From positions 1 to 40,586 of the forward strand of contig JAPLBL010000070.1 of the NCBI GenBank assembly GCA_026392765.1: 40,586 nt of DNA, read 5' to 3'. Below are positions 1 through 40,586 of this stretch, in pieces. The translations under genes were made by a program, and so were the position numbers. Below the pieces are notes generated by a model, which had not been told where the DNA came from, did not search any database, and saw only the letters and a list, made by a program, of their open reading frames with translations. This stretch comes from Actinomycetota bacterium. GTDB taxonomy: Bacteria > Actinomycetota > Actinomycetes > Nanopelagicales > Nanopelagicaceae. Every line of letters begins with the position of its first letter. Position 1 is the first letter of the stretch.

Positions 1-141
1 TCATCACACACAACCTCAGTTGGAACAGATGCGATCTATCGCTTTATGCGCCCTGTCGCCTACCAAGGATTTTCTCAATCAGTTCTTCCCAAGGCTTTGC
101 AAGATTCCAATCCTTGGTCTGTTCCACAAAGTATTAACTAA
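1..141 (+). CDS. C-terminus of alpha-ketoglutarate semialdehyde dehydrogenase (aldehyde dehydrogenase family), truncated by window start
   Basis: Frame 1 from base 1 reads SSHTTSVGTDAIYRFMRPVAYQGFSQSVLPKALQDSNPWSVPQSIN*. This resembles the KGSADH C-terminal pattern (TSVGTxAIxRFxRPVxYQ...LP.AL.D.NP). It sits next to hydroxyproline genes and is absent from the ORF track. Confidence 0.75.
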   Translation, partial: SSHTTSVGTDAIYRFMRPVAYQGFSQSVLPKALQDSNPWSVPQSIN

Positions 142-1142
142 ACAATAAATCCGTTCGGAAATGGATCGTTCTCATCGAGCGTCCAGGTGGCTTCGCCCAT
201 AACCCAGGCGCGCCCCGTAATCATAGGAATGATGGCATCAAAATTTCCTACTTTAGTGCGCTCTTTAATCCGCCCCTCAAAGTGCGAACCAATCCATGAT
301 TCGCTATTGAGAACATCGCCCTCTTTAAATTCTCCTCGCGCAACCATTTGAGCAAGTCGAGCACTGGTTCCCGTTCCGCAGGGTGATCGATCAAACCAAC
401 CAGGATGAATGGACATTGCATTTCTCCAATGCAAAGGACCCTCACTACCTGGTGAGATGAAGTCGATGTGATGACAGATTGCAATGTCAGGATTTTCAGG
501 GTGCACGGGACGGTTCTGTTCATTGATCGCATCAGAGATCAGAAGTCCGTAATCAAGAAACTTCTGTCCATTCTCGTGCTTGAACTCAAGTCCTACACGT
601 TCAACGGGAACGATGGCATAGAAGTTTCCGCCATATGCCATGTCATAAGTGATCTTTCCTAGACCTGGAACATCAACGACTTGGTCGAGTGCGTAAGAAA
701 ATGAGGGAACATTGGTCATCGTGACATTCTTTGCCCGTCCATTTCCGACAGCAACATCGACCACAACTAAACCTGCAGGTGTATCAAGGCGGATTGTTGT
801 CACTGGTTCAACGACCGTGACTAACTTCTTCTCAACAAGAGCTGTTGCAACCCCAATGGTTCCGTGTCCACACATAGGTAAACATCCAGAGACCTCTATA
901 TAAACAACACCCCAATCAGCATCGGGACGAGTTGGCTTCTGCAAGATCGCACCACTCATTGCGCTATGTCCACGTGGTTCATACATCAGCCACTGGCGGA
1001 AGTAATCCATATGCTCCATGAAGTGAAGGCGCTTATCGAACATTGTCGCACCTGGAATCTCACCGATTCCTGAAGTCACAACGCGAGTCGGCATACCTTC
1101 GGTATGGGTCTCAACCGTTGTGACAGTGCGGATGCTCTTCAT
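138..1142 (-). CDS. 4-hydroxyproline epimerase / proline racemase family
   Basis: 334 aa; both catalytic Cys motifs present (MCGHGTIG and DRSPCGTGTSAR), which favours racemase/epimerase over the dehydratase subtype; neighbours are Hyp catabolic genes. Confidence 0.9.
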   Translation of the reverse strand: MKSIRTVTTVETHTEGMPTRVVTSGIGEIPGATMFDKRLHFMEHMDYFRQWLMYEPRGHSAMSGAILQKPTRPDADWGVVYIEVSGCLPMCGHGTIGVATALVEKKLVTVVEPVTTIRLDTPAGLVVVDVAVGNGRAKNVTMTNVPSFSYALDQVVDVPGLGKITYDMAYGGNFYAIVPVERVGLEFKHENGQKFLDYGLLISDAINEQNRPVHPENPDIAICHHIDFISPGSEGPLHWRNAMSIHPGWFDRSPCGTGTSARLAQMVARGEFKEGDVLNSESWIGSHFEGRIKERTKVGNFDAIIPMITGRAWVMGEATWTLDENDPFPNGFIV

Positions 1143-1150
1143 AGGAATTC

Positions 1151-2044
1151 TTAGCGATTCTTAAAGTATGCCAACGCAACATCCATCTCACGATGAATCT
1201 GCTCTTGTTCATGCTTGGGAAGAGGCAAACGTGGCAGACGCGTAGGTCCGCCATAGCGACCCACATGATCCATGCCTAGCTTGATTGCTTGAATGAACTC
1301 CTTCTTAGAATCCCAGTGGAATACATCATGAAGTGCCGCATACATCGGCGCCGCCTCTTTGAAGTTTCCTGAAGTGGCAAGGTTATAGAGCTCCATAGAT
1401 TCCTTAGGAAGTGCGTTTGGAAATCCTGCAATCCATCCAGCAACTCCTGCTGTAGAAAGCTCAAGGAAAACGTCATCCGCTCCGACAATGACTTCAATGC
1501 GCGGTGCCAAGCTCTTGATCTGCCAGATACGGCGGACATCGCCAGAGAATTCCTTAATCGCAACAACGTTGGGTACTTCTTGCGCAATACGAGCAACCAG
1601 CTTGGGGGTCAGATCTACCTTGGTATCAAAGGGGTTGTTATAGGCAATGATGGGGATGCCCACTCTGGCAACTTCTTTGTAATGAGCAACCACTTCATCA
1701 TCAGATGCACGGTAAGCATTAGGTGGAAGGAGCATGACTGCGCCCGCTCCAGCTTTCTGTGCGTGCTCTGCCCACTTACGTGATTCCGCCGCACCATATG
1801 CAGCTACTCCTGGAACAACGCTGAAACCTTTAGGTGCTGCAGCAACTGCAACTTCGACCATCTTCGCACGCTCTTCAGCGGTGAGAACTTGATACTCCCC
1901 AAGCGAACCATTTGGAATCACACCATGAGTTCCATTGGCAGCAAGCCATGCAACATGCTCTGCATATTTGTCATAGTCAACTGCAAAATCGGATGTGAAG
2001 GGGGTCGCTGTGGCTGTTAATACGCCATTCCATGGGTTAGTCAT
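1151..2044 (-). CDS. DapA/DHDPS-family lyase, probable 1-pyrroline-4-hydroxy-2-carboxylate deaminase
   Basis: DHDPS fold motifs (GSLGEYQVLTAEER, IIAYNNPF, VAIKEFSGD with Schiff-base Lys). Start moved from the TTG at 2053 to the ATG at 2044 (MTNPWNG). Confidence 0.85.
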   Translation of the reverse strand: MTNPWNGVLTATATPFTSDFAVDYDKYAEHVAWLAANGTHGVIPNGSLGEYQVLTAEERAKMVEVAVAAAPKGFSVVPGVAAYGAAESRKWAEHAQKAGAGAVMLLPPNAYRASDDEVVAHYKEVARVGIPIIAYNNPFDTKVDLTPKLVARIAQEVPNVVAIKEFSGDVRRIWQIKSLAPRIEVIVGADDVFLELSTAGVAGWIAGFPNALPKESMELYNLATSGNFKEAAPMYAALHDVFHWDSKKEFIQAIKLGMDHVGRYGGPTRLPRLPLPKHEQEQIHREMDVALAYFKNR

Positions 2045-2067
2045 GTCGCACAAGGTATCTCGTTCTC

Positions 2068-3405
2068 TTACTTTTTTCCATCTCCCAATAGTCCAAGTGC
2101 AATAGGAGCTGCGATCGGTCTATTACTTGAAGCGATGCGCTCTTCATCAGTGACTGAACATTTGGTCAAGCCAGCAACAATCTCTGACACATTGCGAGAG
2201 CAGATGCGTCCTTGGCACAATCCCATGCCAGCGCGAGTAAATAACTTCGCTGTTCGAGAATCTTCAGCTCCTAATTCAGCAACTGATTCTTCAATCTCGC
2301 CCAGTGACACTTCTTCACAGCGACAGATGGTGGTTGATTTCTCAGCCCACGATCTCCAGCCATCCTTGACGGGATAACTGCACTTGAGTGCATCAGCAAA
2401 TACCTGTTTCCTAAAGCGTGCAAAGCGAAGAATTGAGGAAATTTTCTGACTCGAGGCTGAAAGACCTGCAATCTCACCTTCCAGAAGTGAGAGATCTGCT
2501 CCACCAATACCTGTTGCTTCCCCAGCAATCCAGACATTCTTCTGCGAACTTAATTGATCGCCATCAACTTCAAAGATTGTTGTCCCATCAACATCCACGC
2601 GCTCTTTGCATCCCACAATTCCACCCAGTGTGAGATCTGGCGAAAATCCCCATCCCACTGCAACGACATCAACTTCGAAAGTTAGTGCTCTCTTTCTCTT
2701 CAGTGCAAAAGATGAATTCACGGAAGTTATGGTCACCTGACCCTTATCAAATCGGGAGACTACCCGGCCGAAACGGGGTGCCATTCGATACTTGCGAATA
2801 AGGCCTGCGTAATAAATCAATTCAGCAAACTTAGACACATTGAGTAACAACGCTTGCGGAGAGAGCAACCAGCGCAGAGGGCTATGTGCCTCATAGAGTC
2901 CAACTACCTTTGCACCAGCTTGCGCAAGTCCGGTTGCAACAGGAAGCAAGAATGGTCCAGTACCCGCAACAACAACTGACTGTCCAGCTAAAATCCCATG
3001 GCCCTTAAGTAGAGCTTGCGCAGCACCAGGTGTCATAGAACCTGGTTGATCCCATCCGGGGAAAGGGAGCGAGCGATCGTATGCACCGGTTGCAAGAATC
3101 AATTTCTCTGCAGTGAGTGAACTCTCTGAGCCACCTTGCAAGTAATTGACACGGATGAGCTCGCCATCTCTTTCAATGCTCCACACGGTTGCTTCCGAGA
3201 TATAGGTAATTGATGCTGCGCTTTTAACTTTGGCAAAGAGGAGATCTGCTCGATTGCTGCGATATCCCGTCACTGTCGAGCGATGACGCCAATATTGACC
3301 ACCGAGACGAGATGCAGAATCAATGAGAGCAACTTCGCTGCCATTACGGGATGCTGCCTCTGCAGCTGCAAGACCTGCAGGACCTGCACCAATCACAATA
3401 ATCAT
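2068..3405 (-). CDS. FAD/NAD(P)-dependent oxidoreductase, HcnB-like alpha subunit of D-hydroxyproline dehydrogenase
   Basis: N-terminal GAGPAGLAAAEAA dinucleotide fold; C-terminal BFD-like Cys motif CRCEE...GMGLCQGRICS; overlaps the next subunit by 4 bp. Confidence 0.85.
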   Translation of the reverse strand: MIIVIGAGPAGLAAAEAASRNGSEVALIDSASRLGGQYWRHRSTVTGYRSNRADLLFAKVKSAASITYISEATVWSIERDGELIRVNYLQGGSESSLTAEKLILATGAYDRSLPFPGWDQPGSMTPGAAQALLKGHGILAGQSVVVAGTGPFLLPVATGLAQAGAKVVGLYEAHSPLRWLLSPQALLLNVSKFAELIYYAGLIRKYRMAPRFGRVVSRFDKGQVTITSVNSSFALKRKRALTFEVDVVAVGWGFSPDLTLGGIVGCKERVDVDGTTIFEVDGDQLSSQKNVWIAGEATGIGGADLSLLEGEIAGLSASSQKISSILRFARFRKQVFADALKCSYPVKDGWRSWAEKSTTICRCEEVSLGEIEESVAELGAEDSRTAKLFTRAGMGLCQGRICSRNVSEIVAGLTKCSVTDEERIASSNRPIAAPIALGLLGDGKK

Positions 3406-3653
3406 GAGGAGCTCTCAATATTCATATCTGCCTTAGCCTCAATCAGGCATGAACGCTGATTAGCAACACCATCAACGACCACAACGCAGTCAAAGCAAAT
3501 TCCAATTCCACAGAATATCGAGCGGGGTTCTTCACCAAATCTAGTTTTTCGCAAGGCAAGAGTTCCTGAGTTGATGACCGCTGCAGCAATGCTCTGACCC
3601 TCTTCGCACTGGACTGCGACTCCGTTAAATGTGAATGAGATTTGCTTACTCAT
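3402..3653 (-). CDS. (2Fe-2S)-binding small subunit, HcnA-like
   Basis: 83 aa ferredoxin-like with CGIGICFDC...SCL; overlaps flanking subunits by 4 bp on each side. Confidence 0.85.
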   Translation of the reverse strand: MSKQISFTFNGVAVQCEEGQSIAAAVINSGTLALRKTRFGEEPRSIFCGIGICFDCVVVVDGVANQRSCLIEAKADMNIESSS

Positions 3654-4792
3654 AGCGAGACCGTCGCAAATCGGTGCGGTGAAAACGGTGATCCGTCCAT
3701 GAATGACTCTCTGCCAAGGATTGCATCAGTGATTAGCGCAGCAGATCCCGGAGCTAAGCCGATACCTGCACCTTCATGCCCTGCTGAGTGCCACAGGCCT
3801 CGAACCTTTGAATCTTCACCAATGACGGGCAGATGATCTGGCGCATAGGGTCTAAAGCCACGATATGCGCGAAGCAATTGCACATCGCGCAAAACAGGAA
3901 AGAGAGATGTTGCTTGCGCTGCAAGTCGGCGCAAGATCTCGTAATTCATGGAACCATCAAAGCCAATGCGTTCACGGCTTGCACCAATAAGAATAGTTCC
4001 ACTACGCGTTCCTTCAACAACAGTACTTGTCTGCAAATCTGCATCACTACTTGCCACATTTGTTACATAATCTGAGTCATATACTTTATGGAAGACATAC
4101 TTCTTTGTTGGCTCTGTCACCAGAATGAATCCTTTGCGCGGTGCAATCGGCAGATGCGATCCTGCCATCTGGGCTAACTCCCCTGCCCATGTGCCTGTGG
4201 CATTGATGATGATAGGTGCTCTGAAGACTCCTTTCGAAGTTTCAATCCCAGCAACAGCGCCGTTCTCAACAACGATGCGCGTGACCTTTGCCTGTGAAAT
4301 AAATGCACCACCGCGAGCAATCACAGTGCGAATGACCTGAGCTGCCGCCAACATCGGTTGGCATTGCGCATCTTGCGGGTAGAAAACACCTGAGTGAAAA
4401 TCTGGATGAAGGTATGGCTCAAGTTCATGTAGGGATGATTGATTCAACTTCTGGGTCGTCACTCCATGCTGCGATTGTTCTGCTGCAAGTTTCAACAGTG
4501 GGCCATCATCATGACGGGCAACAACTACGCCACCTTTAGCCTCTAACTCAAAGCTATCGCCAACATCATCTTGCATCTCAAACCACAAATCACGTGAGCG
4601 CAGAGCCAGCGTCAACTCCGGTCCTGGATCCTTATCTGAAACAAGAATATTTCCTTCACCAGCTCCTGTGGTTCCACTGGAGACGGCTCCGCGATCGATT
4701 ACTAAGACTTTCAACCCTGCATTAGTCAGAGATAGCGCAGATGATGCTCCGACAATGCCTGCGCCAATAACAATCGCGTCAGGACTTTGCAT
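3650..4792 (-). CDS. FAD-dependent oxidoreductase (DAO family), HcnC-like beta subunit of D-hydroxyproline dehydrogenase
   Basis: N-terminal VIGAGIVGASSALSL and DAO fold; C-terminal GHEGAGIGLAPGSAALI. Confidence 0.85.
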   Translation of the reverse strand: MQSPDAIVIGAGIVGASSALSLTNAGLKVLVIDRGAVSSGTTGAGEGNILVSDKDPGPELTLALRSRDLWFEMQDDVGDSFELEAKGGVVVARHDDGPLLKLAAEQSQHGVTTQKLNQSSLHELEPYLHPDFHSGVFYPQDAQCQPMLAAAQVIRTVIARGGAFISQAKVTRIVVENGAVAGIETSKGVFRAPIIINATGTWAGELAQMAGSHLPIAPRKGFILVTEPTKKYVFHKVYDSDYVTNVASSDADLQTSTVVEGTRSGTILIGASRERIGFDGSMNYEILRRLAAQATSLFPVLRDVQLLRAYRGFRPYAPDHLPVIGEDSKVRGLWHSAGHEGAGIGLAPGSAALITDAILGRESFMDGSPFSPHRFATVSL

Positions 4793-4806
4793 GTGAGAAG
4801 TGTGCT

Positions 4807-5211
4807 CTACTTCGTAATCTGTTGCAGAACTTCACCAAGATCTGCGTCATCAGCCGGTGCAATATCCCATGGCTTATGCAGGCCATCATCCTTCCAGCGA
4901 GGGATAACGTGCATGTGAAGGTGAAAGACGGTCTGCCATCCGGCTTCCCGACTCATCTGAAAAACAGTGGTTCCTTCAGATCCCAACTTGGCGGCAAGCA
5001 GGTCCGCAACATCTTTGGCGGCAGCAGCAACCTTTGAATATGTGAGGGCGTCGGCTTCGTGAATATCTCTTACATGTTTCTTTGGAATCACCAATGTGTG
5101 ACCACGACCTGCAGGGAAGATATCTAAAAATGCATAGCAATCATCGTTTTCAAAGACCTTATGTGAAGGAAGAGATCCTTCAACTATCTTGCAGAAGATG
5201 CACTCTGACAT
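4807..5211 (-). CDS. HIT family protein
   Basis: CIFCKIVEG N-terminus and histidine triad HLHMHVIPR. ORF-track start extended; MSECIFC at 5211 is the likely start. Confidence 0.9.
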   Translation of the reverse strand: MSECIFCKIVEGSLPSHKVFENDDCYAFLDIFPAGRGHTLVIPKKHVRDIHEADALTYSKVAAAAKDVADLLAAKLGSEGTTVFQMSREAGWQTVFHLHMHVIPRWKDDGLHKPWDIAPADDADLGEVLQQITK

Positions 5212-5215
5212 GGCG

Positions 5216-6115
5216 TCACTGTAGAGCGTTGATTCTTGCGCGCGCAATCTTCTGACTCGGTGATTCATGGCCCAGCATGTAAGAGAGAAAATCCAGCAGA
5301 ACTTTGCTCACCTTGAGCCACATTCGAGAACGCGGTTTAAGTCCAAGAGCCGAAAGAAAGGGTTCATCGATGGTGGCAATAGCTGCATTGGCAAGTATTC
5401 GGTAGAAAAGAAGGCCTCCTACCGAAAATGGTGGCTTGAGAATGAATCCCACTATGGGTGGTGTCATAGAGATCGTGACAACTTCATTGCGTGCAAAGCT
5501 ATCCATCACGGATGCAAGTTCTTGCTTAGACGTGGGAGCAGAGCTAAGTCCGAGTGGCTCAGCACTCTTTGCCCACTCATTCACGTAACGATCGGCACCT
5601 TGTGGCAATGCATAACCAAGTTCCTCGTGTGCACGCAGGAATGAATCAGTGAAAGCACAATGAACCCACAACAAATATCGTGGATCACTTGCGCTATATC
5701 GCGCATGCTCACCGCTCTTCTGCACGAAATTTCCTTCTACACGTTTATGCATTTCACGCACTCGGCGGGCTTCAATTTCAATTGCCTCTGTTGAGCCAAA
5801 TGATGTGATGGTCAGCCAGCGCGTTGTGCGCTCAAGTCGACCTAAAGGATCTGTGTCATAGGCAGAGTGCTCGGCAACACCGGTCAATGCTGCAGGATGT
5901 GCTGCTTGCATCAGCAAGGCGCGAATGCCACCTACCAGCGTTGCAATACAACCATGCACCTGCCAGACAGCACTTTCTGGACCAAAGAGGCCAACATCAT
6001 TTCCGATCGCCATCTGCTGCGACCACTCGGGAGCACCGCTTGCATCTCCTGAGACTATTTTGCGAAATGCATCAGCTGCTCTATTTCCGCCAAGAGCCCC
6101 AAGTACTTTATTCAC
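5216..6115 (-). CDS. Oxygenase MpaB family / DUF2236 protein
   Basis: Motifs LLMQAAHPAALTGVAEHSAYDTDPLGRLERTTRWL and DPRYLLWVHCAFTDSFL are typical of the DUF2236/MpaB/Lcp-like domain; GTG start. Confidence 0.85.
   Translation of the reverse strand: MNKVLGALGGNRAADAFRKIVSGDASGAPEWSQQMAIGNDVGLFGPESAVWQVHGCIATLVGGIRALLMQAAHPAALTGVAEHSAYDTDPLGRLERTTRWLTITSFGSTEAIEIEARRVREMHKRVEGNFVQKSGEHARYSASDPRYLLWVHCAFTDSFLRAHEELGYALPQGADRYVNEWAKSAEPLGLSSAPTSKQELASVMDSFARNEVVTISMTPPIVGFILKPPFSVGGLLFYRILANAAIATIDEPFLSALGLKPRSRMWLKVSKVLLDFLSYMLGHESPSQKIARARINALQ
5218..5223 (-). promoter_or_regulatory. Putative -10 element TACAGT, 6 nt before HIT ATG
   Basis: Minus strand TACAGT-gacgcc-ATG(5211); lies in the end of the MpaB-family CDS. 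Confidence 0.4.
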
Positions 6116-6122
6116 GGATGTA

Positions 6123-6128
6123 ATTCTA
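6123..6128 (-). promoter_or_regulatory. Putative -10 element TAGAAT, 7 nt before MpaB-family GTG
   Basis: Minus strand TAGAAT-tacatcc-GTG(6115). Confidence 0.5.
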
Positions 6129-6152
6129 GAGAAGTATTGCTATCGTGCAATT

Positions 6153-7022
6153 TCAAGGACGAGTAGAGAACCCAGCTGCCATCTCAAGAACTACAAGAGC
6201 TGCCAATCGCACAGTGCGTTCATCTGCAGAATCCTTGGTTGCATCAATCTCAGTGATATCTGCACCAATCACAGAAGGTGATGAACCTGCAAGGAATGCG
6301 AATTGACGCAGTTCATCGGCGCTAATTCCACCAGGGGCTGCAGCAGGACAAGCTGGTACAACAGATCGATCACAGACATCCATATCAAAATCAACAAAGA
6401 CCTTATCGCCAGCAACCGATAACGCTATCGCCCAGATATCTTCAACACTTTTGCCTCGAAGCTCACTGCGAGGAATGACGGTGATACCGAAATCCTTTGC
6501 TCTCTTGGCATACTCAATCGAGTTGGAGAAATCAGCAATACCAATTTGGACAACCCTCTTACCGCTTAACCCTGCCTCAATGAGGCGTCGCACAGGTGAA
6601 CCATTGCTGACACCATCTCGTAAGTCGTAATGTGCATCCAAAGTAATTAATCCTGTTGCTTGCGTTGCCTGCACGCAGCTATAGGTAATCGAATTATCTC
6701 CACCCAGTGCAATAACCAGTGAGCTCTTGGCAGCTGTTGATTTCAACTCAGAGATAGCTGCAGCTTCATCACGATCGGGAGATGTGATATCTCCGGCGTC
6801 TTGCAGGGAAACTTTCTCAAGATTGACGCTGGGATCTGAGTGAGCGGTGGAGTAACGCTGTAACGCTTGCCGAATTGCATTGGGAGTCTGATGTGCTGAT
6901 GTCGGACTCAGGCTTGTTTGTGAGGCCGGAACTCCAACGACAGTCACATCTGCTTGATTTTCTGACTGCTGTGAAAAAAGAGATGCTGCCCGTGGCCAGA
7001 GAGGATCGTGAGGCAATGCCAT
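6153..7022 (-). CDS. hutG: Formimidoylglutamase-like ureohydrolase (arginase/agmatinase family)
   Basis: DAHYD and DFDMDVCD metal motifs; adjacent and divergent to hutUIH. Start assigned to MALPHDP at 7022. Confidence 0.8.
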
Positions 7023-7028
7023 GGTGAA

Positions 7029-7034
7029 AGGGTA
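7029..7034 (-). promoter_or_regulatory. Putative -10 element TACCCT, 6 nt before hutG ATG
   Basis: Minus strand TACCCT-ttcacc-ATG(7022). Confidence 0.45.
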
Positions 7035-7058
7035 GTGGAAACGGCAATGATGCAGATA

Positions 7059-7064
7059 TATAGT
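7059..7064 (+). promoter_or_regulatory. Putative -10 element TATAGT, 6 nt before hutU ATG (leaderless)
   Basis: TATAGT-gctcaa-ATG(7071); no SD. Confidence 0.55.
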
Positions 7065-7070
7065 GCTCAA

Positions 7071-8741
7071 ATGATGTCAGGACCTCGTCCAGTAAGAGCG
7101 CCTCGCGGAACAACAAAGACCGCACACGGTTGGGGTCAAGAGGCAGCCCTTCGCATGTTGCAGAACAACCTCGATCCTGAAGTTGCTGAACATCCCGACA
7201 AATTAGTTGTTTACGGTGGAACAGGTAAAGCTGCTCGAAATTGGGATTCCTTCGATGCTCTTATTAAGACTCTGACCAATCTAAAAGATGATGAAACGAT
7301 GTTGGTGCAATCTGGAAAACCCGTTGGCGTATTTCAAACCCATGAATGGGCACCTCGCGTACTCCTCGCCAATTCAAATCTTGTAGGAGATTGGGCGACC
7401 TGGCCAGACTTTCGAAGACTCGAAGATTTAGGTTTAACGATGTATGGCCAGATGACTGCAGGGTCATGGATCTATATCGGAACTCAAGGAATTTTGCAGG
7501 GCACCTATGAAACTTTTGCAGCAGTTGCTGAAAAGCACTTTGGTGGGACGCTCGCTGGAACGCTGACAGTCACGGGTGGATGCGGTGGTATGGGTGGGGC
7601 TCAACCACTTGCTATCACCATGAATGAAGGAACATGTCTGATCATCGATGTCGATGGTTCACGCCTCAAGCGCCGAGTCACCAAGAGATATCTCGATGTC
7701 ATTGCAGATAATTTGGAAGATGCTGTTGCAATGGCTGTGAAGGCAAAGAATGAGAAGAAGGCAATCTCCATCGGTCTTGTGGGAAATAGTGCAACCATCC
7801 TCCCCCAACTCTTTGCCATGGGAGTGCCGATAGATATCGTCACCGACCAAACATCAGCTCACGATCCACTTTTCTATATTCCTGAAGGTATTGATATCAA
7901 TGATGCGCGCGATAGCGCAGATCGCAATCCCGTCGACTTCTCCAAGCGCGCAAAGGAATCAATGGCAAAGCACGTTGAAGCAATGGTCAACTTCCAAGAT
8001 AAGGGCGCAGTGGTCTTTGACTATGGAAACTCCATTCGCGATGAGGCACGCCAAGGTGGTTACACCAGAGCATTTGAATTCCCTGGCTTTATTCCAGCCT
8101 ATATACGACCACTGTTCTGTGAAGGAAAGGGACCATTTCGTTGGGTCGCACTGTCGGGAGATCCGAAAGATATTGCACGTACCGATCAAGCAGTTCTCGA
8201 ACTTTTCCCTGAAAACAAGCATCTACATCGCTGGATCAAGATGGCGCAAGATCGCGTCGAATTTGAAGGGCTACCTGCACGCATCTGTTGGCTCGGCTAT
8301 GGAGAACGCGATAAGGCTGGATTGAAATTTAATGACCTTGTCGCAAGTGGAGAAGTGAGTGCTCCGATTGTTATTGGGCGCGATCACTTAGATTGCGGCA
8401 GCGTTGCATCCCCTTATCGTGAATCTGAAGCAATGCTTGATGGCTCAGATGCGATCGCTGACTGGCCACTACTGAATGCAATGATCAATATTTCATCAGG
8501 TGCATCATGGGTCTCGATTCACCATGGTGGCGGCGTTGGTATTGGTCGCTCTATCCACGCAGGACAAGTCAGCGTTGCAGATGGAACACCACTTGCTGCG
8601 CAGAAGTTAGAGCGAGTGCTCACCAACGATCCTGGTATGGGCGTCATTCGCCATGCAGATGCAGGCTATGAACACGCAAAGGAAGTTGCCATTGAAAAGG
8701 GTGTTCACGTGCCCATGATGAATGGTGCACCTATCAAGTGA
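7071..8741 (+). CDS. hutU: Urocanate hydratase
   Basis: Urocanase signatures ([47 protein letters not shown]). Start assigned to [13 protein letters not shown] at 7071 rather than 7008. Confidence 0.95.
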
Positions 8742-9910
8742 GCTCCATAGCATTTACCAACATTGCAACTCTTGTTACAAATGATGTATCAGCAGGAGAA
8801 GGCGCCATAGGAGTTCTACATAACGCAACTGTTGTGGTGGAAGATGGGCTGATTTCCCAGATTTCACAGACTCGTCCAACTGGTGTCGATAGCGAAGTTG
8901 ATTGCTCGGGCAAGACACTTCTTCCAGGATTTGTGGATTCACACTCTCACCTAATCTTTGCTGGAGATCGAGCAGATGAGTTTGCAGCGCGTTCACAAGG
9001 TGGGAAATACACCGCAGGTGGAATCGCATCGACTGTGAAGGCAACGAGAGTGGCATCAGATGCTGATCTTCGCCAGAATGCACAGCGTCTTCTCAACGAA
9101 GCACTTGCAACGGGCACCACAACGATGGAAATCAAATCTGGATATGGCCTCACTGAAAAGGATGAGCTTCGCAGTCTTGCTATTGCAAATGAATTCACCG
9201 ATGAGACAACTATCCTTGCAGCTCATGTGATTCCTGAAGAGTTTGAATCGAATCCGGATGGCTATGTGGAGCTCATCATCAATTCAATCATTCCGAAATC
9301 CAAGGCGAAATGGATCGATGCATTTTGTGATCTCGGTGCCTTTAACCCAGAGCAATCTGAGGCAATACTGCGCGCAGGAGTAGCTGCCGGCATGCAGGTG
9401 CGCATCCACGCCAATCAACTCTCTGCAGGAGGTGGTGTTGCACTCGCCGTAGCACTCGATGCAGCATCGGCAGATCACGTGAGCAAATCAACGAATGCAG
9501 ATATTGAGTTGTTGGCATCAAGTAATACCGTTGCAACACTCCTGCCGGGCGCTGAATTCTCCACACATCTGCAATCAGGACTTGGTCGACGTTTTCTTGA
9601 TGCAGGTGCAACAGTTGCCATTGCATCTGATTGCAATCCTGGCTCTAGCTACACCACATCGATGCCATTTTGTATTGCAACAGCGGTAAGCCTCTTGGGA
9701 TTTACGGTGGAGGAAGCAGTTAAGGCTGCAACACTTGGCGGAGCACAGGCTCTTCGAAGAACTGATATCGGAATAGTGAGTGTTGGTAAGAGAGCAGATC
9801 TCGTTCTACTTAACGCACCTTCTTACATACACCTGGCATATCGCCCCGGCGTCAATCTCGTCCACAGCACCTACAAATCAGGAAGAGCAGTGACATCATG
9901 GCAGAAGTAG
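8738..9910 (+). CDS. hutI: Imidazolonepropionase
   Basis: Amidohydrolase motifs [38 protein letters not shown] start overlaps hutU stop. Confidence 0.93.
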
Positions 9911-11415
9911 TAATCACGACATCAGGCATGACTTTTAGTGATCTCGTGACAATTGCACGAAATGGCGCCACTGTCTCACTCTCACAAGAATCACTGAGTG
10001 CCATGCAAAGCTCGCGTGATCACGTTGAAAAGCTTGCAGCATCTGAAACTCCTGTCTATGGAATTTCAACCGGCTTTGGAGCCCTAGCAAATCGCCATGT
10101 GTCGCAAGAGCTTCGCACACAACTACAACGTTCCTTGATTCGCTCGCATGCAGCGGGTGTTGGAGATCCCGTAGAGAGAGAAGTTGTGCGAGCACTGATG
10201 GCTCTTCGATTGAAAACTCTCGCTTCAGGAAAGACAGGGGTGCGACCCGTAGTTGCCGAGACAATGGCTGCTCTTTTAAACGCTGGCATCACTCCCCTTG
10301 TTCGCGAATTTGGGTCCCTTGGTTGCAGCGGAGATTTAGCGCCTCTTGCTCACTGCGCACTCGTTCTTATGGGCGAAGGAGAAGCCTTTGATAACAATGG
10401 TGTGCAACGACCAGTGGCTGATCTTCTTCGCGAAGCAAAAATCACTCCTGTGCAACTTGCCGAAAAAGAGGGTCTTGCTCTCATCAATGGCACAGATGGC
10501 ATGCTCGGAATGCTCATCCTTGCTATCGAAGATTTACGAATGCTTGTTAATACTGCAGATGTCGTTGCAGCGATGAGCGTTGAAGGTTTGCTTGGAACAG
10601 ATCGCGTCTTCATTCCAGAGCTTCACCTTCCTCTGCGTTCTCACCCAGGACAGGCAGAGAGCGCTGCACGCATGCTTGCAACACTCAAAGGCTCAGGCAT
10701 AGTCGCATCACACCTAGAAAATGATGATCGCGTGCAGGATGCGTACTCACTTCGCTGTGCTCCTCAAGTTGCCGGCGCTGTTCGTGACACAGTCGAATAT
10801 GCAGCAACTGTTGCGCTACGAGAGCTAGCTGCTGTCATTGATAATCCAGTAGTTTTAGATGATGGTCGCATTTCATCCAATGGTAATTTCCATGGAGCAC
10901 CTATCGCCTATGTTCTGGACTTCCTTGCTATTGCTGTCGCAGATTTAGGAAGCATCGCAGAGCGACGCACAGATCGTGCACTCGATAAGAATCGCAGCGC
11001 AGGATTACCACCATTTCTGGCCGATGATCCTGGAGTTGATTCAGGTCTGATGATTGCCCAATACACACAAGCCGCCCTTGTCAGCGAGAACAAGAGACTT
11101 GCATCTCCTGCAAGTGTCGATTCCATTCCTTCTTCTGCGATGCAAGAAGATCACGTATCCATGGGATGGTCTGCTGCGCGAAAACTACGGACATCAATTA
11201 CAAACCTAACGCGAATCATCGCCATAGAACTAGTGACAGCTTCTCGTGCGATTGAGCTGCGCGCTCCCTTAACCCCAAGCCCAGATTCAACCAAGGTCAT
11301 TACAGCGCTGCGTAAAAGCGTTGCAGGCCCTGGGCCTGATCGATATCTATCGCCTGAATTGGAAGCTGCAACAGCATTTGTCGCAACAGGTCGCGTTATG
11401 AATGCGATTGAATAA
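9898..11415 (+). CDS. hutH: Histidine ammonia-lyase
   Basis: MIO-forming segment GSLGCSGDLAPLAHCALVLMGEG; YGISTGFG; start overlaps hutI by 13 bp. Confidence 0.95.
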   Translation: MAEVVITTSGMTFSDLVTIARNGATVSLSQESLSAMQSSRDHVEKLAASETPVYGISTGFGALANRHVSQELRTQLQRSLIRSHAAGVGDPVEREVVRALMALRLKTLASGKTGVRPVVAETMAALLNAGITPLVREFGSLGCSGDLAPLAHCALVLMGEGEAFDNNGVQRPVADLLREAKITPVQLAEKEGLALINGTDGMLGMLILAIEDLRMLVNTADVVAAMSVEGLLGTDRVFIPELHLPLRSHPGQAESAARMLATLKGSGIVASHLENDDRVQDAYSLRCAPQVAGAVRDTVEYAATVALRELAAVIDNPVVLDDGRISSNGNFHGAPIAYVLDFLAIAVADLGSIAERRTDRALDKNRSAGLPPFLADDPGVDSGLMIAQYTQAALVSENKRLASPASVDSIPSSAMQEDHVSMGWSAARKLRTSITNLTRIIAIELVTASRAIELRAPLTPSPDSTKVITALRKSVAGPGPDRYLSPELEAATAFVATGRVMNAIE

Positions 11416-12163
11416 AGAGTCGAGAATTTTCAAAGATAATCTCTTGATCGTAATCAAGGGTTGCAACGTGGTAACTATTTACTAGTTCTATGCGGTTCTT
11501 CTCTCTCGATCCCACACCTGCCATGATGATTTCAGTGTTAGAGACGGGAAGTGTGTGATCGTCAACGCTATGAAAGAGCTGCAGTGGCGCTGTCACATCG
11601 TGAAGTCGCTTGCGGGTATAGGAGAGCATCTTCAATAGTTGGTGCACCCCAAGGGCCGGGAGAGAGTCATAGCCCCATTCGGTAATTCCGGGGCGCTTAA
11701 TGTCATCACCTACGGAATCGCGCATCTTTTGAAAGCGTGAGATGACCCAAGCCAATTGATGAGGCACGAACTTCACATGAATCATTGGATTCACAAGGAT
11801 GATGCCAGCTAGTTGTCTTGAATATCGCGTGGCAACATTGAGAACAGTTCCTCCGCCCATGGAGAGCCCACAGATAAATACTTTTTCGCAACTTTGCAGC
11901 AATACATTGAGATCGTTCTCGACCTTCGCCGGCCACTCCTGCCACTGCACGATATTCAAATCTTCAGGGCGAGTTCCGTGCCCTGGGAGTAGTGGCACTG
12001 TGACGGTGTATCCAAGTTGATTCAGATATTCACCCCAGGGACGCATCGATGCGGGAGAACCTGTGAAGCCATGGACGAGAAGAACTCCAATAGCTTTATT
12101 GGCACCTTTGCCTTCGGCATGCCAGTCATTTAATAATCCCGCAGGTGCTCCATCAACGCTCAT
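11396..12163 (-). CDS. Alpha/beta hydrolase (carboxylesterase / monoacylglycerol-lipase-like)
   Basis: LLVHGFTGSPASMRPWG oxyanion region and GLSMGGG nucleophile elbow. Confidence 0.88.
   Translation of the reverse strand: MSVDGAPAGLLNDWHAEGKGANKAIGVLLVHGFTGSPASMRPWGEYLNQLGYTVTVPLLPGHGTRPEDLNIVQWQEWPAKVENDLNVLLQSCEKVFICGLSMGGGTVLNVATRYSRQLAGIILVNPMIHVKFVPHQLAWVISRFQKMRDSVGDDIKRPGITEWGYDSLPALGVHQLLKMLSYTRKRLHDVTAPLQLFHSVDDHTLPVSNTEIIMAGVGSREKNRIELVNSYHVATLDYDQEIIFENSRLFIQSHS
12070..12075 (-). other. Position reserved: no element claimed here; see the hydrolase -10 entry at 12170-12175
   Basis: No supporting sequence evidence at this position. Confidence 0.
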
Positions 12164-12169
12164 GTGTGC

Positions 12170-12175
12170 AGACTA
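12170..12175 (-). promoter_or_regulatory. Putative -10 element TAGTCT, 6 nt before hydrolase ATG
   Basis: Minus strand TAGTCT-gcacac-ATG(12163). Confidence 0.5.
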
Positions 12176-12203
12176 TTGCCCAGCCAATGTCATAGCAATC
12201 ATC

Positions 12204-12209
12204 TACTGT
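12204..12209 (+). promoter_or_regulatory. Putative -10 element TACTGT, 6 nt before exonuclease GTG
   Basis: TACTGT-taacgc-GTG(12216). Confidence 0.5.
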
Positions 12210-12215
12210 TAACGC

Positions 12216-12878
12216 GTGGTTAACGATTCGATGAATTCTTCATGGCAGAGCACTTTCCAAGCAATTGGTAGGCCGCTTGTCGATACAACATTTGTTGTCA
12301 TTGATCTTGAGACCACTGGTGGCGCACCACATTTAGGCGCTGGAATCACTGAGATTGGCGCTGTAAAGATTTGCAGGGGCGAAACAGTTGGAGAGTTTGA
12401 AACCTTTATCGACCCAGGCCATCCCATCCCTGCCTACATCACCGAACTCACCAGCATCACCGATGAGATGGTCTTTCAATCCCCCACCATTGCTCAAGTA
12501 TTTCCCTCACTTCTCGAATTTCTAGGTCACCCTGATAAGACCGTGCTCGTTGCTCAGAATGCACGTTTTGATCTCTCGTTCCTTACATACGCTGCCCGAG
12601 CGCATGACTTTGAATGGCCAAAATTTCCCGTGCTCGACACCGCCATCATTGCTCGCAAGGTCCTCACTCGTGATGAAGTACCCAATTGCAAGTTAGGAAC
12701 GCTTGCAGAATTCTTTGGAACGAAGACCTCGCCCAATCACCGTGCACTCGATGATGCTCGGGCAACGGTAGATGTTTTTCACGGTTTGCTGGAACGACTT
12801 GGCTCTCACGATATCTACACGCTGGAGGAGCTCAACAACTTCGGCAAGAAAGTTAAGAAGCCGAAATCTCCTGAGTAA
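12216..12878 (+). CDS. DEDDh 3'-5' exonuclease (DNA polymerase III epsilon-like)
   Basis: FVVIDLETTG (Exo I), NARFDLSFL (Exo II), HRALDDARAT (Exo III); GTG start. Confidence 0.9.
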   Translation: MVNDSMNSSWQSTFQAIGRPLVDTTFVVIDLETTGGAPHLGAGITEIGAVKICRGETVGEFETFIDPGHPIPAYITELTSITDEMVFQSPTIAQVFPSLLEFLGHPDKTVLVAQNARFDLSFLTYAARAHDFEWPKFPVLDTAIIARKVLTRDEVPNCKLGTLAEFFGTKTSPNHRALDDARATVDVFHGLLERLGSHDIYTLEELNNFGKKVKKPKSPE

Positions 12879-13905
12879 GAGCTGCCCATTTATTGAGCAA
12901 CTCACTTGCTGCTCCAGAATCAACTGCCTGCACAGCACGCTCTAACCCACGAGTTAAACGGGACTTAATATCACTATCCATATCGCCTTCAAATGCTGCA
13001 ATCGCAGCTGCTGCATTGAGCAAGACTGCATCACGCGGTGCACCACGTTCTCCTGCAAATATTGCTTGTGAGATTCTGGCATTTTCTTGAGCATCCCCAC
13101 CCACAAGGGCTTCGATAGGTGCGTTATCCATTCCGAAATCTTTCGCATCGATGCGATCGCTATGAATCTCTGACTTTCCAATGGAAAGCACTGAAGTTGT
13201 GGTTGTGAGCGTGATTTCATCAAGCCCATCATCGCCTCTAAAGACAAAGCCATCGCACCCTTTATCTGCGAGTACCTGTGCCATCACAAGATGCATCCGC
13301 TCCTTGGCAACACCAATAGCTGCAGCCTTGGGTTGCGCTGGATTTGCCAGCGGTCCCAAGATATTAAAGACAGTCGGTACTCCTAGTTCTTTACGAGCTG
13401 GTGCTGCAAATCGCATCGCTGGATGAAAGACCGGAGCGAAACAGAATCCAATACCGAGCTCTCGCACTGTGCGCTCAACTCCTGCACCATCTAATCCAGG
13501 CACTACTCCTAGTGCTTCTAGAAAATCTGATGCACCCGACTTGGATGAGACTGCGCGATTGCCATGCTTGACCACGCGAGCACCAGCTGCTGCTGCGATG
13601 ACGGCAGCTGTTGTTGAAATATTGATGGTGTGTGCGCCATCGCCGCCCGTACCCACGGTGTCCACGGCGCGTTCTGCAATGTTGATCGGAGCAGCATTTG
13701 CATACATCACTTCAACAAGGGCGCCGACTTCCTCAGAAGTCTCACCTTTTGCTTTCAAAGCCAGAAGAAAACTCTTCACGCTTTCAATATCTGATTGCCC
13801 ACCGAGAATCTCCTGCATCGCCCCTTGAATTTCCGCTCTTTCGAGATCAAGGCCAGCCAGTAATTTTTCAATGAGAAGGCTCCAGCTCACAGGAGTTGAA
13901 GTCAT
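12853..13905 (-). CDS. trpD: Anthranilate phosphoribosyltransferase
   Basis: VDTVGTGGDGAHTINISTTAA, KHGNRAVSSKSGASDFLEALG, FNILGPLANPA. Start assigned to MTSTPVSW at 13905. Confidence 0.95.
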   Translation of the reverse strand: MTSTPVSWSLLIEKLLAGLDLERAEIQGAMQEILGGQSDIESVKSFLLALKAKGETSEEVGALVEVMYANAAPINIAERAVDTVGTGGDGAHTINISTTAAVIAAAAGARVVKHGNRAVSSKSGASDFLEALGVVPGLDGAGVERTVRELGIGFCFAPVFHPAMRFAAPARKELGVPTVFNILGPLANPAQPKAAAIGVAKERMHLVMAQVLADKGCDGFVFRGDDGLDEITLTTTTSVLSIGKSEIHSDRIDAKDFGMDNAPIEALVGGDAQENARISQAIFAGERGAPRDAVLLNAAAAIAAFEGDMDSDIKSRLTRGLERAVQAVDSGAASELLNKWAALTQEISAS

Positions 13906-13918
13906 AGTGAAACCTTCG

Positions 13919-14368
13919 TTATGCGGTTGCGTTTGTCGCGATAGTACGTGCGCGAAGAAGATCGGCAACAGTGTGAGAGAGAGTAAATGGGTCCACAGGA
14001 TGTAAAACATTTGCTTCTGCGCGAGACCATGCTGCAAGCCATGCATCTTCCTTACGACCTGTTATGACCATCACGGGAGGACAGTTGAAGACCTCATCCT
14101 TGAGCTGACGAGCCATTCCGATGCCGCCTTCTGGAACCGCTTCGCCATCTAAAATAAAGAGATCGATAGGAGATTCTGATCCGACTTTCTTGCCATCGAC
14201 GAAGAGGCGAAGTGCTGCCGCGGTCGCAAATTGATGGATGACATGCTCGGCCATTTCAGGAGAAACCCTGGAACCTAGGGCTCCTATAACTGCCTCGCGG
14301 ACTGTGACGTCATCGGAGTAGAGAACGATGGAGTACTTGCGCTCCCGTGCCCCAGCATTTTCTGACAT
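13919..14368 (-). CDS. Stand-alone response-regulator receiver-like protein (atypical)
   Basis: REC-like layout: SDD, phosphoacceptor-type DLFILDGE, MVITGRK; no output domain. Confidence 0.65.
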   Translation of the reverse strand: MSENAGARERKYSIVLYSDDVTVREAVIGALGSRVSPEMAEHVIHQFATAAALRLFVDGKKVGSESPIDLFILDGEAVPEGGIGMARQLKDEVFNCPPVMVITGRKEDAWLAAWSRAEANVLHPVDPFTLSHTVADLLRARTIATNATA

Positions 14369-14375
14369 AGGCCAA

Positions 14376-14381
14376 AGTCTA
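14376..14381 (-). promoter_or_regulatory. Putative -10 element TAGACT, 7 nt before receiver-protein ATG
   Basis: Minus strand TAGACT-ttggcct-ATG(14368). Confidence 0.5.
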
Positions 14382-14520
14382 ATAGCCCGCCGGCAATGGC
14401 GATGACGAAAGAATGAGTCGAAATTGCGTGACCCTTTTCACCTCGATTAGGCGCAGAATCGAGGCCATCAGAGGGTCCCCAAATAGGTGAGTGCGCCCCT
14501 TTTCGGGAATAATGCCACCT

Positions 14521-15150
14521 ATGACTAGCACCAGCGTGATCGATCACCACAAAATCACCCGCCCGAACATGGTGGCGGTCGGAACGATTGTTTGGCTCTC
14601 AAGCGAACTCATGTTCTTCGCCGCGCTCTTTGCAATGTATTTCACCACACGCGCTGTGCAAGGTCCGAATGTTTGGCTTGAATCGACTGAGTTTCTCAAC
14701 ATTCCTTTTGCAACGCTGAACACAACAGTTCTTGTTCTCTCATCAGTGACATGCCAGTTCGGTGTGTTCGCAGCCGAGCGTTACCAAGCGCGTCGCACAG
14801 GTTCTCTGATCAACATCAAGAACTGGGGAATGCGTGAGTGGTTTGCACTCACTTTCCTAATGGGTGGCTTCTTTATCGCAGGTCAGATTTACGAGTATGC
14901 AGCTCTCGTCAGTGAAGGTATGGCTCTTTCAACCTCCGCCTACAGTTCTGTCTTTTACATCGCAACAGGTTTCCACGGATTACACGTAACAGGAGGCCTC
15001 ATCGCCTTTCTGATCGTTTTAATTCGTGTCGCTAAGGCTCGTCGATTTACACAAGGTCAGGCAACAACGGCAATCGTAGTCTCCTACTACTGGCACTTTG
15101 TTGATGTTGTCTGGATCGCCCTCTTCTCAGCTATCTACCTCATTAAATAA
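14521..15150 (+). CDS. ctaE: Cytochrome c oxidase subunit III
   Basis: Subunit III motifs ([36 protein letters not shown]). Start at [10 protein letters not shown], 14521. Confidence 0.95.
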
Positions 15151-15197
15151 ACCAAAGAACTGAATTTGACAATGACTGACCAACTGAAAGGAACACA

Positions 15198-15989
15198 GTG
15201 AAGCGCCTCTCGCGTCTACGCAGACATCGTGCAGCAGGACCAATTCTTTTGATCTTTGCTCTCTTCACCATCGGCACCACTTTTCAAGTAGCTAGCGCAG
15301 TCAACAATGAGAGCACCTCCATTGCAGATCGCGCAGTGACGATTGAAGAAGGTAAGCAGATCTTCCTTAAGGGTTGTTCTTCATGCCACGGACTAAACGC
15401 AGAAGGTGGTCAGATTGCACCTTCTCTGATTGGCGTAGGAGCAGCATCTGTTGATTTCCAGGTCGCAACAGGTCGCATGCCGATGGCTGATATGAGCGTT
15501 CAAGCAATGCGCAAAGACCCTGTCTATAACGCAGAGCAAGTACATGCACTTGCAACTTATGTTGCATCCCTTGCACCAGGACCACAAGTCCCGGGTGAAG
15601 AGCTTTTGAATTATGAGCGAGATGGTTCTGTTGCAGAAGGTGGCGAGCTCTTTCGTACCAACTGCGCGATGTGCCACAACTTTGCTGCACAAGGTGGAGC
15701 ACTCACTCAAGGTAAATATGCGCCAACTCTGATGGGTGTTGAACCACGACACATCTACGAGGCAATGGTTACGGGACCACAATCAATGCCGGTCTTTAGC
15801 GATAAGACAATCACTCCTGAAGAAAAACTCTCCATCATCAAATGGATCAAGTCCGCAGAAGCTGAGCCACAATTAGGTGGTGCAGCACTCGGTCGCGTAG
15901 GACCTGTCACTGAAGGTTTACTTGTATGGACTCTAGGAATCGGACTGCTCATTGGTGTTGCAGTCTGGCTAGCAATGAAGGCGAGATAA
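15198..15989 (+). CDS. qcrC: Diheme cytochrome c subunit of bc1 complex
   Basis: Two CXXCH haem motifs (CSSCHG, CAMCHN), C-terminal TM helix, located between ctaE and qcrA. Confidence 0.95.
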   Translation: MKRLSRLRRHRAAGPILLIFALFTIGTTFQVASAVNNESTSIADRAVTIEEGKQIFLKGCSSCHGLNAEGGQIAPSLIGVGAASVDFQVATGRMPMADMSVQAMRKDPVYNAEQVHALATYVASLAPGPQVPGEELLNYERDGSVAEGGELFRTNCAMCHNFAAQGGALTQGKYAPTLMGVEPRHIYEAMVTGPQSMPVFSDKTITPEEKLSIIKWIKSAEAEPQLGGAALGRVGPVTEGLLVWTLGIGLLIGVAVWLAMKAR

Positions 15990-15992
15990 GTA

Positions 15993-16985
15993 ATGTCTAA
16001 CGAGATCGAGCTTATTAAAGATCCAGGACTACCTGCTCACGTTCATCGCTCCACCGATACTGATCCAAAAGCTGCAGCACGCGCAGAGCGTCAAGTTGCA
16101 ATTCTCTTTGGTCTTTCAGCACTCGGAACAATCACTCTGATTTATTCTTACATCTTCATCAAAGATGATGTATTCGTCTTTATCCCAATCCTTGGTCAGA
16201 CTCACCTTCAACAACTAGGAATCGGATTGGGGATGGCTCTTGCCCTCTTCTGCATTGGAGCAGGACTAATCCACTGGGCTAAGACTCTGATGCCTGATGA
16301 AGAGGTAATTGCCCAACGCCATGAATTTAGATCAGAGGATGAAGATCGCTCAGAATTTATTAAGACTGTAAAAGAAGGCGCAAGCGCAGCCGGTCTTGGT
16401 CGTCGCCCTTTGATTAAAACCACACTGGGCGCAGCACTGGGTCTTTCAGCACTCTCCCCCATTCTTCTCTTGCGTGACTTGGGTCCACTTCCTAAAGATG
16501 ATCTGAGTAAGACATCCTGGAAAGCAGGGACTCGTCTGGTCACTGATCCAGGAGATCGCCCTTTGCGTCCAGAAGATCTCGAAGTTGGAGCCGTTGCACA
16601 GACTCTTCCTGAAATCGAAGCTGGGGCGCATCGCTCACTTGCAGATATCGGTAAAGATGCTGTCCTTCTTATCCGCTTGCGTCCTGAAGAATTTAACCTC
16701 GACGCCGAGAGACTTTCATGGACTCATGAAGGAATCATCGCCTTCTCAAAGATTTGCTCACATATGGGGTGTGCAGTTGCTCTCTATGAACAGCAGACTA
16801 AGCACCTACTCTGCCCTTGCCATCAATCCACATTCGATGTGACTCGTGCTGCCAAAGTTATCTTTGGCCCATCTGCGCGACCTCTGCCACAATTGGCCAT
16901 CACAGTCGATGCCGATGGTTACCTAGTGGCCCAGGCACCATTTACTGAACCTGTAGGACCTAGCTTCTGGGAGCGCTCATCATGA
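15993..16985 (+). CDS. qcrA: Rieske iron-sulfur subunit of bc1 complex
   Basis: Rieske motifs CSHMGC and CPCHQS; N-terminal TM region. Confidence 0.95.
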   Translation: MSNEIELIKDPGLPAHVHRSTDTDPKAAARAERQVAILFGLSALGTITLIYSYIFIKDDVFVFIPILGQTHLQQLGIGLGMALALFCIGAGLIHWAKTLMPDEEVIAQRHEFRSEDEDRSEFIKTVKEGASAAGLGRRPLIKTTLGAALGLSALSPILLLRDLGPLPKDDLSKTSWKAGTRLVTDPGDRPLRPEDLEVGAVAQTLPEIEAGAHRSLADIGKDAVLLIRLRPEEFNLDAERLSWTHEGIIAFSKICSHMGCAVALYEQQTKHLLCPCHQSTFDVTRAAKVIFGPSARPLPQLAITVDADGYLVAQAPFTEPVGPSFWERSS

Positions 16986-18571
16986 CAGCACGCGAGAGAA
17001 TCGCCGGTAACGTCGCAGGATATGTAGACGATCGCACAGGCGCTGCAAAGTGGATGAAGAAGAACCTCACCAAGGTCTTCCCGGACCACTGGTCATTCCT
17101 TCTCGGTGAAATTTGCTTGTACTCATTCGTGATCCTTCTTCTATCAGGAACATTTCTCACATTTTGGTTTGATCCTTCAATGCGCGAAGTTGTCTATGAA
17201 GGATCATATGAGCCACTTAAGGGTCTAGAGATGTCTGCGGCTTATGCCTCAACTCTTGATATCTCATTCGAAGTTCGTGGCGGTCTCTTGATGCGCCAAA
17301 TTCACCACTGGGCAGCTTTAATCTTTATGGTTGGAATCGTTGTTCACTTGATGCGCGTCTACTTCACAGGTGCTTTCCGCAAGCCACGTGAATTTAACTG
17401 GATCATCGGTGTTGGACTTCTTACACTCGGTATCGTTGAAGGCTTCTTGGGTTACTCACTTCCGGATGACTTGCTCTCAGGGACAGGTATCCGCATTGCC
17501 GAAGCAATCATTCAGGCTCTGCCACTTGTCGGTTCCTACCTTGCATTCTTTGCATTCGATGGAGCATTCCCTGGTACCGCATTTATTCCACGTATCTACA
17601 CCGTGCACGTACTTCTACTTCCAGGAATTTTCCTTGCACTCATCACAGTGCACTTGATGCTCGTCTGGTACCAGAAGCACACACAGTTCCCAGGTCCTGG
17701 TCGCACAGAGAAGAACGTTGTTGGTTATCCACTTATGCCTGTTTACATGGCTAAAGCTGGTGGCTTCTTCTTCATCGTCTTTGGTGTGACAGCTTTCTTA
17801 GGTGCAGTTGCATCCATCAACCCGATTTGGCTCTATGGCCCGTATACGCCAGGACAAGTATCTGCAGGCTCCCAGCCCGACTGGTACATGGGTTGGCTCG
17901 ATGGTTTAGTGCGTATGGCACCGCCGATTGAGACACATGCCCTTGGCCACACCATCTCTTGGAATATCTTGATCCCAGGGCTGATCTTGCCTGGAATCAT
18001 GTTTACAGGACTTGCTCTCTATCCATTTATTGAGAGTTGGGCTACGGGAGATAAGCGCGAGCATCATCTCCTTGATCGCCCACGTAACACCCCAAATCGC
18101 ACCGCAATCGGTGTCATGGCTCTTACCTTCACACTTGTTTCCCTTATCAACGGTGGTAACGACATCATTGCAACCACCTTTCATCTGACAATCAATCAGA
18201 TGATGTGGTTCTCTCGTATTGCCATCATCGTCCTTCCTCCGATTGCCTTTATCATCACCAAACGCCTCTGCCTTTCATTACAGCGCGCAGATCGTGATCT
18301 TGTCTTGCACGGTCGCGAAACTGGACGCTTGGTGCGTATGCCAAGTGGTGAGTTTGTTGAAGTTCATGAGCCAATCTCAGCGGAGAAGGCATGGCTGCTT
18401 ACTTCACACGAGCAGCTCGCACCCCTTGAACTACCAGAGCATGATGCATCAGGTGTACGTCGAGCTGGATTAATCAAGAACAAGATTCGCAATCGAGTCT
18501 CTCGTGCAGCAGCTGTAGCAGTGCCAAAGGCCACAGAGACAGAACGCCGTGAGCTCGAGGGCCATCACTAA
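16982..18571 (+). CDS. qcrB: Cytochrome b subunit of bc1 complex
   Basis: RQIHHWAALIFMVGIVVHLMRVYFTGAF, GYSLPDDLLSGTG, VHVLLLPGIFLALITVHLMLVW. Confidence 0.95.
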   Translation: MTARERIAGNVAGYVDDRTGAAKWMKKNLTKVFPDHWSFLLGEICLYSFVILLLSGTFLTFWFDPSMREVVYEGSYEPLKGLEMSAAYASTLDISFEVRGGLLMRQIHHWAALIFMVGIVVHLMRVYFTGAFRKPREFNWIIGVGLLTLGIVEGFLGYSLPDDLLSGTGIRIAEAIIQALPLVGSYLAFFAFDGAFPGTAFIPRIYTVHVLLLPGIFLALITVHLMLVWYQKHTQFPGPGRTEKNVVGYPLMPVYMAKAGGFFFIVFGVTAFLGAVASINPIWLYGPYTPGQVSAGSQPDWYMGWLDGLVRMAPPIETHALGHTISWNILIPGLILPGIMFTGLALYPFIESWATGDKREHHLLDRPRNTPNRTAIGVMALTFTLVSLINGGNDIIATTFHLTINQMMWFSRIAIIVLPPIAFIITKRLCLSLQRADRDLVLHGRETGRLVRMPSGEFVEVHEPISAEKAWLLTSHEQLAPLELPEHDASGVRRAGLIKNKIRNRVSRAAAVAVPKATETERRELEGHH

Positions 18572-18580
18572 GTAATTACG

Positions 18581-18624
18581 AAATCGGCCCGGTCTTGCAA
18601 AATGCGAGCAGGGTCGATTTTTTT
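18581..18624 (+). terminator. Rho-independent terminator after qcrB
   Basis: aaatcggccc / gggtcgattt form a 10-bp stem (one G-U pair); the inner cttgc/gcgag helix and loop follow; then a run of T residues. Confidence 0.75.
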
Positions 18625-19981
18625 ATGCACCTGTGTAGTGATGGGCGATGCTGGCAAAAGCTTGATCCAAGATCGCAAATCCTTCACGTAGCTCTGCCTC
18701 TGTGATGTTACATGGTGGGCAGATATGCATTCTGTTGTAATTATTGAAGGGGAACAGTCCCAACTTCTTGCATGCAGCAACGAGCTCATTCATTGCAGGA
18801 CTAGATGCTCCGTAGGGAGCAAGTGGTGCTCGTGTTGCGCGATCTGTGACTAAATCCAGAGCCCAGAAGACACCCATGCCGCGAATCTCTCCAATGACTT
18901 TATGTTTTGCCATCAAATCTTCAAGCAGTGGCTTAATGACCTTCTCCCCCATGAGCGCTGCATTTTCAACAATCTTCTCATCAGCCATCACATCGAGTGT
19001 GGCAACGGCTGCAGCGGTTGCAAGTGGATGGCCACTGTAGGTAAGTCCTCCAGGAAATACGCGATCGTTAAATGTTGCAGCTATCTCATCACTGATAATG
19101 ACGCCGCCTAGTGGCACATAACCGCTGTTAACACCCTTGGCAAAGACGATGAGATCAGGCTCTGCTGCAGAGTGTTGGTAGGCAAACCATTTACCGGTTC
19201 GACCAAAGCCTGACATGACTTCATCGGCAATCCATTTAATTCCATATTTATCACAGAGCGCTCGAACTCCCTCAAGATAGCCAACAGGCGGAACGAGAAC
19301 ACCTGCAGTGCCAACAACTGACTCAATCAGAATCGCAGCAATTGTTGTGGCTCCTTCAAAGATAATCACTTGTTCAAGATGCTCAAGGGCGCGCTTGCAC
19401 TCTTCTTCCTCACTCTTTGCCCAGAAGGCTGAGCGATAGAGGTAGGGACCAAAGAAGTGAATGTGGCCATAGGCATATTCATTAGGCCATCTGCGTGGAT
19501 CACCCGTTGATGCAATAGCAGCTGTGGTGTTGCCGTGATAGCTGCGATAGAAAGAGAGGATTTTATGTCGGTGGGTATGAATACGCGCAAGACGAATCGC
19601 ATTTTCCACACCATCTGCTCCACCATTGGTGAAGAAAACCTTATTGTGATGAGAGCCGGCGCGTGCGGTGATGCGCTTTGCCGCTTCTCCTCGCGCCTCG
19701 TTGGCATGTTGTGGAGCAACTGTTGTGTAGAGACCAGCTTGATCTTGAATTGCCTTGATCACCTTAGGGTGCTGATGGCCAATATTTGTAAAGACTAATT
19801 GACTAGAGAAATCCAGATACTTATTGCCATCGTAATCCCAGAAGTAGCTTCCTTCTCCCCCTGCAACAGGTAGCGGTGAAATCTGTGCTTGTGCCGACCA
19901 TGAGTGAAATACATAGGAGCGATCAAGGTCAAAGACCTCTTTGCCACGAGCTGGATCTGCAGGAGGTTGAGTCATAGCCAT
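18623..19981 (-). CDS. Class III PLP-dependent aminotransferase (omega-amino acid/aspartate aminotransferase family)
   Basis: GSYFWDYDGNKYLDFSSQ, FTNGGADGVENAIRLAR, ADEVMSGFGRTG, VFAKGVNSGYVPLGG (PLP Lys). Alternative start at 19975. Confidence 0.88.
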   Translation of the reverse strand: MAMTQPPADPARGKEVFDLDRSYVFHSWSAQAQISPLPVAGGEGSYFWDYDGNKYLDFSSQLVFTNIGHQHPKVIKAIQDQAGLYTTVAPQHANEARGEAAKRITARAGSHHNKVFFTNGGADGVENAIRLARIHTHRHKILSFYRSYHGNTTAAIASTGDPRRWPNEYAYGHIHFFGPYLYRSAFWAKSEEEECKRALEHLEQVIIFEGATTIAAILIESVVGTAGVLVPPVGYLEGVRALCDKYGIKWIADEVMSGFGRTGKWFAYQHSAAEPDLIVFAKGVNSGYVPLGGVIISDEIAATFNDRVFPGGLTYSGHPLATAAAVATLDVMADEKIVENAALMGEKVIKPLLEDLMAKHKVIGEIRGMGVFWALDLVTDRATRAPLAPYGASSPAMNELVAACKKLGLFPFNNYNRMHICPPCNITEAELREGFAILDQAFASIAHHYTGA

Positions 19982-20012
19982 ATCTAATCAGTTAATGCAG
20001 AAAAATGTGAGT

Positions 20013-20876
20013 CTATGAACGAATGACCAGGGCCACTCCAAGAGCGGTCATCACAATTCCAATTACGCCAAGAGGTGTCACGGTCTCACCGAAGAGAATG
20101 AAAGCTTGCAATACCGCCATCGGTGGAACGAGATAGAGCAGACTTGAAACTTTCGCAGCCGAACCTCTATTGAGCAACCAGAGCAAAAGTAGTATCGCTG
20201 CAATCGATGTGACAAGAACTGCCCACGCCATGGTCCAGAAAGAGGTGTGGGTAAGTTCAAAGCGCGTTCTTCCTCTCACGATTGAAATAAGAAGTAATCC
20301 CACACCAGCGATTGCAAATTGATAGGTAGTTCCAATCATGAGTGGAATGGAGTGGCCAATCTTCTTCTGAAGCAGTGTTGCAACCGTGCTGCCTGCAAGT
20401 GCCAGAAAGAGGAAAAGTAAGGATTCTGTTGTGAAGCCCTCTGCCTTCGAAAGCTTGGGTAGGACGACGAGAAATACGCCGAGTAACCCAAAGATCAGAC
20501 CAGCAACTTGTCTGCGCGTGAGAGGTTCACTCAGTAAGCGCACTGCAAGGAGAGAGACCACAATCGGTTGCATACTGGTAATCACTGATGACAGGCCAGC
20601 TGGAGCTCCCAGCTCGATTGCATACCAAACACCAGCTAGATAAAAACCATGCAGTGCAATACCAATGGCGAGGGAAGCGCGAAAATCTGCACGAGAAAGT
20701 GTGAGCGGCTGACGAAGTGCGGCAGTGAGAACGAAGAGGATGATAGCTGCAAGAATGAGTCGAATCGCTAGAAAAAAGAGTGAGTCAGCATCTTCAAATC
20801 CATATTTAGCAACAACAAAGCCTGAACTCCAAATAAGGATAAATATCCAAGGAGCGGCGCCCACTATCTTCTTCAT
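20013..20876 (-). CDS. EamA/DMT family transporter
   Basis: About 10 hydrophobic segments in two repeats; IWSSGFVVAKYGFE N-terminus typical of EamA. Confidence 0.85.
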   Translation of the reverse strand: MKKIVGAAPWIFILIWSSGFVVAKYGFEDADSLFFLAIRLILAAIILFVLTAALRQPLTLSRADFRASLAIGIALHGFYLAGVWYAIELGAPAGLSSVITSMQPIVVSLLAVRLLSEPLTRRQVAGLIFGLLGVFLVVLPKLSKAEGFTTESLLFLFLALAGSTVATLLQKKIGHSIPLMIGTTYQFAIAGVGLLLISIVRGRTRFELTHTSFWTMAWAVLVTSIAAILLLLWLLNRGSAAKVSSLLYLVPPMAVLQAFILFGETVTPLGVIGIVMTALGVALVIRS

Positions 20877-20898
20877 AGGCGTTTAGAACAAGAAATCG

Positions 20899-21303
20899 TT
20901 AGTGGGAGCTTTGAGAAATTGGCTTCTCGTACTCAGTCACCATTCCGATGATGCTGATGACCAAAGCCCCTAGTGAGATTAGTGTTAACCACCATCCGAT
21001 GATCAGGCCTAGCCCCATCGCTGTAGCACTTAAAGCAACAGGAAGTGGCCACCAAGAGTGTGGACTATAGAAACCAAGTTCACCTGCATCATCTGCAATC
21101 TCAGCTTCCAGATTGTCGGATGGAATATCAAAGCCGATGCGCTTTTGAGTAAACCAGAGATAGAAACCCACCATGCCTGCAAGACATGCGGCAAGAATCA
21201 TTCCCGTAATACCAACGGCTTCGCCACCGACCACATAGTAAATAACAGCCATCGCAACATAGAAGATTGAAAGTCCTGAAAAGAGTTTCCAGTTAGCCTT
21301 CAT
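20899..21303 (-). CDS. ctaF: Cytochrome c oxidase subunit IV (actinobacterial CtaF)
   Basis: 134 aa membrane protein immediately downstream of ctaD; SPHSWWPLPVALSATAMGLGLIIGWWL. Confidence 0.88.
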   Translation of the reverse strand: MKANWKLFSGLSIFYVAMAVIYYVVGGEAVGITGMILAACLAGMVGFYLWFTQKRIGFDIPSDNLEAEIADDAGELGFYSPHSWWPLPVALSATAMGLGLIIGWWLTLISLGALVISIIGMVTEYEKPISQSSH

Positions 21304-21305
21304 GC

Positions 21306-22964
21306 TTAGTGACCTTCTGTCTTGATGTGTGGGTGGTGCAGATCAAATGCTGGGCGCTCTGAACGAATACGTGGCATCGATGTGAAGTTATGGCGCGGTG
21401 GAGGACATGAAGTCGCCCATTCAAGGGATGCTCCATAACCCCAAGGATCATCGACTTCAACCTTAGGAGATTTACGAGTAATCCAGACGTTGACAAAGAA
21501 CGGAATCATGGAGAGTGCGAGAAGGAAAGATCCAACGGTTGAGATCATATTCATCTCTGTAAATCCATCAGTTGCTAAATAATCTGCATAGCGACGAGGG
21601 AAGCCCTTAATTCCAAGCCAGTGCTGGATAAGGAATGTGAGGTGGAATCCGAAGAAGAGCGTCCAGAAGTGAATCTTTCCAAGGCGCTCATTGAGCATGC
21701 GGCCTGTGAACTTTGGCCACCAGAAGTAGAAACCTGCGAACATTGCAAAGACCACTGTTCCAAAGAGAACGTAGTGGAAGTGAGCAACGACGAAGTAAGA
21801 GGCAGAGACTGCAAAATCAAGAGGTGGTGAAGCCAAGATGATTCCTGTAATTCCACCGAAGAGGAACGTGACTAGAAAGCCCATAACCCACAACATCGGA
21901 GTCTCAAATGTGACATGGCCGCGCCACATTGTTCCGATCCAATTGAAGAATTTCACACCCGTTGGAACACCGATAAGGAATGTCATAAATGAGAAGAATG
22001 GGAGAAGTACTTTTCCAGTTGCGAACAAGTGGTGTGCCCACACTGCAACAGAGAGAGCTGAGATTGCGATAGTTGCAGCAATCAAACCCTTATAACCAAA
22101 GATTGGTTTGCGACTAAAGACCGGCAAAATCTCAGTTGCAATTCCAAAGAATGGAAGCGCCAAGATATACACCTCGGGGTGTCCGAAGAACCAGAACAAG
22201 TGTTGCCACAACATAGCTCCGCCATTGGCCGGATCAAAGATATGCGTGCCAAAGAGGCGATCTGATTCAAGTCCAAGAAGTGCTGCAGCAAGCGGTGGGA
22301 ATGCAAGCAAAACAAGAATTGATGTCAACAATACGTTCCACGAGAAGATCGACATACGGAACATCGTCATTCCAGGTGCGCGCATGGTGAAGATTGTTGT
22401 AATGAAGTTAACGCCACCCAAAATTGTTCCAAGACCTGAAATTGCAAGGCCCATAACCCACAAGTCTCCACCAATGCCTGGTGAATACGTTGAGTTAGCA
22501 AGGGGTGCATATGCAGTCCAACCGAAAGATGCAGCTCCACCAGGAGTTAAAAACCCGATAGTTGCTTCGATGGAACCGAAGAAGTAGAGCCAGTAAGAGA
22601 GCATGTTAAGACGTGGGAATGCCACGTCTGCGGCTCCAATCTGCAGAGGCATAATCACATTGGCAAAACCAACGAAGAGTGGCGTTGCAAACATCAAAAG
22701 CATGATGGTGCCGTGCATTGTGAAAATCTGGTTGTACTGCTCATTGCTCCAGAACTGCATTCCTGGGCGGGTCAGTTCGATTCGAAGGAGCAGCGCTAGC
22801 AGCCCACCGATAAGGAACCATGTAAACGATGTCGCGAGATAGAGGTAACCGATGCGCTTATGGTCTGTTGAAGTAATCGTCTTAACAAACTGACTACCCC
22901 ATGAAGTCTTCTGCACACCTTGGCGAGGAGCTGCAATGGTTGGACGTTCTGCAAATGTTGTCAT
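21306..22964 (-). CDS. ctaD: Cytochrome c oxidase subunit I
   Basis: [18 protein letters not shown] (CuB His and cross-linked Tyr), [20 protein letters not shown]. Confidence 0.97.
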
Positions 22965-23728
22965 TATGCGCTCGCCTTCAGTGAGTCAAGATATTTCTGG
23001 TAATTCTCAGGGGTAACAACTTTGACCTTAAAGAGCATCTGTGAGTGATTGCGTCCGCAGAGGATGTTGCAGCGGCCTGGGAACTCGCCCAACTTATTAG
23101 CTGTGAACTGAAGATGATTGGTCTCACCAGGCAAGTTCTGCATCTGAATCATAAAAGCTGGAATCCAGAATCCATGCACCACATCATTTGATAAAAGAGT
23201 GAAGCGAACTTTCTCACCTTGAGGGACATAGAGAGTTGGTGGATTTGCAGGAGTACCAGTTACTACTGCCTTCTCACCAGCTTCAGGATAAGTAAATTGC
23301 CATGACCACTGGAATCCATTGACTGAAATTTCGTGCTTGACGGGAGATGTCTTATCGATGATCTTGTCTTGCTTAACTGCAGTGAAGTAGAACATCACGG
23401 CAACAATTGCGAAGGGAATTACTGTGTAGAGAATTTCAACAGGAATGTTGTACTGAGTCTGCTTAGGAAATTCGCCCTTGCCTGCCTTTGCGCGATGAAA
23501 AACTGCTGGCCACAGAATGAGAACGAGGGTAATTACCCCAACTACTCCCCCTGCAATCCATGCACCTTGCCACAGTGAGAGTGAGATGTCGTTGACACTT
23601 GATACTCCCTTAGGAAAACCCATTCCAGAAATATCATTGGAATTAAATGAGCATCCCGTTAAGAGAGCCGGGGCAAGGAGAGCCGCTGCTCGGATATAGC
23701 GTTTTCTGCGCGGTGCGTGAGAAGACAT
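22964..23728 (-). CDS. ctaC: Cytochrome c oxidase subunit II (lipoprotein)
   Basis: Lipobox [18 protein letters not shown]; CuA loop [14 protein letters not shown]. Confidence 0.93.
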
Positions 23729-23734
23729 GGGGTA

Positions 23735-23740
23735 AGGATA
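23735..23740 (-). promoter_or_regulatory. Putative -10 element TATCCT, 6 nt before ctaC ATG
   Basis: Minus strand TATCCT-tacccc-ATG(23728). Confidence 0.5.
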
Positions 23741-23750
23741 GTGGCGCGAT

Positions 23751-24833
23751 GTGCATGCGCTCGCCCGAGCGAGTAGCGTTGATTCGGTGGTTCATGTCAC
23801 AGGAAATTTCGCCTCTGAGGGCCCTCTCCACCCTGCCGCCAGAGAGGCTCTACTCGCGGCTTTTGACCAAGGTTGGGCAGATCCCAAGAAGCTTTCCCAG
23901 AGTTCATCTAAGGCTGCAATCCTTCGCAATCACGGCCTTGAAACTATCTCCACCCGATTAGGCATTCCAGCGGATTCGATCGAAGTGTTGGGCGAGCCAT
24001 CCTTGGGCCACTATCTCGCTATCGCAGGTCTACTTCAGGAATCTTCCACCTTTGCATATTCAGCAATCGATAAGGGAAAAATCCGAGCCATCGCGCGATC
24101 TCGCACCTCGCAAGTCTTAGAACTTGCCGTGGATTCCGCCGGAGCCATTCAAGGGCTCAGTGAAGTTTCCCATGGTGCTGTGCTCTCTCTGCAGTTGGCC
24201 AATGGTGAAACCGGAATTATTCAAGATCGCCTCCTATCCATCTCAGAGGATGTGCAGATTGCAATCGATGCAACAGCATCTGGTCCTCGAGTTGCTCTGC
24301 CAGATCGTTGGAGTACGGCCCTCTTTGATGCAGCATCGTGGGGCGGCCCTAGTGGTCTTGCGATCATGGCTATAAGAAACCGTTCACAGTTCTCTTATCC
24401 CCTACCGCGCATCGCCCCCATCAGCTCCCCCGGTAGTTACTCACTTCCACTTTTGATTGCATCTGCCGTTGCTCTTGAAAACTTCACTCCGGAATCAACT
24501 TCTCTTCGCGAGTTTGCAGTTGCTCAATTATCGAAGATTGATGACGTGCATCTTGTGGGGCCACAATCACCTGCAATGCCCCATCTGCTCTCACTCGTAG
24601 CAGCAAACGTCTCTGGTGAAAATGTAGTCAGAGAGTTAGCTGCGCAAGGCGTTGATGTTGACTCAGGGTCAGCATGTTCGGCTGAAGATCTACAACCCAG
24701 CCATGTATTAGTTGCGATGGGTTATGAGACCAACGGCCATATTCGCCTCACTCTGCACAACGGAACAACAGAGGCTGAAATTGCCAGCTTGGTTACAGCT
24801 CTTTCAGGAGTATTTCAAAAATTACGCAGGTAG
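23751..24833 (+). CDS. Cysteine desulfurase-family protein, apparently lacking the PLP-binding lysine
   Basis: GNFASEGPLHPAAREALL, ANGETGIIQ, Cys loop VDVDSGSACSAEDLQPSHVLVAMG, but AASWGGPSG where family members have xHKxGGPxG. Confidence 0.8.
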   Translation: MHALARASSVDSVVHVTGNFASEGPLHPAAREALLAAFDQGWADPKKLSQSSSKAAILRNHGLETISTRLGIPADSIEVLGEPSLGHYLAIAGLLQESSTFAYSAIDKGKIRAIARSRTSQVLELAVDSAGAIQGLSEVSHGAVLSLQLANGETGIIQDRLLSISEDVQIAIDATASGPRVALPDRWSTALFDAASWGGPSGLAIMAIRNRSQFSYPLPRIAPISSPGSYSLPLLIASAVALENFTPESTSLREFAVAQLSKIDDVHLVGPQSPAMPHLLSLVAANVSGENVVRELAAQGVDVDSGSACSAEDLQPSHVLVAMGYETNGHIRLTLHNGTTEAEIASLVTALSGVFQKLRR

Positions 24834-25799
24834 CTGCACTGAGATTTCAGCTGCCGCATCTGATCCATATGCATCACTAAAGCGTGTGACAAATTCATCC
24901 TTTGTGAAGCGATACTCCTGCGTTCCTGTTGTTTCGATGACATAGGTAGCAATCATTGAACCAAGCTGTGCGCAGCGCTCATGTGAGAGTCCCCATGCAA
25001 GTCCTGCAACAAAGCCAGAACGGAATGAATCGCCAACACCCGTTGGGTCAATCTTTGCCTTCTCTTTCGCACATCCCACTTTGATAAATGTTCCATCGGT
25101 ACTTTCAACTCGAGCGCCTTCAGAGCCCAATGTGACGATGCGGTATTTCACTTGTTCCAAAATCTCGTGATCACTCCATCCAGTCTTCTGGATGGCAAGT
25201 GCTAACTCATACTCATTCATAAAGAGGTAGGTAGCGCCAGAGATCAACTTCTTGATCTCATCTCCACTCATGCGAGCCATCTGCTGTGAAGGATCTGCAG
25301 CTACGGCAACGCCCATGGCAAGTGCTACCTCTGTGTGTCGCAGCATCGCTTCAGGATCATCAGGTGACACAACAAGGATGTCGAGTTTTCCGACCTTATC
25401 CATGATGGGTTTAAGTTCAATGTTGCGAGCTTCAGACATTGCGCCAGGGAAGAAGGATGCAATCTGATTGAGTTCTGTATCGGTTGTCACGGTGAAGTGC
25501 GCCGTGTGCTGCTCTGTTGAGACAAGTGCGTGGGATGTATCAACGCCATGGCGTGTGAGCCATGCATCGTAATCAGCAAAATCCTTTCCAACTGCTGCAA
25601 TCAAGATGGGGTTCAGGCCAAGGACGCCAAGACCAAATGCAATATTGGCAGCGCACCCTCCACGACGAACATCAAGACCGTCGACAAGGAATGAGAGAGA
25701 GACTTTTTCTAAAGAACCAGCAACGAGAGAATCAGTGAACTTTCCAGGGAAAGTCATGAGGTGATCGAGACCTACTGAACCTGCAACACCAATTTTCAT
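24822..25799 (-). CDS. adoK: Adenosine kinase, PfkB family
   Basis: Closely resembles mycobacterial AdoK from memory (VSLSFLVDGL, ASFFPGAMSEARNI, DPSQQMARMSGDEI, DPTGVGDSFRSGF, ETTGTQEY). Confidence 0.85.
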   Translation of the reverse strand: MKIGVAGSVGLDHLMTFPGKFTDSLVAGSLEKVSLSFLVDGLDVRRGGCAANIAFGLGVLGLNPILIAAVGKDFADYDAWLTRHGVDTSHALVSTEQHTAHFTVTTDTELNQIASFFPGAMSEARNIELKPIMDKVGKLDILVVSPDDPEAMLRHTEVALAMGVAVAADPSQQMARMSGDEIKKLISGATYLFMNEYELALAIQKTGWSDHEILEQVKYRIVTLGSEGARVESTDGTFIKVGCAKEKAKIDPTGVGDSFRSGFVAGLAWGLSHERCAQLGSMIATYVIETTGTQEYRFTKDEFVTRFSDAYGSDAAAEISVQLPA

Positions 25800-25837
25800 G
25801 GTCGCATCTAACTACAGCAGCTATGTATTAGCGGTGA

Positions 25838-26200
25838 TTAGTTAAATGAATCGCCGCAAGCGCATGAACCGCCTGCATTGGGATTATCGATTGTGAAGCC
25901 CTGCTTCTCAATTGTGTCTACGAAATCAACTGTGGCACCCATAAGGTAAGGATCGCTCATCTTGTCGACAACAACTTTGACTGCGCCAAACTCACGTGTG
26001 ATATCGCCTTCTTGATTGCGATCATCGAAGTAGAGCTGGTAGCGAAGACCTGAGCAGCCACCTGGCTGAACAGCAACGCGCAGGTAGAGGTCATCGCGAC
26101 CTTCTTGAGCAAGAAGGGCAGAAACCTTTGCAGCTGCCACATCAGTAAGTGCGATGCCGGTTGTGATCTCGACTGGAGTTGTTGTTGTTTCAGTAGTCAT
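25838..26200 (-). CDS. erpA: Iron-sulfur cluster insertion protein (HesB/IscA family)
   Basis: VQPGGCSGLRYQLYFDD and C-terminal GGSCACGDSF. Start assigned to MTTETTTT at 26200. Confidence 0.92.
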   Translation of the reverse strand: MTTETTTTPVEITTGIALTDVAAAKVSALLAQEGRDDLYLRVAVQPGGCSGLRYQLYFDDRNQEGDITREFGAVKVVVDKMSDPYLMGATVDFVDTIEKQGFTIDNPNAGGSCACGDSFN

Positions 26201-26207
26201 GTGCGCA

Positions 26208-26213
26208 AGAATA
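26208..26213 (-). promoter_or_regulatory. Putative -10 element TATTCT, 7 nt before erpA ATG
   Basis: Minus strand TATTCT-tgcgcac-ATG(26200). Confidence 0.5.
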
Positions 26214-26261
26214 CCCGCGTTTGGGTTGCGATGGCTAACCCAAACGCATGACAATACGCAT

Positions 26262-27407
26262 ATGTCTATCAGCCTCGGCGAGCTACTCATTCTGGGCCAA
26301 GGCTCAGATCTTGCCTCAGAGCGCGGAGTCTCATGCACCGGCGAACTTCCACCTGCCAGCGACCCGCACCTCGTTGAACGCGCTATCGCAGCCAGAGCTG
26401 CCCTCGGAAGTCGGGCGCTGATTCTGGGCCATCACTACCAGCGAGATGAAGTCATTCAATTTGCCGATATCACTGGAGATTCATTTAAGTTGGCAGAGTC
26501 AGCAGCTGCCCAAAGTTCTGCTGAATTCATCTTCTTCTGCGGTGTTCACTTTATGGCAGAGAGTGCAGACATTCTCACCTCTTCCAAGCAACGCGTCATC
26601 CTCCCCGATTTGGCTGCAGGCTGTTCGATGGCAGATATGGCAACAGCAAATCAAGTAAACCAATGCTGGCAAGATCTTGAAAAAATCGGCGTTGCATCCA
26701 AAACCGTTCCTGTTACCTACATGAATTCATCCGCTGCCATCAAAGCTTTCACCGGCGAACATGGTGGCACCATCTGCACATCATCGAATGCGCAGAAGAC
26801 TCTTGAATGGGCATTTGCTAAAGCGGAGAAGGTTCTCTTCCTCCCTGATCAACATCTTGGGCGCAACACAGCTGTCCTATCTCTTGGTCTCTCACTCGAT
26901 GATTGCGTCTTATGGAATCCATGGAAGCCGATGGGTGGTCTGACCGAAGATGAGATCCGTGGAGCCAAGATGATTTTATGGCGTGGACATTGCTCTGTTC
27001 ACGGTCGCTTTACTCGGGAATCAATTCAAGAAGTTCGCACTCGTGTTCCAAGCGTTCAAGTCATCGTCCACCCTGAGTGCCAGCATGAAGTAGTAGTCGA
27101 TGCTGATGTTGTGGGCAGCACTGAAAAGATTATTCAAACAGTGACGGCATCGCCTGCCGGAAGTAAGTGGGCAATCGGCACTGAACTCAATCTCGTCTCT
27201 CGCCTTGCGCAGAATAATCCCGATAAAGAGATTGTCTTCCTCGATAAAAGCGTCTGCTACTGCTCGACGATGAACCGCATTGATCTGCCCCATCTGGTCT
27301 GGGCTATGGAATCAATCGTGGCAGGTCATATCGTCAATCAAATTAAGGTCGATGAGCGAGTAGCCCGCTTATCCAAGTTGGCTCTAGAGCAGATGCTCGC
27401 CCTATAG
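26262..27407 (+). CDS. nadA: Quinolinate synthase A
   Basis: LGHHYQRDEVIQFADITGDSFKLA, FCGVHFMAESADILT, HPECQHEVV. Start assigned to MSISLGELL at 26262. Confidence 0.95.
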   Translation: MSISLGELLILGQGSDLASERGVSCTGELPPASDPHLVERAIAARAALGSRALILGHHYQRDEVIQFADITGDSFKLAESAAAQSSAEFIFFCGVHFMAESADILTSSKQRVILPDLAAGCSMADMATANQVNQCWQDLEKIGVASKTVPVTYMNSSAAIKAFTGEHGGTICTSSNAQKTLEWAFAKAEKVLFLPDQHLGRNTAVLSLGLSLDDCVLWNPWKPMGGLTEDEIRGAKMILWRGHCSVHGRFTRESIQEVRTRVPSVQVIVHPECQHEVVVDADVVGSTEKIIQTVTASPAGSKWAIGTELNLVSRLAQNNPDKEIVFLDKSVCYCSTMNRIDLPHLVWAMESIVAGHIVNQIKVDERVARLSKLALEQMLAL

Positions 27408-27408
27408 T
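27403..27408 (+). promoter_or_regulatory. Putative -10 element TATAGT, 7 nt before DUF3043 ATG
   Basis: TATAGT-taccgct-ATG(27416); overlaps the nadA stop codon. Confidence 0.5.
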
Positions 27409-27415
27409 TACCGCT

Positions 27416-27946
27416 ATGACTGAATCAACTGCTGATAAAAAAGGTCGTCCGACCCCTAAGCGCAAAGAAGTAATTGCAGCCCGTAAAGTTTCATCTCTTG
27501 CTCCTGCATCAACAAAGGCAGAGAAGAAGCGCGCAAAGGATGCCTCCCGCGCTGCACGTATTGCCAATCGCGCCGCCTATATGCGTGGAGATGAAAATTC
27601 GCTTCCTGCACGCGATAAAGGTCCAGTTAAGCGATTTGTCCGTAACTATGTGGATTCACGCAAATCAATTGGTGAATACTTCCTGCCCATCATCTTTATC
27701 GTTCTCATCTTTACCTTGGTTCCATATCCAATATTCCAAATCGGAAGCATCATCATCATGAATGGCGTTCTCTTGATTTCAGTCATCGATGGATTCTTCT
27801 TAAGTCGCAAAATTAAGAGTGCTGTGCTTGTAAAATTCCCAGGCACAGAGCTAAAAGGAATCGGAATGTATGGATGGCTGCGCTCAACCCAGATGCGCAG
27901 AATGCGCTCTCCTAAGCCTCAGATCAAAGTTGGAGAAAGCTTCTAA
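27416..27946 (+). CDS. DUF3043 domain membrane protein
   Basis: Basic N-terminus GRPTPKRKEVIAARK, RNYVDSRKSIGEYFLP, two TM helices, downstream of nadA. Confidence 0.85.
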   Translation: MTESTADKKGRPTPKRKEVIAARKVSSLAPASTKAEKKRAKDASRAARIANRAAYMRGDENSLPARDKGPVKRFVRNYVDSRKSIGEYFLPIIFIVLIFTLVPYPIFQIGSIIIMNGVLLISVIDGFFLSRKIKSAVLVKFPGTELKGIGMYGWLRSTQMRRMRSPKPQIKVGESF

Positions 27947-27955
27947 CTCTGCCCG

Positions 27956-28957
27956 CTAAGCGCGAGGGTTAGGGCTCTCGTTCTTCTTCGGATCGCGCTC
28001 TGGCAACTTTCCAAGAGCGTTATCAATGGCCTGGATAACATCGGCTGATAATTTGATTCCAGATGCTTTGACATTCTCTTTCACCTGAGATGGCTTAGTC
28101 GCACCCATAATGGCGCTAGAAACATTGGAGTTCTGAAGAACCCACGCCAGTGCCAACTGAGACATTGAGATATCTAGTCCGTCGGCAATTGGCTTTAACT
28201 TCTGCACAGCAGTCAGTACTTCCTCTGACATCCAACGAGAGATGAAGTCCGCCCCGCTCTTCTTATCTGTCGCGCGAGATCCCGCAGGTGCTTTCTTCCC
28301 TGGCAAATATTTGCCGGTGAGAATTCCTTGCGCCATCGGTGACCAGACAATCTGACCAATCCCCTCTTTCTTCGAAAGTGGAACTACCTCACTTTCAATC
28401 ACACGCCAGAGCGCTGAATATTGAGGTTGGCTTGAGACAAAACGGTTATAGCCGCGAGCATCCTGGATTTTGAGTGCATCAGAGATTTGCTTTGCATTCC
28501 ATTCAGAGAAACCGATGTAGCTGACTTTTCCTTGACGGATCAGATCATCAAAGGCGCTCAAAGTTTCTTCCAGCGGGGTCTCAACATCAAAGCGATGCGC
28601 TTGATAGAGATCGATGTGATCGGTCTTCAATCTCTTAAGCGATGCGTCACACGATTCCATGATGTGTTTACGCGATAGCCCGCGATCATTCTTGCCTGTG
28701 CCCGTTGGCCAATAGACCTTAGTGAAGAGTTCATAGGATTCACGGCGAACGCCTTTGAGGGCCTTAGCAAGAACTACTTCAGCTTTTGTTCCGGCATAGA
28801 CATCTGCCGTATCAAAGGTGGTAATTCCTTGGTTGAGAGCTTCTCGCACACATTTGACTGCAGCCTCTGTCTCAACTTGTGAGCCGTGAGTGATCCAGTT
28901 TCCGTAAGAAATCTCTGAGACATACATTCCGGTATTGCCAAGGCGTCTATATTCCAT
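27956..28957 (-). CDS. Aldo/keto reductase
   Basis: MEYRRLGNTGMYVSEISYG, FDTADVYAG, DLYQAHRFD, IGFSEWNA. Confidence 0.93.
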   Translation of the reverse strand: MEYRRLGNTGMYVSEISYGNWITHGSQVETEAAVKCVREALNQGITTFDTADVYAGTKAEVVLAKALKGVRRESYELFTKVYWPTGTGKNDRGLSRKHIMESCDASLKRLKTDHIDLYQAHRFDVETPLEETLSAFDDLIRQGKVSYIGFSEWNAKQISDALKIQDARGYNRFVSSQPQYSALWRVIESEVVPLSKKEGIGQIVWSPMAQGILTGKYLPGKKAPAGSRATDKKSGADFISRWMSEEVLTAVQKLKPIADGLDISMSQLALAWVLQNSNVSSAIMGATKPSQVKENVKASGIKLSADVIQAIDNALGKLPERDPKKNESPNPRA

Positions 28958-28963
28958 GGCGCA

Positions 28964-28969
28964 ACCTTA
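28964..28969 (-). promoter_or_regulatory. Putative -10 element TAAGGT, 6 nt before aldo/keto reductase ATG
   Basis: Minus strand TAAGGT-tgcgcc-ATG(28957). Confidence 0.5.
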
Positions 28970-29034
28970 GGGTTGTGCGTGGTGAGTTGCCAACACCTAG
29001 ACACTATGGTTTGGTTCGACCAGTAAGACTACAA

Positions 29035-29150
29035 CTTCATAGGTATCTCAGTAGGGGAAGTTCGGTGCAATTCCGACGCTGACCCGCAACCGTAAGAGAG
29101 TTCATCCCTGAACTGCTTAAGTCGGATTACCTGCCGAGATATTTGTTTTT
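29035..29150 (+). promoter_or_regulatory. Cobalamin (adenosylcobalamin-type) riboswitch
   Basis: Core CGGTGCAATTCCGACGCTGACCCGCAACCGTAAG at 29063-29096; B12 box AAGTCGGATTACCTGCC at 29119-29135; closing stem TATCTC (29044-29049) with GAGATA (29136-29141); upstream of an ECF operon. Confidence 0.95.
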
Positions 29151-29259
29151 GACCAACACCCGCCGAGGTCTGCGGGGTGTAGTCCAAAGGTATTTGGCGT
29201 ATTTGGCCGACCGCTAGCGAGCTACCCCTGTGAGACTCTTCTTTTAAGGAGTTCACACT

Positions 29260-29799
29260 GTGAAAGCAATACATTTCAACAAGATCGCACTTGCGATTCT
29301 TCTCATTACATCTCAAGTTATCTCAATACCTGCATCCCATGCAGAATCAAAGGGCTGGCGTTATTGGGGTTACTTCCAAGCAGCCCCTGGAGCATCAACT
29401 TGGAAAGCTGCCATGACTGGACCGACTGTCGATATTGAAGATGGGGCCGTTGAAGGATGGTCATTTGTCTTTAGTAGCGATGATGTTCCATCCGTAGCAC
29501 CCAAGACAAAACCTTCCTTTGCATCCATCTGTGGAAAGACAAAGGCAGATTCAGATACCAAGCGCATTGGTCTTGTCATCGAATTTGGTAACTCTGCCTA
29601 CGCACCAAAGGGTGAAAAGGTGCAGAAGCCAATAGTGCGTTGTGTGACGACAGCAAAGAGTTCACAAGGTATCGATGTACTTGGCCAAGTCGTTAAAGTC
29701 CGCTCTGCCAGTTCAGGTTTGATCTGCGGATTCAACGGCTTCCCTAAGAAGGAATGCGGAGTAGAGATAAATACTCCTGCTGCGCTAATCAAGAAGTAG
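29260..29799 (+). CDS. Secreted SCO2322-family-like protein
   Basis: GTG start with AAGGAG SD; Sec signal MKAIHFNKIALAILLITSQVISIPASHA; GWRYWGYFQ...W.AAMTGP, PSFASICG, GFPKKECG motifs; four Cys in the mature part. Confidence 0.75.
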   Translation: MKAIHFNKIALAILLITSQVISIPASHAESKGWRYWGYFQAAPGASTWKAAMTGPTVDIEDGAVEGWSFVFSSDDVPSVAPKTKPSFASICGKTKADSDTKRIGLVIEFGNSAYAPKGEKVQKPIVRCVTTAKSSQGIDVLGQVVKVRSASSGLICGFNGFPKKECGVEINTPAALIKK

Positions 29800-29813
29800 T
29801 AAAGAAGCTCGTC

Positions 29814-30557
29814 ATGAAGAAGCCACTGCATCCACTCACACTATGGATCAGTGCAATACTCCTTGCAATAGGTGTTGTTGCACTCGAAAACGTATGGATC
29901 GCACTCGCGATCGTGGGTGCAGTGGCTTTTCTTGTCTATGTGCGTCGCGATGGTTCACCTTGGGAGAGAAGTTTCATTCTCTCGCTTCGGATTTGCGCCA
30001 TCATTCTGGCTATTCGCACGATTGTTGGAATTCTGATTGGTGTCCCTATTCCTGGAACCATCCTCTTTAGATTACCCATCCTTGATCTACCTTCATGGAT
30101 GCCCGGTATTCGAATAGGTGGAGCCGTAACCCTCGAGAGATTATCTTCATCTCTTCACGAAGGTGTCATCATCGCAACGATGATTGCTCTCTTTGGAGCT
30201 GCGACATCTCTGACAAGCCCACATAAATTATTGCGTGTCACTCCCTCCTTTATCTATGAAATAGGAATCACGCTAGTGATTGCCACATCGCTCTTCCCAC
30301 AACTTGCCACCAGTGCACGTCGAATTCACACAGCACAGAAGTTGCGTGGAATGGAAAACGTTCATATCCGCTCCATTGCAATCCCATTACTTGAAGAATC
30401 ACTCTCACGGTCATTGCAACTTGCTGCTGCAATGGATGCACGAGGTTATGGAATAAGCCGTAAGCGCTCTCGATATCGCCCTATGCAATGGTTGATGCGC
30501 GATAACGTCATTGTTGTGCTAACTGTTGCCGCATCAGCTGTGATGGTGGCGCGATGA
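29814..30557 (+). CDS. ECF transporter T component (CbiQ family)
   Basis: Multiple TM segments and coupling motif LQLAAAMDARGYG. Start at MKKPLHP, 29814. Confidence 0.88.
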   Translation: MKKPLHPLTLWISAILLAIGVVALENVWIALAIVGAVAFLVYVRRDGSPWERSFILSLRICAIILAIRTIVGILIGVPIPGTILFRLPILDLPSWMPGIRIGGAVTLERLSSSLHEGVIIATMIALFGAATSLTSPHKLLRVTPSFIYEIGITLVIATSLFPQLATSARRIHTAQKLRGMENVHIRSIAIPLLEESLSRSLQLAAAMDARGYGISRKRSRYRPMQWLMRDNVIVVLTVAASAVMVAR

Positions 30558-32158
30558 TTACCTTCTCCAATGTGTCATTGATTTATCCTCACTCCACCAA
30601 GACCATCCTTGAAGATCTCTCTTTTCAGATTCAAGAAGGCGAGATGGTCCTTGTCATGGGTGAGACTGGATCAGGCAAATCATCGCTGCTACGCCTGATA
30701 AATGGACTAGTCCCCCATCACACCGGTGGCATCTTGGCTGGTGATATCTCTGTTGATGGGATTTCAACCCGTAAAGTGAAGCCAGGTTCTCTTGCTCATT
30801 TGGTTGGCATCGTTGGCCAAAATCCTATCAATGGCTTTGTCACAGATATTGTTGAAGAAGAGCTCGCATTTAGCATGGAGGCTCTGAACTTCGCCCCCGA
30901 TGTTATGCGCAAGAGAGTGGAGGAAGTTCTCGATCTTCTCAGTTTGAGTTCTCTGCGCAATCGCTCCATTGCAACCCTCAGCGGTGGTGAACAGCAACGC
31001 GTAGCAATAGGTGCAGCCCTTGTGATGCAGCCCAAAGTTCTTGTTCTTGATGAACCCACAAGCGCACTTGACCCCATAGCAGCAGAGGAAGTTCTCTCAG
31101 TTCTACATCGCCTTGTTCACGACTTGAGCGTCACAGTCATCATTGCAGAGCACCGCTTGGAAAGAGTCATCCAATTTGTTGATCGAATTATCTATATTGA
31201 GGGAGATGGTGAGACATCGATTGGCTCCCCTGATGAAATTCTCAAAAATTCAGAGCTAGTCCCTCCTATTGTGAAACTGGCTCGTGCCCTGAACTTGAGC
31301 GAGATTGGCACAAGCGTTCGTGAAGTAAGGCGAGCTACCGATGAGATTCGAAGTCGCCAATATCGTCTTTCAGATGTTGCACAGAGAGCAGATTCGCCCG
31401 CAATAGAAGTATCTGATGTTTCGCATTCTTATGGTGAGAAGCTCGCACTCAACACAATCACCACCACTATCCATCACGGTGAAATCGTTGCCATCATGGG
31501 GCGCAACGGTGCTGGCAAAAGCACTCTGTTGCACTCCATTGTTGGTTTGCACGCACCTGAAAAAGGAAGAATCTCTATTAACGGCCAAGATCCCACAGAG
31601 CTCACTGGTGCAGCGCGCAGACAAGCGATTGGGTATGTCCCTCAAGAACCTAGCGATCTTCTCTTTGCATCCAGCGTTGAAGAAGAATGTGCTCATGCAG
31701 ATCGTGACAATGAGTTAGTACAGGGATCGACGGCAGCACTTCTCAATCGACTCGTCCCAGGAATCACCACCCAAGCCCATCCCAATGATCTATCTGAAGG
31801 ACAACGTTTGGCACTGGTTCTGAGCATTGTTCTTGCAGCAAACCCTGATGTTTTGGTTCTTGATGAACCCACTCGTGGACTTGATTACCGGGCCAAGGGG
31901 CTCTTTGGTGTGGCTCTCAAAGAGTATGCAACGCAATTTAATAGGCCAGTGCTGCTTGCAACCCACGATGTGGAGCTTGTCGCAGAACTTGCAGATCGAG
32001 TTCTCTTTCTCGCAGAAGGTGACATCATCGCAGATGGCACAACACTGGAAGTTCTTCTCTCATCTCCTGCCTTCGCACCACAAGTAGCAAAGATTATGTC
32101 GCCTAAGCCATGGCTCACTGTCAGCGATGTTGTTCAAGCTTTGGGAGATGTTTCATGA
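30554..32158 (+). CDS. Fused ECF ATPase (A-A' components), two ABC domains
   Basis: Two Walker A (GETGSGKSSLL; GRNGAGKSTLL), two signatures (LSGGEQQ; LSEGQR), two Walker B (VLVLDEPTSALD; VLVLDEPTRGLD). Confidence 0.93.
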   Translation: MITFSNVSLIYPHSTKTILEDLSFQIQEGEMVLVMGETGSGKSSLLRLINGLVPHHTGGILAGDISVDGISTRKVKPGSLAHLVGIVGQNPINGFVTDIVEEELAFSMEALNFAPDVMRKRVEEVLDLLSLSSLRNRSIATLSGGEQQRVAIGAALVMQPKVLVLDEPTSALDPIAAEEVLSVLHRLVHDLSVTVIIAEHRLERVIQFVDRIIYIEGDGETSIGSPDEILKNSELVPPIVKLARALNLSEIGTSVREVRRATDEIRSRQYRLSDVAQRADSPAIEVSDVSHSYGEKLALNTITTTIHHGEIVAIMGRNGAGKSTLLHSIVGLHAPEKGRISINGQDPTELTGAARRQAIGYVPQEPSDLLFASSVEEECAHADRDNELVQGSTAALLNRLVPGITTQAHPNDLSEGQRLALVLSIVLAANPDVLVLDEPTRGLDYRAKGLFGVALKEYATQFNRPVLLATHDVELVAELADRVLFLAEGDIIADGTTLEVLLSSPAFAPQVAKIMSPKPWLTVSDVVQALGDVS

Positions 32159-32949
32159 AGACTGCCGGAATTTTCTCCTTTAAGGGTGCCTCACTCATCG
32201 CACTACTCGCAACAAGTGCAATCAGTGCGCTCGGCTTTCTCTGGCCATTTCTCATCAGTGAGAAACAAGGCCACCCTCAGTGGATCTTCTTGCTAGCAAC
32301 TCCCTGCGCACTCTTGCTTCTGATGATCAGCGTGAGTAATAAGGATCTCGATAGCAAGTCCATCGCTCTTCTTGCAGTGCTCTCTGCGCTCATTGCGGCG
32401 CTGCGCCCTATGGGAACAGGTGCTGTGGGGATTGAACCGATGTGGTTTGTACTTATTTTGGCTGCACGAGTATTTGGCCCATCCTTTGGTTTTCTTCTAG
32501 GAATTATCTCAATGTTTCTCTCTGCAATTCTCACAGGAGGGCTCGGTCCATGGGTTGCATATCAATCATTTGCTGCCGGGTGGATCGGACTTGGAGTCGC
32601 ACTGATTCCAAGAGGGTTGCGAGGCAAAACAGAAATTTTCGCACTCGCGCTCTATGGAGTAGCTGCAGCTGGATTCTTTGGTATCGCCATGGATCTTCAA
32701 TTTTGGCCATGGACACTCGGTTCAGATACTCAACTCTCCTACGTTGCAGGAGCTGCTCTCTCAACGAATTTCTCACACTTTATTTCATACCATTTTCTCT
32801 CAGCTATGGCCTGGGATATTCCGCGAGCAATCTTTACAGCCTCATTAATTGTGATGACTGCTAAGCCAGTTCTTCACACTTTGCGCAGAGCTCACACAAG
32901 AGCTGCCTTTATGACACCGATTGAATTTATCGAACGTGTGAGGGCATAA
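32155..32949 (+). CDS. ECF transporter substrate-specificity (S) component, probably corrinoid-specific
   Basis: Six or more TM helices, GGLGPWVAYQSFAAGWIGLG; last gene of riboswitch-led ECF operon. Start at MKTAGIF, 32155. Confidence 0.85.
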   Translation: MKTAGIFSFKGASLIALLATSAISALGFLWPFLISEKQGHPQWIFLLATPCALLLLMISVSNKDLDSKSIALLAVLSALIAALRPMGTGAVGIEPMWFVLILAARVFGPSFGFLLGIISMFLSAILTGGLGPWVAYQSFAAGWIGLGVALIPRGLRGKTEIFALALYGVAAAGFFGIAMDLQFWPWTLGSDTQLSYVAGAALSTNFSHFISYHFLSAMAWDIPRAIFTASLIVMTAKPVLHTLRRAHTRAAFMTPIEFIERVRA

Positions 32950-34015
32950 AGGGCAGAGCGCTGATTGTGGCTGAGGATTGCCGGCCTCGAACATCAATGG
33001 TGACAACATCCCCAATCGCATAGGCAGGATCAATCAGCGCAAGTGCAATTCCCACTTTCAGAGACGGTGAGAAAGTTCCACTTGTGACGATGCCGATCTC
33101 TGTGCCTTCAGAATCTTTGATGGCCATTCCTGCACGAGGAATTCCACGGTCATTAGATTGCAGCGCTTTCAAGGTGCGAACCACTCCCTCTTCACGCTGA
33201 GATTGCAAAACTTGTGAGCCGCGGAAAGATTCCTTCTTCCAACCAATGGCCCATCCCGCACTTGCCTGTACTGGAGAAATTTCAAGGGAGAGTTCATGGC
33301 CATGAAGCGGGTAGCCCATCTCAGTGCGCAGAGTGTCACGCGCACCAAGGCCGCAGATTGCTCCATCAAAAGGCTTCATCGCTGCAACCAGTGCATCCCA
33401 CACAACTGATGCATCTTTCCAAGATGGAACTAACTCATATCCATGTTCACCGGTATATCCGGTGCGGCAGAGAATCACATCGCATCCTGCGATAGTCACA
33501 TGTGCAAATGCCATGTAATCCATTGTGGGGTTGATACCAAGGCTCTTCACGACATCGACAGCACGTGGTCCTTGCAGCGCAATTACAGCAAATTTCTCGT
33601 GGAGGTTGGTCACAGTGATTGAGGCTGGCGCGCTCTCACTCAGCACTCGCACCACATCTGTCGTATTCGATGCATTAGGGATTAGGAAGAAATCTGAATC
33701 CGAATTGCGATAGGCAATCAGATCATCGATGACGCCACCATCCGGGTTGCAGAGCAAGGTGTATTGCGCCTTGCTATCTACGATGCGAGTTAAATCATTG
33801 GTAAACATGGAATTGAGAAACTCCAGTGCACCTTCACCTTTTACGCTGGCTTTCCCGAGGTGAGAGACATCAAAGAGGCCCACTCGTTCACGAACAGCGG
33901 AGTGTTCAGCCAGAACTCCAGCTCCTGGATACTCAATAGGCATCAGCCAGCCGCCAAAATCGGCCATCTTCGCCTGAAGGTCGAGATGTTTCTGATGCAA
34001 AGGTGAGTTTTTCAC
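32927..34015 (-). CDS. gcvT: Glycine cleavage system T protein (aminomethyltransferase)
   Basis: FGGWLMPIEYPGAGVLAEHSAVRERVGLFDVSHLGK, GYTGEHGYEL, GLGARDTLRTEMGYPLHGHEL; GTG start. Confidence 0.95.
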   Translation of the reverse strand: MKNSPLHQKHLDLQAKMADFGGWLMPIEYPGAGVLAEHSAVRERVGLFDVSHLGKASVKGEGALEFLNSMFTNDLTRIVDSKAQYTLLCNPDGGVIDDLIAYRNSDSDFFLIPNASNTTDVVRVLSESAPASITVTNLHEKFAVIALQGPRAVDVVKSLGINPTMDYMAFAHVTIAGCDVILCRTGYTGEHGYELVPSWKDASVVWDALVAAMKPFDGAICGLGARDTLRTEMGYPLHGHELSLEISPVQASAGWAIGWKKESFRGSQVLQSQREEGVVRTLKALQSNDRGIPRAGMAIKDSEGTEIGIVTSGTFSPSLKVGIALALIDPAYAIGDVVTIDVRGRQSSATISALPFMPSHVR

Positions 34016-34021
34016 AACGAC

Positions 34022-34027
34022 AACTTA
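34022..34027 (-). promoter_or_regulatory. Putative -10 element TAAGTT, 6 nt before gcvT GTG
   Basis: Minus strand TAAGTT-gtcgtt-GTG(34015). Confidence 0.5.
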
Positions 34028-34083
34028 CACTTACGACCTCGCATCTGCTGAGTAACGGCGGAGTGATATCTAGAGGAGTCTCC

Positions 34084-35598
34084 ATGACCACGATCCGCCT
34101 TTCAGACGGAATTGTTAAAGATGATGTCTTAGTCGTTGGTTTGGCATCTAAGAACTCCAAGTCCTCTAAGGCTGGAGCCACTTCACTCCAGATTGAATGC
34201 GGCGATCTCGCCCTCGACACCAAAGTGCTGATGCAGGCACTTGCTGATTTAGGGGCGACTGGAAAAGCAGATGAAGTCATAAAAGTTCCTGGCACTTCCA
34301 CGCGACTCATTGTCTTCACAGGCCTAGGAACTGCCAGTGCCAGCTATGACCACGAAGTACTTCGCCGTGCGGCAGGTGCTGCAGCGCGCGCTCTCGCGGG
34401 AAACTCCAGCGCAACATTCTCACTCCCAGCTAAATCCTTATCCGGAATTAGAGGCGTTGCTGAAGGCGCCGCCCTTGGCTCATATCTCTTTGATCAATTT
34501 AGAGGTTCTACAAAGAGCGGCCAGAAGTCACCTTTGAAATCCATTACGGTCCACACAGATTTAGCTTCACAAGCAAGTGCGAAGTCAGCTGCGAAGTCAG
34601 CAGAGATTATTGGAACTTACACAAACCTTGTGCGCGATCTGATCAATACTCCCCCAAGCCACTTAACTCCAGAGACTTTCTGTAAAGCCATTAACGATGC
34701 AGTGAAGAAGGCAGGAGGCGCAGCAACTGGCTTGAAGGTTTCTGTCATGACAGATGCTCAATTAAAGTCAAAGGGTTATGGCGGAATCATCGGAGTAGGT
34801 CAGGGTTCTGTTAATCCCCCACGTCTTTTGAACATCTCATACACACCCAAGGGTGCAAAGGCGAAGAAGAAATATGCCTTTGTTGGTAAGGGAATCACAT
34901 TTGATTCTGGCGGTCTTGCACTCAAGCCTGCTAAAGGCATGGAAGCAATGAAGTCAGATATGAGTGGTGCTGCAGCTGTCTGTGCTGCAACTATTGCAAT
35001 CGCCCTTCTTAAACTTCCTGTTGCAATCGAGACTTGGGCACCACTCGCAGAAAATATGATCAGCGATACTGCAACACGTCCTAGTGATGTCATCACTATC
35101 TATGGCGGTAAGACTGTTGAAGTTCTCAATCCTGATGCGGAAGGTCGCCTCGTTCTTGCTGATGCAATTGTGCGAGCACAGGAGACGAAAGATCTCGACG
35201 GAATCATCGATGTCGCAACGCTGACTGGTGCTCAAGTTGTTGCACTCGGAACTCGCACGAGCGCTGTGATGACAAATAATGAAGGATTCTCATCTCACTT
35301 TATGGATGTGACGAAGGAGACAGGTGAAGCTTTCTGGCCAATGCCACTGCCTGTTGAATTACGAGCCTCCCTTGATTCACCGGTTGCAGATCTTGCGAAT
35401 ATCGGAGAACGCATGGGCGGAATGCTCGTTGCTGGCTTATTCCTGAAGGATTTCGTCGCAGATGAACTCCCATGGCTTCACCTTGATATCGCAGGTCCTG
35501 CCTATAACGAGAGCGCGCCCCATGGTTACACCCCAGTCGGTGGAACAGGAATCGCTCTTCGCTCCCTGGTGCAGCTGGCTATCTCTGCCAGCTCTTAG
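34084..35598 (+). CDS. pepA: Leucyl aminopeptidase (M17)
   Basis: GKGITFDSGGLALKPAKGMEAMKSDMSGAAAV and NPDAEGRLVLADAI; GAGGAG SD before MTTIRLSDG. Confidence 0.95.
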   Translation: MTTIRLSDGIVKDDVLVVGLASKNSKSSKAGATSLQIECGDLALDTKVLMQALADLGATGKADEVIKVPGTSTRLIVFTGLGTASASYDHEVLRRAAGAAARALAGNSSATFSLPAKSLSGIRGVAEGAALGSYLFDQFRGSTKSGQKSPLKSITVHTDLASQASAKSAAKSAEIIGTYTNLVRDLINTPPSHLTPETFCKAINDAVKKAGGAATGLKVSVMTDAQLKSKGYGGIIGVGQGSVNPPRLLNISYTPKGAKAKKKYAFVGKGITFDSGGLALKPAKGMEAMKSDMSGAAAVCAATIAIALLKLPVAIETWAPLAENMISDTATRPSDVITIYGGKTVEVLNPDAEGRLVLADAIVRAQETKDLDGIIDVATLTGAQVVALGTRTSAVMTNNEGFSSHFMDVTKETGEAFWPMPLPVELRASLDSPVADLANIGERMGGMLVAGLFLKDFVADELPWLHLDIAGPAYNESAPHGYTPVGGTGIALRSLVQLAISASS

Positions 35599-35667
35599 AA
35601 GCGCGTTATGCATTCGCCTGCCTAGGCTGGCAAGATAGGGTCGTTGGGCTTAAAGAGGAGTGTGTCG

Positions 35668-37035
35668 GTGGCAAATTTTGATCTCGTAGTTCTCGGTGGC
35701 GGTAGTGGCGGCTACGCCGCAGCCCTTCGCGCATCCCAACTCGGATTGACCGTAGCGCTCATCGAGAAAGATAAGGTCGGCGGAACATGCCTACACCGCG
35801 GATGTATTCCCACAAAAGCCCTGCTCCATGCTGGTGAAGTTGCAGATAGTGCACGCGACTCATCCCACTTCGGAGTAAACGCCACTTTTAACTCTATCGA
35901 TATGGCTGGCGTGAATTCCTATAAGGATGGCGTTATCGCAGGCCTTCATAAAGGTTTGCAAGGTCTGGTTAAGTCTCGAAACATTACCTACGTCGAAGGC
36001 ACCGGGCGACTCGTCTCCAATAACACCGTTGATGTGAATGGCACTGCCTATGTTGGTAAGAACATTGTTCTCGCAACTGGTTCCTATGCCCGCACATTGC
36101 CCGGATTAGATATCGACGGAGATCGCGTTATTACATCCGATCACGGTACTTCTCTGAACTACGTTCCAAAGAGCGTCATCGTTCTTGGCGGTGGAGTCAT
36201 TGGATGTGAATTCGCATCTGTTTGGAAATCATTCGGTTCAGAGGTCACCATTATTGAAGGCCTGCCACATCTGATCGCCCTTGAAGATGAATCTTCTAGC
36301 AAGTTACTTGAGCGTGCTTATCGCAAGCGCGGAATCAATTTTGAATTAGGTGTTCGCTTTAAATCTCACAAAGTTGATAAGAAGGGCGTCACCGTCACTC
36401 TCGAAGATGGCCGTGAATTCACAGCCGATCTCCTCCTTGTCTCTGTGGGCCGTGGTCCTGTTACAGATGGCGTTGGCTACCAAGAACTGGGTATCACGAT
36501 GGATCGTGGATACATCACTGTTGATGACCATTGCCGCACCAATATCCCTGGCATCTTCGCAGTAGGAGACATCATCCCTACTCTGCAGCTAGCTCACGTT
36601 GGATTCCAAGAAGGAATTCTTGTTGCAGAGACAATTGCAGGTCTTAATCCTCGTCCAATCAATTACGACGGAGTTCCACGCGTTACCTATTCAGAGCCAG
36701 AAGTTGCATCGATGGGGCTCTCAACCAAGGTTGCAAAAGAGCGTGGTTATGACGTTGTTGAAGTTGATTACAACCTTGCAGGTAATGGCAAGGCTCAGAT
36801 TCTTAAGACTGCGGGATCAATCAAGCTTGTTGCACAGAAGAATGGTCCCGTCCTTGGAATTCACATGGTTGGTTCTCGCGTGGGTGAATTAGTTTCCGAA
36901 GCACAATTGATCTTTAACTGGGAGGCATCAGCAGATGATGTTGCACCTCTCCTTCATGCACACCCAACACTGTCTGAGGCAATGGGCGAAGCTCATATGG
37001 CTCTTGCAGGCAAACCACTTCACTCGCACGGTTAA
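35668..37035 (+). CDS. lpdA: Dihydrolipoyl dehydrogenase (E3)
   Basis: GGGSGGYAAALRASQLG, GGTCLHRGCIPTKALLHAGE, C-terminal HAHPTLSEAMGEA; GTG start with AGAGGAG SD. Confidence 0.95.
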   Translation: MANFDLVVLGGGSGGYAAALRASQLGLTVALIEKDKVGGTCLHRGCIPTKALLHAGEVADSARDSSHFGVNATFNSIDMAGVNSYKDGVIAGLHKGLQGLVKSRNITYVEGTGRLVSNNTVDVNGTAYVGKNIVLATGSYARTLPGLDIDGDRVITSDHGTSLNYVPKSVIVLGGGVIGCEFASVWKSFGSEVTIIEGLPHLIALEDESSSKLLERAYRKRGINFELGVRFKSHKVDKKGVTVTLEDGREFTADLLLVSVGRGPVTDGVGYQELGITMDRGYITVDDHCRTNIPGIFAVGDIIPTLQLAHVGFQEGILVAETIAGLNPRPINYDGVPRVTYSEPEVASMGLSTKVAKERGYDVVEVDYNLAGNGKAQILKTAGSIKLVAQKNGPVLGIHMVGSRVGELVSEAQLIFNWEASADDVAPLLHAHPTLSEAMGEAHMALAGKPLHSHG

Positions 37036-37054
37036 GTAAGAGGAGAAAATAGCG

Positions 37055-38752
37055 ATGTCATTCTCGGTCACAATGCCAGCTCTCGGTGAGAGCGTCAGTG
37101 AAGGAACAGTTACTCGTTGGCTCAAGAACGAAGGCGACATGGTCGCTGTCGATGAACCACTCCTTGAAGTTTCAACCGACAAAGTCGATACAGAGATCCC
37201 TTCTCCTGTTGCAGGAATCCTTACAAAAATTGTTGTTGGCGTTGACCAGACAGTTGCAGTCGGCGCAGAACTTGCAGTGATTGCAGATAGCGCAGGCGCT
37301 TCAGCTCCAGCACCCGTTGCAGCTCCTGCTGCGCCTGTTGCAGCACCCGTTATTGCAGCACCAGTAGCTGCACCCGTTGCCCCAACTCCCCCACCTGCAG
37401 CACCAGTGGCTGCACCTGCAGCATCCGGTGGTGGAACAGTCATTACAATGCCGGCACTCGGTGAATCTGTCAGTGAAGGAACTGTTACACGTTGGCTTAA
37501 GAACGTTGGCGATTCTGTAGCAGTAGATGAAGCACTCCTTGAAGTTTCAACAGATAAGGTCGATACAGAGATTCCTTCCCCCGTTGCCGGAACACTTCTT
37601 GCAATCGATGTTGCAGTTGATACAACTGTTGCAGTCGGCGCCCGTCTTGGACTTATCGGTGTTTCAGGATCTGCACCTGTTGCCACCACACCACCACCTG
37701 CACCAGCTCCTGTTGCAGTTGCACCTGTTGCACCAACTCCAGCACCCGTTGCAGCTCCTGTTGTCGTTGCACCCATTGCGCCAACACCAGCAGCTCCTGC
37801 AGCTGCGTTGGCACAACCACAAGATGCTTATGTCACTCCTATTGTCAGAAAACTTGCTAATGATCTCGGAGTAAATCTGGCATCCGTGCGCGGAACAGGA
37901 ATTGGCGGTCGTATTCGTAAGGAAGATGTTGAAGCTGCAGCTCCTCGATCTGTAGTCACACCTGTTGCATCAGCTCCTGCAGCTGCGGTGGCATCAACTC
38001 CATCAGCACCACGTCCAGCTGCAGTTGCATCACCGCTTCGTGGAACGACAGTGACAATGTCACGACTTCGCAAAGTTATTGCAGCTCGCATGGTCGAATC
38101 CCTTCAGGTCTCAGCGCAGCTGACAACAGTCATTGAAGTAGATGTCACAAAGATTGCGCGTCTGCGCGATCGCTCCAAGCCAACATTTGAAGCCCGTGAA
38201 GGCGTCAAGCTCTCATTCCTTCCATTCTTTGCAGTAGCTGTCTGTGAAGCACTTAAGCAGCACCCAGTTCTTAACTCATCTGTCGAAGGTGATCAGATCA
38301 TCTATCACGGCGCAGAGCACCTCGGTATTGCAGTTGATACTGAGCGCGGTCTCTTAGTTCCCGTCATTCATAACGCTGGTGATTTGAACATGGGCGGGGT
38401 TGCTCGCAAGATTGCAGATCTTGCAGCTCGCACACGCGATAACAAGGTAACTCCTGATGAGCTCGGTGGTGGAACATTTACTCTCACCAATACAGGCTCA
38501 CGTGGTGCTCTCTTTGATACACCAATCATTAATCAGCCACAGGTTGCAATCCTTGGACTCGGCGCAGTTGTGAAGCGTCCAATGGTTGTGAAGGGTGAAG
38601 ATGGTGGCGAGACAATTGCTATCCGCTCCATGGTCTATCTCGGTCTCTCCTACGATCACCGCGTTGTCGATGGCGCAGATGCAGCACGCTTCTTAGTTAC
38701 TCTGAAAGAGCGCCTTGAAGGTGGAGCATTCGAATCTGATTTGGGTCTCTAA
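37055..38752 (+). CDS. 2-oxoacid dehydrogenase E2 (dihydrolipoyl acyltransferase) with two lipoyl domains
   Basis: Two [12 protein letters not shown] lipoyl motifs, Ala/Pro linkers, E3-binding [29 protein letters not shown], catalytic [24 protein letters not shown]. Confidence 0.93.
37061..37615 (+). repeat. Internal tandem duplication of lipoyl domain within E2 gene
   Basis: Copies at about 37070-37280 and 37445-37655 encode near-identical [46 protein letters not shown]. Confidence 0.85.
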
Positions 38753-38757
38753 CCTTT

Positions 38758-39648
38758 ATGTCAGTCCCACAACGCATCGCAATCACTGGCGCATCAGGAC
38801 TCATTGGCACAGCACTCGTTGGCCATCTCAAAAGTGAAGGCCACACTGTCCAGCGCTTTGTGCGCCGCCCTGTTGTTGCACCTGATGAAATTCAGTGGGA
38901 TCCAAAGACTGGTTATGTTGATTTCGAAGCACTTCGAGGTGTCGATGCAATCATCCACTTAGCAGGAGTCGGTGTCGGCGATAAGCGCTGGAGCAAGAAG
39001 TACAAGTCAGAGATTCTCAATTCACGTCTTCTTGGAACAACAGCTATCGCACACGCAGTCAATGAAGTTAAGCCACAGGTATTTATCTCAGCAAGTGCCA
39101 TCGGCTGGTATGGAGAATCCGGTAATCGCGCTGTTGTGGAATCAGATCGCGTCGGAGATGATTTTCTTGCCGCGGTCTGCCGCGAATGGGAAGGCGCTGC
39201 AGACCTCGTCACAGATGTTCGCACAGTCAAAATTCGCACGGGCTTAGTTCTAGATCCCACAGGCGGCGCACTAGGAAGAATGCTTCCACTCTTTAGATTT
39301 GGCCTTGGCGGCAAGCTCGGTAACGGTAAGCAATGGTGGTCATGGATTACTTTGCATGATGTTATTCGCGCAATAACTTTCTTACTTGAAAATAGGATTT
39401 CAGGTCCGGTAAATCTCACATCCCCTAATCCTGTAACTAATCAGGAGTTCACATCAGCACTTGCTCGAGCAATGCATCGTCCAGCGCTCTTTCCGGCTCC
39501 TGCCATTGCACTCAAGATTGCTCTCGGTGGCTTCTCATCTGAAATCTTGGGAAGTAAGAAGGTAGTGCCACAGGCGCTCACTGATGCTGGCTTCACATGG
39601 GATTACCCACACATCACAAACGCACTTACCGCCTTAATTCAGGAGTAG
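38758..39648 (+). CDS. TIGR01777-family epimerase (SDR, YfcH-like)
   Basis: ITGASGLIGTALVGHL, VFISASAIGWYGE, WSWITLHDVIRAI, PNPVTNQEFTSALA. Confidence 0.92.
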   Translation: MSVPQRIAITGASGLIGTALVGHLKSEGHTVQRFVRRPVVAPDEIQWDPKTGYVDFEALRGVDAIIHLAGVGVGDKRWSKKYKSEILNSRLLGTTAIAHAVNEVKPQVFISASAIGWYGESGNRAVVESDRVGDDFLAAVCREWEGAADLVTDVRTVKIRTGLVLDPTGGALGRMLPLFRFGLGGKLGNGKQWWSWITLHDVIRAITFLLENRISGPVNLTSPNPVTNQEFTSALARAMHRPALFPAPAIALKIALGGFSSEILGSKKVVPQALTDAGFTWDYPHITNALTALIQE

Positions 39649-40586
39649 CTCCTGCGCTGCAAGGCGCCCGGATAAGAGTGCACCATTTTGTGAAGGTGCG
39701 GTTCGATAATCACCGGCGATAAATACTCCCTCTGCAAACTGTGAAGATTGAGCGCCTTGCACACCTACTCCAAAGATGGGAAGTGATTTAGGAATTTCAT
39801 ATTTGGCAATCAGCGCCCAGTCAGAGCTTGAAACACCCCACATGATCGCTAAGTGTCTGCGCACTTCTGATTCAGATGCGAAGTCGATTGTCGTAGAAGA
39901 CAGAAGCGTCTTTCCAGATGGTGCATAACTTGGAACCATATTTGATATTGCAATTGAGTTAATGACAGGACCTCTATTTTGTCCATCTATCAAGAGATTC
40001 TTTGATGAAGTCACACCTTCTGGAATCTCGTGATACCAGGTTGTACTCGATGCAAGTTTAGGAACGTTAGGAATATCCAGTAGTTGCGCTGCAGTAGTGA
40101 CATCCGTTGCAACAATGACAGAGTCTGCATCGACTTGATCAATCGCATCAATGCGTGAGTTGAGATGGATGGTGTTTACACGTTTTGCAAGAGCTTTCGC
40201 CAACTCCCCCACACCGTGTGCTGGCAGCCCTGGTTTTCCTGAAACAAATGAGCGAATGATTTCTTTCCCGCTCACCGCATCAACATTGGCAGGAGAAGTG
40301 AGAAATACACCTGAGAGAAAAGGCTTGAGTACACGAGCGTAGAGATTGCCATATTGAATCAGTTCTTCTTCAACGCTCATTCCCGCCTTCGCTCGGCTAG
40401 TCAAATATGAGAGAAAGCGCACCTTAGTCAGAATTGAACCAGTTGCTGGATTAACTGCTGAGAAAGGATGGCGGCGAGGATCTCCTAAAGAGATCTGTGA
40501 TGTATCGAGTGAAATATCGATTGTTCGTGAGGCCACTATGAAATCAAGCCCTGAAACAATTCCGAGTCGCACAAGTTCCGGGTATC
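39634..40586 (-). CDS. FAD-dependent amine oxidase/protoporphyrinogen oxidase-like protein, 5' end beyond window
   Basis: FAD C-terminal motif GVFIAGDYRTAPSQNGALLSGRLAAQELL; no N-terminal dinucleotide fold in the visible part, so the gene likely continues past 40586. Confidence 0.8.
   Translation of the reverse strand, partial: YPELVRLGIVSGLDFIVASRTIDISLDTSQISLGDPRRHPFSAVNPATGSILTKVRFLSYLTSRAKAGMSVEEELIQYGNLYARVLKPFLSGVFLTSPANVDAVSGKEIIRSFVSGKPGLPAHGVGELAKALAKRVNTIHLNSRIDAIDQVDADSVIVATDVTTAAQLLDIPNVPKLASSTTWYHEIPEGVTSSKNLLIDGQNRGPVINSIAISNMVPSYAPSGKTLLSSTTIDFASESEVRRHLAIMWGVSSSDWALIAKYEIPKSLPIFGVGVQGAQSSQFAEGVFIAGDYRTAPSQNGALLSGRLAAQELLLN

Follow-up and report, generated by a model that had tools for sequence, protein, structure and literature searches.

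In the 40,586-nucleotide stretch of DNA analyzed here (hereafter the window), an AdoCbl (B12) riboswitch aptamer on the forward strand (29029..29187; RF01482, cmscan 54.7 bits over a gathering score of 50, E 1.8e-7) is followed, all on the same strand, by genes for a Sec-secreted protein of the SCO2322 family and for the T, fused A-A' and S components of an ECF transporter. The aptamer is the sole Rfam match in the window and the sole RF01482 match in the genome examined. The SCO2322-family gene (29260..29799, 179 aa) starts with GTG, has AAGGAG just 5' of this start, and stops 14 nt before the gene for the CbiQ-like T component (29814..30557, 247 aa; PF02361, 39 bits). The T gene overlaps the gene for the fused A-A' ATPase (30554..32158, 534 aa; TIGR04520, 321 bits, two ABC domains) by 4 nt (ATGA), and the latter overlaps the S gene (32155..32949, 264 aa) in the same way. 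The S component gave weak matches to ECF-type S families of Pfam (PF07155, 33.9 bits; PF12822, 28.6 bits). A first-pass annotation of this DNA had proposed the same order of riboswitch and genes, which stands, but its riboswitch start had to be moved to 29029 and its overlap of the T gene with the SCO2322-family gene is replaced by the 14-nt gap. With T, two ATPases and a dedicated S in one operon, and with this order kept in relatives, the locus has a group I ECF layout, and T, A-A' and S would together form an importer of that group. The host genome is of the Ca. Planktophila type, in the Nanopelagicaceae; among the matches listed, the nearest named contigs are those of IMCC25003 and Ca. Planktophila.

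The 179-aa protein, initially described as SCO2322-like, indeed belongs to that family, scoring 158.2 bits against NCBIfam NF040672 (cut-off 85). Its signal peptide (residues 1-28) ends in SHA, before ES, and the mature part has cysteines at positions 91, 128, 156 and 166; a C-terminal transmembrane helix was looked for in this protein and is absent. Our literature search found no paper naming SCO2322. The AF2 model of the protein has a pLDDT of 92.6, and a Foldseek search of the PDB with it returned no match (best E 0.88). Taken alone, this null suggested a novel fold, a reading overturned by the orthologues described below. Such a null is expected for a permutant when a sequential aligner is used, and is not proof by itself.

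A class-wide sample of 61 SCO2322 loci contains 53 with T-AA'-S directly downstream and 7 with no adjacent ECF genes. For the reverse direction the S component served as the query, because the SCO2322 sequence was too divergent for the contig scan; the linkage test is thus unbiased with respect to SCO2322. At least 582 relatives of the S component were found in GTDB contigs. Among the matches listed, SCO2322-T-A lies upstream of S at every one of the 59 S-family loci whose upstream DNA reaches 3.8 kb or more, and at 6 shorter ones, the DNA ending too soon at the remaining 15. Thus, a SCO2322-type gene is found upstream in 65/65 other-genome S-family loci with DNA present, and among these listed matches the secreted partner is always encoded beside this S. 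Within the Nanopelagicaceae, S occurs in 14/14 genomes with SCO2322 versus 0/10 without. A cobalamin riboswitch precedes the SCO2322 locus in 43 of 48 genomes, and three of the five misses begin at a contig end. The linkage to this ECF type and to cobalamin riboswitches is therefore near-invariant, and the outcome set beforehand as a refutation, a family mostly unlinked to B12 and ECF genes, was checked and did not occur. What the first-pass annotation took for an unusual, one-off ECF architecture is instead what this S family normally shows throughout Actinomycetota.

The genomic context points to corrinoids as the ligand. The same site, between the AKR and GcvT/PepA genes, carries a B12 riboswitch followed by BtuFCD in five SCO2322-less relatives; in these sister genera the riboswitch drives BtuF-BtuC-BtuD instead. 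BtuFCD, a type II ABC importer, fills the same riboswitch-controlled site but has a classical binding protein and permease, with no homology to SCO2322 or the ECF genes beyond the ATPase fold. A MetH-size B12-binding frame is present, and in other actinobacteria the next downstream genes read, by inspection, as corrinoid salvage (cobU/cobT/cobS-like). It could nonetheless be argued that the imported ligand is a different one, either cobalt or some non-corrinoid, and that the operon merely responds to B12 status, given that the T component belongs to CbiQ, annotated as cobalt transport, and that a DUF4430-type PDB entry (3u7z) is titled putative metal-binding protein. However, CbiC, of corrin synthesis, was found in 0/22 Nanopelagicaceae genomes with a positive Streptomyces control, so that cobalt would be useless there as a B12 precursor. 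This, together with BtuFCD at the same site and the cobU/cobT/cobS-like neighbors, leaves import of another ligand with very little credence.

At some orthologous loci, the two halves of this domain are encoded in the opposite order (17 opposite-order homologues), and 10 of these 17 loci also have a cobalamin riboswitch over the gathering score. In HMM comparisons the N-terminal half of SCO2322 matches the C-terminal part of 17/17 opposite-order homologues (30-46 bits), its C-terminal half matches their N-terminal part (best 27.8 bits), and the cysteine positions are kept through the swap. When the two halves of SCO2322 were exchanged in silico, its hhalign alignment to the opposite-order form grew from 47 to 115 columns and the E-value improved from 3.5e-15 to 4.1e-23. 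The best permutation cut falls in the linker and scores 136, compared with a maximum of 18.4 for the column-shuffled null. Judged by these profile alignments, SCO2322 is a circularly permuted relative of the opposite-order domain.

The opposite-order form in turn provides a fold. The model of one such homologue, L169 (pLDDT 88.5), was searched with Foldseek against the whole PDB (350,542 chains), and ranks 1-10 and 12 are transcobalamin or haptocorrin. The match to 5np4 has a probability of 0.94 and TM-scores of 0.53/0.61, with E-values for ranks 1-10 of 0.05-0.7, none below 0.001. The colinear strand order beta1-beta2-alpha-beta3-hairpin-beta5 is present in L169-type orthologues and not in SCO2322 itself, whose order would be beta4-beta5-beta1-beta2-alpha-beta3. 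Its N-terminal half (YWGYF...W...DGAVEGWSF, 29362..29475, forward strand) appears equivalent to transcobalamin strands beta4-beta5 with their hairpin, and its C-terminal half (KRIGLVIEFG...C...LICGFNGFPKKEC, 29551..29769, forward strand) to beta1-beta2, the helix and beta3. The transcobalamin beta fold is thus seen in the opposite-order orthologue, and reaches SCO2322 through the permuted profile alignment and the strand order. The hhalign match to animal transcobalamin beta is weak (probability 4%, E 0.0095), with 0/100 column shuffles reaching its score. PF14478 matched neither SCO2322, swapped SCO2322 nor the opposite-order forms, nor any of 12 genomes. The transcobalamin and intrinsic factor query sequences matched their PDB entries over their full length with zero mismatches. 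An hmmsearch of PDB sequences with the opposite-order profile gave essentially immunoglobulin chance matches, which were set aside.

Based on the gain in alignment after the swap and the transcobalamin matches of the opposite-order form, SCO2322 looks like a transcobalamin beta-type (beta-grasp) domain with its ends swapped. The beta domain of transcobalamin, haptocorrin and intrinsic factor belongs to the transcobalamin C-terminal clade of the SLBB superfamily (Pfam PF14478, DUF4430). Shared with it are the beta-grasp, a YW...W hairpin, a terminal 'G..Y.P.DG..E' strand, secretion and the B12 context; SCO2322 differs in its swapped halves, with beta4-beta5 first, in two presumed disulfides and in the lack of a PF14478 match. 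This likeness to one half of transcobalamin, combined with a B12-controlled importer, suggests that B12 is probably caught outside the cell before import. Corrinoid capture, already proposed in the first-pass annotation, is accordingly retained as the best reading, now on the basis of a fold relationship that the annotation had not foreseen.

A counterpart of the other half of transcobalamin is found in many SCO2322 operons as a separate secreted alpha/alpha-toroid gene, upstream; among the matches listed, it is present at 29 of the 56 S-family loci for which 5.5 kb or more of upstream DNA was available. The toroid profile matches squalene-hopene cyclase and farnesyltransferase toroids, not transcobalamin alpha specifically, so that the 'transcobalamin alpha' label rests on fold class and partnership rather than on closest sequence; by this analogy, the gene is the counterpart of the alpha domain. 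Unlike in transcobalamin, the toroid is encoded on its own, and the window lineage lacks it: it is absent from the window genome, was found in only 4/61 Nanopelagicaceae genomes, and is missing from the whole genome in 14 of 16 searched cases, all carrying SCO2322, with two positive controls in which it was found.

Since the toroid forms a main part of the B12 site in animal transcobalamin (PMC1796856), its genome-wide absence alongside an invariant linkage to S raises the alternative of a non-binding structural subunit, its ancestral ligand site lost, that caps or docks on S (or T), for example for gating or stabilization. The window lineage has also lost the anchor, which suggests non-covalent holding and fits this alternative too. 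On the other hand, PDB 5np4 is the isolated human transcobalamin beta domain with cyanocobalamin, which shows that a beta domain needs no partner for binding, and in many lineages the toroid and beta proteins together restore the two halves of a B12 carrier; we regard a purely structural role as unlikely.

How SCO2322 is held at the cell surface appears to vary. The sampled members outside the Nanopelagicaceae are all tethered by a transmembrane helix, at the C-terminus in most other actinobacteria, many of which also encode the secreted toroid. In contrast, the window's genus and its sister genus combine a cleavable signal peptide with no anchor, as might a soluble corrinoid scavenger (corrinophore) that is released and returns loaded. 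This seems highly improbable, as a streamlined planktonic cell would presumably lose a diffusible carrier, sampled members elsewhere are tethered, and one Nanopelagicaceae member (L047) has a lipobox. With both anchor and toroid absent in the window lineage, SCO2322 is probably held there by docking on S.

Our combined findings favor, with a probability of roughly two in three, an AdoCbl-repressed corrinoid import operon whose permuted transcobalamin-like protein captures the ligand and hands it over to S. The operon would serve cobalamin/corrinoid import in a B12-auxotrophic freshwater actinobacterium, with SCO2322 most likely capturing the corrinoid outside the membrane and passing it to S; binding, docking and the direction of hand-over are all inferred. 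The stronger proposal of an ECF importer class with a dedicated extracellular receptor, in which the permuted beta domain would be an obligate subunit, docked on S and binding corrinoid, is more tentative, falling somewhat short of even odds. Counting against the main reading, one known ECF system takes up cobalamin and has no need of a binding protein: ECF-CbrT of Lactobacillus delbrueckii, which likewise consists of T, A, A' and S (Santos et al. 2018, PMC5997447). ECF-CbrT uses a group II shared module and has no extracellular partner, and similarity of the window S to the CbrT type was not found, its profile detecting no solved S component among PDB matches up to E 10.

In kind, the predicted role is already known: Burroughs et al. 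2007 (PMC1796856) predicted bacterial transcobalamin-like SLBB and alpha/alpha-toroid scavengers beside CbiO/CbiQ. Like those described here, they are extracellular SLBB and toroid proteins of B12-scavenging bacteria, encoded in operons together with genes for T and an ECF-type ATPase, and the predicted role is the same. Their clade was assigned to low-GC Gram-positives, planctomycetes and some archaea (PMC1796856), whereas the SCO2322 proteins of actinobacteria form a permuted branch, and we found no link between the two in the literature. The permuted form is new. In the excerpted text of Kang et al. 2017 (PMC5301498), complete acI genomes lack B12 synthesis and have ECF modules with cobalamin riboswitches as putative cobalamin transporters, with no mention there of the secreted protein or its nature; the same text describes acI as outnumbering every other group in most freshwater lakes.

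The present analysis connects the way in which acI bacteria obtain B12 with the ancestry of the B12 carriers of animals, and provides a testable identity for proteins whose NCBI family name is silent on function. With both the beta-grasp and toroid genes circularly permuted, it also offers a rare natural case of two re-ordered partner proteins. By the textbook rule, import by ECF systems does not require an extracytoplasmic binding protein. If SCO2322 does bind corrinoid and dock on S, this family would be a widespread exception to that rule, and animal-type B12 capture and ECF import would be one machine.

RF01482 has a single match in the window's genome (1.16 Mb, 82% complete): the AdoCbl riboswitch at 29029-29187 (54.7 bits, exceeding the gathering score). 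Downstream of it lies the gene for a secreted, Sec-type protein of 179 aa (29260-29799), which belongs to the NCBIfam family SCO2322_fam (NF040672; 158 bits against a cut-off of 85) and is hereafter called SCO2322. It is followed, in order, by genes for a CbiQ-type T component, a fused A-A' ATPase and an S component, confirming the arrangement read by the first-pass annotation. The overlaps it described among the importer genes hold at T/A and A/S (4 nt each), with T itself starting 14 nt past SCO2322. The S gene and a convergent GcvT-like gene also share 23 nt at their 3' ends (32927-32949). Elsewhere in the window, inspected translations reveal a histidine utilisation block on one strand (7008-11415; HutU-, HutI- and HutH-like). 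The nearest named contigs among the matches listed are Ca. Planktophila-type Nanopelagicaceae. Kang et al. 2017 (PMC5301498) already described ECF modules that follow cobalamin riboswitches in acI genomes, together with a lack of B12 synthesis, so on that account the importer itself is not new; interest centres on the secreted protein. Our literature search found no paper naming SCO2322 or linking it to transcobalamin-type B12 scavengers.

Of the 395 genomes of the class, 162 contain NF040672, and the order SCO2322-T-AA'-S is retained in 53 of 61 sampled loci. In 43 of 48 genomes SCO2322 has a same-strand cobalamin aptamer no more than 3 kb upstream; of the five loci lacking one, three start at a contig end. 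The converse linkage test was seeded from S rather than SCO2322 and used 80 named GTDB contigs among the matches listed. Wherever 3.8 kb or more lies upstream of S (59/59), it encodes a SCO2322-type protein, T and A in this order, and six contigs with less show the same arrangement; in the 15 without a SCO2322-type gene, the upstream DNA ends too soon. Within Nanopelagicaceae, S occurs in 14/14 genomes with SCO2322 and 0/10 without. The suspected association of SCO2322 with B12 riboswitches and S, once tabulated, was thus borne out.

SCO2322 has no match in Pfam. At 17 S-family loci the SCO2322 profile gives low scores to the protein encoded upstream, and the N-terminal half of SCO2322 aligns with the C-terminal part of that protein (17/17, 30-46 bits), while its C-terminal half aligns just before that part (16/17, at most 27.8 bits, mostly weak). 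Profile alignment to this opposite-order group covers 47 columns in natural order (E 3.5e-15) versus 115 after swapping the SCO2322 halves (E 4.1e-23), with column-shuffled controls scoring at most 18 against 136. The best cut falls at mature residues 55-70, a linker region between predicted strands. Cysteines 2-4 of the four align across the swap, and the first sits just ahead of the first strand in both orders. On the T+S tree the opposite order requires 2 changes, versus 15.3 with shuffled labels.

The structure model of the window's SCO2322 (pLDDT 92.6) found no match in the PDB. With the model of an opposite-order orthologue from Saccharothrix, L169 (pLDDT 88.5), transcobalamin or haptocorrin occupied ranks 1-10 and 12 in a search of 350,542 chains, including the human transcobalamin beta domain with cyanocobalamin (5np4; probability 0.94, TM 0.53/0.61). 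Despite modest E-values (0.05-0.7, ranks 1-10), consistency of this kind is not down to chance. A Ruminococcus protein, 3u7z, which we take to be DUF4430-type, was also among the matches. At the sequence level, the opposite-order profile aligns with animal beta domains in the correct register (E 0.0095), a score reached by 0/100 column-shuffled profiles. From the swapped alignment, the L169 matches and this register, we conclude that SCO2322 is a circularly permuted transcobalamin beta-type beta-grasp domain, whose relation to the transcobalamin clade is hidden from HMMs because of the permutation. Membership of PF14478 fails on HMM and strand order; a permuted PF14478-type fold stands.

In Streptomyces and many other lineages, a secreted alpha/alpha toroid is encoded directly upstream of SCO2322 (Prenyltrans/SQHop_cyclase models), sharing the fold of the transcobalamin alpha domain. 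Like its beta partner, the toroid differs by circular permutation between the two groups (e.g. at locus L173 versus L169), canonical residues 91-301 and 308-462 aligning with 242-446 and 129-286 of the other group. None was found in the window's genome, and within its family toroids were found in one genus only. Since whole-genome searches found none in 14 of 16 SCO2322-containing genomes, the two finds serving as positive controls, SCO2322 is the invariant member of the pair, with the toroid optional. At L060, L069, L074, L079, L087, L088 and L089 the SCO2322 homologue has no ECF genes beside it; L060 and L074 retain the toroid, L060 also a riboswitch, and the L069 and L087 proteins have two Cys only.

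All 10 Nanopelagicaceae relatives lacking SCO2322 retain a cobalamin riboswitch. In five, from genera g4 and g6 (L189, L190, L193, L194, L195), it lies between aldo-keto reductase and GcvT/PepA genes, as in the window, and precedes BtuF-BtuC-BtuD (named from inspected translations); genomes G246 and G387 carry BtuFCD after a riboswitch at a different site. Genus g3 instead has, at the shared site, genes for a 56-aa single-TM protein and for a 175-aa transcobalamin-beta-like protein of the opposite order, which matches the opposite-order profile over its full length (29.7-34.2 bits). Thus, one locus in one family holds three alternative B12 cassettes. In the complete g3 genomes G228, G125 and G155 (L188, L191, L192), the syntenic riboswitch site holds only these two genes, the 175-aa protein having an N-terminal TM. 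CbiQ and BtuC are both absent from G125 and G155, which nonetheless contain a MetH-size B12-binding frame; G228 lacks this frame, and a second cobalamin riboswitch there (L187, G228:C1:247000-255000) precedes genes reading as NrdI/NrdE/NrdF, the B12-independent ribonucleotide reductase. The window's genome and most relatives likewise have a MetH-size B12-binding frame, and CbiC is absent from all 22 family genomes (Streptomyces control positive). Together with the BtuFCD and transcobalamin-beta-like replacements at the riboswitch site, these findings leave cobalamin or a corrinoid as by far the strongest candidate substrate.

Among 60 proteins examined, a C-terminal TM helix is missing only in Nanopelagicaceae members, one of which (L047) has a lipobox. 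In the window's lineage SCO2322 must be either released or partner-held, with S the obvious candidate for holding it. Low AdoCbl would lift riboswitch repression, and exported SCO2322 would capture a corrinoid, dock and hand it over to S, with the T/AA' module powering toppling and release. Cobalamin import by ECF-CbrT needs no such extracellular partner (PMC5997447). Burroughs et al. 2007 (PMC1796856) described transcobalamin-clade SLBB proteins and toroids, encoded with CbiO/CbiQ, as predicted B12 scavengers in low-GC Gram-positives; the SCO2322 operon is a system of the same kind, but in Actinomycetota.
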